In this document: positions 1 through 53,618 of the stretch, piece by piece
How the letters are laid out: every line of letters starts with the position of its first letter
Numbering within the stretch: position 1 is the stretch's first letter
Source: Sulfurimonas sp.
GTDB lineage: Bacteria; Campylobacterota; Campylobacteria; Campylobacterales; Sulfurimonadaceae
DNA length: 53,618 bases
Direction: 5' to 3'
Assembly: GCA_028689055.1 (NCBI GenBank)
Contig: JAQTWZ010000004.1
Span: 1,606-55,223, forward strand
The notes under the pieces: model-generated
What the model was told of the DNA's origin: nothing
What the model saw: the letters and a program-made list of their open reading frames with translations, nothing else
Database searches by the model: none
Translations under genes and position numbers: made by a program

Positions 1-528
1 ATCGTAACTGGTAAAACATACGTTCAGACAAATCCAGCAGAGTTCCACCTAGTTACAGCAGCAGATGCAGCAACTCAAGTAACAACAGCTACAACTGCAG
101 CAACAGCAGCAGGAATCGTAACTGGTAGAGATATGGTCATAGCGAGTCCTGTTGCTTATGGTCTTGTGAGTCAAGCAGATCTAAACAGTTCTGTCAGTGA
201 TGCATTGGCCACAGGTGTGGCATCTGGGAAACAATACGTTCAGGACAATCTACCTGAGTTTGGTCTTGTTGTAAAAGCAAATATGGAACTTACACCTTCA
301 AATATAGCATCATTATCGACTGGATGGACACTTATAAGTACACCGTTTGCTATCACAGACTTATCGGTATTTGATAGCGCTGCTATAGTTTGGGTTTATA
401 ATAACACTGCATCTTCATGGAGTGCCTACTCTTCAAACGCAGCTATGAGACAAAAAATTATAGATAATGCTTCTGTGAATCTTTTAACTACTGTTCCTGC
501 TGGCAGTGGGGTTTGGGTACAGAAATAA
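1..528 (+). CDS. C-terminal part of a secreted/surface repeat protein (5' end outside window)
   Basis: The frame is open from base 1 to a TAA at 526-528, so the gene starts upstream of the window. The visible 175 residues show about three degenerate repeats of 34-38 residues with the pattern G-(K/R)-x-x-V-x-x-x-P-x-x-F-x-L-V, beginning at residues 1, 39 and about 73. They are rich in Thr, Ala and Val. A C-terminal module of about 75 residues follows (GWTLISTPF, then VWVYNN, SWSAYS, and the ending GVWVQK), resembling the Trp-rich terminal modules of Campylobacterota surface or calcium-binding proteins. There are no Cys residues. Function is unknown; a cell-surface or secreted role is inferred from composition. 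The ATG at 133 is internal to the repeats and unlikely to be a start. Confidence 0.6.
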   Translation: MVTGKTYVQTNPAEFHLVTAADAATQVTTATTAATAAGIVTGRDMVIASPVAYGLVSQADLNSSVSDALATGVASGKQYVQDNLPEFGLVVKANMELTPSNIASLSTGWTLISTPFAITDLSVFDSAAIVWVYNNTASSWSAYSSNAAMRQKIIDNASVNLLTTVPAGSGVWVQK

Positions 529-603
529 AAAGATAGACTGGTGTTCCCTCGTTCTACTTTTTCGAGGTGAAACACACACTATCCTCAAGAGAGGTTGTGA
601 CTA

Positions 604-693
604 AAGGAGAGCTTTTAAAGGTACCCTTTTATTTATTCAAATCATAAAATATCGGCACTGTTAAAATCAAATCATTTTCTGGTTTTGTAAACT
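604..693 (-). repeat. Duplicated 3' end of tonB (left copy)
   Basis: These 90 bases match 1470-1559 at 87 of 90 positions, in the same orientation. The right copy is the last 22 codons, stop and 3' flank of tonB. Similarity ends abruptly on both sides. Only a fragment is present, so this is not a gene. The 776 bases between the copies hold an orphan antitoxin and a small remnant ORF. Confidence 0.9.
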
Positions 694-767
694 ACACCCC
701 GGTGAGTGAATCTCCACTTTTATAATATATTTTTTATCTATAAGAGTAAAAATTCCACATGTAAGTT

Positions 768-989
768 TCATGAAATCTTAACCACAAACCCAGTCCCATC
801 TAAAACAGACTCTCCCATGAGTCTTGGGTCTATCACTTCTATTGAGTAAACCGCATCATGTACTTGATGACAAGCTTCTGGCACACTAAAACACCAAGCC
901 ATATCTTGAACTGTCTCATTCATAACCCTGCTTCTAAAGGCTCTTTTATCGTTCATGAACTTTTGATGTAGCGGATAATGTGAGGGCTT
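768..989 (-). pseudogene. Unrecognised coding remnant
   Basis: The minus strand is open from just after a stop at 990-992 to a stop at 768-770. An internal ATG at 954-956 would give 62 residues, but no ribosome binding site precedes it. The translation has protein-like composition (motifs HYPLHQKFMNDKRAF and GESVLDGTGFVVK), and in-frame coding-like sequence continues upstream of the ATG to the stop. That looks like the C-terminus of a longer protein whose front was lost. The family is not recognised. Position between the two tonB-end copies supports decay of transferred DNA. Confidence 0.3.
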
Positions 990-1104
990 TTACTAACTGC
1001 AGTGTGATAGTTTGTAGAGCTGAGCCGATGTTGTTAAACGCAGTGCTATGTCAAGTACCTTTATTATGTCTTTGTTGCGTTTAATAGGTGAAGTCGGAAG
1101 AATT

Positions 1105-1133
1105 TTACTTATGCACTACATTTGTGGTACAAT
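1105..1133 (+). promoter_or_regulatory. Promoter and candidate operator of the dinJ-like gene
   Basis: TTACTT at 1105-1110 and TACAAT at 1128-1133 are 17 bp apart, with the ATG 23 bp downstream. Between them lies an imperfect dyad, ACTACA-TT-TGTGGT (1115-1128, one mismatch), placed where a RelB/DinJ-type antitoxin could autorepress. The dyad assignment is inference. Confidence 0.4.
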
Positions 1134-1156
1134 AATAAAAAATTGAAGGAGTTCTT

Positions 1157-1408
1157 ATGAGATCAAGTACAAGTGTACGTATAGATGATGAAGCCAAACT
1201 CGTTGCTTCTGAAGTGCTTAAGCAGTATGGCATGAGCCTGAGTGAGGGTATAAATCTGTTTTGTAAACAAGTAGCTATGACACACTCTATTCCATTTGAG
1301 CTAAAGGTGCCAAGTGAGCGTATGAAAAAAGCGCTAGATGAACTAGAAAAAAAAGAGGGTAAAAGCTTTAGTAGTATTGACAAACTAAGAGAAGATTTGT
1401 TGTCGTGA
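1157..1408 (+). CDS. RelB/DinJ-family antitoxin, orphan
   Basis: An 83-residue protein with the DinJ pattern: an N-terminal ribbon-helix-helix segment (SSTSVRIDDEAK, then VLKQYGMSLSEGINLF) followed by the PFEL motif and a charged C-terminal helix that would bind the toxin. In known systems such proteins neutralise a RelE/YafQ ribonuclease toxin and repress their own promoter. AAGGAG lies about 6 bp before the ATG. The toxin gene that should overlap the stop codon is cut to nine codons (1405-1434), so the antitoxin is probably a relic or a trans-acting anti-addiction gene. It lies between two copies of a 90-bp direct repeat. Confidence 0.8.
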   Translation: MRSSTSVRIDDEAKLVASEVLKQYGMSLSEGINLFCKQVAMTHSIPFELKVPSERMKKALDELEKKEGKSFSSIDKLREDLLS

Positions 1409-1434
1409 AATACACACTCTTTAGCACTTGTTGA
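1405..1434 (+). pseudogene. Truncated toxin start (YafQ/RelE-like) overlapping the antitoxin stop
   Basis: A GTG at 1405 overlaps the antitoxin TGA (GTGA), the usual dinJ-yafQ arrangement. Its reading MKYTLFSTC then stops at 1432-1434. The opening resembles YafQ/RelE-family N-termini (M-K-Y-x-L-x-x-T). Thirty-five bases later the sequence becomes the tonB 3' flank, so the toxin body is missing. The identification rests on nine residues and on position only. Confidence 0.35.
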
Positions 1435-1469
1435 AGTAGGCAGTCACTCACAACTGTTTGGGTAGGTTT

Positions 1470-1559
1470 AAGGAGAGCTTTTAAAGGTACCCTTTTATTT
1501 ATTCAAATCATAAAATATCGGAACAGTTAAAATCAAATCATTTTCTGGTTTTGGAAACT
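1470..1559 (-). repeat. tonB 3' end (right copy of the 90-bp direct repeat)
   Basis: This is the intact counterpart of 604-693. It spans the last 22 codons of tonB, its TAA (1495-1497) and 25 bp of 3' flank. The three differences from the left copy are at 1522, 1525 and 1554. Confidence 0.9.
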
Positions 1560-2202
1560 TTGAAGCAATATTTTCTATCGTCTCGATAGTACCTCTGCTT
1601 AAAATATCATTTGGAGACTTTACCACTTTTATATACTCCACTCTGGCATCTCGCATGAGCTTAAACTTTACAATAACTTCTCCCGTAATACCTCTTTTTC
1701 TTGCACTTCGCGGATAATAAAGGTTTTCTTCCAAAAGCTGTTTTATAAGCGCTAAATGCTCTTGCAAATAAGCATCTTCTTCTTTGATTATGACAGGTGC
1801 AGGTTCTTTTTCGCTTGGGTTTTCTCTAGTTACTAAGGGCTGCGTTTGTGTATTTGCTTCATCTGTTTGCGTACTTTGAGCAGGAGGATTAGGAGCTGTT
1901 TCTTCTTTTTGGACAGGAGCATCTTTCACTTCTACTTTTTTGATAGCCGGAGTGAGCTGCGTTTTGACTTTTGGTATCTCTTTTGGTATTTCTATTGTTT
2001 TGGATGGTTCTACTTTTTCTTCTTGTATTTTTTTTACTTCATTTACTGCAACCCTAGGCTGCACAGCACAAAGATGTAAGCAAAACTTCTGCTCCTCCTG
2101 CGTTTGTACTTTTAAGACACTGCTAAAGCTATATAAAAGAGCTATAAAAACAATAGAATGGATAAAAATAGAAATAAGGATGGAGTGAGTGTGTCTTTTC
2201 AT
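1495..2202 (-). CDS. tonB: TonB-family energy transducer
   Basis: TonB couples the proton-motive force (through ExbB/ExbD) to outer-membrane receptors for siderophores, haem or cobalamin. The 235-residue protein has a single N-terminal membrane anchor (about residues 8-28, SILISIFIHSIVFIALLYSF). A long Pro/Lys/Glu-rich periplasmic linker follows (about 45-150). A C-terminal TonB domain (about 155-235) contains the YYPRSARKRGITGEV motif and ends in VPIFYDLNK. Length and layout are normal for the family. No exbB or exbD is in the window. No strong ribosome binding site was seen before the ATG at 2202. Its 3' end has been duplicated at 604-693. Confidence 0.88.
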   Translation of the reverse strand: MKRHTHSILISIFIHSIVFIALLYSFSSVLKVQTQEEQKFCLHLCAVQPRVAVNEVKKIQEEKVEPSKTIEIPKEIPKVKTQLTPAIKKVEVKDAPVQKEETAPNPPAQSTQTDEANTQTQPLVTRENPSEKEPAPVIIKEEDAYLQEHLALIKQLLEENLYYPRSARKRGITGEVIVKFKLMRDARVEYIKVVKSPNDILSRGTIETIENIASKFPKPENDLILTVPIFYDLNK

Positions 2203-2288
2203 GAAAGAGATGGTAGCAAAATGTCTGTTACATAAGCATTAATATATATCAAGAAATATGACATGAGCAAAAGGCTCATGTCATATAT

Positions 2289-3467
2289 TTATATCGATCT
2301 TCTAAACTCTGGATAGGCTTCAACACCACATTCGCTGACATCCATACCTTGCTGCTGATCATCATCTTGAGCTCTAAATTTTACGAACTTATTGATAATA
2401 AACAAAACGACAAAAGAGATACTAAACACATAAAACGCAATAATAACTACGCCCTTGAGTTGATCAAAAAATGAAACACTCTCCACAAAAATACCAACGG
2501 CCAAAGTGCCCCAGATACCGTTTACTAGGTGGACTGAAAGTGCTCCAACAGGATCATCTAACTGTAGTTTATCAAACAAAGGAACAGCCAAAACGACCAA
2601 AGCGCCACCGACAGCACCGATAAGTATCGGTAAATACATATTATACAAATCAGGTCCGGCGGTTATTGCGACAAGTCCGCCTAAAGCTCCATTTAAAATC
2701 ATGGTAATATCAAAAAGTTTGTATCTAAAATACATAACTGCACCCGCGATAATTGCACCGGCTAGACCTGCCGTATTTGTATTCATGATAGTTTTCGCTA
2801 CTGCGTTTGCGTTTTCTACACTTGAGATACTCCCGACACTGCCGCCGTTAAAACCAAACCACCCGATCCAAAGTAAAAAAGCGCCAAGTGTAACAAGAGG
2901 AATATTTGATGCGGGGATAACACGTACCCGACCATCTACATAACGCCCTTTACGTGCGCCCATGATAATGATAGCTGCTAAAAGTGCCCATCCTCCCGTA
3001 GAATGGATCACGGTAGAACCAGCCAAATCGTACATCTTGATATCCAAAAATGTTTCGGCTAAGATATCTGCTCCCCAGCTGATATTTACCACACTTGGAT
3101 AGATAAAACCGCCCATAATTACAGCAAAAATAGCCAAAGGGATGATGCGTACTCTCTCACTCACACCACCGCTCATGATGTTGATAGTTTTACCTACAAA
3201 AGCCATCTGAAACAAAAACGCAGCCCAGATGCTCATGTTGGCATTTTCCCAAACACCAAAGGCGATACTATACCCCACAAGTAAAAACGCAATAGAAGCT
3301 ACTGCATAAATCATTACATTGATTGTAAGAACGGATGTGACGTTTTTTGTACGCACAAGTCCTGCTTCAAGCATAGCAAAACCTGGGACCATGAAGATTA
3401 TAAGCACCATTGAAAAAAGTGCGAAGAACGTGTCTATTATGTATTTAAAATCAGCTTCGAGCATCAT
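2289..3467 (-). CDS. amt: Ammonium transporter (Amt/MEP/Rh family), first copy
   Basis: A 392-residue integral membrane protein with about 11 hydrophobic segments and the Amt signatures: FMVPGFAMLEAGLVRTKN near the N-terminus, the pore His in VIHSTGGWALL and the second pore His in SVHLVNGIWG. It conducts ammonium into the cytoplasm. Unlike the second copy it has no cleavable signal peptide and is monocistronic. ATG codons at 3467 and 3464 both fit; AAGGTAG lies upstream. The short C-terminal tail keeps the charged character used for PII docking. Its promoter shares a 17-bp dyad with the amt-glnK operon, which points to joint nitrogen control. Confidence 0.93.
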   Translation of the reverse strand: MMLEADFKYIIDTFFALFSMVLIIFMVPGFAMLEAGLVRTKNVTSVLTINVMIYAVASIAFLLVGYSIAFGVWENANMSIWAAFLFQMAFVGKTINIMSGGVSERVRIIPLAIFAVIMGGFIYPSVVNISWGADILAETFLDIKMYDLAGSTVIHSTGGWALLAAIIIMGARKGRYVDGRVRVIPASNIPLVTLGAFLLWIGWFGFNGGSVGSISSVENANAVAKTIMNTNTAGLAGAIIAGAVMYFRYKLFDITMILNGALGGLVAITAGPDLYNMYLPILIGAVGGALVVLAVPLFDKLQLDDPVGALSVHLVNGIWGTLAVGIFVESVSFFDQLKGVVIIAFYVFSISFVVLFIINKFVKFRAQDDDQQQGMDVSECGVEAYPEFRRSI

Positions 3468-3496
3468 TACTACCTTAAAATAAAGTCAAGTTGATG

Positions 3497-3549
3497 ATTT
3501 TAGCAAAAAAAAAGTGCAATAATAAAAAAAAATGATTAATTTTTAATCA
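3497..3549 (-). promoter_or_regulatory. amt (first copy) promoter with dyad TGATTAATTTTTAATCA
   Basis: Read on the minus strand, an extended -10 (TGCTAAAAT, -10 at 3497-3502) lies 30 bp downstream of a perfect 7-3-7 inverted repeat at 3533-3549. The same 17 bases with nearly the same spacing precede the second amt gene. That makes a shared activator site likely. Confidence 0.6.
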
Positions 3550-3575
3550 GAAAGTATTTCCGCATGAGGATATGC

Positions 3576-3936
<361 letters not shown>

Positions 3937-3955
3937 TTATACTCCATATGTATGC

Positions 3956-4040
3956 AAAGAGGCTTTTACCTCTTTATTAATTTTAAAATTGTAACCACTT
4001 TTAGTGTTTAAATCAACTCTAAAGGAGGCTTCTCCTTTAG
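3956..4040 (-). promoter_or_regulatory. Two hairpins between amt and glnK
   Basis: CTAAAGGAG (4019-4027) pairs with CTCCTTTAG (4032-4040), a perfect 9-bp stem with a 4-base loop just after the amt stop. AAAGAGG (3956-3962) pairs with CCTCTTT (3969-3975), 23 bp before the glnK start. Neither is followed by a T-run on the minus strand. mRNA processing or attenuation is more likely than full termination, by inference. Confidence 0.5.
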
Positions 4041-4049
4041 AAGATCAGC

Positions 4050-5357
4050 TTAGAGGTTTAAACCTTTTTCACCATGAACACTTTCATCAAGACCAACAGA
4101 CTCACTCTCTTCATCTACTCTTCCGCCACCTGTTAGTGCTGAAGCGATATAGTAAACTACTATTGTTCCAATCAAAGTAAAGATTCCTACGACTACTACA
4201 GATTCAAGTTGTACCATGAATTGCCCCATTCTATCACCTGAAGCTTTAAGTGGACCGTCCCATAGTAATGCTTGATCATTTACAGCGAAGATTGCAGTTG
4301 CTAACGCTCCCCAAAGTCCAGCTAAAAAGTGGATACCAAATGCATCTAATGAATCATCATACCCAAGTTTTTTCTTCAAAGTCACAACACCGAAGAAAGC
4401 GATAATTGAACCAAAGATTCCTATTGCAAATGAACCACTTACATCCACAAAACCTGCTGCTGGAGTGATTGCTACAAGTCCAGCTACAACCCCTGAAACT
4501 GTTCCAAGAAGTGTTACTTTTTTGAATACTATATACTCCAACACCATCCAAGTGATTGCTGCTATTGCAGGAGCTAAAGCTGTTGTGAGGTACGCTAAAC
4601 CAGCGATTTCTGATGCACCAAACGCAGATCCACCGTTAAATCCGAACCATCCAAACCATAATAGCGCTGCACCTAATGCTGTAAGCATGATACTCATAGG
4701 TTTCATAGCTGCTTTTTGAAAATCTTTTCTTTTACCGATAAGGATTGCAAGAACTAAACCAGCCAAACCACCATTCATATGAACAACAGTACCACCGGCG
4801 AAATCTAAAGCACCCGCATCAAATAGTAAAGCACCAGCTCCACCCCAAACCATATGCGCAACTGGAGCATATACAAATACTGTCCAAATAGCTACAAAAA
4901 TCAACCAAGTTGAGAACTTCATTCTCTCAATCACTGATCCAGCTGCAATCGCTACTGTAATCGCTGCAAATGTCCCTTGAAATACTATAAATACATACAT
5001 AGAATAAGATTGAGCCGTTAAGTCAGACCAACTAATCCCATTTAAGAACATATTACCAAATCCACCAATGAAGCTTTGCATAGCCCCACCGTTTCCAAAT
5101 GCCATAGAATATCCAGCAACTATCCAAGCAACAAACGCAACTACAAATGCGCCAAATACCATAGCGTAAGTATTGAGTACATTTTTACTTCTTGTCATGC
5201 CTCCATAAAACAAAGCCAAACCAGCTGGTGTCATAAGAAGTACCAATGCTGTAGATATCATCATCCATGCATTGTTACCACTGTCTATAGTAGGCGCATC
5301 TTCAGCAAGCACTAAAGAAGGCAAAAGCGTTAACGCTAGCAATAACCATTTTTTCAT
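4050..5357 (-). CDS. amt: Ammonium transporter (Amt family), second copy, linked to glnK
   Basis: Starting at the ATG at 5357 the protein has 435 residues. It opens with a cleavable signal peptide (MKKWLLLALTLLPSLVLAED), as in E. coli AmtB, followed by about 11 membrane segments. Pore histidines are visible in VVHMNGGLAG and GIHFLAGLWG. The gating and substrate region GGMTRSKNVLN is present. The open frame runs upstream to 5426, but AGGAAA lies 7 bp before 5357 and the signal peptide begins there, so 5357 is preferred. It forms a unit with glnK. The C-terminal tail is acidic and longer than in the first copy. Confidence 0.94.
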   Translation of the reverse strand: MKKWLLLALTLLPSLVLAEDAPTIDSGNNAWMMISTALVLLMTPAGLALFYGGMTRSKNVLNTYAMVFGAFVVAFVAWIVAGYSMAFGNGGAMQSFIGGFGNMFLNGISWSDLTAQSYSMYVFIVFQGTFAAITVAIAAGSVIERMKFSTWLIFVAIWTVFVYAPVAHMVWGGAGALLFDAGALDFAGGTVVHMNGGLAGLVLAILIGKRKDFQKAAMKPMSIMLTALGAALLWFGWFGFNGGSAFGASEIAGLAYLTTALAPAIAAITWMVLEYIVFKKVTLLGTVSGVVAGLVAITPAAGFVDVSGSFAIGIFGSIIAFFGVVTLKKKLGYDDSLDAFGIHFLAGLWGALATAIFAVNDQALLWDGPLKASGDRMGQFMVQLESVVVVGIFTLIGTIVVYYIASALTGGGRVDEESESVGLDESVHGEKGLNL

Positions 5358-5413
5358 CGTAATTTCCTTTTTTTTCCGATTTTTGACTTTCGGATTTATG
5401 TATTTCGGGGAAA

Positions 5414-5468
5414 AGTATAACATCAAGATGTATGCTTGTTGTGCAGCATAATGATTAATTTTTAATCA
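5414..5468 (-). promoter_or_regulatory. amt-glnK promoter with dyad TGATTAATTTTTAATCA
   Basis: On the minus strand an extended -10 (TGTTATACT, -10 at 5414-5419) lies 32 bp downstream of the 17-bp dyad at 5452-5468. The dyad is identical to the one before the first amt gene. No sigma-54 -24/-12 element was found. Confidence 0.6.
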
Positions 5469-5603
5469 GTATTTTTATTTTACTCTTTAAGCTTCACATC
5501 TTCACATATATAAATAAGTAAACATAAACCAACCCTCTTTCCACGTTTCTTAAGGGATTGTTGGATATCATAAAAGCAATTTTATTTACATAGGGTGTTT
5601 TAT

Positions 5604-8087
5604 ATGGGTGACTTGTTAAACAATGATGATATTCAGACTGTAAAGATTGAAGAGACTCTACAAAGTAGCTACCTCGATTATTCAATGAGTGTAATCGTCG
5701 GTCGTGCTCTTCCAGATGTTAGAGATGGACTCAAACCAGTCCATAGAAGAATTCTTTATGCGATGGATAAACTCAGTTTATCGCATGGAGCCAAATTTAA
5801 AAAATCAGCACGTATCGTCGGGGATGTTATAGGTCAGTATCACCCACACGGTGATACAGCTGTCTATGACGCACTTGTTCGTATGGCACAAGACTTCTCA
5901 ATGCGTATGCAACTTGTTGATGGTCAGGGTAACTTCGGTTCTGTTGATGGAGACTCTGCTGCTGCGATGCGTTATACAGAAGCACGTATGACAAAATATG
6001 CGGGAGAGCTTTTAAAAGATCTTGATAAAAATACAGTCAACATGATAGACAACTACGATGGTACTACAAAAGAGCCAGACGTAATGCCTACACGTGTTCC
6101 AAACCTTCTTATTAACGGCTCATCAGGTATCGCTGTCGGTATGGCTACAAATATCCCTCCGCATAACCCTACGGAGATTATGAGCGGGCTCAAAGCACTT
6201 CTTGCAAATCCTAATATCTCTCTTATGGAAATTATGGAACACATCAAAGCTCCAGACTTTCCAACAGGTGGAACTATCTTTGGTAAAAAAGGGATTATGG
6301 ATGCCTATGAGACAGGTAGAGGTCGTATCAAAGTACGCGCAAAAACGCATATAGAGCAAAAAGCCAAAAAAGAAGTCATTGTTATCGATGAACTTCCTTA
6401 TCAGGTAAATAAAGCGCGTTTGATTGAGAATATAGCAAACCTCGTAAAAGACAAGATGATAGACGGTGTTTCTGAAATACGTGACGAATCAGACCGCGAT
6501 GGAATGCGTGTTGTCATCGAACTCAAACGCGATGCGATGAGTGAAATAGTTCTTAACAATCTTTTTAAACAGACTAGTATGCAAACCACTTTTGGTATCA
6601 TCATGTTATCTATATTAAATCAAGAGCCGAGAGTTTTCGGTCTTATAGATATCCTCAAATACTTTATCAATCACCGTAAAACGATTATTATACGCAGAAC
6701 TATCTTTGATCTTGAAAAAGCCAAAGCACGTGCACATATTTTGGAAGGTCTTAAAAAAGCTATCGATATCATCGAAGATGTTATCCGCGTAATCCGTGCC
6801 TCAAATAGTGAAGAACTTGCAAAAAACAACCTTGTAACTGAGTTTGATTTTTCAGAGATTCAAGCACAAAGTATAGTTGCTATGAGACTTGGAAGACTCA
6901 CAGGTCTTGAGATTGAAAAAATCGAAAACGAACTTCGTGAGCTCATCGAACTTATCGCATACTTGGAATCAATCCTCAAAAGTGAAGAGGTACTTCACGG
7001 TATTATTGCTCAAGAATTTGATGAAGTCGCTGCAACTTACACAGATAAAAGACGCACGGAAATCGAAGACGACTATGATGATATCGATATAGAAGACCTA
7101 ATCCCAAATGAGCCGATGGTTGTAACAATTACTCACCGTGGTTATATCAAACGTGTGCCGCTGGGTGCATATGAGAAACAAAAACGCGGGGGCAAAGGCA
7201 AAACTGCCGTAACAACTTATGAAGATGACTTTATAGAGAGATTTTTCACTTGTAATACGCACGATACACTTCTATTTGTCACAGACCGTGGTCAGTTGCA
7301 TTGGTTAAAAGTTTATCGCATTCCTGAAGGCAGCCGTATCGCAAAAGGAAAAGCAGTTGTCAATCTCCTGAGTCTTGTAGCAGATGAGAAAATCCGTTCT
7401 ATTATCCCTACTACAGACTTTAGTGATGAAAAATCACTTGTTTTCTTTACACAAAAAGGTATTGTAAAACGTACAAATCTAAGTGAATTTTCAAATATTA
7501 GAAGCAATGGTGTCCGAGCAATTGTTCTGGATGATGATGATGCACTTATCACTGCAAAAATTGCCGATCAGAGTATCAAATATCTCTTTATCGTTACAAA
7601 ACTCGCTCAGTGTATAAAATTTGAAATAGAAAAAACACGTGATCAGGGTAGAAGTACTCGTGGTGTACGCGGTATCAAATTCAAACATGAAGCTGATGAA
7701 GTTGTCGATGCAAATATCATAGCAAACGATGATGAGGAAATCCTAATCGTCAGTGAAAAAGGTATCGGGAAACGAACAGACGCTGGTGAATATAGACTTA
7801 CTAATCGCGGCGGATCCGGTGTAATCGCTATGAAAATGACAGCAAAAACTGGTAAGCATGTAGTCGGTATCCTTATGGTCGATGAGAGCATGGATATGAT
7901 GGCACTTACTAAAGCTGGTAAAATGATTCGTGTAGATATGCAAAGTATCTCCAAATCAAGCAGAAACACTTCTGGGGTTTATATAGTAAAAGGTGACGAT
8001 GTAGCAAGTATCTCTCGCTGTATCAGAGAAGAAGAGGACGATGAAGATGACTTCGATACCGAACCATCTTTATTAGATTTGGAATAG
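5604..8087 (+). CDS. gyrA: DNA gyrase subunit A
   Basis: An 827-residue type II topoisomerase subunit that makes the double-strand break during ATP-dependent negative supercoiling. The catalytic Tyr is at about residue 124 ([10 protein letters not shown]). The GyrA box QKRGGKG lies near residues 525-531 and heads a C-terminal beta-pinwheel, marking gyrase rather than topo IV. The quinolone region [11 protein letters not shown] has Thr-85 and Asp-89, equivalent to wild-type Thr-86/Asp-90 in Campylobacter. The tail is very acidic ([10 protein letters not shown]). The ATG at 5604 is preferred to the in-frame GTG at 5595 because AGGG sits 8 bp upstream of it. Confidence 0.96.
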
Positions 8088-8117
8088 TAGTTGCTTACTG
8101 GCAACAAGATACAACAT

Positions 8118-8135
8118 AAGCACCGCATGGTGCTT
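8118..8135 (+). terminator. Hairpin after gyrA
   Basis: AAGCACC-GCAT-GGTGCTT is a perfect 7-bp stem 30 bp after the gyrA stop, followed by CTTT. The T-tract is short, so it is a weak terminator candidate. Confidence 0.5.
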
Positions 8136-8154
8136 CTTTAAAGAAGGAAAACTT

Positions 8155-8670
8155 ATGAAATACTCTTTGCTATTAATCGCATTTTTAACTGTGGCTTCAG
8201 TTACGGCAGATGAAACTCCCTCAAGCAACATTACTATTAACTGTGAAAATGCAAAAACAGGTGCTGCGTGTTCTAAGCCACAAACACAAGTCATTGATGC
8301 TACCGGCTTAGATACTGTTGTCACAGATGTGCCTAAAAAAGAAGATTTTTTGGCAAAGGGTGCTGAAGTTCGTATCAGCGTTATCGGTCAAGGTGTTGCT
8401 CCTATGAACACATCTTCTCCTGCACAGGCTTATGCTTTGGCAAAACGTGCAGCGACGGCTGATGCTTACAGACTTTTAGCCGAAAAAGTTAAGGGTGTAC
8501 GAATCGATGGTCAAGATTTGATCAAAAATATGATGGTACAGCGCTCTACTGTTCGCACCACAGTCCAAGCCATGGTCAAAAACGCAAATGTTGTTGAGAC
8601 AACTTTCAAAGAGGGTTTATGCGAAGTAGAGATGGAAATCGTCTTAGCGCACGCTCAATTTTCAAACTAG
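8155..8670 (+). CDS. LPP20-like periplasmic protein
   Basis: A 171-residue exported protein with an N-terminal signal peptide (about residues 1-19, ending VTADE). An LPP20-type domain covers about residues 75-170: GQGVAPMNTSSPAQAYALAK, then AATADAYRLLAEKVKGVRIDG and the ending GLCEVEMEIVL. LPP20 is a Helicobacter outer-membrane lipoprotein of unclear function. This protein lacks a clear lipobox Cys at the signal end, so it may be soluble in the periplasm. AAGGAAAA precedes the ATG. The next gene starts inside it. Function is unknown. Confidence 0.7.
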   Translation: MKYSLLLIAFLTVASVTADETPSSNITINCENAKTGAACSKPQTQVIDATGLDTVVTDVPKKEDFLAKGAEVRISVIGQGVAPMNTSSPAQAYALAKRAATADAYRLLAEKVKGVRIDGQDLIKNMMVQRSTVRTTVQAMVKNANVVETTFKEGLCEVEMEIVLAHAQFSN

Positions 8671-9032
8671 TACTACTCTTCTATTCGCTCGCCCTTAGTG
8701 CGAGTGAATATCTTATATCTTACCGTTATGTCGTTCAAGATGCTATACTTTACAACGAAACACTTTCTGTCGCCAAAAGTATGCAAAAATGCTCGGGTAG
8801 TGCTCATGATGCATTACTTTTAGAAAGTGACGGGAGTGATAATCTCAAACAAATTATCTCTAAAAATGAAGATGAGTTTTTATCCTTCATCCATACACTT
8901 GGACTTGATGTAAAACACTCTGAGATAAATACCAATCTGCAAAACAGTTCTACTACTATCCTCACACTCAAAACCACTTGTTTCAAAGTCGATTTTAATG
9001 ATAATTTCGCTAGAATCACTGCTTTAAATTAA
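8619..9032 (+). CDS. Small exported protein of unknown function, overlapping the LPP20-like gene
   Basis: A 137-residue frame that begins 52 bp inside the previous gene, in another frame, and ends 12 bp before flgR. A hydrophobic segment (about residues 16-28, FKLVLLFYSLALSAS) resembles a signal peptide preceded by a basic stretch. The rest has two Cys residues and no recognised domain. No ATG lies closer to the signal segment, so the overlapping ATG at 8619 is the likely start, suggesting translational coupling. No homologue is recognised. Confidence 0.55.
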   Translation: MRSRDGNRLSARSIFKLVLLFYSLALSASEYLISYRYVVQDAILYNETLSVAKSMQKCSGSAHDALLLESDGSDNLKQIISKNEDEFLSFIHTLGLDVKHSEINTNLQNSSTTILTLKTTCFKVDFNDNFARITALN

Positions 9033-9044
9033 GGGCATTTTATA

Positions 9045-10184
9045 TTGAAAATAGCAATAGTTGAAGATGATATCAACATGAGAAAATCTCTTGAGATTTC
9101 TATGAGTGATTATAAAGAGTTTGAGGTCAAGACATTTAAAAGTGCCAAAGATGCACTTAAAGGTCTTGATGAGAGCTTCGATTTGATTATTACAGATATC
9201 AATATGCCAGGTATGGACGGTATAGAATTTGTAAAAACTCTCGGTGGCCGCTTTGAAGTCATCATCATGACCGCAAACGCAACCCTTGGTCGTGCTATCG
9301 AATCTATACAACTCGGTGTAAAAGATTTTTTACTCAAACCATTTGATATAGATACTTTAGTCGATGCAATAAAGCGTGAAGACAAGATCCAAAAAATCAA
9401 AAAAACAGCTCATGTAGAAGAAAAAAACGCAAGTGGTTTTTTAGGCAATTCTAAAGCACTTGAAGCAATCCTCAATATAGCGAACAAAGCATCTAAAACG
9501 GATGCAAGTATCCTTTTGCTTGGGGAAAGTGGGGTCGGCAAAGAAGTTTTTGCTTCCTATATCCACAGCAACTCGCCAAGAGTCAATAAAGCATTTGTAG
9601 CTATCAATATGGCGGCACTTCCTGAAAACCTTATCGAAAGTGAACTTTTTGGTTTTGAAAAAGGTGCGTTTACAGATGCAAGTGAAGCAAAAGCAGGTCA
9701 GTTTGAACTCGCAAACGGCGGAACACTTTTTTTGGATGAGATAGGCGAAATGCCTTATGGCGTTCAGGCAAAACTTTTGCGTGCTCTGCAAGAGAAGGAA
9801 ATTCGTCGTCTTGGTTCGTCTAAGTCGATTAAAATTGATATCAGAGTAGTGTCGGCAACAAATGCAAAGCTAGAAGAAAAGATAAAAAATGGTGAGTTTA
9901 GAGAAGATTTATATTATAGACTCAACACTATTCCTCTGCACATCCCGCCACTTAGAGAGCGAACAGAAGAGATACTGCAAATAGCAAATACTATGACCGA
10001 ACAAAACTGCAAGAAATACGGGTTTGAGAAAAAGATTTTTTCCCAAGCGGCAACAGAGCAGCTTTTGGCCTATAAATGGCCTGGTAATATACGAGAATTG
10101 CTCTCTGTGGTCGAGAGAGCTGTAATTTTAAGTGAAACAAATGAGATAAAAGCCGATGAGCTTTTTTTACAAAACAGAATCTAG
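9045..10184 (+). CDS. flgR: Sigma-54-dependent response regulator, FlgR-like, without DNA-binding domain
   Basis: A 379-residue NtrC-type activator. The receiver domain (1-115) has phospho-acceptor Asp-51 (TDINMPGMDG) and Lys-98. The AAA+ domain (about 130-370) has Walker A GESGVGKE (160-167), the sigma-54 contact loop as GAFTDA (207-212) and Walker B LFLDE (228-232). It ends right after the AAA+ lid, so the usual Fis-type helix-turn-helix is missing. This is the architecture of Helicobacter FlgR, which turns on flagellar sigma-54 genes from solution. The start is a TTG at 9045 with AAGGG 9 bp before it. Its kinase partner (FlgS) is not adjacent. It precedes asd by 8 bp. Confidence 0.85.
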   Translation: MKIAIVEDDINMRKSLEISMSDYKEFEVKTFKSAKDALKGLDESFDLIITDINMPGMDGIEFVKTLGGRFEVIIMTANATLGRAIESIQLGVKDFLLKPFDIDTLVDAIKREDKIQKIKKTAHVEEKNASGFLGNSKALEAILNIANKASKTDASILLLGESGVGKEVFASYIHSNSPRVNKAFVAINMAALPENLIESELFGFEKGAFTDASEAKAGQFELANGGTLFLDEIGEMPYGVQAKLLRALQEKEIRRLGSSKSIKIDIRVVSATNAKLEEKIKNGEFREDLYYRLNTIPLHIPPLRERTEEILQIANTMTEQNCKKYGFEKKIFSQAATEQLLAYKWPGNIRELLSVVERAVILSETNEIKADELFLQNRI

Positions 10185-10192
10185 GAGATACA

Positions 10193-11224
10193 ATGAAAAA
10201 ATATAATGTAGCGGTTGTCGGAGCAAATGGAGCGGTTGGGGAAGAGATTTTAACAGTTCTCTCAGAGATAGATTTTCCACTAAATAAATTGGTGCCATTG
10301 GCAAGTGCAAGAAGTTTAGGAAAAACAGTTGAATACAATGGGCAAAATTTGCCAATCATAGAACTGACACATGATGTTTTTGAAAAAGAAGAAATTGATA
10401 TCGCACTCTTTAGCGCAGGTGGAAGTGTAAGTGCTGAGTTTGCACCTTCAGCTGTTGCAGCCGGAGCTGTTGTCATCGACAATACATCGCACTTCAGAAT
10501 GCAAGAGAATGTTCCTTTGGTTGTACCTGAAGTCAATCCAGAAGATATCGCAAAATGGAGTGATACAGGTATCATCGCCAATCCAAACTGCTCAACTATC
10601 CAAATGGTTCAGGCACTAAAACCGCTTGATCTTGCCTATGACTTAGTGCGTGTAGATGTTGCGACGTATCAGGCTACTTCAGGTGCAGGTAAAACTGCTA
10701 TGGAAGAGCTTGTGACACAGATGCAAGACTTCTTTGCGTTTAAGCTCGACGAGTCTGAACACAAATCTTTTAAACACCAAATCGCTCTCAATGTAATCCC
10801 TCAGATCGATGTATTTACCGATAACGGATATACAAAAGAGGAGATGAAAATGGTCAATGAAACTACGAAAATCATGCACAAAAAAATCCCTCTTAGTGCA
10901 ACTTGTGTGCGTGTACCTACGCTTCGCGGTCATGCAGAAGCACTGACTCTTACATTTAAAAATGAAGTAAGTGCAGATGCCGTAAGGGATGTTCTCAGCA
11001 GAGCACAAAACATCGTGATCCTCGATAAACCTTTTGAAGCACTCTACCCTATGCCGGCTACATGCGTCGATATGAATGAGACTTTTGTCGGGCGTATCAG
11101 AAGTGACACTTTTGATAAAAAAATGGTCCATATGTTTGTTGTAGCGGATAATCTTCGCGTCGGTGCTGCTACAAACGCAGTGAGAATCGCTCAGAAATGG
11201 GTTGAGATGGAAGGAGAAAAATAA
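10193..11224 (+). CDS. asd: Aspartate-semialdehyde dehydrogenase
   Basis: A 343-residue enzyme that reduces aspartyl phosphate with NADPH to aspartate semialdehyde, feeding lysine/diaminopimelate, threonine and methionine synthesis. The NADP-binding start is VAVVGANGAVGEEIL. The catalytic Cys is at about residue 133 in NPNCSTIQMV. A further family segment is ATYQATSGAGKTAMEEL. AGGAG lies before the ATG. The last base of its stop is shared with the ATG of the next gene (TAATG), implying one transcript. Confidence 0.95.
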   Translation: MKKYNVAVVGANGAVGEEILTVLSEIDFPLNKLVPLASARSLGKTVEYNGQNLPIIELTHDVFEKEEIDIALFSAGGSVSAEFAPSAVAAGAVVIDNTSHFRMQENVPLVVPEVNPEDIAKWSDTGIIANPNCSTIQMVQALKPLDLAYDLVRVDVATYQATSGAGKTAMEELVTQMQDFFAFKLDESEHKSFKHQIALNVIPQIDVFTDNGYTKEEMKMVNETTKIMHKKIPLSATCVRVPTLRGHAEALTLTFKNEVSADAVRDVLSRAQNIVILDKPFEALYPMPATCVDMNETFVGRIRSDTFDKKMVHMFVVADNLRVGAATNAVRIAQKWVEMEGEK

Positions 11225-11739
11225 TGATTGAAAAAATATTTGAACATTCACTTTGGAATTCGCGTTTTGTAATTTTATTAGCTGTTATTTTTGGTCTTAT
11301 CGGTGCTGTTTTACTTTTTGCGGTTGCGAGTTTTGATATCTACGACACAGCAAAATTTGTCATCAACACCTACTTAACACACGCACATCCAGAAAACTTC
11401 CACGAAGATGTGGTTGGTGGGATTATCGGTGCCGTGGATCTTTATCTTATCGGTGTCGTAATGCTTTTGTTCTCTTTTGGTTTGTATGAACTCTTTATCT
11501 CCGATATCGATCCCGCAAAAGATGAACATGGTGAAGAAAACCAGCTACTTGCTATCCATTCACTTGATCAGCTCAAAGATAAAATCTCAAAAGTTATCGT
11601 TATGGTTCTCGTAGTAGGATTTTTCCAAAAAGTAGGACATACCGAATACAATGGTGCTTTAGATTTGTTCTATCTTGCACTTTCTATCACTGCTGTGGCA
11701 GTTGGTTTATACTTTTTAGGTAAAGTTGGCAAACATTAA
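11224..11739 (+). CDS. YqhA/UPF0114-family membrane protein
   Basis: A 171-residue inner-membrane protein with about four hydrophobic segments, starting near residues 15-37 (FVILLAVIFGLIGAVLLFAV). It carries YqhA-family features: VDLYLIGVVMLLFSFGLYELF and a conserved cytosolic stretch with SLDQLKDKISKVIVMVL. No biochemical function is known for the family. It is translationally coupled to asd by a 1-base overlap. Confidence 0.8.
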   Translation: MIEKIFEHSLWNSRFVILLAVIFGLIGAVLLFAVASFDIYDTAKFVINTYLTHAHPENFHEDVVGGIIGAVDLYLIGVVMLLFSFGLYELFISDIDPAKDEHGEENQLLAIHSLDQLKDKISKVIVMVLVVGFFQKVGHTEYNGALDLFYLALSITAVAVGLYFLGKVGKH

Positions 11740-11756
11740 TTAGTCCGTAAAAAGTT

Positions 11757-11778
11757 TCACTTTTTTTTGCAAAAGTGA
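11757..11778. terminator. AT-rich hairpin between yqhA-like gene and hemE
   Basis: TCACTTTT (11757-11764) pairs with AAAAGTGA (11771-11778), an 8-bp stem. The T-run lies inside the loop rather than after the stem, so termination is uncertain. Confidence 0.3.
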
Positions 11779-11825
11779 TAGTCGATAAAAGTAAGAATTA
11801 ATAATTTAAATACAAAGGTTATTGA

Positions 11826-12866
11826 ATGAGTAAAATATTTGTAGATGCATGTTTTGGTAAAGAAACGCCATATACTCCGGTTTGGATGATGAGACAAGCA
11901 GGTCGTTATCTTCCTGAGTATATGGAAGTCAGAAAACAGGCGGGGAATTTCCTCAATCTTTGTCATGATCCCAAAAAAGCTGCAGAAGTATCGATTCAAC
12001 CACTCGATATTGTAGGCGTGGATGCAGCTATTTTATTTAGCGATATCCTTGTTATCCCTGATGAGATGGGGATGGATTTGGATTTCATCAAAGGCGAAGG
12101 TCCAAAATTTGCCAATCCAATTACTTCACAAGAAGATTTGGACAAGCTTATCGGCGGCGAAGAAGCGGCTAGTAAACTCACTTATGTTTATGAAACTATC
12201 GCACTGTTAAGAACGCAGCTTAATGCACGCGGTGATGATAAAGCTCTTATCGGTTTTACGGGTGCGCCATGGACACTTGCGACTTATATGATAGAAGGCG
12301 AAGGTACAAAAACATACAATATTTGTAAAAAAATGATGTACTCAAACCCTGAACTTCTTCACAACATCCTTAAAAAAGTGACCGAAGTCGTCAAGCTTTA
12401 TATGGAAAAACAGATTCAAGCAGGTATCGATGTCGTGCAAATCTTTGACTCATGGGCTGCTGCTATAGAGCCGGGTAAATATGATGAATTTTCTTGGAAA
12501 TATATGGTGGAAATCGCAGAGTATCTCAAAGAGAAATATCCACATATCCCTGTTATCATGTTTCCAAAAGGTATCCCTGCGTTTTTGGATAAAGTCTATG
12601 GTAACTTTGATGTATTTGGGGTTGACTGGTCAACGCCTATGGCACTTGCAAAAGAGAAACTTGGAGACAAATATGTCCTTCAAGGCAATATGGAGCCATG
12701 CCGTCTTTACTCAAAAGAGGCAACTACGAAATGTGTAGAAGTTATCCAAGAGACGATGCAAGGCAAACGCCACATATTTAACCTCGGTCACGGCATCCTT
12801 CCTGATGTGCCAGTAGAAAACGCCATCCACTTTGTAAACGAATGCCACCGTGTCAGCGGAAAATAA
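11826..12866 (+). CDS. hemE: Uroporphyrinogen decarboxylase
   Basis: A 346-residue enzyme converting uroporphyrinogen III to coproporphyrinogen III in haem synthesis. The two family signatures are clear: [15 protein letters not shown] at about residues 19-33, with substrate-carboxylate Arg residues, and [13 protein letters not shown] in the middle. The catalytic Asp lies in [13 protein letters not shown]. Length is typical. It overlaps the downstream radical SAM gene by 17 bp. Confidence 0.97.
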
Positions 12867-13794
12867 AATCATCTTTGGTCCTATAAACTCTCGCCGTTTT
12901 GGCAGGAGTTTAGGAGTCGATCTCTCTCCTTCCAACAAACAATGCAACTTTGACTGTCTTTATTGTGAACTTGCTCCCGCCGCAACCGTAGATATACAAG
13001 CGCAGAGTATTCCTGTATCCAAAATCATAGAAGAACTCAAAAAACATCTCGATGATAAGATGGATGTCATCACACTCACTGCAAACGGAGAGCCGACACT
13101 TTATCCTTATCTCGATGAACTTATAGATGAGATAGACAAGATCAAAAACGCAACCCAAACATTGATACTCACAAACAGCGCTACTTTGGTAGATCCAAAA
13201 ATCTTCGCATCGCTCATGAAGCTCGATCAAGTCAAACTTTCACTCGATGCAGTAAGTCCTGAAGTATTTAAAAAGATAGACAGACCGCACACAAATATAG
13301 ATATAAACGCAATCGTTACAAAAGTCATAGAGTTTGGCAAGGTCTATAAAGGCAAACTTTTTATCGAAATACTTTTTGTTTACGAGCTCAATGACACAAA
13401 AGAAGAGGTCAAAAAACTCAGCGATGTACTCATGCAGCTAAACGCAACAAGAATAGACCTAGGAACTATTGACCGCCCGCCTGCCTATCCTGTGATGGGA
13501 ATTAGCTATAAAGAGCTACATGAGCTAGCACAGCTATTTGATAAATCACTGCCTATCCATATCGCCTCACGCACTCATGCAGAACCAAACAATGCAGAGT
13601 ATAGTGAAGAAGAAATCCTCAACACCCTCGATAAGCGCCCTCTCACACAAGAAGATATTGATTTACTTTTCGACACAGAGAGTAAAAAACGCTTTTTCAC
13701 GCTTATAAAAGATGGAAAAATCACAACAAAAAGTGTAGGAAATTTGGAGTTTTATCTTCCATCAGAAAACATTCAAAGAAAACGCAAGAAATAG
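12850..13794 (+). CDS. Radical SAM protein (COG0731-like)
   Basis: A 314-residue protein with the radical SAM cluster motif C-x3-C-x2-C in [10 protein letters not shown], at about residues 32-40. Further TIM-barrel features are [15 protein letters not shown] (Gly-Glu-Pro motif) and LTNSATLVD. The opening [19 protein letters not shown] is typical of the wyosine-synthesis-like COG0731 group. The bacterial members have no firmly assigned substrate, so none is given here. It starts inside hemE, so it is co-translated with a tetrapyrrole gene, but that alone does not prove a haem role. Confidence 0.8.
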
Positions 13795-13804
13795 CCGAAT
13801 TTAC

Positions 13805-13833
13805 TTGACTTTTACAAGGTCACAAAGTATAAT
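13805..13833 (+). promoter_or_regulatory. Promoter of tRNA-Asn
   Basis: TTGACT (13805-13810) and TATAAT (13828-13833) are separated by 17 bp. The tRNA begins 18 bp downstream of the -10. Confidence 0.8.
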
Positions 13834-13851
13834 TTCAGCTCAAAACAACAT

Positions 13852-13926
13852 TCCGAATTAGCTCAGCGGTAGAGTAGGTGACTGTTAATCACTTGGTCAC
13901 TGGTTCGAATCCAGTATTCGGAGCCA
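13852..13926 (+). tRNA. tRNA-Asn (GUU)
   Basis: 75 nt including an encoded CCA. The acceptor TCCGAAT pairs with ATTCGGA, with discriminator G. The anticodon loop is CTGTTAA with anticodon GTT. The T-arm contains GGTTCGAATCC. The last 17 bases serve as the attachment site of the element that follows and are repeated at 20502-20518. Confidence 0.97.
13910..13926 (+). other. attL core (tRNA-Asn 3' end)
   Basis: The 17 bp from the T-arm to the CCA end, identical to 20502-20518. The element restores the tRNA 3' end at this junction. Confidence 0.85.
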
Positions 13927-13957
13927 TCGTGCTTCAAACCCCCAGAAACCCTTACTT

Positions 13958-15088
13958 TTAGACAACCTTTAAATTACTCGGTGTCGTTTCGGTGTCATTA
14001 GGTACACTCTTACTTTCCAAAAATGCAGCCCTTTTTTTATCATCCTGTTTAATATATCTTGTATATCTGCTCAGTGTCATCGTTGAATCTGTATGACCTA
14101 ACATGTTTGATACCCAAAGTATATCTTCACCGTTTTCCAACATCAATGTTGCAAATGTATGTCTCGTATGATAAATAGGACGATACTCGAAACTACACTC
14201 TTTTAGTACTCTTTTCCAATGTGTGTTTCTAATCCTTTTAATATCATAGAAATTTTCACCGCTTTCATTTAAAAATACATAGCTATTCTGATTTCCCGTC
14301 AACCTAAACTGCATTTGCAAATATGGAAGTAATGTATCTATAATATCCACATAACGAACACTGCTTGTAGTCTTTGGCGTGGTAACCTGCCCCATTTTCA
14401 AAGCTTGCTTTACATAAATCTCGTTTCTGAAAAAATCTACATTTTCCCATTTAAGACCTATCATCTCTCCGCTTCTCATACCCGTAAAGAATGCGAGTGC
14501 AAAAAAGTTTTTAAACTGTCCGTCTGCTTTGTCAATAATGCTAAAGATTTCACTTAAACTAAATGGTGAGATTACAGGTTTAGCAATTTTTGGAGTGCTT
14601 ACAAGCGTAAGCGGATTACGCTCTATAATCTCATCTCTTAGTGCATCATTTAAAATTGTACTCAGGACTGCTCTTATAACTTTCATACGACTTGCACTGA
14701 CACTCTTTAAAACTTTATTTTGCCAAAGAGAGATATCACTCGGTTTGAGAGAGTTTATCTTTCGCTTGCCTAAATAAGGTTTGATGTGTTTGTCATATGA
14801 GATTCTGTAATCATCTTGCGTTGTCTTTTTTCTACTGACGCTATGTATATCAAACGATTTTTTTGAATACTCATCAATCGTTGGAACTGTTTTTTCAAAT
14901 AACTCGCCGTTTAACAGCTTTAACTGCATTGTCGGCATAATCTCGTTTTTCGCTAATTTCATATTAGCTTTGGTGTTTTCTAAATTAAGTGTCTTTCGAT
15001 AGTTTTTTCCGTTGTGGGTAAAGCGTATCCAAATCCACTCTTTCGTTGCACCTTGAGAGTTTTTGACCTTTTTTATATATATTTTCAT
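13958..15088 (-). CDS. int: Tyrosine-recombinase integrase
   Basis: A 376-residue phage-type integrase that would recombine tRNA-Asn attB with the element. It has an N-terminal arm-binding domain (about 1-60), a SAM-like core-binding domain (about 72-160) and a catalytic domain. Catalytic residues seen are Arg-205 (FFTGMRSGEM), His-307/Arg-309 (YHTRHTFATL), His-332 (LGHTDSTM) and the nucleophile Tyr near 342 (SRYTRY). It lies 32 bp from attL, as is usual. Its last codons contain the left pair of CGGTGTC repeats. It appears intact. Confidence 0.95.
   Translation of the reverse strand: MKIYIKKVKNSQGATKEWIWIRFTHNGKNYRKTLNLENTKANMKLAKNEIMPTMQLKLLNGELFEKTVPTIDEYSKKSFDIHSVSRKKTTQDDYRISYDKHIKPYLGKRKINSLKPSDISLWQNKVLKSVSASRMKVIRAVLSTILNDALRDEIIERNPLTLVSTPKIAKPVISPFSLSEIFSIIDKADGQFKNFFALAFFTGMRSGEMIGLKWENVDFFRNEIYVKQALKMGQVTTPKTTSSVRYVDIIDTLLPYLQMQFRLTGNQNSYVFLNESGENFYDIKRIRNTHWKRVLKECSFEYRPIYHTRHTFATLMLENGEDILWVSNMLGHTDSTMTLSRYTRYIKQDDKKRAAFLESKSVPNDTETTPSNLKVV
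13977..13994 (+). repeat. Left candidate integrase arm-type repeats
   Basis: CGGTGTC occurs twice 4 bp apart at 13979-13985 and 13990-13996, 52 bp inside attL. The 18-bp block starting at 13977 matches 20384-20401 near attR at 15 of 18 bases. Confidence 0.4.
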
Positions 15089-15186
15089 CTGTAAATTACC
15101 TCATTATCAGTAACCACAAATACCATATTACGAAGTTTTCAAGTCTCAATTATAGGGCATTAGTAGTTACTTTTATCTTTAAATAA

Positions 15187-15513
15187 CTACTTAATACCTG
15201 CAAGTAAATTTTCAACCGCTAAATTAACTCTCTGCTGATGCTTCTCATCTTTAATCCCGACTATCCAATTATTGATTTGTTCTTTGTCAAACAAGAGCTT
15301 TTTTGAGGGCTTGTGATAGTGTATACCATCGACAAACACATCATCTTTTACCATTTTATTGATTGCATCGAGCGAGTAACCTATATAATCGCTGAGTTCT
15401 CTTGTGTTGAGCCATCTTTTTTCGCTGCTCATAGCTTGGCTGAGTTTGAGCGACTTTATCTCATTTAAAAGTTTTGGTATAAGTTCCAAGTGTTCAAAGG
15501 CTGTTACATTCAT
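15187..15513 (-). CDS. Excisionase-like helix-turn-helix protein
   Basis: A 108-residue protein with a central winged-HTH segment (about residues 32-90): RWLNTRELSDYIGYSLDAIN, then a wing with KKLLFDKEQINNWI. This resembles MerR/AlpA-type excisionases and phage directionality factors. Its ATG overlaps the Rep stop by 4 bp (ATGA), and it precedes the integrase with a 98-bp gap. A role in excision or in controlling int is inferred from fold and position. Confidence 0.6.
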   Translation of the reverse strand: MNVTAFEHLELIPKLLNEIKSLKLSQAMSSEKRWLNTRELSDYIGYSLDAINKMVKDDVFVDGIHYHKPSKKLLFDKEQINNWIVGIKDEKHQQRVNLAVENLLAGIK

Positions 15514-16601
15514 GCCGACACCCCTATCGCGCTATCGCTTGTTTGCGAGTTATTGACATAACTCCCCTTGAGTTTGACATCGAAATTACTACTGCGTACA
15601 TAAACAATATCCCCAAACCCGTCAATTATCTCCATTACTTTTGCAGTGTCAAGTGTCACATAAATTGTAAAGTGATTCTCATTGATAAGTTTTGTGAGGG
15701 CAAACATCGAATATCTGCGGTGTAAAAGTCTATATATACCAAGCGGTGCAAGTGTGCGTGAGGAGTTAAAGCGTATTACTCTGTTATGCGAATACCAAGC
15801 ATTGAGATACTCATCTTTTTCACTCAGCTTGTCACTTTTAGAGAGAGGAAGGGTCTTGTTTATGTACTTCATAATATATGCCGTACTGCCTTTGATATCA
15901 TCTTGTATATCATTGCCTCTGGTATCAAAGAGTCTTTGAAATGCTTTTTTTACTTTCTCAACTCTCTCAGCAGGAACGAATAGTAAAATATGCGTATGTG
16001 GTGTTCCGTCTTTGTGAGGCTCATTGACTCTGAAATATATTCTCTGCTCTTTAGAGAGTTCTTTTAACGCTCTGTCTTGTCTGAGTTTTGCGAACATTTT
16101 TGTAAGGACTTTTACAGCCTCTTTTGCCGTCGTGCCGTTGTACTTTGGATTAGGTTTGAGCTTGCCTTTTTTTGTGGTTTTACAGATATGATATTCACTC
16201 GGCAGAGTTAATGTCATAAAGAGCGGTCTTAAACTTTTCTGCTCTGCAATAGTTGTCAAAGTATTTACTCTGTTCTGAATTTCAGAATAGTATCTGTGCG
16301 GTGCGTGATTGGCTGATATGATTAAATCAGAGAGCGGGATTGCGTTTCTGTTGATACGGTCATAGATATAACTGTATTCTAAAAAACTCTTTTGCTCTTG
16401 GAGCTTCGCTTTTACATGTAAAAAGTTATTGCTAGACAATCCATAATGAACGCTTCTTTGTATCTTGTCCACAACTTCTTTATAATTAGTCAAGGCTGTG
16501 CCTATGGCACAGCTCACAGCCTCTCTCTCACTCAGGCGTGCCGAGCCGATGCTTTGAGCTTTGCCTATGGCACTGTTATTTTTATTTAGGATATAATCCA
16601 T
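15510..16601 (-). CDS. HUH-type rolling-circle replication initiator
   Basis: A 363-residue Rep with the three HUH endonuclease motifs in order: motif 1 FMTLTLP (128-134), motif 2 PHTH (201-204) with the metal-binding histidines, and motif 3 AYIMKYINK (241-249) with the nicking Tyr and the Lys. Such proteins nick one strand at the double-strand origin and start rolling-circle replication in plasmids and filamentous phages. The spacing resembles the phage gene II/GpA-like group. An origin might lie in the 81-bp gap upstream (16602-16682) or inside rep, but none was identified. It explains how the element could replicate after excision. Confidence 0.8.
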   Translation of the reverse strand: MDYILNKNNSAIGKAQSIGSARLSEREAVSCAIGTALTNYKEVVDKIQRSVHYGLSSNNFLHVKAKLQEQKSFLEYSYIYDRINRNAIPLSDLIISANHAPHRYYSEIQNRVNTLTTIAEQKSLRPLFMTLTLPSEYHICKTTKKGKLKPNPKYNGTTAKEAVKVLTKMFAKLRQDRALKELSKEQRIYFRVNEPHKDGTPHTHILLFVPAERVEKVKKAFQRLFDTRGNDIQDDIKGSTAYIMKYINKTLPLSKSDKLSEKDEYLNAWYSHNRVIRFNSSRTLAPLGIYRLLHRRYSMFALTKLINENHFTIYVTLDTAKVMEIIDGFGDIVYVRSSNFDVKLKGSYVNNSQTSDSAIGVSA

Positions 16602-16682
16602 CTGTTTTTCCCTCCAAGGAAATTACACCGTTAGGGAAGCAGTCCGCCAAGATATGCTCCTCTAACAGCTATTAATCAATAA

Positions 16683-16955
16683 TTATTTTGCTTTACCAAT
16701 TTTTATTTGAGCAAAATTTTCACCATACACATTACATGGTACACTGACTTTATCACCTAGCTTTTTTTCAGCAAACTGTTTTTGCATACTGATATCTAAC
16801 GGAATATCAAAACTTTCAACTTGTATCTGACCGTTTGGTAGTTCTTTTCTTTGTTGTATCTGCTCAACATACTCAGCAATAATTTGACCCGTTTTTTTGT
16901 CAGTTCTTTCTTTAACGAAACCGTTAAGGTGATACCCTTCTATAATTACATTCAT
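16683..16955 (-). CDS. Small OB-fold-like protein, possible ssDNA-binding protein
   Basis: A 90-residue protein predicted to be mostly beta strand (IIEGYHLNGFVKER, then GQIQVESFDIPLDI, and LGDKVSVPCNVYGENFAQIKI). Size, composition and position immediately before a rolling-circle rep match the gene V type ssDNA-binding proteins of filamentous phages, which coat the displaced strand. Sequence evidence alone is weak. AGGAG-like sequence precedes the ATG. It lies 4 bp after the 146-residue HTH gene. Confidence 0.45.
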   Translation of the reverse strand: MNVIIEGYHLNGFVKERTDKKTGQIIAEYVEQIQQRKELPNGQIQVESFDIPLDISMQKQFAEKKLGDKVSVPCNVYGENFAQIKIGKAK

Positions 16956-16959
16956 CTTC

Positions 16960-17400
16960 TTAATCTCCTTGATTAAATAATATTTTCATCTTTCCCACGA
17001 AAGACAAGTTGCTAAGATATATGCTTTTGTATTTCAGTTTACGTTTTAATATATCCACCTCATTTTTGCTTTTTTCCAATTCATTTTTAAGCGCCATAAA
17101 CTCATCTTTTTCAACTAACATCTTGCAGTCACAATCAAAATCAATAAAAGTGTTTAATGTTTGTATTTCTAATTCTTTTTCTAAAAAACTATTTTTATAG
17201 TTTTTAATAGTTGATGTCAAAAGTTCTATATCACTATTTAAAGATGAAATTTGTTGAGAATGGGAGTTGTTGAAGATTTTACTTAGACGAACAGATAACA
17301 CAACACTTGTTCTAGCAAGACCTGTGAACTCTGCTATCTCTGTATAAGATTTCTTTTCATCTATGAGAGTGTGAATCTCTTGGATAAGTTCTAAGTTCAT
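16960..17400 (-). CDS. HTH plus coiled-coil protein of unknown function
   Basis: 146 residues from the ATG at 17400, which has GAAAGG upstream; a GTG at 17427 is also in frame. The N-terminus (about 1-40) has a Trp-repressor/sigma-like HTH pattern (KKSYTEIAEFTGLARTSVVL). A long charged heptad region (about 45-130) follows, predicted coiled coil, containing a CDCKML segment. The C-terminus is short and hydrophobic. It lies at the head of the replication genes, so a plasmid-type copy control or partition accessory role is possible. No family is recognised. Confidence 0.55.
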   Translation of the reverse strand: MNLELIQEIHTLIDEKKSYTEIAEFTGLARTSVVLSVRLSKIFNNSHSQQISSLNSDIELLTSTIKNYKNSFLEKELEIQTLNTFIDFDCDCKMLVEKDEFMALKNELEKSKNEVDILKRKLKYKSIYLSNLSFVGKMKILFNQGD

Positions 17401-17519
17401 AGGTAGCCTTTCAAATAAATTACACACAAACCAACGAATTGATTGTGCATATTGAAATATTACCTATAATTTAAGTGTAAAGTCAATAGATTTACAAATA
17501 TTATGATAGCTAAGTATTA

Positions 17520-18296
17520 TTAAAGACTAATATTTTGAGTGTTTTTTACTTCATCAAGCAATGATATTGCAGTTAGTAGTTTATTTTGATTTTCTTTTAG
17601 TTGTGCATTTTCCAATAAAATTTTTAAAGTTTTTTGCGTTTGTAATGGTACATCTTCAGGCTTTGCAGACCAACGATTTACAGTTCCCTCGCTTACTCCT
17701 ATTTCTTCAGAAAGTGCTTTTTGAGTGATATTTAATTCATTACAAACATACTTAACTATATTTTTCATATCTTCCCTTTTTTTCTTAATAATCCATTGCT
17801 GGATTTGTATATATGAGATTTCTTGTTTTTTACCTAAAAGGTCTTTTGGATTATTTAAAATATTTAATAAGAATGGTTGAAAGTCATTATAGTATTTTTT
17901 TGCGTAGCTGTCAGTTGAGGCAGTTGCTAGTATTGCAAGTGAGAGTTGTCTTGCGCTGGAGGACCCATTCCCTAGACTAAATCCAAAAGGTGAATGTTCA
18001 ATCAAATCAAGCCTATAAGGAATATATTCATTATTATAAATAATTTCTATTCCATTTGGATTAGTTTCATCGTCTGTAACTTTAAATACGCCATCCATTT
18101 TAAGGCGTTTAAAGAGTGATTTTGCATACTTGTTTGTGGGAAATTTAAGTATTATAACTTCTAACACTCGTTGAGCATACTTATCACTAGATTCATTATC
18201 GTTTTGCTCTAAACGATCATTCTCTTGAAATGACCTGTCTTGCTCTATTTCATTCCAAAATTTAAGGATCACACCTGATTTATCGGTATTATTCAT
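17520..18296 (-). CDS. DUF6166-like domain fused to XRE-type HTH
   Basis: A 258-residue protein. The centre (about 85-150) has the pattern of DUF6166 proteins, where Gly-Phe-x-x-Gly-x-Gly-x-Ser-x-x-x-x-Gln-Leu-x-Leu-Ala-Ile-Leu is the core (here GFSLGNGSSSARQLSLAIL, 105-123). Residues 188-212 form a Cro/C1-type HTH (ITQKALSEEIGVSEGTVNRW). DUF6166 has no established function and is usually stand-alone in mobile elements. It lies 81 bp after the TOPRIM gene on the same strand. It is the best candidate for a repressor of the cargo operon. Confidence 0.6.
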   Translation of the reverse strand: MNNTDKSGVILKFWNEIEQDRSFQENDRLEQNDNESSDKYAQRVLEVIILKFPTNKYAKSLFKRLKMDGVFKVTDDETNPNGIEIIYNNEYIPYRLDLIEHSPFGFSLGNGSSSARQLSLAILATASTDSYAKKYYNDFQPFLLNILNNPKDLLGKKQEISYIQIQQWIIKKKREDMKNIVKYVCNELNITQKALSEEIGVSEGTVNRWSAKPEDVPLQTQKTLKILLENAQLKENQNKLLTAISLLDEVKNTQNISL

Positions 18297-18377
18297 AAAT
18301 ATCCTAATGTTTTGATAGTATTATTGTATCATAATATAAAATAAATTTAAGTTTTTGATAAAAAAGTATATATAATT

Positions 18378-19082
18378 TTATTGAAAAAACAAGTCAATTT
18401 GTGCAAGAAATTTATCCAAACGTGGTATTTGGCTTCTAACATTTATATAAAGGTTTTCATAGTCTATCTGATTTACTGTTCTTTTAAAATGACTGACTTT
18501 TTTTTTGTATCTATAACCTGCAATAGTATATATCTTATCCAATGTATCTGCAGGATGTAATATAGATTGTTCATATTCTTGTAATGGAAATAAATATCCT
18601 GTTTCGGTTTGTATAGCATTTAACGTGATTCTTGCATCTATTTTTCCAAAATGTGTATACTCACCAAGAAACCATGTTTCTACTTCTCTTAAAGCTATAT
18701 GAATATTATTTGGGATTGATTTAAATTGTAGTACAGAGTTTATAGAATTTTCTACTCGTTCTAAATCTTCATATGATTGTGGATATAAGTCTCGTAATGC
18801 TAATACGGTACTATATCCGTTGGATATTAAATTGTCATATCTTTCCATATAATCAGAGACAACCCTTGTATCATTACACGATGTATATATCAGTATGTAA
18901 TACTCTGTTTGACTTGTTGCTGATTCTGATTTAATTACAGTAGGGTTTCTTGGACAATCATTACCACCATATAATCTTTGAACATTAAAAACGATAGAGT
19001 TTTGCCTAGCATACTCTAGTAATAGCTTTTCAACAAAAATTTCTTCTGCTTGTCCTTCTACAAAAATAGCAAGTTTTTTCAT
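18378..19082 (-). CDS. TOPRIM/DUF4276-like putative nuclease effector
   Basis: A 234-residue protein opening with IFVEGQAEEIFVEKLLLEYA, the DUF4276 start, where Glu-9 and Glu-13 match the conserved acidic residue of TOPRIM folds. ALRDLYP (Asp-98) follows a predicted beta strand. IALREVETWFLGEY (130-142) matches the family's conserved Glu-x-x-Glu-x-Trp segment. In OLD, Gabija and PARIS systems a TOPRIM nuclease partners an ABC-type ATPase, as here. Its ATG overlaps the ATPase stop as TAATG, so the two are co-translated. A toxic nuclease acting after infection is inferred, not shown. Confidence 0.65.
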   Translation of the reverse strand: MKKLAIFVEGQAEEIFVEKLLLEYARQNSIVFNVQRLYGGNDCPRNPTVIKSESATSQTEYYILIYTSCNDTRVVSDYMERYDNLISNGYSTVLALRDLYPQSYEDLERVENSINSVLQFKSIPNNIHIALREVETWFLGEYTHFGKIDARITLNAIQTETGYLFPLQEYEQSILHPADTLDKIYTIAGYRYKKKVSHFKRTVNQIDYENLYINVRSQIPRLDKFLAQIDLFFQ

Positions 19083-20281
19083 TAATCATGGTCTATTAAT
19101 GAAGTTTTTTGAAAAATTTTTCCTGTAAAAAAGTCAAAATTGTTTAACCCTGTAAAAGCGAAATCTTCAAATATTTGTTTAGAATTATTTATATTTTTGC
19201 ATTTGATTTCTGAATTCTCACTATAAACTATATTCCAATATTTTAATGGAACTGAATTCATAACATATTTATCATTAGTAGTTAAAAATAATTGTTTATC
19301 AGGGTTGTCATTTACTCTGTCTATTAATAACTTAATTAACTTGCTAGAACGCTCAAAATCTAATCCTTCACCAATATCATCAATTATTAATGAAGTTGGT
19401 ATAGCTAAATATCTATTAAAAGTTATTTGTATTATTATTGACAATGCTCTAAACATTCCCTGAGAAATATAGACTTGAGGAATATAGGATAAATTGTTTT
19501 CCTGTACATATAAGCACATTAATGAGGTCTCCGCATTAGATGCTGTTTCTGGTGAATTATCTAACTTTATATCCGTTACATTGTAACCTAATGAATTTAT
19601 ATCTTCTAAAATGATATTTTTAAATTTATCTCCTATTTGATCTATTCCTATATGAAATTTCACAACAACATGCATATCATTTTTTATAAATGATTTATCT
19701 ACTGAATCAAGTTTTATTTTTTTCGTATTTTGATTTATTTTTGGCATGAACTTATTAGTAACAACAGCATTAGTATTTTGACCTAAAGGAGCTCCAAAAT
19801 TATAATAACTTAAGTTTTCAGCCCATTGTGCTAATTCAATTATGAATGGATGATGTAGTTTATCTTTTTTATTGAATAATATTAGAACATCCAAATCAAC
19901 TTCAAAATCTAAATAATCATCTAGCTTTGATGATTTAATTTTTCCAGAACCTCTATTATTTCTTATAATAAAGTCTTCACCATTTAAAGTTAACTTTTCT
20001 AATAAAACATGATTATTTTGATATATTATTTCATAGTGATATATCTCATCTGTACTCGACAAAAATTTAGCGTTCCAATGAAATTTAATATTTGCTAATG
20101 TATTAATTTTGTTATATGTTATAAGTTCTGATAATGCAAATATTGTACGTACAATTCTGCTTTTTCCAGCAGAGTTTTGACCTACAATTAAATTGATATT
20201 TTCAAAATTCAAATTTTCATACTTCCAAAAGGACTTATCAACAAAATTTTCTCTATAGAATGATATTGTTTGAAGTTTCAT
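19082..20281 (-). CDS. ABC-type AAA ATPase (AAA_15/AAA_21, OLD-like), partner of the TOPRIM-like protein
   Basis: 399 residues from the ATG at 20281, which has AGGGA upstream; the open frame extends to 20314 without a better site. Walker A is GQNSAGKS (34-41) after an N-terminal strand. The ABC signature-like segment is ISQGMFRALSI. Walker B is SLIIDDIGEGLD (about 295-305), with a second Asp where many relatives have Glu. A sensor-like LTTNDKYV follows. No TOPRIM is fused, unlike OLD or GajA; it is encoded separately by the next gene, as in PARIS. A phage-sensing ATPase is the likely role. The gene is very AT-rich. Confidence 0.75.
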   Translation of the reverse strand: MKLQTISFYRENFVDKSFWKYENLNFENINLIVGQNSAGKSRIVRTIFALSELITYNKINTLANIKFHWNAKFLSSTDEIYHYEIIYQNNHVLLEKLTLNGEDFIIRNNRGSGKIKSSKLDDYLDFEVDLDVLILFNKKDKLHHPFIIELAQWAENLSYYNFGAPLGQNTNAVVTNKFMPKINQNTKKIKLDSVDKSFIKNDMHVVVKFHIGIDQIGDKFKNIILEDINSLGYNVTDIKLDNSPETASNAETSLMCLYVQENNLSYIPQVYISQGMFRALSIIIQITFNRYLAIPTSLIIDDIGEGLDFERSSKLIKLLIDRVNDNPDKQLFLTTNDKYVMNSVPLKYWNIVYSENSEIKCKNINNSKQIFEDFAFTGLNNFDFFTGKIFQKTSLIDHD

Positions 20282-20295
20282 TATTTCCCTATTTG

Positions 20296-20330
20296 CAACA
20301 TATTTGCTGAGCATTATAGTAAATATGTTG
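20296..20330 (-). promoter_or_regulatory. Promoter/operator of the ATPase-TOPRIM operon
   Basis: A perfect 10-bp inverted repeat, CAACATATTT (20296-20305) and AAATATGTTG (20321-20330), brackets a minus-strand TATAAT (20313-20318). It is placed so that a bound protein would block RNA polymerase. The start codon lies 15 bp beyond the inner arm. Confidence 0.55.
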
Positions 20331-20383
20331 TTAATTAATACTGATTATCTTATCATGAGGGAACTACTTTTAATTAGTTTTTA

Positions 20384-20401
20384 TTCGGTGTCAGTTCGGT
20401 G
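20384..20401 (+). repeat. Right candidate integrase arm-type repeats
   Basis: CGGTGTC followed 4 bp later by CGGTGCT, 101 bp inside attR. It matches the left block at 13977-13994 at 15 of 18 bases in direct orientation. The rest of 20331-20501 is AT-rich with no gene. It includes the palindrome CCGTA-GA-TACGG at 20456-20467. Confidence 0.4.
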
Positions 20402-20501
20402 CTATATATTAGTACTAAATTAAAGTAATTTAAAAAGCAAACATTTTGAAAAACTCCGTAGATACGGTATTTAGTAGTATTATCTAGTCTATAAAGTTAG
20501 C

Positions 20502-20518
20502 TCCAGTATTCGGAGCCA
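20502..20518 (+). other. attR core
   Basis: A second copy of the tRNA-Asn 3' end (TCCAGTATTCGGAGCCA), without the rest of a tRNA. It marks the right end of the element. The following 197 bp to bioD hold only its promoter. Confidence 0.85.
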
Positions 20519-20681
20519 CAGCGCTCAAAACATAGGCACTCTAGACCAGTTTTTATAACTAACAATTCAAAACTATGATACTTTTACCAAAAAATGGTAG
20601 CTGATTACTCTTTAACCATACATTCCGACTATCTTACAAAATTGCACTTGTTTTTAGAATTAGCGTTCTAATTAAGAGTTT

Positions 20682-20689
20682 GGTATAAT
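20682..20689 (+). promoter_or_regulatory. bioD promoter (extended -10)
   Basis: TGGTATAAT: a TG element and perfect TATAAT (20684-20689), 26 bp before the bioD ATG. No clear -35 element is seen. Confidence 0.5.
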
Positions 20690-20715
20690 TTTTAACTTAA
20701 AATAATCGAGACTTT

Positions 20716-21363
20716 ATGAAAAAACGCATCTTCATTACCGCTACAAATACAGATATAGGTAAGACTTACACAACAAAACTTCTTTTGGCAGAGTTTGCTT
20801 CTCGTGGTTTACTTGTTGGAGTGTTTAAGCCGATAGAAACAGGTGCCCTAGATGATTTTGCGCCTGATGGTGAAACACTTTTGGAGTGTGTGAAGCAGCT
20901 CAATCCAAAACTTTGGTCACTTGAAGTTGAAGATATTGTGCCTATTACTTATGCCTTAGCGGCAGCTCCTTTAGTCGCTTCGGGCAATAGACCTTTGAAC
21001 TTTAAGCTTATAATGCAAAAACTAGAAGAACTCGAAGCTTCCTGTGATATTGTAATCATAGAAGGTGCAGGTGGGCTTTGTGTGCCCATAGATTCTGAGC
21101 TCATGATGATAGATCTTATCACAAAACTTGATGCCGTCGCATTGTTGGTGAGCCACTGCTCTCTTGGTTGTATCAACGATACGCTTTTGAGTACAAGAGC
21201 TTTGGAAGCAAAAAAAATCCCTTATGCAGTTGCGTTTAATTGCCGTGAAAACGCAGAGAGTTTCTCAAAGATTTCTGCACCTTATTTTGAGCAAATCGGA
21301 GAAAAAGTTTTGAAAGTGGAGAGTGATATTGAAATTATATGTGATGTTCTGTATAATCTCTAA
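20716..21363 (+). CDS. bioD: Dethiobiotin synthetase
   Basis: A 215-residue enzyme that closes the ureido ring of biotin from diaminopelargonate, CO2 and ATP. The P-loop opens the protein (FITATNTDIGKTYTTKLL). The family's VFKPIETGA and IIEGAGGLCVPI motifs are present, with substrate and Mg contacts. It stands alone here with no other bio genes. It is the first gene after the tRNA-Asn element and shows normal host-like composition. Confidence 0.93.
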   Translation: MKKRIFITATNTDIGKTYTTKLLLAEFASRGLLVGVFKPIETGALDDFAPDGETLLECVKQLNPKLWSLEVEDIVPITYALAAAPLVASGNRPLNFKLIMQKLEELEASCDIVIIEGAGGLCVPIDSELMMIDLITKLDAVALLVSHCSLGCINDTLLSTRALEAKKIPYAVAFNCRENAESFSKISAPYFEQIGEKVLKVESDIEIICDVLYNL

Positions 21364-21417
21364 ATTAATATTACTGATAAATCTCAAAAAACTTGTTTTT
21401 TGTAGCTTTAGGGGGTT

Positions 21418-21437
21418 GTAGGGACTTTTGTCCCTAC
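21418..21437. repeat. Perfect GTAGGGAC hairpin
   Basis: GTAGGGAC-TTTT-GTCCCTAC is a perfect 8-bp stem in the bioD-pyrB gap, GC-rich for its surroundings and without a downstream T-run. The shape suits a small dispersed repeat or a processing site; only this one copy was noticed. Confidence 0.4.
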
Positions 21438-21490
21438 CGCACAGATGGACGGGTTCGTTTGTGCGTATAAAATAAAATAATAAGAAGAGT

Positions 21491-22369
21491 ATGATGAAAC
21501 ACCTAATTCGCACTGATGATTTTACAAATGAAGAAGTTGAAGAAATTTTAGCAGATGCCAAAAGATTTAGTGATGGGCGCTTTGAGAGGATTCTGCAGGA
21601 TAAGATTATTATCACGCTTTTTTTTGAGAATTCGACGCGAACCAAAAGTTCTTTTGAGATAGCTGCAAAGAGACTCGGTGCGGAGATCGTCCATCTTGAT
21701 GTAGTCAACAGTTCGACAAAAAAAGGCGAAACGCTTGTGGATACAGCGATGAACCTTGATGCGATGGGACCGCATGCCATCATCGTACGCCATCAAAACT
21801 CAGGTGTACCGAAAATACTTTCCAACCATACAAAAGCCTCTATCATAAACGCAGGTGACGGTGCTCATGCACACCCGACGCAGGCACTTCTTGATCTTTA
21901 TACTTTAAAAGAACACTTTGGAGATATACAAGGCAAAAAAATTGCCATAGTCGGTGATATCAAAAACTCCCGTGTGGCAAACTCCAATATTGAGCTTTTG
22001 AGAAGGTTTGGTATGGAAGTGATTCTCGTAGCTCCGCCTCAGTTTTTACCAAAAACGCAGCTAAGAACTACAAATAATATTCACGAAATTATTGATGAAG
22101 TCGATGCTATTATGAGTCTTCGCACACAAACAGAGAGACACTCGTCACAAAATTATGCTTCTCTTAAAGATTATGCAAGTGATTTTTGTATCACGAGTGA
22201 GCTTGTGGGTGAGAGAGATATCATCCTTTTGCATCCGGGACCCGTACATAGAAATATAGATATCTGTGATGCACTTTTGGCAGATAAAAGATGCAAAGTC
22301 TTAGAACAAGTCAGCAACGGCGTTTCTATCAGAATGGCTGTACTCAAAAAATTGATTTATGACATTTGA
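21491..22369 (+). CDS. pyrB: Aspartate carbamoyltransferase catalytic chain
   Basis: A 292-residue enzyme condensing carbamoyl phosphate with aspartate, the committed step of pyrimidine synthesis. The carbamoyl-phosphate motif is [27 protein letters not shown] carries the conserved histidine and Gln. SLRTQTERH and [12 protein letters not shown] bind aspartate. No pyrI regulatory chain is adjacent, which fits the class-B or bare-trimer enzymes of this phylum. It overlaps pabB by 11 bp. Confidence 0.95.
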
Positions 22370-23297
22370 TACGCTCAATATGCTTGGCAAACAAAAAGAG
22401 CCTTTTTTGTTTGTTACAGATTTTAAAGCGACAAAACTAGAAGTATTTCCTCTACATGAGCTAGAGAAAAATGATATTGAATTTACTATCGATGAAAATT
22501 ACAACTACAAACAACATATCCATACTTTTATAAAAACGCCACCAGATTTTGAGAGTTACAAAAAAAAATTTGATCGTATCATTGAAAAGATAAAGTCGGG
22601 TGATACCTATCTTACAAATCTCACTCAAAGTACAAAAATCCAAACGCAGCTTACTCTCAAAGAGATTTATTCGCTTGCAAATGCGCATTATAAGCTGCGT
22701 TTTAAAGATGAATTTGTCTGTTTCTCACCTGAGAAATTTGTGCAAATTGATAAGCAAAGAATACATACCTACCCGATGAAAGGGACGATTGACGCTTCTG
22801 TGCCAAACGCGGCAGATAAGATACTCGCAGATACAAAAGAGATGGCTGAACATGTGATGGTTGTGGATCTTCTGCGAAATGATCTCTCAATCGTGGCAGA
22901 GGATGTACGCGTAGAAAAATTTCGCTATATCACGCAGATAGAAGCAGGTGAAAAAAAGCTTTTGCAAGTGAGCTCACATATCAGTGGTTTTGTAGGCGAG
23001 GATTGGCATGAGCGTATAGGCGATATCCTTTTTTCACTTTTGCCGGCGGGCAGTATCAGCGGGACACCAAAAAAAAGCACACTTCAAATCATCGAAGAAG
23101 TTGAAGGATATGAAAGAGGTTTTTATTCCGGTGTCTTTGGTATTTATGATGGCAAAACTCTTGATAGTGGTGTGATGATACGTTTTATAGAAAAAACGCA
23201 GGATGAATATCTTTACAAAAGTGGTGGCGGCATCACACTCGACAGTGATGTTCTTTTGGAATATAATGAGCTTATTGATAAAGTATATCTTCCATGA
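22359..23297 (+). CDS. pabB: Aminodeoxychorismate synthase component I
   Basis: A 312-residue chorismate-binding enzyme that makes 4-amino-4-deoxychorismate for folate. It is shorter than E. coli PabB because the N-terminal domain is reduced. The motif YPMKGTIDA has the Lys that acts as nucleophile in PabB; anthranilate synthase TrpE has Ala there. Other chorismate-fold segments are [21 protein letters not shown] and YSGVFGIYD. Translation probably couples to pyrB through the overlap. Confidence 0.88.
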
Positions 23298-23309
23298 AGT
23301 GGGTAATAA

Positions 23310-24710
23310 ATGAAAAATAATTTTGAAAATTTTTTATGTAGCGGGCTTGCGTTTAGCGAAAGTGAATGGGAATTAAAAAATAGATTTCATATGATTAATA
23401 TCACGATTGTTCTCTCTAGTTTGGGACTCATTTATGGGATTATCTGGAATATAGCTAGAGAAACGCCTTTTTTTATACCCTTAGAAGTTTCTATCATGTT
23501 GATCAATCTGACGCTTCTTTTTATTCTGAGAAGAAATAAACAAAGTTTTTTTCCGATTGCAACTTTTTTAACGGCTGAATTTACCTTTTTGTTTCTCTTC
23601 TTGTTTTACAAAAGTGATCCTGCCTCTTTAAAACACGTTTGGCTTTTGTCTTATCCGATTATGCTTTTGTATTTTCAGGGCACAAAACGCGGTATTTTTT
23701 GGGTTATACTTGTTGTGAGTATGTTGCTTATCGCGCCATTACAACCTTTTGTAGAGGTGCAATATTCACTGTTTCAGAGCTCTTATATTATTGTTGTGTT
23801 TTTGATTATTACTTTGGCAATCTATTTTTATCAATTGAAGATGGATGAGAGTCGTGCGCTTATTCTTTCACAGCAAAATATGCTCAAAGATTTTAACGGA
23901 AAACTTGAAAAACAAGTGCGTGACAAGACTCTAGAACTCACAGAGATGAACTTTTCACTTGAAGAAAAAGTCAAATCAAAAATAGAAGAACTTATACAAA
24001 AAGATAAAATTTTAACCGTACAGTCGAAGCAGGCTGTAATGGGTGAGATGATAAGTATGATAGCCCATCAGTGGAGACAGCCTCTCTCAACGATTACTCT
24101 TCAAATCTCAAATCTCGAACTTCAAAGGCTTTTGGGTACACCGCCAAGCCAAGAAGAGATCTCTAAAACGCTTACTGAAATCAGTGATACGATTATCTAC
24201 CTCTCTGAGACGATTGATGATTTTAAGACCTACTTTCATCCAAATAAAGAGTTGGCGGAAATAGAAATTTATGAGCTTTTGGAAAAAGCGGTCAATTTTG
24301 TGCATCCGAGACTCAAAGAGGTAGAAACAACGATACGCATAGAAAAAGAAGAGAGTATTGTGATACATACCTATCCCAATGAACTGCTTCAAGTGATGCT
24401 CAATCTACTTAATAATGCTATCGATGTTTTGAGTGAGTTCAAAAAAGAAGATGCAACTATTATATTATCTGCAAGATGCGAAGATGAGAGTATTGTTTTG
24501 AGCGCACAAGATAATGCGACAGGCATAAGTGAAGAAAATTTGCCACATATTTTTGAGCCTTATTTTAGTACGAAAGGCAAAAACGGAACAGGACTCGGAC
24601 TCTACATGAGCCAAATGATTATTGAAAAACAGTTTCGCGGAACTATTGCTGTTGTTACTTCAAAAGAAGGTTCTACATTTAGTGTAAAGATACCAAAAAA
24701 TATCTCATAA
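23310..24710 (+). CDS. Membrane sensor histidine kinase
   Basis: A 466-residue kinase. About six hydrophobic segments span residues 27-190 with no extended periplasmic domain, so it may sense within or near the membrane. A coiled coil follows (about 195-240). The phospho-acceptor His is near residue 253 in MIAHQWRQPLSTI. The ATPase domain has N-box LLNNAIDVL, G1 DNATGISEENL, FEPYFSTKG and GTGLGLYM. The H-box AHQWRQPL is the subtype common in Campylobacterota. No response regulator is adjacent. It starts 12 bp after pabB and abuts the next gene. Confidence 0.85.
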   Translation: MKNNFENFLCSGLAFSESEWELKNRFHMINITIVLSSLGLIYGIIWNIARETPFFIPLEVSIMLINLTLLFILRRNKQSFFPIATFLTAEFTFLFLFLFYKSDPASLKHVWLLSYPIMLLYFQGTKRGIFWVILVVSMLLIAPLQPFVEVQYSLFQSSYIIVVFLIITLAIYFYQLKMDESRALILSQQNMLKDFNGKLEKQVRDKTLELTEMNFSLEEKVKSKIEELIQKDKILTVQSKQAVMGEMISMIAHQWRQPLSTITLQISNLELQRLLGTPPSQEEISKTLTEISDTIIYLSETIDDFKTYFHPNKELAEIEIYELLEKAVNFVHPRLKEVETTIRIEKEESIVIHTYPNELLQVMLNLLNNAIDVLSEFKKEDATIILSARCEDESIVLSAQDNATGISEENLPHIFEPYFSTKGKNGTGLGLYMSQMIIEKQFRGTIAVVTSKEGSTFSVKIPKNIS

Positions 24711-25172
24711 ATGAAATATTTTTTGCATATCATACTGAGCTGCTCACTTTATTTTATCGGCGAATATACATTGGCTTTACTGCTACAACTTGTTTTTGTA
24801 TCTACATTTTTCAAAAATAAAAAGATATTTTATTTTTTGTATATGCCAGCGTTTTTTTTAGCTTTGGTAAAAATATTCGCTTCATCTGTCTATCTTCTCT
24901 ATTTTATCAATCTGATTTTTCTTTTTAACTATTTAGACAAAAATGCACTTCTTTTATCTATGCACGAACTCCTTTGGTGGAGTTTTTATATGGCGTTTTT
25001 ATATTTTGGTTATATCTCTTTACATGAGCAGATTTATGATGTTTATATTTTGCAAAATATTCAAGATAAAGTGAATCACCTTTTTATGGATATTGTATTC
25101 CTATTGACGCTGTTACATATTTTGATTTTTGTGATATTGGGATATAATAAAAAAATTTTAATTAGGAAATAG
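24711..25172 (+). CDS. Small integral membrane protein of unknown function
   Basis: A 153-residue protein with about four to five hydrophobic segments and very few charged residues except a basic C-terminus (GYNKKILIRK). The ATG follows the kinase stop directly, so translation is coupled and it may be an accessory to that sensor. No recognised family. Confidence 0.55.
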   Translation: MKYFLHIILSCSLYFIGEYTLALLLQLVFVSTFFKNKKIFYFLYMPAFFLALVKIFASSVYLLYFINLIFLFNYLDKNALLLSMHELLWWSFYMAFLYFGYISLHEQIYDVYILQNIQDKVNHLFMDIVFLLTLLHILIFVILGYNKKILIRK

Positions 25173-25175
25173 TGC

Positions 25176-26156
25176 ATGTATATAGAAGATTTGAAGTTTT
25201 CTTTGTGGGCGGATTTTATCGAAAGAGACTATCTGGAAAACGAATTTAGAGAGTTGATCAATGAAGGCATTATCAACGGAGCAACTTCCAACCCTGCTAT
25301 ATTTAAGAGTGCTATTTTAAATGCACCTGCATATAAAGCACATCTTCAAACACTTGAGGGACTCAGTTCCAAAGAAAAATATGAAGCACTTGCTATCTAT
25401 GACATCACAAAAGCAGCTGATATTTTGAGACCTCTGTATGAAGCAAAGGATGATGGGTATGTGAGTATAGAAGTAGATCCTTTTTTGTGTGATGATGCAA
25501 GCGCCACTATAGATGAAGGTGAGAGACTTTTTGAGACGATAGATAGAGAAAATGTCATGATTAAAGTTCCTGCGACAAAAGCAGGATACGAAGCTATGGA
25601 AGAACTCGTATCACTCGGGATTCCTGTAAACGCAACACTTATTTTCTCAAAAGAACAGGCAGTAGAGTGTGCAAAAGCTTTTGAAGAAGGTGTCAAACGC
25701 CATGGCTCAAAAGTTGACACTGTTATTAGTGTTTTTGTGAGTAGAGTTGATAGAGCGCTTGACGCCGATCTTGCCAAGCACGGTATCGCTACGGCACTGA
25801 GTGGTATTTATAACAGCGCGGACATTTACAATAGAGTAAACGCAATGCAAGTAGAAGGCTGCCGTGTTCTTTTTGCAAGTACGGGAGTCAAAGATGACTC
25901 TCTGCCTGCGCACTATTATGTAGAGGGCTTGCTCGCATACAACAGTGTAAATACTGCCCCGATAGATACGATTAAGGCTTTTCATGCAAATGGAGGCAGA
26001 GAAAAAGCACTCCCGATCTCGGATACAATAATCGAAGAACATTTTACTACAATTGCTGCAGCAGGTATTGATTTTGATGCGGTACTTCAGAAGCAGATAG
26101 AGGATGGACTTGCTGCGTTTAAAGACGCATTTAAGGATATATTGGAGGCATTATGA
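25176..26156 (+). CDS. tal: Transaldolase
   Basis: A 326-residue enzyme of the non-oxidative pentose phosphate pathway, transferring dihydroxyacetone between sugar phosphates. Family motifs are NGATSNPAIFKSAI near residues 34-47 and VMIKVPATKAGYEAM, where the Lys (about residue 130) should form the Schiff base. VNATLIFSKEQA and TVISVFVSRVDRALD also match. It resembles the longer Tal subfamily found in Helicobacter and actinobacteria. The ATG of pilT overlaps its stop (ATGA). Confidence 0.93.
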   Translation: MYIEDLKFSLWADFIERDYLENEFRELINEGIINGATSNPAIFKSAILNAPAYKAHLQTLEGLSSKEKYEALAIYDITKAADILRPLYEAKDDGYVSIEVDPFLCDDASATIDEGERLFETIDRENVMIKVPATKAGYEAMEELVSLGIPVNATLIFSKEQAVECAKAFEEGVKRHGSKVDTVISVFVSRVDRALDADLAKHGIATALSGIYNSADIYNRVNAMQVEGCRVLFASTGVKDDSLPAHYYVEGLLAYNSVNTAPIDTIKAFHANGGREKALPISDTIIEEHFTTIAAAGIDFDAVLQKQIEDGLAAFKDAFKDILEAL

Positions 26157-27325
26157 ACGAAGATGATATAAGTAAGCTAACATTTGAACAGTTGAAAAAA
26201 ATACGAACATATCTTAAAAAAATGATAGAAAATGGCGGTAGTGATTTGCATGTCAAAGCAAATTCTGTTATAAGAGCAAGAATAAATGGAAATCTTGTGC
26301 AGTTTTCTGGAGGAATTTTTTCTAAAGAAGATGCTTTTGTCTTTGCTAAAGAACTTCTTAAAGGAAGATTTGCAGAATTTGTAGAACATCGAGAGATAGA
26401 TTTGGTTTATCCTTTTGATGAAAAAAATCGTTTTCGTGTCAATGTTTTTTTCCAGATGGACGGTGTTTCGGCAGTCTTTCGTATTATTCCCGTTGAAGTT
26501 CCAACCATTAATCAATTAAAACTCCCTGATGTTGTAAATAAATTTACACAAAAAGAACGTGGTCTTATTCTTGTGACGGGTGTGACGGGAAGTGGTAAGT
26601 CAAGTACACTTGCAGCACTGATCAATGACATAAACCTCAATAAAAAGAAGCATATCATCACTATCGAAGATCCTATTGAGTTTGTGCATAAAGATCGCGG
26701 ATGTATTATCAACCAGCGCTCTGTTGGGCAAGATACACTATCTTTTGGGAATGCATTGCGTGCGGCACTCCGTGAAGATCCAGATATCATTCTCGTCGGT
26801 GAGATGAGAGATAGAGAAACCATAAATCTTGCACTCCATGCTGCGGATACCGGGCATTTGGTTTTTTCAACACTACATACAATTGATGCAAAAGAGACAA
26901 TCAACCGTATTATTGCGCAGTTCCCGACCGAGGAGCAAAATCGTGTACGCCTTTCTCTTGCTGGGGTTATCCAAGGGATTATATCTCAAAGACTTATTCC
27001 TGCCATTGCAGGAGGAAGAACAGTAGCAATGGAGGTTTTGGTTCGCACCCCAACAATTGAGAAACTTATTATGGAAAACCGTGACTATGAGATCCATGAT
27101 GCTATAGAAAATGGTAGAGATCACTACAATTCCCAAAGTTTTGATCAGTCACTTTTGGGTTTATATGAAGAAGGTGTCATAAGCAAGGAACGCGCGATGG
27201 ATAATGCTACAAGTCCATCGGATTTGGCACTTAAAATCAGCGGACTTACAAGTGGAAAAATTTTGAATACCTCTGCTGAAAATGTAAAAGTAGATGAAAA
27301 TGATGATGTGTTTGGTTTAAAATAG
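26153..27325 (+). CDS. pilT: PilT-like pilus retraction ATPase
   Basis: A 390-residue secretion-type AAA ATPase. The N-terminal domain starts with SDLHVKANSVIRARINGNL. Walker A is TGVTGSGKSST (about 140-150). The Asp box is IEDPIEF, Walker B ILVGEMRDRETI, and the His box STLHTIDA. PilT powers type IV pilus retraction, needed for twitching and often for DNA uptake. That matters here because of the uptake-like repeats. No pilB or pilC is adjacent. The canonical AIRNLIREGK motif of PilT is divergent (DAIENGRDHY), so it may be a PilT/PilU paralogue. Confidence 0.85.
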   Translation: MNEDDISKLTFEQLKKIRTYLKKMIENGGSDLHVKANSVIRARINGNLVQFSGGIFSKEDAFVFAKELLKGRFAEFVEHREIDLVYPFDEKNRFRVNVFFQMDGVSAVFRIIPVEVPTINQLKLPDVVNKFTQKERGLILVTGVTGSGKSSTLAALINDINLNKKKHIITIEDPIEFVHKDRGCIINQRSVGQDTLSFGNALRAALREDPDIILVGEMRDRETINLALHAADTGHLVFSTLHTIDAKETINRIIAQFPTEEQNRVRLSLAGVIQGIISQRLIPAIAGGRTVAMEVLVRTPTIEKLIMENRDYEIHDAIENGRDHYNSQSFDQSLLGLYEEGVISKERAMDNATSPSDLALKISGLTSGKILNTSAENVKVDENDDVFGLK

Positions 27326-27467
27326 ACCAAAAATCAAATCTGAAGTGCAATCTTTGGAGTAAAAAGTACTACTTTTCCCCGATATTATGTAGCAAACGCA
27401 CAAGACTTTCACTTAAAAATCAGTTAAAACATTCCCTATAAAACATCATAAAATAGGGAGTTTTGCT

Positions 27468-27875
27468 ATGGCGAAATCACATTTAATTTCAGCACTTGTA
27501 AGTAAAAGAAGTGAACTGAGAGGAGATATAATCTACTATAAAGAGTTAGCAAGATTAGCAGATGAAAAACTTGCTATTATAGACCAAGCCATAAGAATTT
27601 TTAAGCCTAATTATAAATTCGGTAACACAAAACCTGTCAATAAGCATAAAAATAGATATTTCAGTAATGGTGAAGCCGTTTTGTTACTAGATACCCTCAG
27701 AAATCTCAATAGATCTGCAAACACCTCTGAAATTATTATTAGCAAAAAGGGTTTTGAGTTTGGGAACGACTTTGAAAAAGAGACTTTTCAGAAATAAATT
27801 GTAGCTTCTCTCTGTGGAACGGCAGAGAATGATTTACTCGAGAGAGTCGGTCTAACTATGATTTGGAAGATTACC
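27468..27875 (+). pseudogene. Conserved hypothetical gene interrupted by an in-frame stop
   Basis: The intact part (27468-27797, 109 residues) opens MAKSHLISALVSKRSELRGD. It belongs to a widespread small family of unknown function with an N-terminal coiled coil, a central basic KHKNRYF segment and a C-terminal winged-helix-like part. A TAA at 27795-27797 ends it early. In the same frame the sequence continues as IVASLCGTAENDLLERVGLTM followed by IWKIT, which looks like the family's usual ending. A nonsense change, readthrough, or a sequencing error would explain this. GGGAG lies upstream of the ATG. Confidence 0.6.
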
Positions 27876-27882
27876 CCCCCCC
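27874..27882 (+). repeat. C9 homopolymer tract
   Basis: Nine C bases right after the last recognisable codons of the interrupted gene, the longest G/C run noticed in the window. Such tracts vary in length in Campylobacterota, but here it lies beyond the coding end, so a phase-switching effect is not clear. Confidence 0.6.
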
Positions 27883-27896
27883 ACGAGGGTTGTGAC

Positions 27897-28049
27897 TTAA
27901 TTGCACCTCCAATCCTCTTTGTTGTAATATACCTTAATAATTACATAAGCATTTTGGCATAATTGGGAATTCTTTTGCTCAAATGACTCCCATTTTTCTA
28001 TATCTTCAGGGCTATACTTATTATCTCTACAATAATCTTTTATAGTAAT
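27897..28049 (-). pseudogene. Unrecognised coding remnant
   Basis: An open minus-strand stretch of 50 codons with coding-like composition (SPEDIEKWESFEQ, then AYVIIKVYYNKEDWRCN and a stop). A stop codon precedes it and there is no start codon with a binding site. It is probably the tail of a lost gene. The rest of 27883-28114 is AT-rich with nothing further recognisable. Confidence 0.25.
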
Positions 28050-28114
28050 TTAGTTTTCATATTTTAAATTTTTGTTTGCTTAAATTTCTAAAAATTTTGT
28101 AATAGCTAGTTGTG

Positions 28115-28708
28115 TTATTTATATTCTCTTTTCAACCTACTCAAATGTTGTGGAGTGATACCTAAAAATGTGGCGATATGATACTGTGGGACTTTTTCTA
28201 GTAAATATGGAGTTTGTGTCAAAAACTTTTCAAATCGTTCTTTTGCACTTTTTGTTTCCCTTTCTATGATTTGATTGTGCAAATAACTATAAGCCTCTTC
28301 CGCCATTAATCTTCCAAATCGTTCCCCTTTCTTGAGGTTGTTATAGATAAATTGAATATCTGCAAAAGAGGTAACGACAACTTCGCAATCGTCCAAAGCT
28401 TCAATATGAATATTTGATGATTTTTGATGTAAAAAACTTTCATAGTCGGTCACAAAAAGATTTGACATATGGGCATTTGTGTCGTTAAAAAAGATACTCC
28501 AAGTAAAATCCTTCCCATTTTCATCAATAACATAGCCTCTAGCTAAACCTGAATTGATAAAATAAAGCTCTTTACAGATATCCCCTTGATGAAGGATTAT
28601 TTCACCTTTTTGAAAGGTTTTTAGACTTAATTGTGATACGATTAGTTTCCATTCTAAAACATTAAATGATAAATCTCTCTGAATGAAATTTTTATATAAA
28701 CTAAACAT
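28115..28708 (-). CDS. Crp/Fnr-family transcription regulator
   Basis: A 197-residue protein. The N-terminal cyclic-nucleotide-binding fold (about 20-130) has FQKGEIILHQGDICKELYFI. The C-terminal winged HTH (about 150-197) ends in YHIATFLGITPQHLSRLKRE. No N-terminal Cys cluster is present, so it is not an FNR-type oxygen sensor, and the cAMP phosphate-binding RxS motif is absent. The recognition helix resembles the short Crp-like regulators common in Bacteroidota. Together with the AT-rich scarred neighbourhood, that suggests transfer. Target genes are unknown. Confidence 0.8.
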   Translation of the reverse strand: MFSLYKNFIQRDLSFNVLEWKLIVSQLSLKTFQKGEIILHQGDICKELYFINSGLARGYVIDENGKDFTWSIFFNDTNAHMSNLFVTDYESFLHQKSSNIHIEALDDCEVVVTSFADIQFIYNNLKKGERFGRLMAEEAYSYLHNQIIERETKSAKERFEKFLTQTPYLLEKVPQYHIATFLGITPQHLSRLKREYK

Positions 28709-28743
28709 CTTTGTTAATGCTCCTATGGTGTTTGATAGACTTG

Positions 28744-28760
28744 TTCCATAAGCTATGGAA
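28744..28760. promoter_or_regulatory. Palindrome upstream of the Crp/Fnr gene
   Basis: TTCCATA-AGC-TATGGAA is a perfect 7-bp inverted repeat 36 bp before the regulator's start, a candidate autoregulatory site. Confidence 0.35.
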
Positions 28761-28814
28761 TGATTCCAAATCCATAATCAAAATACAAATTTTTATAAAT
28801 TTGCTGAAAGAGTA

Positions 28815-29522
28815 CTATATTAGGAAAGAACTAACTAAACCGATAAGTCCGCCAAAAACGCCACCCCAAACAACAAGCCAATCAAGATGTTCACGGATAA
28901 GTCTTTGAACAATCTCTTTGACCATTATCGGTGTGAGTTCTTCTAGTCTCGCATCGATGACGCGCCCGATAGAGTGAAGCAAATCATCACTCAGTGAAGA
29001 GCTTTGCATATGTTGTTGGAGTGTATTGTTAAAAGCATCGGAGTTTACGATCCGAATTACTGCGGCTTTCATCTTGAGTGAAAAAGGTTCTCTCAGACCT
29101 GAGAGTGCGCTCTCTCCTCCAAACATCCCAAGCATTCCGCCAAAAGAGGACTCCATCACTGTTTTACTCAGCGCATCAAACGCAGGTGAAAAATCTGTTG
29201 CTTCGATAATAGGCTCGAGGTTTATCTTTTTTTCTTCTTGTGCAAAAAATGCTTCAAGCTGCGTTTTTGTGAAAAATTCCTGCATCATGAGTCTTTTTAT
29301 CGCCTCTTTAAACGCCTCAAAACGCAGTGGAATAACACCTGAACCATACAGTAGCGGCACACGTTCAAAGAGCATATGGATGGCAAGTTGGTTGGTGATT
29401 GCTCCAGAGAGTGCAAAAAGCCCTGCAAACAGCAGGAGAGAAGCATAGTCACCTGCGACAAAAGAGAGCAAGACCAAAAGTGTAGCGATAGCGTTTGTTA
29501 TAAAACTTTTATTGATTTTCAA
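28815..29522 (-). CDS. DUF445-family membrane protein
   Basis: A 235-residue protein with hydrophobic segments at both ends (about 10-45 and 212-235) and a long amphipathic helical middle, the DUF445 layout. Typical segments are the ALSGAITNQLAIHMLFE start and RLIREHLDWLVVWGGVFGGLIG near the end. The family is uncharacterised. It is monocistronic, facing away from the Crp gene. Confidence 0.75.
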   Translation of the reverse strand: MKINKSFITNAIATLLVLLSFVAGDYASLLLFAGLFALSGAITNQLAIHMLFERVPLLYGSGVIPLRFEAFKEAIKRLMMQEFFTKTQLEAFFAQEEKKINLEPIIEATDFSPAFDALSKTVMESSFGGMLGMFGGESALSGLREPFSLKMKAAVIRIVNSDAFNNTLQQHMQSSSLSDDLLHSIGRVIDARLEELTPIMVKEIVQRLIREHLDWLVVWGGVFGGLIGLVSSFLI

Positions 29523-29600
29523 AACAGAGTCCTTTATTTAAAAGCCAAATTATATCAAAACGCAAAGCTTTCTCGAAAAAACTTGTTTTTACATCTGTTT

Positions 29601-30980
29601 TTAAAATAAAAGTATGATGCCAAGCAAAAGAATGATGCCAAGAGCGGTATATTCAAGAATTTGTTGCAGTTTTGTGTTTGTTTGGCTTGTTTTTTGTCGT
29701 ACCATAGAGCTTAAAAGTGCGGAGATAAAGATGATAGTGCTCATGCCAAGACTCATCACAAAAGCAGATAAAAAGCCTACGGTGTAGAGTCCCAGTGAGA
29801 GCGAAAACAAAAAGAGTGTAATCGTTCCGGGGCAGGGAATGATACCTGCGGAGATGATGAGGGCAACATCGGTAGAGTTCTGCTCAAGCTTACATGAGCC
29901 ACAGCCGCAAGTGCTTATATGCGGCGAAGTGCTAAAAGTAAAAGCTGGTTTGTTTTTGAGTGTTTTGTACGCTTTGTATTTTTGATAAAAGAGATACAAA
30001 GCGATACCAATAATAATAACAGCGGTAATTTTTGTGCTGATAAAAAGTGTGTCGTCCATCATTTGCGCTAAAAATGTCTCTACTAAAAAGTAGATAACAA
30101 GCGTGAGTAAAAAAGCCGAAAAAGTGTGGACAACACCTATCATCAAAGAGATAAAAAGTGCTTTGGAGTAAGAGCGGTCGTTACTTAAAAAGTAGCTTGC
30201 TACAAGTGTTTTGCCATGTCCCGGACCCATGGCGTGTATGACGCCGTAGAGATACGCAAAAAGAAGAAGCAGAGCGTAAGCATAGGGATTTGAGTCCTCT
30301 TTTATCTCATTGAAGAGTGTTTTTATTTTCGCCATACTTTCTTCAAGAAGTGTGGGCTTTTGGAGTGTCGTGTTTGTCTCATTTGTTTGGATATGCGCTT
30401 GTGGCTTTATCTCCTCTATTTGTGTCAGTGGTACTGCGCTAAAGAGCAGAGTCGCACTAAAGAGATAGATGTTTTGCTGGTAGTGAAGTTCTGTTTTTGG
30501 AATCTCTATCTCGTTGATAACAAAACTAAAGAAACTCTCATCATCTTCAAATAAAAATCCCAAAAGATCTTGATCGGTCAAATCAATCGAGAGTTGCATA
30601 TCATAACTAAGCACCATACGCGCATTGGCTACTTCAATCTTGAAGTTGTCATAAATCGGTGTGATAGGCTGTTCGTTTTTTTTGTGTGAATATTTGATTT
30701 GTGTGAGCATATTTTTGGGTAAAAGATACTCTTTTTTGATTTTTAAAATAGCTTGAAGTTCTGAGGTATCTAAGATTTGGTTGGCGTTTTTATCAAACTG
30801 TGTTGTTATCTCAGATGTATAAATATCTGAAAAAAACCACTGCGTGTGGATAGTGTGCAGTCGGTTTTCTTGCATCTCAAAGGAGAGTTTGATCTCTGCC
30901 GTTGGAATCATGAGCTGGCATGTGGCACAGCCTAAAAGATCACTTAGGAGAAGTGCTAAAAAGAAGAGGATTTTACTCAT
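29601..30980 (-). CDS. DUF1007-NicO fusion, putative metal exporter
   Basis: 459 residues from the ATG at 30980 (GGGAG upstream). A signal sequence ends at a possible lipobox (LLGC). A periplasmic DUF1007-like domain covers about 20-215. A NicO/RcnA-like permease follows with six or seven membrane segments and the motifs HAMGPGHGKTLVASYF and CPGTITLFLFSLSLG. A cytoplasmic loop has HISTCGCGSCK, a potential metal site. RcnA exports nickel and cobalt. Here the gene overlaps znuB by 4 bp, so it is expressed with zinc import and may help load or balance zinc. The metal is not determined by sequence. Confidence 0.75.
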   Translation of the reverse strand: MSKILFFLALLLSDLLGCATCQLMIPTAEIKLSFEMQENRLHTIHTQWFFSDIYTSEITTQFDKNANQILDTSELQAILKIKKEYLLPKNMLTQIKYSHKKNEQPITPIYDNFKIEVANARMVLSYDMQLSIDLTDQDLLGFLFEDDESFFSFVINEIEIPKTELHYQQNIYLFSATLLFSAVPLTQIEEIKPQAHIQTNETNTTLQKPTLLEESMAKIKTLFNEIKEDSNPYAYALLLLFAYLYGVIHAMGPGHGKTLVASYFLSNDRSYSKALFISLMIGVVHTFSAFLLTLVIYFLVETFLAQMMDDTLFISTKITAVIIIGIALYLFYQKYKAYKTLKNKPAFTFSTSPHISTCGCGSCKLEQNSTDVALIISAGIIPCPGTITLFLFSLSLGLYTVGFLSAFVMSLGMSTIIFISALLSSMVRQKTSQTNTKLQQILEYTALGIILLLGIILLF

Positions 30981-31783
30981 CGCAGTTTCTCCCAAAGTAT
31001 AAAAAACATCAAACTAAGTGCCGCAACTAAGATGATAGAAGCACCTGAAGTGAGGTTGAAGCTGTAAGAGAACCAAAGCCCGATAAGAGTAAATATGGAA
31101 GCGATAACTCCTGAGCGAAACATCATGCCTAGGAGTGATGATGCGAGACTCTGTGCGATATAGATGGGAATGCTCAGGAGAGCAATCACCAAGATAAGCC
31201 CGACAACTTTGATGGCAACAACAACACTAAGAGCAGAGAGAATCAAGATAAGAGTATAAAAAAATGGGACATTTATACCACGGATAGCAGCGTACTCACT
31301 ATCGTAAGAGACAGCTAAAATATCTTTGTACCAAAAAAGAAGTGCTAAAAGAATGAGAGCCAAAAGTCCACCCATAAAATAGAGGTCTTCTTGATTTACC
31401 GCTAAGATAGAGCCAAAAAGATAACTCATCAAATCAACATTGTACCCAGGGGTGAGATCGACAAAGATGATACCTATTGCCATACCGACGGCCCAAGTGA
31501 GTCCGATAAAGATGTCGATTTTATCTCTTTGGTGGATGGTAATAAATGCCATAAAAAGAGCTGCTAAAATCGCAAATAAAGATGTGCCGGCAAAAATAGG
31601 AATACCCGTAAAAAGAGCAAGTCCGATACCGCCATACGCTGCATGAGCGATCCCTCCGACGAGAAAAACCATACGATTGACAACCACTAAAGAGCCGATA
31701 ATGCCTGCGATAAAACTTACTAAGATGCCTGCTATAAGAGCATTTTGAACAAATTGGTAACTGAGTGCTTCTAACATTTGCAT
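30977..31783 (-). CDS. znuB: Zinc ABC transporter permease
   Basis: A 268-residue ABC-3 family permease with about eight hydrophobic segments. Signatures are GIIGSLVVVNRMVFLVGGIAHAAYGG near the start and VGLILVIALLSIPI. ABC-3 permeases carry zinc or manganese. Zinc is preferred because the substrate-binding protein has a His-rich loop and a Fur/Zur-family gene is divergent. It overlaps znuC by 13 bp. Confidence 0.88.
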   Translation of the reverse strand: MQMLEALSYQFVQNALIAGILVSFIAGIIGSLVVVNRMVFLVGGIAHAAYGGIGLALFTGIPIFAGTSLFAILAALFMAFITIHQRDKIDIFIGLTWAVGMAIGIIFVDLTPGYNVDLMSYLFGSILAVNQEDLYFMGGLLALILLALLFWYKDILAVSYDSEYAAIRGINVPFFYTLILILSALSVVVAIKVVGLILVIALLSIPIYIAQSLASSLLGMMFRSGVIASIFTLIGLWFSYSFNLTSGASIILVAALSLMFFILWEKLR

Positions 31784-32502
31784 TTTCCTAACATCTCCAA
31801 GAGTTCGACTTCGCAGACATGATTTGTCTGAGTGTCAATTTTTGTACTCAGTGCGCTTGTATCGTGAAATGAGAGTTTTTTGTTAATATGCGCAACTTTA
31901 GTCGCATAACCCATCACGACAGAAATATCATGAGTCACAACAATGATAGTTATCTCTTCGTTAAGTTTTTTGAAGAGTTCATAAACTTGTTTTTGTCCCT
32001 CTACATCGATGCTAGAAGTAGGTTCATCAAGTATGAGAACCTTTGGCTTGCTAAAAAGTGCACGTGCTATCATGACCCGCTGACGCTCTCCGCCTGAGAG
32101 GAGGGCGATTTTTTTGTCGGCATATTCAAGCATACCGACTTCTCCTAGTATCTCTTTGGCTTGAGCTATATCCTCTTTGGCATAACCAAAGAGTTTTCTT
32201 TTTGACAAGCCTTGCCCTATCATAACCACTTCGATGACTTTGATGGGAAAATCGGTGTTGATGTTGGTGTTTTGCGGCACATAACCTATAGAATCGATTT
32301 TATTGATACTTCCTTTATTTGGCGTTAAAATCCCTAAAATGAGTTTTAAAAGCGTACTTTTACCACCGCCGTTTGGTCCGATAATAGCGAGAAAATCTTT
32401 GGCGTGGATTTCAAGATTGATATCTTCCAAAATCATCTCTTTGTCATACGAAAAAGAGAGATCTTGGAGTGAGATAAGGGTTTGTTTGTTATTTGTCTGC
32501 AA
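31771..32502 (-). CDS. znuC: Zinc ABC transporter ATP-binding protein
   Basis: A 243-residue ABC ATPase. Walker A is GPNGGGKSTLLK, the signature ALLSGGERQRVMIARAL, Walker B VLILDEPTSSID, and the switch VTHDISV. It energises ZnuB. It overlaps znuA by 14 bp and znuB by 13 bp, so the three are translated as a unit. Confidence 0.92.
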   Translation of the reverse strand: MQTNNKQTLISLQDLSFSYDKEMILEDINLEIHAKDFLAIIGPNGGGKSTLLKLILGILTPNKGSINKIDSIGYVPQNTNINTDFPIKVIEVVMIGQGLSKRKLFGYAKEDIAQAKEILGEVGMLEYADKKIALLSGGERQRVMIARALFSKPKVLILDEPTSSIDVEGQKQVYELFKKLNEEITIIVVTHDISVVMGYATKVAHINKKLSFHDTSALSTKIDTQTNHVCEVELLEMLGKCKC

Positions 32503-33328
32503 TTGCTTGTGCCATTTTGATGAGATTTGAAGACCACTCAGGGCTCAGAGGCGATATTTTTACAACTCTGAGATCGCCTTCTTTTGCGATGATTTTAGCA
32601 CTTTTATCCGAAAATTCGGGTTGTGCAAAGATAACGTGAATCTTCTCTTCTTTAGATTTTTTGAGAATCTCTATAATCTCTTTGGGTTTTGGTTCTTTTC
32701 CCTCTATTTCGATAGTGACCTGCTCTAATCCAAACTCATGCGCAAAATAACCCCACGATGGATGAAATACTAAGAAACTTGCAGTTTTTGGTTTGTTGCG
32801 CAAAATCTCATGGATTTGTGTTTGCGTTCGAGCAATTTCTTCCAAAAAAGTATCGAGATTTTTTTTGTACTGGGCTTCGTGTTTTTTGTCGATGCTCACA
32901 AGTGCTTCATAGATAGCATGAGCCATGACTTTGACATTGTTTGGTGATGTCCATGTGTGCGGGTCGCCTCCATCTTCTTTGTGTTTTGCCTCATGGTGCT
33001 CATGATGCGCGATTTTTTCTATTTTCTCACTTATATCTATGATACGCATATTTTTGTTTTGTGAGGCGAAACGCCCAAGCCAAGCCTCTTCAAACTCAAC
33101 ACCGATACTCAAATAAAGTGCTGCTTGAGAGAGTGCCATCATTTGTGCGGGTTTTGGCTCGTAGGAATGAGGTGAATTACCGGGCATAACCATAAGTAAA
33201 ACATCGATATGTTCGCCTGCAATTTTTTGAACAAATGTCTGCTGTGGCAAAATACTCACCGCAACGATAGGTTTTGCCAAAAGCGATGAAGCGATGAGAA
33301 GAAGGAAAAATGTGAGAAATCGTAGCAT
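32489..33328 (-). CDS. znuA: Zinc ABC transporter substrate-binding protein
   Basis: A 279-residue periplasmic protein with a signal peptide (about 1-18). It belongs to the cluster A-I metal-binding family. Ligand histidines include GNSPHSYEP and FHPSWGYFA. A His/Glu-rich loop (HHEHHEAKHKEDGGDPH) before DPHTWTSP is characteristic of zinc-specific ZnuA. It is the first gene of the znuACB-NicO operon. The divergent zur-like gene and a dyad in the shared promoter suggest zinc repression. Confidence 0.92.
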   Translation of the reverse strand: MLRFLTFFLLLIASSLLAKPIVAVSILPQQTFVQKIAGEHIDVLLMVMPGNSPHSYEPKPAQMMALSQAALYLSIGVEFEEAWLGRFASQNKNMRIIDISEKIEKIAHHEHHEAKHKEDGGDPHTWTSPNNVKVMAHAIYEALVSIDKKHEAQYKKNLDTFLEEIARTQTQIHEILRNKPKTASFLVFHPSWGYFAHEFGLEQVTIEIEGKEPKPKEIIEILKKSKEEKIHVIFAQPEFSDKSAKIIAKEGDLRVVKISPLSPEWSSNLIKMAQAIADK

Positions 33329-33355
33329 AATTGAAGAACCTTTTTTTTGAAAAGA

Positions 33356-33405
33356 ATTGTACTTGCTAGGCTCTTAAATGCAACTTAGTCGCATTTACTT
33401 AAGAG
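33356..33405. promoter_or_regulatory. znuA/zur divergent promoter with Zur-like box
   Basis: AAATGCAACT (33376-33385), T, AGTCGCATTT (33387-33396) form a near-perfect dyad with one mismatch. Outside it CTCTTAA (33371-33377) and TTAAGAG (33399-33405) also pair. On the minus strand TTGCAT (33378-33383) and TACAAT (33356-33361), 16 bp apart, form the znuA promoter, so the box covers its -35. Confidence 0.6.
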
Positions 33406-33437
33406 AAGCATAAGAGAGAAGTCGCTACTATTTTCAA

Positions 33438-33812
33438 ATGCAAATAGAAAAAATAATCGAAGAAAAAAATCTTAAACTCACTACAGCACGCAAAGAACTC
33501 TTGGGTATTTTTGTCGCTTCCTCTAAACCTCTGTGTTTTGAAGATATAAAATCAAAACTCAATATGGATAAGGCAACTTTTTATAGGAATGTCTCCAAAT
33601 TTGAATCAGAAGCTATATTAAATAGTTTTGAGTCCAATGATAAAAAACGCTACTACGAAATCAATGAAAGTGCTCATGCACATTTCGTATGTAACCGATG
33701 CAATCAGATAGAGTGTCTCAAAGAGAAACTCGATTATAAACTCAGAGGCTACATTATCGCAGATGTGATTTTTAAAGGAGTGTGCAAACAATGCAATCAA
33801 ATGAGTTTATAG
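33438..33812 (+). CDS. Fur-family regulator, probably Zur
   Basis: A 124-residue Fur-family protein: winged HTH (about 10-75; LTTARKELLGIF, then MDKATFYRNVSKFE) and a dimerisation domain with two CXXC pairs for structural zinc (VCNRCNQIEC and VCKQCNQM). The His-rich HHDHxxC segment typical of Fur is reduced to SAHAHFVC. Divergence from znuA suggests it is the zinc repressor. Its 3' end overlaps ribA. It is short compared with the usual 140-150 residues. Confidence 0.8.
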   Translation: MQIEKIIEEKNLKLTTARKELLGIFVASSKPLCFEDIKSKLNMDKATFYRNVSKFESEAILNSFESNDKKRYYEINESAHAHFVCNRCNQIECLKEKLDYKLRGYIIADVIFKGVCKQCNQMSL

Positions 33813-34378
33813 AAAAATCGAAAATCGCCTCTTTACCGAGTAAATATGGGAATTTTGAGATTCAGGTATTTAAGCAAGGATTTCAAGAGCATATGGTTAT
33901 TATGAGTAAAAATTTCCATACACTTACTACTCCATATGTGCGCATCCACTCAGAGTGTCTCACAGGCGATACCTTCGGAAGCTTGAAGTGTGATTGTCAA
34001 AATCAGCTTGATTTGGCACTAAAATTTATAGACAAACATGGCGGTATGGTTATCTATCATCGCCAAGAAGGACGTAATATCGGGCTTTTAAATAAAGTCA
34101 ATGCCTACGTTTTGCAAGATTTGGGACGCGATACTATTCAAGCAAATCTTGAGTTAGGATTTGAAGAAGACGAGAGAGACTACTCAGTCGTTGCTGCAAT
34201 TTTTCAAGAATTTAATCTCAAAGCCATCCATCTCATCACAAACAATCCTGACAAAATCCTCTTTGTTGAGTCTTTGGGTGTACGTGTTGTAGAACGTATT
34301 CCCGCTATTACAGCAGTAAATAAATACAACAAAAAATATATAGCGACAAAAAAAGAGCAAATGAATCATATTTTCTAA
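33791..34378 (+). CDS. ribA: GTP cyclohydrolase II
   Basis: 195 residues from the ATG at 33791 (AAAGGAG 10 bp upstream, inside the zur-like gene). The enzyme opens GTP to start riboflavin synthesis. Its zinc ligands are present as ECLTGDTFGSLKCDC. YHRQEGRNIGLLNK carries the catalytic segment, and TNNPDKILFVESLGV ends the fold. No DHBP synthase (RibB) domain is fused. Overlap with the zur-like gene is unusual and ties a zinc-dependent riboflavin enzyme to the zinc regulator's transcript. Confidence 0.9.
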   Translation: MQSNEFIEKSKIASLPSKYGNFEIQVFKQGFQEHMVIMSKNFHTLTTPYVRIHSECLTGDTFGSLKCDCQNQLDLALKFIDKHGGMVIYHRQEGRNIGLLNKVNAYVLQDLGRDTIQANLELGFEEDERDYSVVAAIFQEFNLKAIHLITNNPDKILFVESLGVRVVERIPAITAVNKYNKKYIATKKEQMNHIF

Positions 34379-34553
34379 ATAGCCTTCTTGTATAACCTAG
34401 AAATCTATTAGAATTTTTTTAGAGATTTTAAACATAAGTTCATTTTTCACATAAAATTTTTAATATACCCTTCATAGCTTAAGAGATATAATTTTTCGAT
34501 TTTACTCCTCACCTTGAGGAAAAAAACTCCCAAATTATTTAAAAGAGATATGA

Positions 34554-35027
34554 ATGCAAACACAGAGTTATGAACTATTTAAAAACGCAAGCCTTGAGAC
34601 CATAGCGCAGAGTTTGGCAGACGAGCTCAAAACAAGAAATGAATCCCCGTTTTGGGCGGATAAAGTTGTCCCGTTTTCGAGCGCTATTTTGAGTATATTG
34701 ATACCGCTTAAAGAAGCAAATCTTCTTTTTACACCCGAAGGTGCTCATGTAGAGACGCTCACTCCTGAACTTTTTTTGATGTGGAGTGATTTTGTGAGTC
34801 TCAAAACCCTTGCGTTTACGATACAAAAGTCAAACGCAGCAGGAGAACTACTGCGCACGCAAATCGATACGGCACTCACAAAAAACTATCAAGCTATTGA
34901 TTTGAAACTCTTAGGAGATTATCTTAGCCGTTACACAGTCAATCTGGAAAACGAATCGCTTGATTTTCCTATCTCAAACTACAATCTGCATCAGGGCGTT
35001 AGTAATGTTATAAAGTCACTGCTATAA
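34554..35027 (+). CDS. Hypothetical cytoplasmic protein
   Basis: A 157-residue protein without signal peptide or membrane segment, predicted largely helical, with one Trp-rich spot each at SPFWADKVVPF and LMWSDFV. The family is not recognised. AAGAG precedes the ATG. It lies 29 bp before the RND pump gene and may share its transcript. The 175-bp gap before it holds an AT-rich promoter-like stretch and the hairpin TCCTCA-CCT-TGAGGA at 34506-34520. Confidence 0.55.
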   Translation: MQTQSYELFKNASLETIAQSLADELKTRNESPFWADKVVPFSSAILSILIPLKEANLLFTPEGAHVETLTPELFLMWSDFVSLKTLAFTIQKSNAAGELLRTQIDTALTKNYQAIDLKLLGDYLSRYTVNLENESLDFPISNYNLHQGVSNVIKSLL

Positions 35028-35056
35028 TATAAAATATTTTTAAGTAAAGAGAATAA

Positions 35057-38000
35057 ATGATCAAGTTAATAGAATATTTTATACACAATAAACGCCTCAA
35101 CTACGCATTATTGGCTTTTTTGCTTTATCTTGGGGTTCATGCGTATATAAACATCCCAAAAGAGATGTTCCCCGATGTGGAGCTTGATAAGATTATGATT
35201 GCAGGAACATATTCGGGTGCAAGTGCAAGCAATATGGACAAGATGGCGGTGCGTGATCTTGAAGATGCTATAGCCAACATCAATGGTATAGACAAAAGTG
35301 AAACAACCATCACCCCAGGGCGTTTTGGTATCATGCTCACACTCAACGAACATGCGGACAAAATCAATCTACTCAATAAAGTCAAAGACGCAGTCGCTCT
35401 AAGCAGGCAGTACCTTCCCTCAGATATGGTTGAACCTATCGCAATACTTTTGGATAAAAGTAAATCCCTCCTTCGTATCTCTGTCGCTTCAGATACACTC
35501 TCCAGAGGAGAACTTACCGTCATCGCCTCAGATATCAAATCCAAAATCGCACGTATCAAAAATATCAGTGATGTCTCAATCCGCGGCGATTCCAATGAAG
35601 AAGTGGCGATAGAGATAAATTCTGAAGCACTTTTGGCTTATGGACTCAATCCTATTAGCGTCACAGAGGCCATCTCCGGACTCTCTTATATCTATCCTAT
35701 AGGAGATATAGAACAAAAAGGAAATTTTGCTTTTGTCTCCACGGTCAATGGCAAAACAGACGCAAAAGAGTATGAAGAGGCTATCTTAAAAATAGACGCA
35801 AAATACATACGACTCGGCGACATTGCAAAGGTCAATATCTATTATCCGCAGACGCAAACACTCACGACTTTCAACAACAAACCGACACTCACGCTTGTAG
35901 TCTCAAAAGCAGAAGAGGGAAATTCTATAGAACTCTCCAAAGATCTGCGCGAATACATAGAAAAAATCAGCAAAAATTATCCCGGAGTTGCGTTTAGCTT
36001 CTCCCAAGATAGCTCAAAACCGATCAATGATCGTCTCAATATCGTCATATCAAACCTGATGTTTGGGCTTATCCTTGTTTTTATTTCGATGTATATTCTC
36101 ATCAATATCCGCATTGCGTTTATCGTCTCTTTGGGGATACCGTTTTCTTTTATCATCGGACTTTTGTTTATCTACTATATGGGTTATTCTATCAATATCG
36201 TCTCGCTTTTGGGCGCACTTATCGTTATCGGGATTGTCGTAGATGATGCCATCGTTGTGGGCGAAAATATCCAGCGTCATATAGATGAGGGGATGGAAGC
36301 TCATGAAGCCGCTGTTGTGGGTCTCAAAGAGGTGATGCTTCCGGTCACGCTTGCCACTCTTACCACGGCAGCTGCGTTTTTGCCTATGTTTATGATGACT
36401 GGAGAGATTGCTCTGTTTTTGGTTTTGGTGCCTATTGTAGTTGTGATGATTTTGTTTGGTTCTCTTATAGAGAGTTTTTTCTTTTTACCTCTGCACGCAA
36501 AAGAACTTCTCAAAAAAACAAAACCTATGGTGGACTGGGAACCTTTGCAAAATTTTTATGAAAAGCTACTCTATTTTCATATCAAATACAAAAAAACTTT
36601 TGTCGCGATGTTTTTGGTACTTATCCCGATTTTGACAGTTCTCACGGCTCAGTCGATGAAGTTTCAGTTCTTTCCAAATTTTGACGGAAACAACCTTTAT
36701 ATCTCGGGAAAACTTGATATCAATACACCGCTAGAAGATACATTTGCCATAGCAAAAGAGATAGAAGCGGAGCTCATGCAACACGCGCAAGAGTTTTCAC
36801 TCAAATCCACATCAGCTTCAAGCGGATATAGAAGAACGCTCTCAGGAGATACGGAAAACAATAACAATGTCTTTTTTATAACGATGGAACTTTATGATAG
36901 AGAAGATATAGGATTTATCAATAAATATCTCAATCCGTTTCTCAATTTTAGTTTTGATTTTAACGACCCTGAAAAAATACGACTCAAACAGACTTTTGAG
37001 CTCTCTCCAAGAGCAGCTGCTATCATCGAAAAATATAAAGAGAAATACAATCTCCTTGAACTCGGTGTGATGGAAGACAAACCCGGACTCATCCGAAGCG
37101 ATATACAGATAAATCTCTCCGGTACAAACGATAAAGAACTTGAAGCCGCTATAAGAAAAATCGAGGAGAAACTCTCTACAATACAAGGTGTTGCGAATTT
37201 TAGCGACAACATCAAATACGGCAAAATGGAGTATAAAATCAAAATCAACTCTTTTGGTGAGAGTTTAGGTTTGAATGAAACTTCAGTAGCAAAACTATTA
37301 AGTAAATATTTTCTTGAAGCGCGCCAAAGCACCACTTTTAACGAGCAGGGTGTTATGGAGATCAAAACACTTGAAGCGCAAAAAGACAAGATACAAACCT
37401 TGCTTGATTTTAGTATCGCTCTGCCTGATGGAAGATTTGTCAAACTCACAGATATCGCAGAGATTATCAAAATACGCGACTACGAAAAGATTGACAAACT
37501 CAATGGGAATATCGTAAAAACAGTTTTTGCAAATGTTTATAAACGCAGTGTTACCCCACAAGAGATACTCTCTAAGCTTGAAGAGACATTGGAAGAAATA
37601 AGTCTCAACGGGATAGAGGTCGATCTTCTTGGAGAAAAAGAAAAAAACAAACAGCTTCAAGGCGATATGAAAAAAACAGTGCTTTTGGCGCTATTTCTCA
37701 TCTTTTTGACACTATTATTGATATTTTCAAAAGTCAAATATGTGCTTATGGTCATGAGCGTTATCCCTCTCTCTATCTTAGGAGCGCTTGTTGGACATAA
37801 ATTTTTGGGTATGCCACTCACTATGCCTTCTATTATCGGTATTTTGGGACTCTCCGGGGTTGTTATCAATGATGGGATTATTATGCTGGATTTTCTCAAA
37901 GGCACACACAGGGCAGAGGAGTTTTTCAGACGGGCAAAACTGAGACTCAGACCGATTCTCATCACTTCTATTACGACATTTTTGGGACTCTATACGCTGA

Positions 38001-38176
38001 TATTTTATGCATCCGGTCAAGCAGTTATCTTGCAACCTATCGCTATTTCAATAGGTTTTGGACTTGTGTGGGGAACTTTTTTGAATCTTATTTATCTACC
38101 GACGCTTTTTGCCGTTGTCAACGGTATCGACCCTAATAGAGAAGCAGATACAACGCACCCCAAAGCAGAAATATAA
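35057..38176 (+). CDS. RND-family efflux transporter inner-membrane pump
   Basis: A 1039-residue proton-driven pump with the AcrB/MexB-like 12-segment plan: one segment at the N-terminus, two large periplasmic loops (about 35-330 and 555-850), and membrane clusters after each. The proton-relay pair is in GIVVDDAIVVGENIQRH. Its second-half counterpart GVVINDGIIMLDFLKG has one Asp and an Asn. PAIRED periplasmic adaptor and outer-membrane channel genes are absent on both sides. Substrate is unknown; the weak similarity to HAE pumps leaves drugs, bile-like compounds or metals possible. Confidence 0.85.
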   Translation: MIKLIEYFIHNKRLNYALLAFLLYLGVHAYINIPKEMFPDVELDKIMIAGTYSGASASNMDKMAVRDLEDAIANINGIDKSETTITPGRFGIMLTLNEHADKINLLNKVKDAVALSRQYLPSDMVEPIAILLDKSKSLLRISVASDTLSRGELTVIASDIKSKIARIKNISDVSIRGDSNEEVAIEINSEALLAYGLNPISVTEAISGLSYIYPIGDIEQKGNFAFVSTVNGKTDAKEYEEAILKIDAKYIRLGDIAKVNIYYPQTQTLTTFNNKPTLTLVVSKAEEGNSIELSKDLREYIEKISKNYPGVAFSFSQDSSKPINDRLNIVISNLMFGLILVFISMYILINIRIAFIVSLGIPFSFIIGLLFIYYMGYSINIVSLLGALIVIGIVVDDAIVVGENIQRHIDEGMEAHEAAVVGLKEVMLPVTLATLTTAAAFLPMFMMTGEIALFLVLVPIVVVMILFGSLIESFFFLPLHAKELLKKTKPMVDWEPLQNFYEKLLYFHIKYKKTFVAMFLVLIPILTVLTAQSMKFQFFPNFDGNNLYISGKLDINTPLEDTFAIAKEIEAELMQHAQEFSLKSTSASSGYRRTLSGDTENNNNVFFITMELYDREDIGFINKYLNPFLNFSFDFNDPEKIRLKQTFELSPRAAAIIEKYKEKYNLLELGVMEDKPGLIRSDIQINLSGTNDKELEAAIRKIEEKLSTIQGVANFSDNIKYGKMEYKIKINSFGESLGLNETSVAKLLSKYFLEARQSTTFNEQGVMEIKTLEAQKDKIQTLLDFSIALPDGRFVKLTDIAEIIKIRDYEKIDKLNGNIVKTVFANVYKRSVTPQEILSKLEETLEEISLNGIEVDLLGEKEKNKQLQGDMKKTVLLALFLIFLTLLLIFSKVKYVLMVMSVIPLSILGALVGHKFLGMPLTMPSIIGILGLSGVVINDGIIMLDFLKGTHRAEEFFRRAKLRLRPILITSITTFLGLYTLIFYASGQAVILQPIAISIGFGLVWGTFLNLIYLPTLFAVVNGIDPNREADTTHPKAEI

Positions 38177-38186
38177 ATAAACCAAG

Positions 38187-38217
38187 AACACTCAGAGTCA
38201 CAACGATTCTGAGTGTT
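38187..38217. terminator. Hairpin between convergent RND and rhodanese genes
   Basis: AACACTCAGAGTC (38187-38199) pairs with GATTCTGAGTGTT (38205-38217) through 13 bp with one G-T pair and a 5-base loop. T-runs are weak on both sides. The position suits a two-way terminator. Confidence 0.65.
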
Positions 38218-38252
38218 AAGTAGAAAAGAAACTTAATAAACGCAGGCATTTT

Positions 38253-38648
38253 TTACTTATACGGGATAATGGGGAGTTTTTTTCCTTGAACATACATCAT
38301 GCCGCCATCAAGGTTGATGATCTCATAACCAAACTCTTTGGAGAGAAATCCTGAGAGCATTTTTGTTCTGCTTCCTGTACGGCAGATGAGCGCAAAAGGT
38401 TTTTTTGTATCGACTTTTTTGTTGAGCTCTGTGATAAACGCATTGACATCATATCCCCCTTGCTCATTAAAAAATGTAATAGGAATAGCACCCTTGAAAA
38501 GTCCGCTCTCCCTCCATTCAGAAGCTGTGCGTATGTCAACAACAGGTATTTTTTTGTCGAGTATTTTTTGTGAGGGGTATTCATTTATGACATCCGCCGT
38601 AAGGGAAGTCGCTAGCAAAAGTAAAAGTGTCAAAAGAGTGTTTTTCAA
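38253..38648 (-). CDS. Periplasmic rhodanese-like protein
   Basis: A 131-residue protein with a signal peptide (about 1-18, ending LTADV) and one rhodanese domain. The active-site loop ICRTGSRT carries the sulfur-accepting Cys, and VVDIRTASEWRESG is the CH2A-like segment. Such proteins move sulfane sulfur or act as sulfide/thiosulfate carriers in the periplasm. The context (RND pump convergent, unknown gene divergent) gives no partner. Confidence 0.82.
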   Translation of the reverse strand: MKNTLLTLLLLLATSLTADVINEYPSQKILDKKIPVVDIRTASEWRESGLFKGAIPITFFNEQGGYDVNAFITELNKKVDTKKPFALICRTGSRTKMLSGFLSKEFGYEIINLDGGMMYVQGKKLPIIPYK

Positions 38649-38705
38649 TTTTTTCTCCGGATTAAATTGTATAATTGTAGCTATAAATAAACAATAGGGC
38701 AGAAA

Positions 38706-39077
38706 TTGGCAGCATCTAAAAAAGTTATAGAGAGTTCTTCAAGGCTCCGTTATGTCAGAGCTATGGAGCGGTTTCATAAGAGTCTTGTTTCTTTTTTATC
38801 CAGCACTGCAGAGCTTGGTAAAGAGGCGTATGAGAAAAAGATTGATGCAGCATTAAAAGTTTTTCAAAGAGTTGATGCTGTGGAATTATATAAAGGTGAT
38901 TTGCAGGATTTGGAAAATCTTATAAAAAAAATGATCTCCTATAGAAACTCCGAGACACAAATCGCAGAGATCAAAACAGATATTTTGTACCGCTCCAATC
39001 AGTTGGAAAAAAACAAAAACGCAAGACGCTATAAAAAAGATAAACATTCCCAATCCAAATATGAGGATTGGGAATAA
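38706..39077 (+). CDS. Small helical hypothetical protein
   Basis: A 123-residue, highly charged, mostly helical protein, basic at the C-terminus (KNARRYKKDKHSQSKYEDWE). It likely starts at TTG 38706 with AGGGC upstream. No known domain. It is monocistronic and convergent with the chemoreceptor gene, 12 bp away. Confidence 0.5.
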   Translation: MAASKKVIESSSRLRYVRAMERFHKSLVSFLSSTAELGKEAYEKKIDAALKVFQRVDAVELYKGDLQDLENLIKKMISYRNSETQIAEIKTDILYRSNQLEKNKNARRYKKDKHSQSKYEDWE

Positions 39078-39089
39078 AACGCAGGAAGC

Positions 39090-40991
39090 TTAGAGACTTT
39101 TAGACTCTTGGAGCATTCTATCCATCAGGGCAAAAAGTTCCGTTGAAGCTTGTTCCATCTCTGTAAAATTACGAATAATTTCTTCAGAGTGAGTAAGAAT
39201 CAAATCAGGTCTTGTTTCGAGTTGCTCAAGATTTTTGTTTGCATTATTGTGAACAACAGCATGTGGAGCGGCGATAAGAGGATAGGCAGTAGTGGCTGAG
39301 AATCTGCGTTTTCCTTCCCCGTCATACCATTTGCCCAAGCGGCACTCATGCGGAGTTGAAGAAGGTAGAACTTTTTTGAGTGTTACGATAGAGTTATAAG
39401 CACGAGATTTGTAGAGAATATGGTCTATTTTTGCAAGTACCACAAAAACGCTGTTTTCCATGCTGTAAGAGTAGTTCACAATATCGGATGAACTATTTCT
39501 AAGCTCATGAAGCGTGCTCTCAAAGCTGTTTATTTTATTTGCTGAAGCTTCAACCGTGATTTTCATCGCTTCAGAACTTGTCTGTATTTCATTCATATCT
39601 TGTTGGAGTGATTTGATAGAGACAGAAATCTCTCCTGTTGCTTTGTGTGTTCTCTCCGCAAGTTTACGTACTTCATCTGCAACAACGGCAAAACCACGCC
39701 CATGCTCACCGGCACGCGCCGCTTCGATAGCTGCGTTTAGGGCGAGCAGATTTGTCTGCTCTGCAATGTCTGTGATAAGTTGTATGATAGATGTAATGTT
39801 GTTGGTTTGGTTTGTAAGCTCAGAGATACCGTGGTTGTTGATATTGACCTGATCGCTGAGTTGATTGAGCTCATCAACAATCTGATTGATACTTTTACTT
39901 GACTCATCTGCGAGTTGCGCCGCTTCTTTTGTAGCAGAGGTGATGATTTTCAAATCACTGATATTGCCGTTTAAGTCCTGTTGAATAACTGTGAGTGACT
40001 CTGAAACGCCAATGTTCATGCCGCTAATTTTTGCATTAAAGACATCGCGCTGGACTTGTTTGTTCTGTGTTTCCATAAAGTTAATGCTTTTTGAAACATT
40101 TTCTATCGCTTTAACAAACTCTCCTTCCATATTGCCAGCTGAGATTTTATATGTAAAACGGCCGTTGGAAACATCAACAATACTTGAGTTAATCTCATTG
40201 ATAAGGTATTGGATATGATCAAGAAGTTTTGTAAGTTCATGACCCATCACTCCAAGTTCGGTATCCGCAGTACAGTCTGAACATTTATGGCTAAAATCAC
40301 CTTTAACAGAGTACTGAATGAGGTCTGTAAAGTTTTTGATGCCATCTGTAATAGAGATACGAATCATTGTCGCCACAATAAAGACAACAATACCGATAAA
40401 AACGCCGACCATAAGTATAAGTGATTTGTAAAAGTTGATACGTTCTGCAAGCTCGGCAGAAGCCGCGTCTAACTCTTGTTGCTTGGAAGCTTCAAGTTTT
40501 TTAAACGAGATTCTTGATGCGTCCGCGTAGGGTGTGAGTTCTGTTTTGTATGTATGATAAATCTCTTCTTTAGAAGTTGCGATTTGCTCTGGAGTGAGAT
40601 TTTGCATCATCTTACGAGAATTGTCCAAAAAGAGCATTGTAGATGTTTTTGCATCTTCGAGCATACCCTTCGCACTTGTATCATTCGCGATTTTTTCGAG
40701 ATCTTGAAATAGTAAGGCGACTTCATCTATCGACTTGTCTAGTTTTTCCATCCCTATTGTATAGTCACCGCCGAGCATGATATCACGTGTCATACGGCTC
40801 ACATAGTTGAGACTTTTTTCTATTTCAAGCGTTTCAAGAGCACCTTTCATAGAGTTTTCATGAAGAAACTCATACTTTGTCTCAATATATCGCATCGAGA
40901 AAAATACAAATAAAGTAGCTACGAAAACAGACACCGTTACCATCAAAATGAAGTAATTCATCTTTTTCTGAATACTTAACTTACTTAACAT
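39090..40991 (-). CDS. Methyl-accepting chemotaxis protein with C-terminal CZB zinc domain
   Basis: A 633-residue transmembrane chemoreceptor. TM1 is about 13-33. A helical-bundle sensor (about 35-185) lies between TM1 and TM2 (about 188-210), followed by HAMP. The signalling hairpin tip is [21 protein letters not shown]. The end (about 525-633) is a CZB domain, with IDHILYKSR, the Cys in [11 protein letters not shown], and APHAVVHNN supplying the 3-His/1-Cys zinc site. CZB receptors such as TlpD sense hypochlorite or zinc. Most Campylobacterota examples are soluble, so a membrane version is less usual. It is divergent from frdCAB. Confidence 0.88.
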
Positions 40992-41071
40992 ATAACATCC
41001 TTATTATTGTAATTTCTTATTCTATCATATAAAAATATAAGTTTTTGATAAATAGACAATAGTTACATAAA

Positions 41072-41124
41072 TTTGATACTACAAAAGTATCAAATGGTTT
41101 GTATTGATAAAAAGAGAGTAAAAT
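41072..41124 (+). promoter_or_regulatory. frdCAB promoter with upstream dyad
   Basis: TTTGATACT-ACAAA-AGTATCAAA (41072-41094) is a perfect 9-bp inverted repeat. TAAAAT at 41119-41124 can serve as -10, with GGAGTC as the ribosome binding site before the ATG at 41153. The dyad lies between the divergent chemoreceptor and frd genes. Confidence 0.5.
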
Positions 41125-41152
41125 TTCAAAATAATGAAAAAATGGAGTCTCA

Positions 41153-41887
41153 ATGGACGTTAAAAAGATAGATAAAACACCGGCAAGACTTGATTTTCTT
41201 CAGAGTATCTCAGGAGTTGTTCTTGCAGTTTTTATCATGGGGCATATTCTTTTTGAAGCTTCTATACTTATCTCAAACGAGATGATGTACCGCGTGACTA
41301 TTATGTTTGAGGGATATTACTTTTTTGGTGAGACCTATCCCGGCATCATCTCTTTTCTTGCATCTGCGATATTTATCATCTTTATCCTTCATGCAACACT
41401 TGCACTGAGAAAATTTCCCGCAAGCTATCAGCAGTACAAAACTATCAAAGAACACACAAAACGCATGAAACATGAAGATAGTTCTTTATGGATGATTCAA
41501 GTCATTACGGGTTTTATGATGTTTTTTATTGGTTCTGTGCATCTTTATATCATGATAACGCAGCCATCAAACATAGGACCGTATGCAAGTTCCTATAGAA
41601 TCGTAGAAGAGTTTATGGGACCGTTATATTTTATGCTTTTACTCTCCGTTATCGCACATGCTTTTATCGGTCTTTATCGAGTGGCTCTGAAGTGGGGTTT
41701 TATGGAGGGTGAAAATACAGAGCTTTCTCGCAAACGCTTTAAGTTTTTGATGCGGCACATGATAGTCGTTTATATCATCATAGGTTTGGCTTCTTTGGCA
41801 AAATATACTTATATAGGTCTCACGCATGATTTTAGTGATGGGGTGCAATACAAGTCAGAAACCATCAAGATAGGAGAACATAAATGA
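41153..41887 (+). CDS. frdC: Fumarate reductase/succinate dehydrogenase di-haem cytochrome b subunit
   Basis: A 244-residue membrane anchor with five hydrophobic segments, very like Wolinella FrdC. The four axial haem histidines can be placed in [33 protein letters not shown] and [10 protein letters not shown]. It passes electrons between menaquinone and FrdB. The order C-A-B and the 4-base overlap with frdA are those of Wolinella and Campylobacter. In a Sulfurimonas-like cell it may run as fumarate reductase, or in the reductive TCA cycle. Confidence 0.93.
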
Positions 41888-43872
41888 AAATAGTCTATAC
41901 GGATGTTCTTATCATCGGTGGTGGTTTGGCGGGTTTGCGCGTGGCTACGGGTGTCAAACGCAGAGGACATGATGCACTCATTCTCAGCCTTGTTCCGCCA
42001 AAACGCTCACACTCAGCAGCTGCGCAGGGTGGTATGCAAGCTTCTTTGGCAAATTGTAAGATGGGTGAGGGCGATAATGAAGATGTGCACTTCTCCGATA
42101 CAATAAAGGGAAGTGACTGGGGAGCGGATCAGCTTGTAGCGCGCATGTTTGTACACTGCGCGCCAAAAGCCATACGAGAACTTGCTGCTTGGGGCGTGCC
42201 TTGGAGTAGAGTGCACCGAGGCGATCACTCTGCCATCATGAACGCGCAAAAAGTGACAATCAGTGAAAAAAATGAGGCGCACGGACTTATCACTGCAAGA
42301 GATTTTGGCGGTACAAAAAAATGGAGAACCTGTTATACATCCGATGGAACAGGTCATAGTATGCTCTATGCGATGGATAATAAAGCACACGAAGAAGAGG
42401 TAGAGATACATGAGCGCCAAGAAGCGATGGCACTTATCGTGGATAATGGAAGGTGTTATGGAGTCGTCTCTCGCAATCTCATGAGCGGAGAACTTGTAGC
42501 CTATGTCGCCAAAGCAACGACAATCGCTACGGGTGGGTATGGACGTATCTACAGCATCTCTACAAACGCAATCATCTGTCAGGGAACAGGGCAGGCTTTA
42601 GCGCTTGAGAGCGGTATCGCCACACTTGGAAATATGGAAGCGGTACAGTTTCACCCGACGGCGATCGTACCTGTCGGTATCCTCACCACTGAAGGATGCC
42701 GTGGGGATGGAGGTTTGCTTTTAGATAAAGACGGTTATAGATTTATGCCTGATTATGAACCTGAAAAAAAAGAGCTTGCCAGCCGTGATGTGGTGAGCCG
42801 CCGCATGACCGAACATATACGCAAAGGAAAAGGTGTCAAAAGCCGCTATGGCGATCATCTCTGGCTAGATATCACTCTTTTAGGACGCGAACATATAGAA
42901 AAAAACCTCAGAGAAGTCAAAGAGATTTGTGAGAACTTTTTGGGCATAGACCCTGCGGTGGATTGGATACCGGTGCGCCCGACACAGCACTACTCTATGG
43001 GCGGTATCCGTACCAAATACACAGGTGAATCGCAAACACTTCACGGGCTTTATTCTTGCGGCGAAGCAGCTTGCTGGGATATGCACGGATTTAACCGTTT
43101 GGGTGGAAACTCCGTAAGTGAGACGGTAGTCGCCGGTATGCTTGTGGCGGAATATATCAGTGACTTTTGTGATACGGATGCGAGTTCTATGCAGATACAC
43201 TCCTCAAAAATCGAAAACGCAATCAAAGAAGAAAAAGCAAAACTCGAAGCACTTTTGACAAAGAAAAACGGTGAAGACGCTTATGTATTGCGTCGGCGTA
43301 TGGAAGCCATCATGATGGAAAAAGTCGGTATCTTTAGAAACGGCAAAGATTTGCAAGAGGCTGTGGATGAACTTGAATCATTATACAAACGCAGCAAAAA
43401 TATCGAAGTATTTCGCTCAAAAAGCCGTGCTGCAAATCCGGCACTTGTCAACGCATACCGAACGCAAAAGATGCTCAAAGTAGCCCTTAGCGTCGCTTAT
43501 GGCGCACTCTTACGCCAAGAGAGCCGAGGCGCTCATTCAAGAGAGGATTTTCCTCAGCGTGATGATGCAAACTGGCTCAAACGCACCATAACTTCATGGC
43601 CGGATGCAGAACAAACACTGCCGAGTGTGAGTTATGAAGAGATACCGATAGAGAGTATGGAACTGCCTCCGGGATTTAGAGGGTATGGCAAAGATCTGAC
43701 AAAGCATAATCCCGCAACCCACGCAAGAGAGGTGAGTGTAAATGCGATACGAGAAGCACTTGAGAGAGAAGGGGCATCGCGTTTTGAGATTCAAAGTGCG
43801 CTTTTGCCGTTTTTGGACAAACTACCTCAAAAATACAGAGCTAAAAACGCAAGACTTGGAGAAACTCTATGA
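41884..43872 (+). CDS. frdA: Fumarate reductase/succinate dehydrogenase flavoprotein subunit
   Basis: A 662-residue catalytic subunit. The FAD-binding start is [27 protein letters not shown] holds the flavin-linking His region. [23 protein letters not shown] and [11 protein letters not shown] carry catalytic residues. It converts fumarate and succinate on the cytoplasmic side. It has no Tat signal, so it is not the periplasmic MfrA type. It overlaps frdB by 4 bp. Confidence 0.95.
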
Positions 43873-44606
43873 GTGAAGCAGAAGCAGTAAGAACTCTCAA
43901 GATAAATATACTCAGGTTTGATCCAAACGATCCGGATGATTTTCCACATATGCAAACTTTTGAGATACAAGAGTCCGCAGGTATGACTTTGTATATCGTA
44001 CTCAACGAGATTCGTGAACATCATGACAATGCGCTCATGTTTGATTTTGTCTGTCGTGCAGGTATCTGTGGTAGCTGTTCGATGCTTATCAATGGCCGAC
44101 CGGGGCTTGCCTGTAGAACACTCACATCCAAAATGGATGCAAATATCACACTCGCACCTTTGCCTCTTTTTGAGCTTATCAAAGACCTCTCTATCCATAC
44201 GGGTAAATGGATGCGCGGACTGAGTGAGAGACTAGAGACTTGGATACATGAGCAGGAGCAGACGCGTGACATAGATATGCTGGAGGAGAGAATGGAACCT
44301 GCTTTGGCGGATGAAATCTACGAACTTGACCGCTGTATCGAATGTGGTTGTTGTGTTGCGGGATGTGGGACGATACAGATGCGACCTGATTTTGTGGGGG
44401 CTGTAGGGCTTAACAAAATAGCAAGATACCATCTTGATCCGCGTGACAAACGCAGCGAGGAAGAGTATTATAAACTTATCGGAGATGAAAACGGCGTTTT
44501 TGGTTGTATGACACTTTTGGGATGCGAAGATGTCTGCCCGAAGGATTTGCCACTGCGGAGTAAGATAGCTTATCTGCGTCGTATGATGCTCAAAGTCGCG
44601 TTATAA
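43869..44606 (+). CDS. frdB: Fumarate reductase/succinate dehydrogenase iron-sulfur subunit
   Basis: A 245-residue protein with all three clusters: the [2Fe-2S] Cys set CRAGICGSC plus CRT, the [4Fe-4S] set [11 protein letters not shown], and the [3Fe-4S] set [14 protein letters not shown]. It connects FrdA flavin to FrdC haem. It completes the frdCAB unit; gdhA follows after 24 bp. Confidence 0.95.
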
Positions 44607-44630
44607 AAAAATACATTACAAGGAAGATAT

Positions 44631-45986
44631 GTGTCAAGAGCAGAAATGGATATTAAAAAGTTTGAAAGAGGAAATTGTGATGAAAATAAGGTTTTTTATC
44701 AGGCGATGGAGGAGGTTATCTACTCGATAGCTCCCTTGTTAGAATCTGATCCTATCTATGCAAAATACGCTATTTTGGATCGTTTGGTCGTGCCTGATCG
44801 TGTGATAAAGTTTAAAGTGACATGGATGGATGATCATCAAAACATCATGGTAAATACGGGTTTTAGAGTCCAGTTTAACAACTCTCTAGGACCTTATAAA
44901 GGTGGACTGCGTTTTCATCCGAGCGTCAATGAAGGGATACTCAAGTTTTTGGGTTTTGAGCAGATACTCAAAAATGCGCTTACGGGTCTGCCTATAGGCG
45001 GTGCAAAAGGCGGAAGTGATTTTGATCCTAAAGGAAAAAGTGATTTTGAAATCATGAAATTTTGTGCTGCGTTTATGACCGAACTTCACAAATATATCGG
45101 TCCTCGTATGGATATTCCCGCAGGAGATATCGGTGTAGGTGCGCGTGAAATAGGGTATCTTTTTGGTGAATATAAAAAAATAACTTCAAAATATGACGGC
45201 GTTTTGACAGGGAAACCTTTTATGTTTGGCGGTTCGCTCATGCGTCCTGAAGCTACAGGATACGGCGTGGTTTATTTCACCCAAACGATGCTGGAGATGG
45301 AGGGAAAAGAACCACTTACGGGCAAGATATGTACGGTCAGCGGAGCAGGAAATGTGGCACTGCATACCATAGAAAAACTCCAGCAAATCGGTGCAATTGC
45401 CGTATCGTGTTCGGATTCGCAGGGGACTATTTATGATGGCAGAGGTGTGGATCTGGCACTTTTAAAAGAGCTCAAACTTGTGCGTCGCGTCTCTTTGGAA
45501 GAGTATGTACAAAAACATCCCCAAGCGAAATATATACCGACACAGGAGTACCCAAAAGATGCTCATGCTGTTTGGGATATCCCATGTTATGCTGCGTTTC
45601 CTTGCGCTACGCAAAATGAACTCTGCGAAGAAGATGCACACAATCTTGTGACAAACGGCTGTGTGAGTGTGACGGAGGGGGCAAATATGCCATCAACGCC
45701 TGATGCGATAGAACTTTTTCTTTCACATCAAATATGTTTTGCTCCCGCAAAAGCTGCAAACGCAGGCGGAGTAGCGGTGAGTTCATTTGAGATGAGTCAA
45801 AACGCAGCAATGAGTAAGTGGTCTTTTGAAGAGGTGGATGCAAAACTCAAAGAGACGATGCAACAGATATGCAAACGCGTGGCTCTTACCGCTAAGGATT
45901 ATGGAGTCGAAGGAAACTATGTCGATGGAGCCAATATCGCAGGTTTTAAAAGAGTCGCGGATGCGATGATAGCTGAGGGTATTTAA
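44631..45986 (+). CDS. gdhA: Glutamate dehydrogenase (NADP type)
   Basis: A 451-residue hexameric-type enzyme making glutamate from 2-oxoglutarate and ammonium. KGGLRFHPSVNEGILKFLGF and LPIGGAKGGSDFDPKGKSD (catalytic Lys) are textbook. The coenzyme fold starts GKICTVSGAGNVALH. The GTG at 44631 has AGGAAG 4 bp upstream, while the ATG at 44646 lacks a site, so GTG is chosen. It complements the ammonium uptake genes at 2.3-5.4 kb. Confidence 0.95.
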   Translation: MSRAEMDIKKFERGNCDENKVFYQAMEEVIYSIAPLLESDPIYAKYAILDRLVVPDRVIKFKVTWMDDHQNIMVNTGFRVQFNNSLGPYKGGLRFHPSVNEGILKFLGFEQILKNALTGLPIGGAKGGSDFDPKGKSDFEIMKFCAAFMTELHKYIGPRMDIPAGDIGVGAREIGYLFGEYKKITSKYDGVLTGKPFMFGGSLMRPEATGYGVVYFTQTMLEMEGKEPLTGKICTVSGAGNVALHTIEKLQQIGAIAVSCSDSQGTIYDGRGVDLALLKELKLVRRVSLEEYVQKHPQAKYIPTQEYPKDAHAVWDIPCYAAFPCATQNELCEEDAHNLVTNGCVSVTEGANMPSTPDAIELFLSHQICFAPAKAANAGGVAVSSFEMSQNAAMSKWSFEEVDAKLKETMQQICKRVALTAKDYGVEGNYVDGANIAGFKRVADAMIAEGI

Positions 45987-46003
45987 AGACAATGTTCATA
46001 CAA

Positions 46004-46045
46004 AAAGCCTAATATTTAATGGCTCTTAATGTCCAATTAGGCTTT
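46004..46045. terminator. Stem between convergent gdhA and the I9-like gene
   Basis: AAAGCCTAAT (46004-46013) and ATTAGGCTTT (46036-46045) form a perfect 10-bp stem with a 22-base loop. It lies 18 bp after the gdhA stop and overlaps the last codons of the convergent gene. Confidence 0.5.
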
Positions 46046-46380
46046 ACGGTATGTATATTCTCCTCTTTTGAAATGGACTGAATCACATCGTTTATATTGC
46101 TATTTACTCCATAAATATAGTACCCAATAACCAAAATTTGTTTAAATTTTAAATCATATTTTGCTTCAAAAGTATCGACTATTTCAGGTGTTATCTCTTT
46201 AAAGCTTACTAAAATATCAGAATTTTCATTATATTTCATACCCTGATATTCGCCTATTCCCTCATAAGTAGAACCATTATTTAGAAAAGTGATTTCAATC
46301 ACTTTTCCATCCTCTTTAATTTGAAAATTTTCACCGTATAAACTCATTACAAAAATTATAATTACAATTATTTTTTTCAT
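46009..46380 (-). CDS. Secreted inhibitor-I9/subtilase-propeptide-like protein
   Basis: A 123-residue exported protein with a signal peptide (about 1-16, ending SLYGEN). The body has alternating strands and helices, and the end ENIHTVKPNWTLRAIKY resembles the tail of subtilase propeptides (I9), which fill the protease cleft. It starts one base after the protease gene ends. Subtilases normally carry this domain in cis; here it may act in trans as folding chaperone or inhibitor. The link is inferred from fold-like pattern and position. Confidence 0.5.
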   Translation of the reverse strand: MKKIIVIIIFVMSLYGENFQIKEDGKVIEITFLNNGSTYEGIGEYQGMKYNENSDILVSFKEITPEIVDTFEAKYDLKFKQILVIGYYIYGVNSNINDVIQSISKEENIHTVKPNWTLRAIKY

Positions 46381-48372
46381 CTAATGTCCTACTATTTGAA
46401 GTTTTATAGAGTCAATGGAACCATTTTTTCCATTGTCATTTTTATCTGCGATATTGATTGTCCAAACTCCATTTGGATTTTCATCATAAAATGCTTGACT
46501 TGAAAGTCTCATTCTTATATACATCTCTTGGACAATTCCATTATCCTCTGGCATCAAATCTTTTTCATCAAGCATATTTTCTCCCTGTAAAAGTTCCGTT
46601 TTTGTCCCCGATGGTGAAGTTAAAGTAATCTGTAAATCACTCGGACGCAAATGTTTAAGAGCCTGAAAATAAACCCCTACCCACTCAACTTTTGCGATAT
46701 TAGTTACAATATTATTGGAATTAAAATCAATTCCACTACTACCAAAAGTGATATTTATAGCTGGATAAATATTTAAAATTGTGCTATTTATCTCTTTCGC
46801 TTCAGGCAAAGTTTGGAAGTTGTGACACACATCAAGCATCTCTCTAGCATCAACAACACCATATCCATAATCTACACTATGCCACAAATTCGCACTATTT
46901 TTGACCCAAGTAGGATTACTACTGTCAATTATATTGGAGGTTGTAGCTAAAAGATATTTGACATCTCTATAGGTCAAATCAGGACAAGCCTCCAAAACAA
47001 GTCCTATGATACCACTTACCATAGGAGCTGAGGCACTTGTGCCATTAAATTTTGTAGAGTATCCATTATTATTTGTAGTGGTTACTATATTGTTAGTATT
47101 TCCATCACTATCACCATAAGCAGTTACTAAAAGATTTGAGCCTTTTGAGGAATAATACGAAACAGTATCATTTTGATTGATTGAACCAACCGCGATTACA
47201 TATTGGTTGTTTGCCATATTTGAAAGATTTGAATTGCCAGTTAAAAACCTTGTATTGTCATTTTTAGAAGCCTTTGGAACTCTCGCATTTCCTCCAGCCA
47301 TCACATAAATTCTCCCTTTTCCATCTCGCAAAAGTGTTGCTCCTATTTTTGCAATATTTTCAGCATCGTAATAGTAATCAATCGAACTACCCCAACTATT
47401 GTTGGTAACTAAAATATCATTTGCACCATCTCCACTTAACCAAGCCTGCTCAAGACCTTGTAAGCCACTATGTGTGCCATTTTCATCTTCATACAAAAAA
47501 GCATAACCAACCAATTTGGAATAAGGTGCAACTCCCCGCACCCCTTTGCCATTAAATCCCCTAGCCCCTATAATACCAGCCACTTGGCTGCCGTGATTGT
47601 AGTCAGGATTCCAAGAAGTTGGGTCATTTTGTGGTGTGATAAGTTTTGGATTCCAAGAGTGATTTGCATCATAATTTTCTTTTAAATCTTCATGATTGCT
47701 TTCAAAACCATCATCAACAATTTGAATATAAGTTTGATTTATCCTTTTCCCTCCGATAGTATCTAAGCCTAATTTATCAATATACCATTGTTCATTGCGT
47801 TTGGGGTCATTACCAATAAGAGGAAAATTATTTATAAAATCATCCATTGTAGTTTTAGCAGTTGAATATGGTATAACCGCCCTATTATTTGGATCACCTA
47901 TGCTATCATTTGCATCAAGTAATTGTTTTATTTTGTCCGTTATTATAGTTTCATTTTCATCTAAACTTATCCCGATAAATTTATGGTTTTGTAGTTTTCT
48001 TACATCTAAAATCATATCTTCATCTCTGCTTGCATCTAAGCTCTGAAGCAATACCGCAATATTAATAGCCTGAATATTTGAATTATTTGTTTCCATAGAA
48101 TAAGGTGTAATGAGTGTTTGAGCCACAACTGTTCCCAAAGATAAATCTCCAAACTTAAACTCTACAGTTTCACCCTCAATATATTGATACTCACCTTTCT
48201 CATTTGTAAATCCACTTTTTGTAGTAGTTTTATAGTAAAGTCCTTGCACAGGAGAATCGATAAAAATACCCGTTTTGACTGTTTGATTATCTTCACCAGC
48301 TTCACCATTCCCACTATCTCCACAACCAATAAAAAATAAAGATAAAATACAAAATAAACTATAGAAATTCAT
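46381..48372 (-). CDS. Kexin-like subtilisin protease (S8) with P-domain, lipoprotein
   Basis: 663 residues from the ATG at 48372 (TGGTGG upstream). A lipobox ends the signal (LFFIGC). An N-terminal module (about 35-180; GIFIDSPVQGLYY, then GEYQYIEGETVEF) is the carrot-like module of surface proteins. The S8 domain (about 190-520) has Asp in IVDDGFE, His in HGSQVAGI, Asn in VTNNSWG and Ser in NGTSASAPMVSG. A C-terminal P-domain (about 540-663) follows, as in kexin/furin. Substrates would be extracellular or surface proteins. Composition is more AT-rich than the flanking genes, suggesting acquisition. No propeptide domain is evident in cis. Confidence 0.88.
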   Translation of the reverse strand: MNFYSLFCILSLFFIGCGDSGNGEAGEDNQTVKTGIFIDSPVQGLYYKTTTKSGFTNEKGEYQYIEGETVEFKFGDLSLGTVVAQTLITPYSMETNNSNIQAINIAVLLQSLDASRDEDMILDVRKLQNHKFIGISLDENETIITDKIKQLLDANDSIGDPNNRAVIPYSTAKTTMDDFINNFPLIGNDPKRNEQWYIDKLGLDTIGGKRINQTYIQIVDDGFESNHEDLKENYDANHSWNPKLITPQNDPTSWNPDYNHGSQVAGIIGARGFNGKGVRGVAPYSKLVGYAFLYEDENGTHSGLQGLEQAWLSGDGANDILVTNNSWGSSIDYYYDAENIAKIGATLLRDGKGRIYVMAGGNARVPKASKNDNTRFLTGNSNLSNMANNQYVIAVGSINQNDTVSYYSSKGSNLLVTAYGDSDGNTNNIVTTTNNNGYSTKFNGTSASAPMVSGIIGLVLEACPDLTYRDVKYLLATTSNIIDSSNPTWVKNSANLWHSVDYGYGVVDAREMLDVCHNFQTLPEAKEINSTILNIYPAINITFGSSGIDFNSNNIVTNIAKVEWVGVYFQALKHLRPSDLQITLTSPSGTKTELLQGENMLDEKDLMPEDNGIVQEMYIRMRLSSQAFYDENPNGVWTINIADKNDNGKNGSIDSIKLQIVGH

Positions 48373-48601
48373 ACAAAATACCACCAATAAATTAAATAGC
48401 TTTATCCACGCAACTAACTGCCATCAAACTGTTTCATTGTAACATATTCAACATTAGACACTTTGTAGGTTGATGTTTATATTTCTAAATTGACATTTAC
48501 TGCATGATGAAAAAACAAGCAAAACATGTTTCCTACTTATGATACAATCTTTCCAAATATAACATATTTTATTTAGCGTTTTTACTACAAAGGATTTCAA
48601 A

Positions 48602-49402
48602 ATGTGGCTACAGACGAGCTGCGATTTTACATTTGAGATAACTGTTCCGACACCTTTTGTGCTCATGTTGCGTCCTCGAAGCAATGTTTCGCAGTGGATT
48701 GCTTACGAAAAATACAAAGTGGTTCCGAGTGTTCCTGTCTTTGAGTTTACGGATATTTACGGCAACCTTTGCCAGCGACTCATCGCTCCCGTAGGAGACT
48801 TCGCTATCTATACCACTGCCAAAGTCATGACGGCTGATGTTGTAGAAGAAGCTCCCGGTGCGCCTTTTGTACCTATAGAAAATCTGCCTGATTCTGCACT
48901 TATTTATCTGCTTCCGAGCCGTTACTGTGAGTCGGAGCGCTTTAGTGCTATGGCTATGGAGATCACGGCAGATGCGCTTTTGGGCTACGATCAGGTGAGC
49001 GCCATCACAAACTGGGTACGCAACAATATCCGTTTTGAGTCCTATGACTCACACGTCCATGTCTCAGCTGCAGAGGTAAACGCAAGACAATCAGGCGTAT
49101 GCCGTGATCTTGCTCACCTAGCCATCGCGCTGTGTCGCAGTTTGAGTATTCCGGCGCGTATGGTTGTTGGATATCTTCACGGCCTAGAACCTATGGATCT
49201 TCATGCTTGGTTTGAAGTCTATGTAGGTGATCGTTGGTATGCTTTTGACGCGACCCAAGCTGAGATGCGTGCGGGTTATGTTATCATAGGCTACGGACGG
49301 GATGCGGCGGATGTCGCAGTATATAACCAATACGGTCCAGCACTCTATCCCATCTCCCAAACTGTGCGTGTACTGCAGATAAGTGACAATAGCTCTACCT
49401 AA
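48602..49402 (+). CDS. Transglutaminase-like cysteine peptidase-fold protein
   Basis: A 266-residue cytoplasmic protein. An N-terminal beta-rich domain (about 1-120) precedes a transglutaminase core. The triad is Cys in QSGVCRDLAH, His in DLHAWFEVYV and Asp in AFDATQ. Bacterial members act as proteases, amidases or peptide-ligase-like enzymes; the substrate is not known. AAAGGA lies before the ATG. It is followed after 9 bp by a second member, so the pair is probably an operon. Confidence 0.8.
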   Translation: MWLQTSCDFTFEITVPTPFVLMLRPRSNVSQWIAYEKYKVVPSVPVFEFTDIYGNLCQRLIAPVGDFAIYTTAKVMTADVVEEAPGAPFVPIENLPDSALIYLLPSRYCESERFSAMAMEITADALLGYDQVSAITNWVRNNIRFESYDSHVHVSAAEVNARQSGVCRDLAHLAIALCRSLSIPARMVVGYLHGLEPMDLHAWFEVYVGDRWYAFDATQAEMRAGYVIIGYGRDAADVAVYNQYGPALYPISQTVRVLQISDNSST

Positions 49403-49411
49403 GGATATGCC

Positions 49412-50263
49412 ATGCCCCGCTACAAAATCATCCATCGAACTTACTACAACTATAGTGATTTTGTACAGCTAGGGAGACATAGTCTGCGTTTACGCCCACG
49501 CGAAAATTATGAGCTTCATGTCAACTCTTTTACCTTAAAAATAGTCCCCCAAGCAAAACTTTTTTGGCATCGGGATGTTGAGGGAAATTCTGTAGCTATT
49601 GCAAATTTTGAAGCAAATACGCAACAGCTTTTTATAGAGAGTGAAGTGATACTTGAGCAGTTCAACGAGTCACCACTCAACTTTTTAGTCGCAGATTACG
49701 CGCTTTCTTACCCCTTTGTCTATGAAGCAGAGGAGAGATTTCTTCTGAGTGCTTATATGCTTTTGCCCCAAGAGACAACACGCACCCTGCTCAATGAGTG
49801 GATATTTAATGTCTATAAATCAAACGAACCTGTACAAACTTACACGCTACTTCAGAATTTGACAGCTCATATCTATAAAACGCTGCGTTATCAAGCCAGA
49901 GAAGAAGAGGGCGTGCAAAGTGTCGAAGAGACGCTCTCTCTTGGCTCAGGCTCATGTCGTGATTTTGCGCTGCTTTTGATGGAGGCTGTCAAATGTTTGG
50001 GATTGGCTGCGCGTTTTGTGAGCGGTTATCTTTATGCGCCACTGATGGCTTCAGAAGTCGGTTCTACCCATGCTTGGGCTGAAGTTTACATTCCCGGAGC
50101 AGGGTGGAGAGGATTTGATCCGACTATAGGAAACATCGTCGGAAGAGATCATATCCCCGTAGCAGTCTCAAGACTTCCTGAGTCTGTTCCTCCGATATCG
50201 GGTACTTTTGCAGGCGTAGCAACATCGACTTTAGACGTCGGAGTCTGGGTTTCTCAGATATAG
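49412..50263 (+). CDS. Transglutaminase-like protein with N-terminal beta domain
   Basis: A 283-residue protein beginning with the conserved bacterial transglutaminase N-domain (YKIIHRTYYNYSDFVQLGRH, then LRPREN). The core has Cys in GSCRDFALLLMEA, His in THAWAEVYIPG and Asp in GFDPTIGN. Pairs of such genes often neighbour circularly permuted ATP-grasp (DUF403/DUF404) genes in peptide-forming clusters; none is seen here. It ends 3 bp from the convergent modC. Confidence 0.82.
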   Translation: MPRYKIIHRTYYNYSDFVQLGRHSLRLRPRENYELHVNSFTLKIVPQAKLFWHRDVEGNSVAIANFEANTQQLFIESEVILEQFNESPLNFLVADYALSYPFVYEAEERFLLSAYMLLPQETTRTLLNEWIFNVYKSNEPVQTYTLLQNLTAHIYKTLRYQAREEEGVQSVEETLSLGSGSCRDFALLLMEAVKCLGLAARFVSGYLYAPLMASEVGSTHAWAEVYIPGAGWRGFDPTIGNIVGRDHIPVAVSRLPESVPPISGTFAGVATSTLDVGVWVSQI

Positions 50264-50266
50264 ATT

Positions 50267-51121
50267 TTAGATTTTGCTCAGTGAAGGCGAAAATGCTTTT
50301 GTGCTCACTTGTACCCGTTCGCCTACTCTAAAACGCAGTGCTTCTTCTTCGTCGATGACCACTTCGACTATCTGTTGCCCGATGGCTACGATAGCGATAT
50401 AGATGACATCTGATTTGAGTATCTCAAGCAATTCACCCGTGAGAGAGAACTTTTGTGAACCCTGCGTTTTGAGCAAAAGCTCTTTTGGAGAAGCGTCATG
50501 GATGATTTTGCCGTGACTTAGTTCGATAACACGGTTGGCCAATCTATATATTTCACTGGGGTCGTGGCTGACCATGATAGTTGTTGTGCCAAACTCTTTG
50601 TGAAGGGTGAGGATATCGTGCTGGAGTTTTGTACGCATGAGCGGATCGAGTGCGGAGAGCGGCTCATCCATGAGCAGGAGTTTTGGACGGCGCATAAATG
50701 CACGGCAGAGGGAAACTCTCTGTTTTTGTCCGCCGCTGAGGCTGTTTGGCAGACGATGTGCCAGCTCTTTGAGTTGTGTGAGTTCCAACAAATGAGAGGC
50801 AAGTTTTTTGTCATTTGCGGCAAAAAGAAGATTCTCAGCAACGCTCATGTTGGCAAAAAGTGCATAATCCTGAAATACAAAACCAAGCCCGCGTTTTTGC
50901 GGTGGTAGGAAAGTTTTGTTGCACAACCAAGTCTCACCGCCGACTTCTATCTCACCGTTTGCTTCTTCAAGCCCCGCTAAGATACGCAAAAGTGTTGTTT
51001 TACCGCTTCCGCTAGGACCTGAGATGGCTACAAATTGATGTTCTTTGATATGAAACGCAACATCAAGTTCCATATTTCCAAGATTGCCGTGAAGCGTTTT
51101 TTGTATGTTTATGTGAAGCAT
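50267..51121 (-). CDS. modC: Molybdate ABC transporter ATP-binding protein
   Basis: A 284-residue ABC ATPase: Walker A GPSGSGKTTLLR, signature NSLSGGQKQRVSLCRA, Walker B LLLMDEPLSALD, switch VSHDPSE. A C-terminal Mop/TOBE-type domain (about 225-284) can bind molybdate, as in regulatory ModC. It is shorter than E. coli ModC (352 residues), with a single TOBE unit. Its start overlaps the modB stop by one base. Confidence 0.88.
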   Translation of the reverse strand: MLHINIQKTLHGNLGNMELDVAFHIKEHQFVAISGPSGSGKTTLLRILAGLEEANGEIEVGGETWLCNKTFLPPQKRGLGFVFQDYALFANMSVAENLLFAANDKKLASHLLELTQLKELAHRLPNSLSGGQKQRVSLCRAFMRRPKLLLMDEPLSALDPLMRTKLQHDILTLHKEFGTTTIMVSHDPSEIYRLANRVIELSHGKIIHDASPKELLLKTQGSQKFSLTGELLEILKSDVIYIAIVAIGQQIVEVVIDEEEALRFRVGERVQVSTKAFSPSLSKI

Positions 51122-51804
51122 CAGGCGACTCCTATGCGTTTGTTGTAGCGCAGATTGAAGATATAAACGCCGAGTAAAACCAAAAAGCTCAGAGTGAGCA
51201 TGATGGCGCTGTAAATATGCGCATGCGTGTAGTCCATAATCTCCACAAACTCATAGATAGCCACAGAAGCTACTTTGGTCTCACCCTCTATCGAACCGCC
51301 CACCATGAGCACCACGCCAAACTCTCCGACGGTGTGCGCAAAGGTGATGATGAGTGCCGTGATAAGTGCGGGTTTGATATTTGGAAGGGCTACAAACGCA
51401 AGTGTCTGTAGTTTGCTTTTTCCAGCGATATAAGAGGCTTCGAGCATATTTTTGTTGAGTGATTCAAAGCCGCTTTGAAGCGGTTGCACCATAAAAGGAA
51501 AAGAGTAAAAACAGCTAGCAATAACAAGTCCTGTAAAGTTGAAGACGAGTTTGACTCCAAAAGTCTCATCAAAAAACGCACCGATCGGCGAGTTGTACGA
51601 AAGTGCGTAGAGGATATAAAAACCAAGCACGGACGGGGGCAAAACGATAGGCAGTGAAACCACGGCTTCGACAAAAGGTTTGCAGCGGCATTTTGTCTGA
51701 CTCAGCCACCAACTCACGGGCAGGGCAATAAGAAAGAGGATAAATGTCGTAATGGCTGCAAGTTTGAACGAGAGTAAAAAAGGTCCAAAATCAAGTTCGC
51801 TCAT
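51121..51804 (-). CDS. modB: Molybdate ABC transporter permease
   Basis: A 227-residue permease with about five hydrophobic segments. The EAA loop that contacts ModC is visible as EASYIAGKSKLQTLAFVALP. ALPVSWWLSQTKCRCKPFVEA and PIVLPPSVLGFY are typical of ModB. It overlaps modD by 4 bp. Confidence 0.9.
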   Translation of the reverse strand: MSELDFGPFLLSFKLAAITTFILFLIALPVSWWLSQTKCRCKPFVEAVVSLPIVLPPSVLGFYILYALSYNSPIGAFFDETFGVKLVFNFTGLVIASCFYSFPFMVQPLQSGFESLNKNMLEASYIAGKSKLQTLAFVALPNIKPALITALIITFAHTVGEFGVVLMVGGSIEGETKVASVAIYEFVEIMDYTHAHIYSAIMLTLSFLVLLGVYIFNLRYNKRIGVA

Positions 51805-52643
51805 CTGTGCTCCAGTGCGCTTGTAAGGTCTGCCATTGGGGATTGGTAGAGTGCGCTTGTGACGATGGCATCTATGCCTGTTTGTGCAAACGCAGCTGCG
51901 TTTTGGGCGTTGATACCTCCGGCGGCGATGATAGTTGCGTTTGGATAGTGTATGTTTTTGTACTTTACTATTGCTTCAAGCGTTTGCACATCACACTTGT
52001 CTATCTGCAAAACATCGGCTCCAAGAGAGAGCATCTCTTTTGCATCTTCAAGGCTATGTGACTCAATGACGAGTTTTTTTTCTGTGCAGTGAGACTTTAG
52101 CTCCAATATCGCTTCTCTAAACGCAGCTGCGTTTTCATAGAGTGAGCGGTGTTGCGGGAAGATGAGAATGCTCTCCGAGAGACCCAAACGATGCGGTAAA
52201 ACACCGCCGCAAAGCAGTGCACGGATAGAAAATCGCTTTGCAAAAGGATGGCTTTTTCGTGTTGTAAGTATTTGGATTTTTGGATTGGCACTTTTTGCGG
52301 TTTCGAGCATTTTGGCTGCGTTTGTAGCCATACCGCAGGCATATTCAAGAAGTATTTGTGAAACTCTCCAAGCTTCATGAACAGCCTCATGAGCACCACA
52401 AAAAGTGAGTAAAACTTCACCTCTCATGAGCCGCGTTTTTGAAGGTGCAAAGCTGAGAACTTCACAACCTAAGAGTTCGGCTATCCGAGCAGCTTCTTCG
52501 CTGCAGGCACAGATAATATCTTCACGGGTGCTGATACAGAGAGTGACTTGTCGCTTTGGCAGTGCCAACATATGGGTTGTGAGGTCAAAATAAGGCAGAT
52601 CTTCACGGATATATTCCCAAAGTTCGATGTCGTTTAGTCGCAT
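51801..52643 (-). CDS. modD: ModD, nicotinate-nucleotide pyrophosphorylase homologue of the mod operon
   Basis: A 280-residue NadC-like protein. DLTTHMLAL opens the NadC fold, TTRKSHPFAKRFSIRA is the substrate-binding segment (NadC has TRKTxPGLR), and IAAGGINAQNAAAF closes the barrel. Presence inside the mod cluster and the altered TRK-x-HPFAK motif identify ModD, whose exact reaction is unsettled. Two codon stretches encoding Asn-Ala-Ala-Ala-Phe contain the palindrome AAACGCAGCTGCGTTT. It overlaps the TOBE gene by 10 bp. Confidence 0.85.
   Translation of the reverse strand: MRLNDIELWEYIREDLPYFDLTTHMLALPKRQVTLCISTREDIICACSEEAARIAELLGCEVLSFAPSKTRLMRGEVLLTFCGAHEAVHEAWRVSQILLEYACGMATNAAKMLETAKSANPKIQILTTRKSHPFAKRFSIRALLCGGVLPHRLGLSESILIFPQHRSLYENAAAFREAILELKSHCTEKKLVIESHSLEDAKEMLSLGADVLQIDKCDVQTLEAIVKYKNIHYPNATIIAAGGINAQNAAAFAQTGIDAIVTSALYQSPMADLTSALEHR
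51888..52134. repeat. Two palindromic double copies of the AAACGCAG motif
   Basis: AAACGCAGCTGCGTTT occurs at 51888-51903 and again at 52119-52134, 231 bp apart inside modD. Each is two 8-mers AAACGCAG meeting head to head. Both encode the same Asn-Ala-Ala-Ala-Phe on the minus strand in unrelated positions of the protein. Confidence 0.85.
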
Positions 52644-53053
52644 TTTGTCTCACTTGTTGGAAAAATTTTGATGATAGAGAGATCACTTGCTTTGATGAGT
52701 GCGATAATATTTTGCTGCTCATGAAGTCCCATCTTAAGAGCAGAAGCTTTTGTGATAACACTTCGCAAAAGGCACTCACCAAAACGCAGCCTCACACTGC
52801 ATAAAAGTGTACCCATCTCCAAAGATTCGATGTTACAGGGGAGTTGGTTTGAGATACTCAACTCTCCTTGTATGGACGAGGCTAGGGAGATATTGGAAGA
52901 TTTGACACCAAGAAGTACCTCTGAACCTAGGGAAAGAGGCAAATTGAGCCCAAGCGCCATGAGCCGCATTGTCTGAGTATTGGCATCAAAAGAGAGTACG
53001 CTGAGGTTATCGCTGCTTTGTATGTCGGTGATTTTTGCGCGGATTTCATTCAT
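52634..53053 (-). CDS. Molybdate-binding tandem TOBE (Mop-like) protein
   Basis: A 139-residue protein made of two TOBE/Mop repeats (about 1-67 and 70-135), without the ModE HTH. Free-standing Mop proteins bind and buffer molybdate in the cytoplasm. It lies between modA and modD, overlapping modA by 8 bp and modD by 10 bp. The repeats are divergent (GSEVLLGVKSSNISLAS in the first), so metal binding is likely but not certain. Confidence 0.75.
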   Translation of the reverse strand: MNEIRAKITDIQSSDNLSVLSFDANTQTMRLMALGLNLPLSLGSEVLLGVKSSNISLASSIQGELSISNQLPCNIESLEMGTLLCSVRLRFGECLLRSVITKASALKMGLHEQQNIIALIKASDLSIIKIFPTSETKCD

Positions 53054-53618
53054 GGACGATATACCCGTAGCGTCGCAATATCTCTTTTGCTTTGGCGCTC
53101 ATGATAAAGTCATAAAAATCTTTATACTCTTGCGAATCCCCTGCATATTTGAGTAAAACTATCCCTTGATCTATCGGCGCATACAAAGAAGAATCGACGC
53201 TTGCCCAGTGGATATTTTCTTTGTACTGCGCCATTTTTGGGCTATAAAGAGAGGATTTTGCGATGAGTCCTATCTGTGTGGCGGTCACCGTATAGGAGAC
53301 GGTTTGTGAGATAGACTCTGCAAAAACGAGCTTCTTTTTGATATTTTCATAGACGCCGCTTTTGTGCATCGCTTCGATAGCTGCGATACCATAAGGGGCT
53401 GTTTTTGGGTTTGCTACGGCTATTTTTTCTATAGCTGCATCTTCTAAAAGCTGCATCCCTTTGGTGTAATCCTGAGGTTTTACACTCAAAAATGCAAGAG
53501 CGCCCTGTGCGTACATGAGCGGTTTTGTCGTGGCAATATTTTCTTTGTAAAGTGCTTCAGGATAGAACATATCCGCGGACATAAAGATGCCGTAAGGCGC
53601 GCCGTTTTTGATCTGCGC
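53046..53618 (-). CDS. modA: Molybdate ABC transporter substrate-binding protein (5' end outside window)
   Basis: 191 codons of the C-terminal part. The frame is open to the window edge, so the signal peptide and first part are missing. AQIKNGAPYGIFMSADMFYP, LALF-type linker positions (GALAFLSV), the VANPKTAPYG segment that contacts molybdate, and the ending AKEILRRYGYIVHE are all ModA-like. It is the first gene of the modA-TOBE-modD-modB-modC unit. Confidence 0.88.
   Translation of the reverse strand, partial: AQIKNGAPYGIFMSADMFYPEALYKENIATTKPLMYAQGALAFLSVKPQDYTKGMQLLEDAAIEKIAVANPKTAPYGIAAIEAMHKSGVYENIKKKLVFAESISQTVSYTVTATQIGLIAKSSLYSPKMAQYKENIHWASVDSSLYAPIDQGIVLLKYAGDSQEYKDFYDFIMSAKAKEILRRYGYIVHE

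Follow-up and report, generated by a model that had tools for sequence, protein, structure and literature searches.

Does the lipoprotein subtilase encoded in this stretch of Sulfurimonas DNA obtain its propeptide from a separate gene, and, if so, is such an arrangement an oddity of the locus? The minus strand of the window (the whole analyzed stretch, 53,618 nucleotides) carries a gene for a predicted lipoprotein subtilase with a P-domain (663 aa, 48372-46381), followed by one for a putatively exported 123-aa protein (46380-46009); export of the latter was judged from the signal-like N-terminus of its sequence. The original prediction of an S8 lipoprotein protease with a P-domain and an exported 123-residue neighbor was correct in coordinates and strand. 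The TAG of the protease gene (46383-46381) abuts the partner ATG (46380-46378) with 0 bp between them, and AGGA at 46390-46387, 6 nt ahead of this ATG and within the end of the protease gene, is the probable ribosome-binding site of the partner. Given this abutment and spacing, translation of the two genes is probably coupled. The features are as follows.

46384..48372, minus strand (stop codon 46381-46383): S8 subtilase with P-domain, 663 aa, predicted lipoprotein.
48322..48372, minus strand: predicted signal peptide and lipobox, protease residues 1-17 (FFIG followed by C17), from the sequence and a lipobox rule.
47803..48321, minus strand: N-terminal region of the protease, residues 18-190, by profile no propeptide.
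46900..47733, minus strand: Peptidase_S8 catalytic domain, residues 214-491 (D220, H260, N362, S446), from Pfam and alignments.
46396..46662, minus strand: proprotein convertase P-domain, residues 571-659, from Pfam.
46009..46380, minus strand: exported partner, 123 aa, predicted external propeptide (chaperone/inhibitor) with an ORF2-like fold.
46039..46215, minus strand: b-a-b-b-a-b propeptide fold of the partner, residues 56-114, from an AlphaFold2 model.
46012..46038, minus strand: last nine residues of the partner (115-123), a tail that ends Ile-Lys-Tyr and would occupy the active site, by analogy with the ASP-ORF2 complex described in PMC5638518.
46387..46390, minus strand: AGGA, probable ribosome-binding site of the partner in the end of the protease gene, from the sequence.
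46000..47649, no strand assigned: region of divergence from Sulfurimonas sp. GWF2_37_8, comprising catalytic, P-domain, and partner sequence, a putative exchanged cassette.

Pfam identified Peptidase_S8 at protease residues 214-491 (E 8.9e-44) and the P-domain at residues 571-659 (E 2.6e-12). Residues D220, H260, N362, and S446 were invariant in an alignment of 20 sequences (the window protein and 19 relatives) and aligned with their furin counterparts; D220, H260, and S446 also aligned with those of the Aeromonas sobria protease ASP, whose structures (3hjr, E 2e-38; 3wqb, E 4e-38) were the best PDB matches of the window enzyme. These features point to an S8 protease with intact catalytic residues and a P-domain. 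PADLOC assigned the protease a generic subtilase model plus a weak IetS match and gave no match on the partner. The enzyme had been described as kexin-like, which holds for its architecture, as S8 plus P-domain is common to furin and kexin, but not for its specificity: in a phmmer alignment Ile331 occupies the position of furin Asp258, the acidic S1-pocket residue for Arg/Lys, and the partner ends in Tyr. From this one aligned position, dibasic (kexin) specificity appears unlikely.

Furin and kexin carry a cis propeptide. In the window protease only S8 and the P-domain exceeded the Pfam cut-offs, with no I9-type domain among the matches, and the partner profile (A3) yielded E 1.8, i.e., no cis copy by profile. 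As originally predicted, the protease thus appears by profile to have no I9 propeptide in cis; none was found in residues 20-180, where one would have told against that prediction, and, since the AlphaFold2 model is of low confidence before residue 190, the absence is a sequence argument. The poor model of residues 18-190 favors a different reading, in which a divergent cis propeptide lies in that region and the small protein plays an additional, regulatory role. Treponema denticola dentilisin (PrcB-PrcA-PrtP) provides a precedent, because in the cited part of PMC8167434 it is an acylated subtilase for whose expression a partner is needed, and its PrtP is acylated at the N-terminus, has a cis propeptide, and is accompanied by partner lipoproteins. 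The dentilisin model NF033595 matched the window protease at E 6e-17, although its 61.4 bits fall below the curated cut-off of 300. We regard this reading as very unlikely, given the absence of any I9-type Pfam match, the E 1.8 of the partner profile, and the nature of the region itself. Residues ~20-140 form a module common to other lipoproteins, near whose N-terminus it lies; the five module-bearing lipoproteins that were scanned comprised one CAP protein, one S41 peptidase, one CarboxypepD_reg protein, and two with nothing telling. The module also has a weak match to SslE/AcfD lipoproteins (E 7e-5, well short of the curated cut-off).

The partner was modeled by AlphaFold2 from 23 sequences (pLDDT 82, pTM 0.73), and residues 56-114 of the model adopt a beta-alpha-beta-beta-alpha-beta arrangement. 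Foldseek searches of the PDB ranked 3wqb_B, the ORF2 protein bound to ASP, first with an E of only 0.026, followed at ranks 2-3 by the subtilisin prosegments 3cnq_P and 1spb_P. In VIA-align 2, the model aligned with 3wqb_B at Z 8.7 (91 residues, 3.1 A, model residues 15-123), which was the sole chain with Z ≥8 among 994 aligned; pro-subtilisin (Z 7.3) and the PC1/3 prodomain bound to furin (Z 7.0) came next. Presumably unrelated DNA polymerases with a similar arrangement reached up to Z 6.7, so the ORF2 match alone stands out. The model therefore places the partner in the ORF2 fold. Its end had been said to resemble an I9 domain, and this is true of the fold; the partner does not match the Pfam Inhibitor_I9 profile (PF05922) or any other Pfam or NCBIfam family. 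Of the structure prediction proposed as a check, the part on the small protein agreed with the original prediction, a propeptide fold being modeled with ORF2 as its nearest neighbor.

Sequence comparisons gave a fainter picture. No partner-to-ORF2 match was obtained by phmmer or by two profile searches of PDB sequences. In hhalign, the partner family aligned in register, weakly (prob 5.7, P 0.0067), with three gammaproteobacterial ORF2-like proteins; among these is a Pseudoalteromonas protein that is encoded 11 bases after an ASP-like protease and does not itself match ORF2. In Vibrio campbellii, a protein whose gene lies 12 bases downstream of one for an ASP-like protease weakly matches ORF2 (E 0.04-0.05). 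One relative of the partner gave a Fervidolysin_NPro-like match (E 0.013-0.014), in agreement with the fold, and Trep_dent_lipo, Moricin, and other weak Pfam or NCBIfam matches of single partners were taken as chance. A tblastn search of plasmids with the partner was negative at E up to 1.

The system that the window pair most resembles is ASP/ORF2 (PDB 3hjr, 3wqb, 2mk4), in which an S8 protease with a P-domain and no cis propeptide is likewise accompanied by an exported partner downstream, and whose two components are the best PDB matches of the window protease and partner, respectively. ASP needs ORF2, encoded just downstream, in order to mature (cited part of PMC5638518), and a 2022 survey of subtilases, in its cited portion, presents ASP as the exception to the use of the N-terminal propeptide as an intramolecular chaperone (PMC9549277). 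The window pair differs in that its protease is predicted to be lipid-anchored and has an added N-terminal module, in that its partner ends Ile-Lys-Tyr (Gln-Pro-Lys in ORF2) and is not recognizably related in sequence, and in that units of its type are spread through the Campylobacterota. Subtilisin prosegments and Fervidolysin-type propeptides (I9-like) share the b-a-b-b-a-b fold, with a tail expected in the active site; in contrast, the window partner is encoded in trans and matches neither I9 nor Fervidolysin_NPro.

We propose that the two genes encode a protease and its separate propeptide, which would act as folding template and inhibitor, and assign this reading a probability of roughly 0.85. 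It draws on what was computed here, namely the layout, the domains, the conserved catalytic residues, the partner fold, the repeated linkage, and the joint divergence of catalytic domain and partner. Export, lipidation, binding, chaperoning, inhibition, and the order of events we infer from the fold and from ASP, as follows. Both proteins would be exported to the periplasm, where the partner would template folding of the catalytic domain and its C-terminal tail (...Arg-Ala-Ile-Lys-Tyr) would plug the active site in the manner of a cleaved subtilisin propeptide. Degradation of the partner in trans would then leave an active enzyme, held at the membrane through lipidated Cys17 and the N-terminal surface-lipoprotein module. 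If, by analogy, the tail occupies the active site, its last residue suggests that the protease prefers Tyr or a similar residue at P1. A protease that folds unaided, with the small protein serving purely as an inhibitor for self-protection against periplasmic proteolysis, would fit the occurrence among the structural matches of POIA1, an inhibitor acting in trans (1v5i_B, Z 6.1 against the partner model), and the inhibition of ASP by ORF2 itself (IC50 84.3 nM in the cited part of PMC5638518). We consider this unlikely, because no cis propeptide was found in the window protease and its best PDB match, ASP, requires its ORF2 for maturation (same source). The trans chaperone/inhibitor pair of the original prediction is supported by the failure to find a propeptide in cis and by the ORF2-like fold of the partner; its novelty is not.

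How common such pairs are was assessed in the phylum. A single-sequence search of 397 phylum genomes found the partner at E ≤0.01 in 18, of which, apart from the window, six are clear, the weaker rows being apparently chance matches. The protease matched at E ≤1e-10 in 48 of the 397, many of these matches being to the N-terminal module or S8 alone, and by an eye count ~22 of the 397 have a match that reaches the P-domain; the remark that S8 proteases with P-domains are rare in the phylum was therefore fair. We then read 115 stretches (phylum genomes, GTDB contigs, and the window), picked by protease rather than by partner except for the first few, which gave 111 non-redundant S8 genes among the matches listed, 101 of them complete with flanks. 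Relatives of the window are overrepresented in this set, and some of its rows are closely related to one another. To call partners we used an iterated version of profile A3, and the iteration took in cis segments. Subtilases with frames >950 aa, taken for autotransporters by length, were mostly left out, and one locus whose title names no phylum (L098) was included on the basis of its position in the tree.

Among complete S8 genes with a P-domain, the window included, 45 of 52 had an adjacent partner (44 downstream and 1, L061, upstream). An adjacent partner is thus the rule among the Campylobacterota S8 proteases with P-domains examined. Complete P-less S8 genes among the matches listed had a partner immediately upstream in 21 of 49 cases, the proteases in all 21 being lipoprotein subtilases, and none in the other 28. 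The P-less lipoprotein proteases L227, L230, and L250 have no neighboring partner. All 74 partner-profile matches among 2,247 non-S8 ORFs adjoin an S8 gene on the same strand, a control that covers near neighborhoods, as the stretches were centered on S8 genes. For two of the seven P-domain proteases without an adjacent partner (7/52), the genome contains an unlinked one (G177, E 7.8e-23; G334, E 4.2e-22). In a third (G053), the clear partner match belongs to the other protease of the genome. For the remaining genomes (G196, G444, G445, and G047) no partner was found with a profile of limited sensitivity, as shown by its missing the upstream partners L162 and L180 of G196; a match in G445 (E 0.07) lies within a 437-aa frame and was dismissed as a partner. 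The survey for the two-gene unit suggested by the original prediction thus found it repeatedly, and this frequency, together with the published ASP/ORF2 pair, overturns the claim that the arrangement is unusual. It likewise makes it exceedingly improbable that the two genes are functionally unrelated chance neighbors, as the recurrent adjacency (45/52) is joined by a propeptide fold in the neighbor.

The last residue of the partner varies with the type of protease: 20 of the 22 that belong to P-less proteases end in Arg, and of the 47 that belong to proteases with P-domains, 17 end in Tyr and 11 in Arg. It may predict cleavage preference. Acidic S1 residues that might track Arg/Lys-ending partners were also sought; they did so in a few columns, at a best p of 0.001 over many columns, several of the acidic rows came from close relatives, and the idea was dropped.

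The partner domain also exists in cis. The unseeded profile A3 matches the N-terminus, ahead of the catalytic domain, of two non-lipoprotein S8 proteases (L179, E 3e-9; L168, E 3e-5), and the iterated profile matches a cis segment in seven (L241 at just 9e-4). Other non-lipoprotein genes have an I9-type or Fervidolysin propeptide in Pfam, clear in L224, L228, and L241 and weak in L215, L216, L219, and L221; the Pfam scan gave neither for L213, L222, and L243. Of 71 complete lipoprotein S8 genes, by contrast, none has the domain in cis and 61 have a partner next door, versus a partner gene in 1 of 25 non-lipoprotein genes (L082); five rows with unreliable starts (L060, L067, L074, L110 at 3203, and L220) were excluded. 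The raw Fisher p for lipobox versus partner is 1e-13 under a lipobox rule that was loosened once plain lipoboxes were seen by eye to be missed; the stricter first rule gave a table of 53, 10, 9, 24 and p 6e-8. Mapped onto a catalytic-domain tree (110 domains), the lipobox shows 6 changes and the partner 5, and just 3 independent pairs are supported (1 changing the same way, 0 opposite, and 2 with no difference). The association is therefore strong in raw form yet rests on few phylogenetic events, and as a relation between independent events it is not established.

Outside the phylum, both forms recur. Four S8 proteases with P-domains (from Nitrospirae, Candidatus Magnetomicrobium, Actinomycetota, and Desulfomicrobium) have an N-terminal region that we read as a cis propeptide, in which Pfam named nothing except a weak Peptidase_S8_N in two; A3 aligns with these regions in register, weakly (prob 30, P 5.5e-4). 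The gene that follows a gammaproteobacterial lipoprotein protease matches the cis region of these four over 148 columns (hhalign prob 97.8, E 7e-13). Tentatively, and at somewhat less than even odds, the Campylobacterota may have split off the propeptide because cleavage in cis would lose the N-terminal lipid anchor; the split would have arisen at least 2 times and would have made the anchor module and a catalytic-partner cassette independently exchangeable. The two origins would correspond to a partner upstream of P-less subtilases and downstream of those with P-domains. Dentilisin PrtP, acylated and with a cis propeptide, loses its lipid in the mature complex and, in the cited part of PMC8167434, is not among the subunits that keep theirs; the mature complex is held by PrcB and PrcA1. 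ASP-type Vibrio proteases have a trans partner and, by eye, no lipobox, so the anchor cannot be the sole reason for splitting.

The closest relative found, among GTDB contigs, is Sulfurimonas sp. GWF2_37_8, which has the same genes in the same order at the same site. This shared site suggests that the locus is older than the split of the two species. The locus is patchy in the genus: no other same-genus genome in the phylum sample matched the partner in the single-sequence search, and one (G356) has a divergent unit elsewhere (L070). The four flanking genes (sdhB, gdhA, and two on the opposite side) share 95-98% protein identity, with dS 0.42-0.48 and dN 0.008-0.023. Protease residues 1-215 have dS 0.26 and a raised dN of 0.09. 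Synonymous divergence then rises to 1.13 (5-95%, 0.89-1.47) in catalytic residues 216-510 and is 0.74 in residues 511-663 and 1.18 in the partner, which is 43% identical; dN is 0.25 for residues 216-663 and 0.49 for the partner. Identity drops from about protease residue 242 (the estimated break) to the end of the partner, and a single break gave an LRT of 92, versus ≤20.8 in 200 shuffles. The simplest reading is that a single cassette, made up of catalytic domain, P-domain, and partner, was exchanged while the conserved lipoprotein N-terminus was kept.

Rapid diversification of the catalytic domain, P-domain, and partner, instead of recombination, would explain the high dN there relative to the flanks, and also the raised dN of residues 1-215. 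It is a rather unlikely account, since it is dS as well as dN that rises, at one sharp break, and since a partner identity of 43% is usual at a catalytic identity of ~74%: in most other pairs at 0.73-0.76 catalytic identity the partners are 38-43% identical. Partner and catalytic distances are correlated across 46 pairs (Spearman 0.57, permutation maximum 0.15), to which shared ancestry contributes. Exchange as a cassette also bears on the supposition that the whole block looks acquired, because the comparison with GWF2_37_8 reveals a catalytic-P-partner replacement and not a whole-block insertion. The block is AT-rich, moderately so (GC 0.329 versus a mean of 0.381, with 37 of 513 overlapping same-size windows lower). 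Its near lack of AAACGCAR (1 found, 3.4 expected) is uninformative and was rejected as a sign of acquisition, as 25% of same-size windows have ≤1.

The arrangement is not unique, ASP/ORF2 being already in print. Titles and the starts of abstracts, with few subscription journals among them, contained no report of split-propeptide subtilases in Campylobacterota, nor any of a lipoprotein subtilase whose propeptide has its own gene. A separately encoded propeptide, thought to be rare, looks common in this phylum, with 66 adjacent units (45 with P-domains, including the window, and 21 P-less), some of them close relatives. These units occur in two gene orders, and related proteases hold a cis version of the domain, so that the origin and use of trans propeptides become testable by comparison. 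The units also suggest why lipid-anchored proteases would need a propeptide in trans, and they provide natural pairs for studies of chaperone-enzyme specificity and swapping.

The S8+P subtilases, which combine a Peptidase_S8 catalytic domain with a P-domain, usually have the gene for the partner, a small exported protein predicted to act as an external propeptide, downstream. The protease at L061 (2882-4782) was the sole S8+P enzyme with this gene upstream instead, and three loci (L063, L073, and L110) displayed a tandem arrangement of two consecutive S8+P proteases with one partner each. At L022 (3430-5163, on a contig shared with L080), the protease frame was interrupted by a stop within the P-domain while the partner gene was open, possibly reflecting a pseudogene or an assembly error.

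Partner homologues also occurred as orphans:

L023, 9194-9577: orphan partner homologue
L024, 4496-4879: orphan partner homologue

No subtilase was found in the sequence stretches around these two genes, and both genomes encode an S8+P protease on a different contig, without an adjoining partner. A small gene, judged by eye to be desulfoferrodoxin-like, adjoins each orphan.

Beside the unit in the window lie genes that the original prediction labelled transglutaminases:

Window, 48602-50263: two adjoining genes

Homologues of the first were detected in only three other genomes (70-72% identical) of the 60 genus genomes searched, and no protease was found beside them in the surrounding stretches examined.

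A further class comprised Campylobacterota lipoprotein subtilases that lack a P-domain and have a propeptide-like gene directly upstream:

L162-L163, L166-L167, L169-L171, L173-L178, L180-L181: P-domain-less subtilase, propeptide-like gene upstream
L223, L225-L226, L229, L231-L232, L248: further loci of this class

Because arginine is the C-terminal residue in 20 of the 22 partners from these Campylobacterota loci, the results suggest that the P-domain-less subtilases with Arg-ending partners are Arg-cleaving enzymes.
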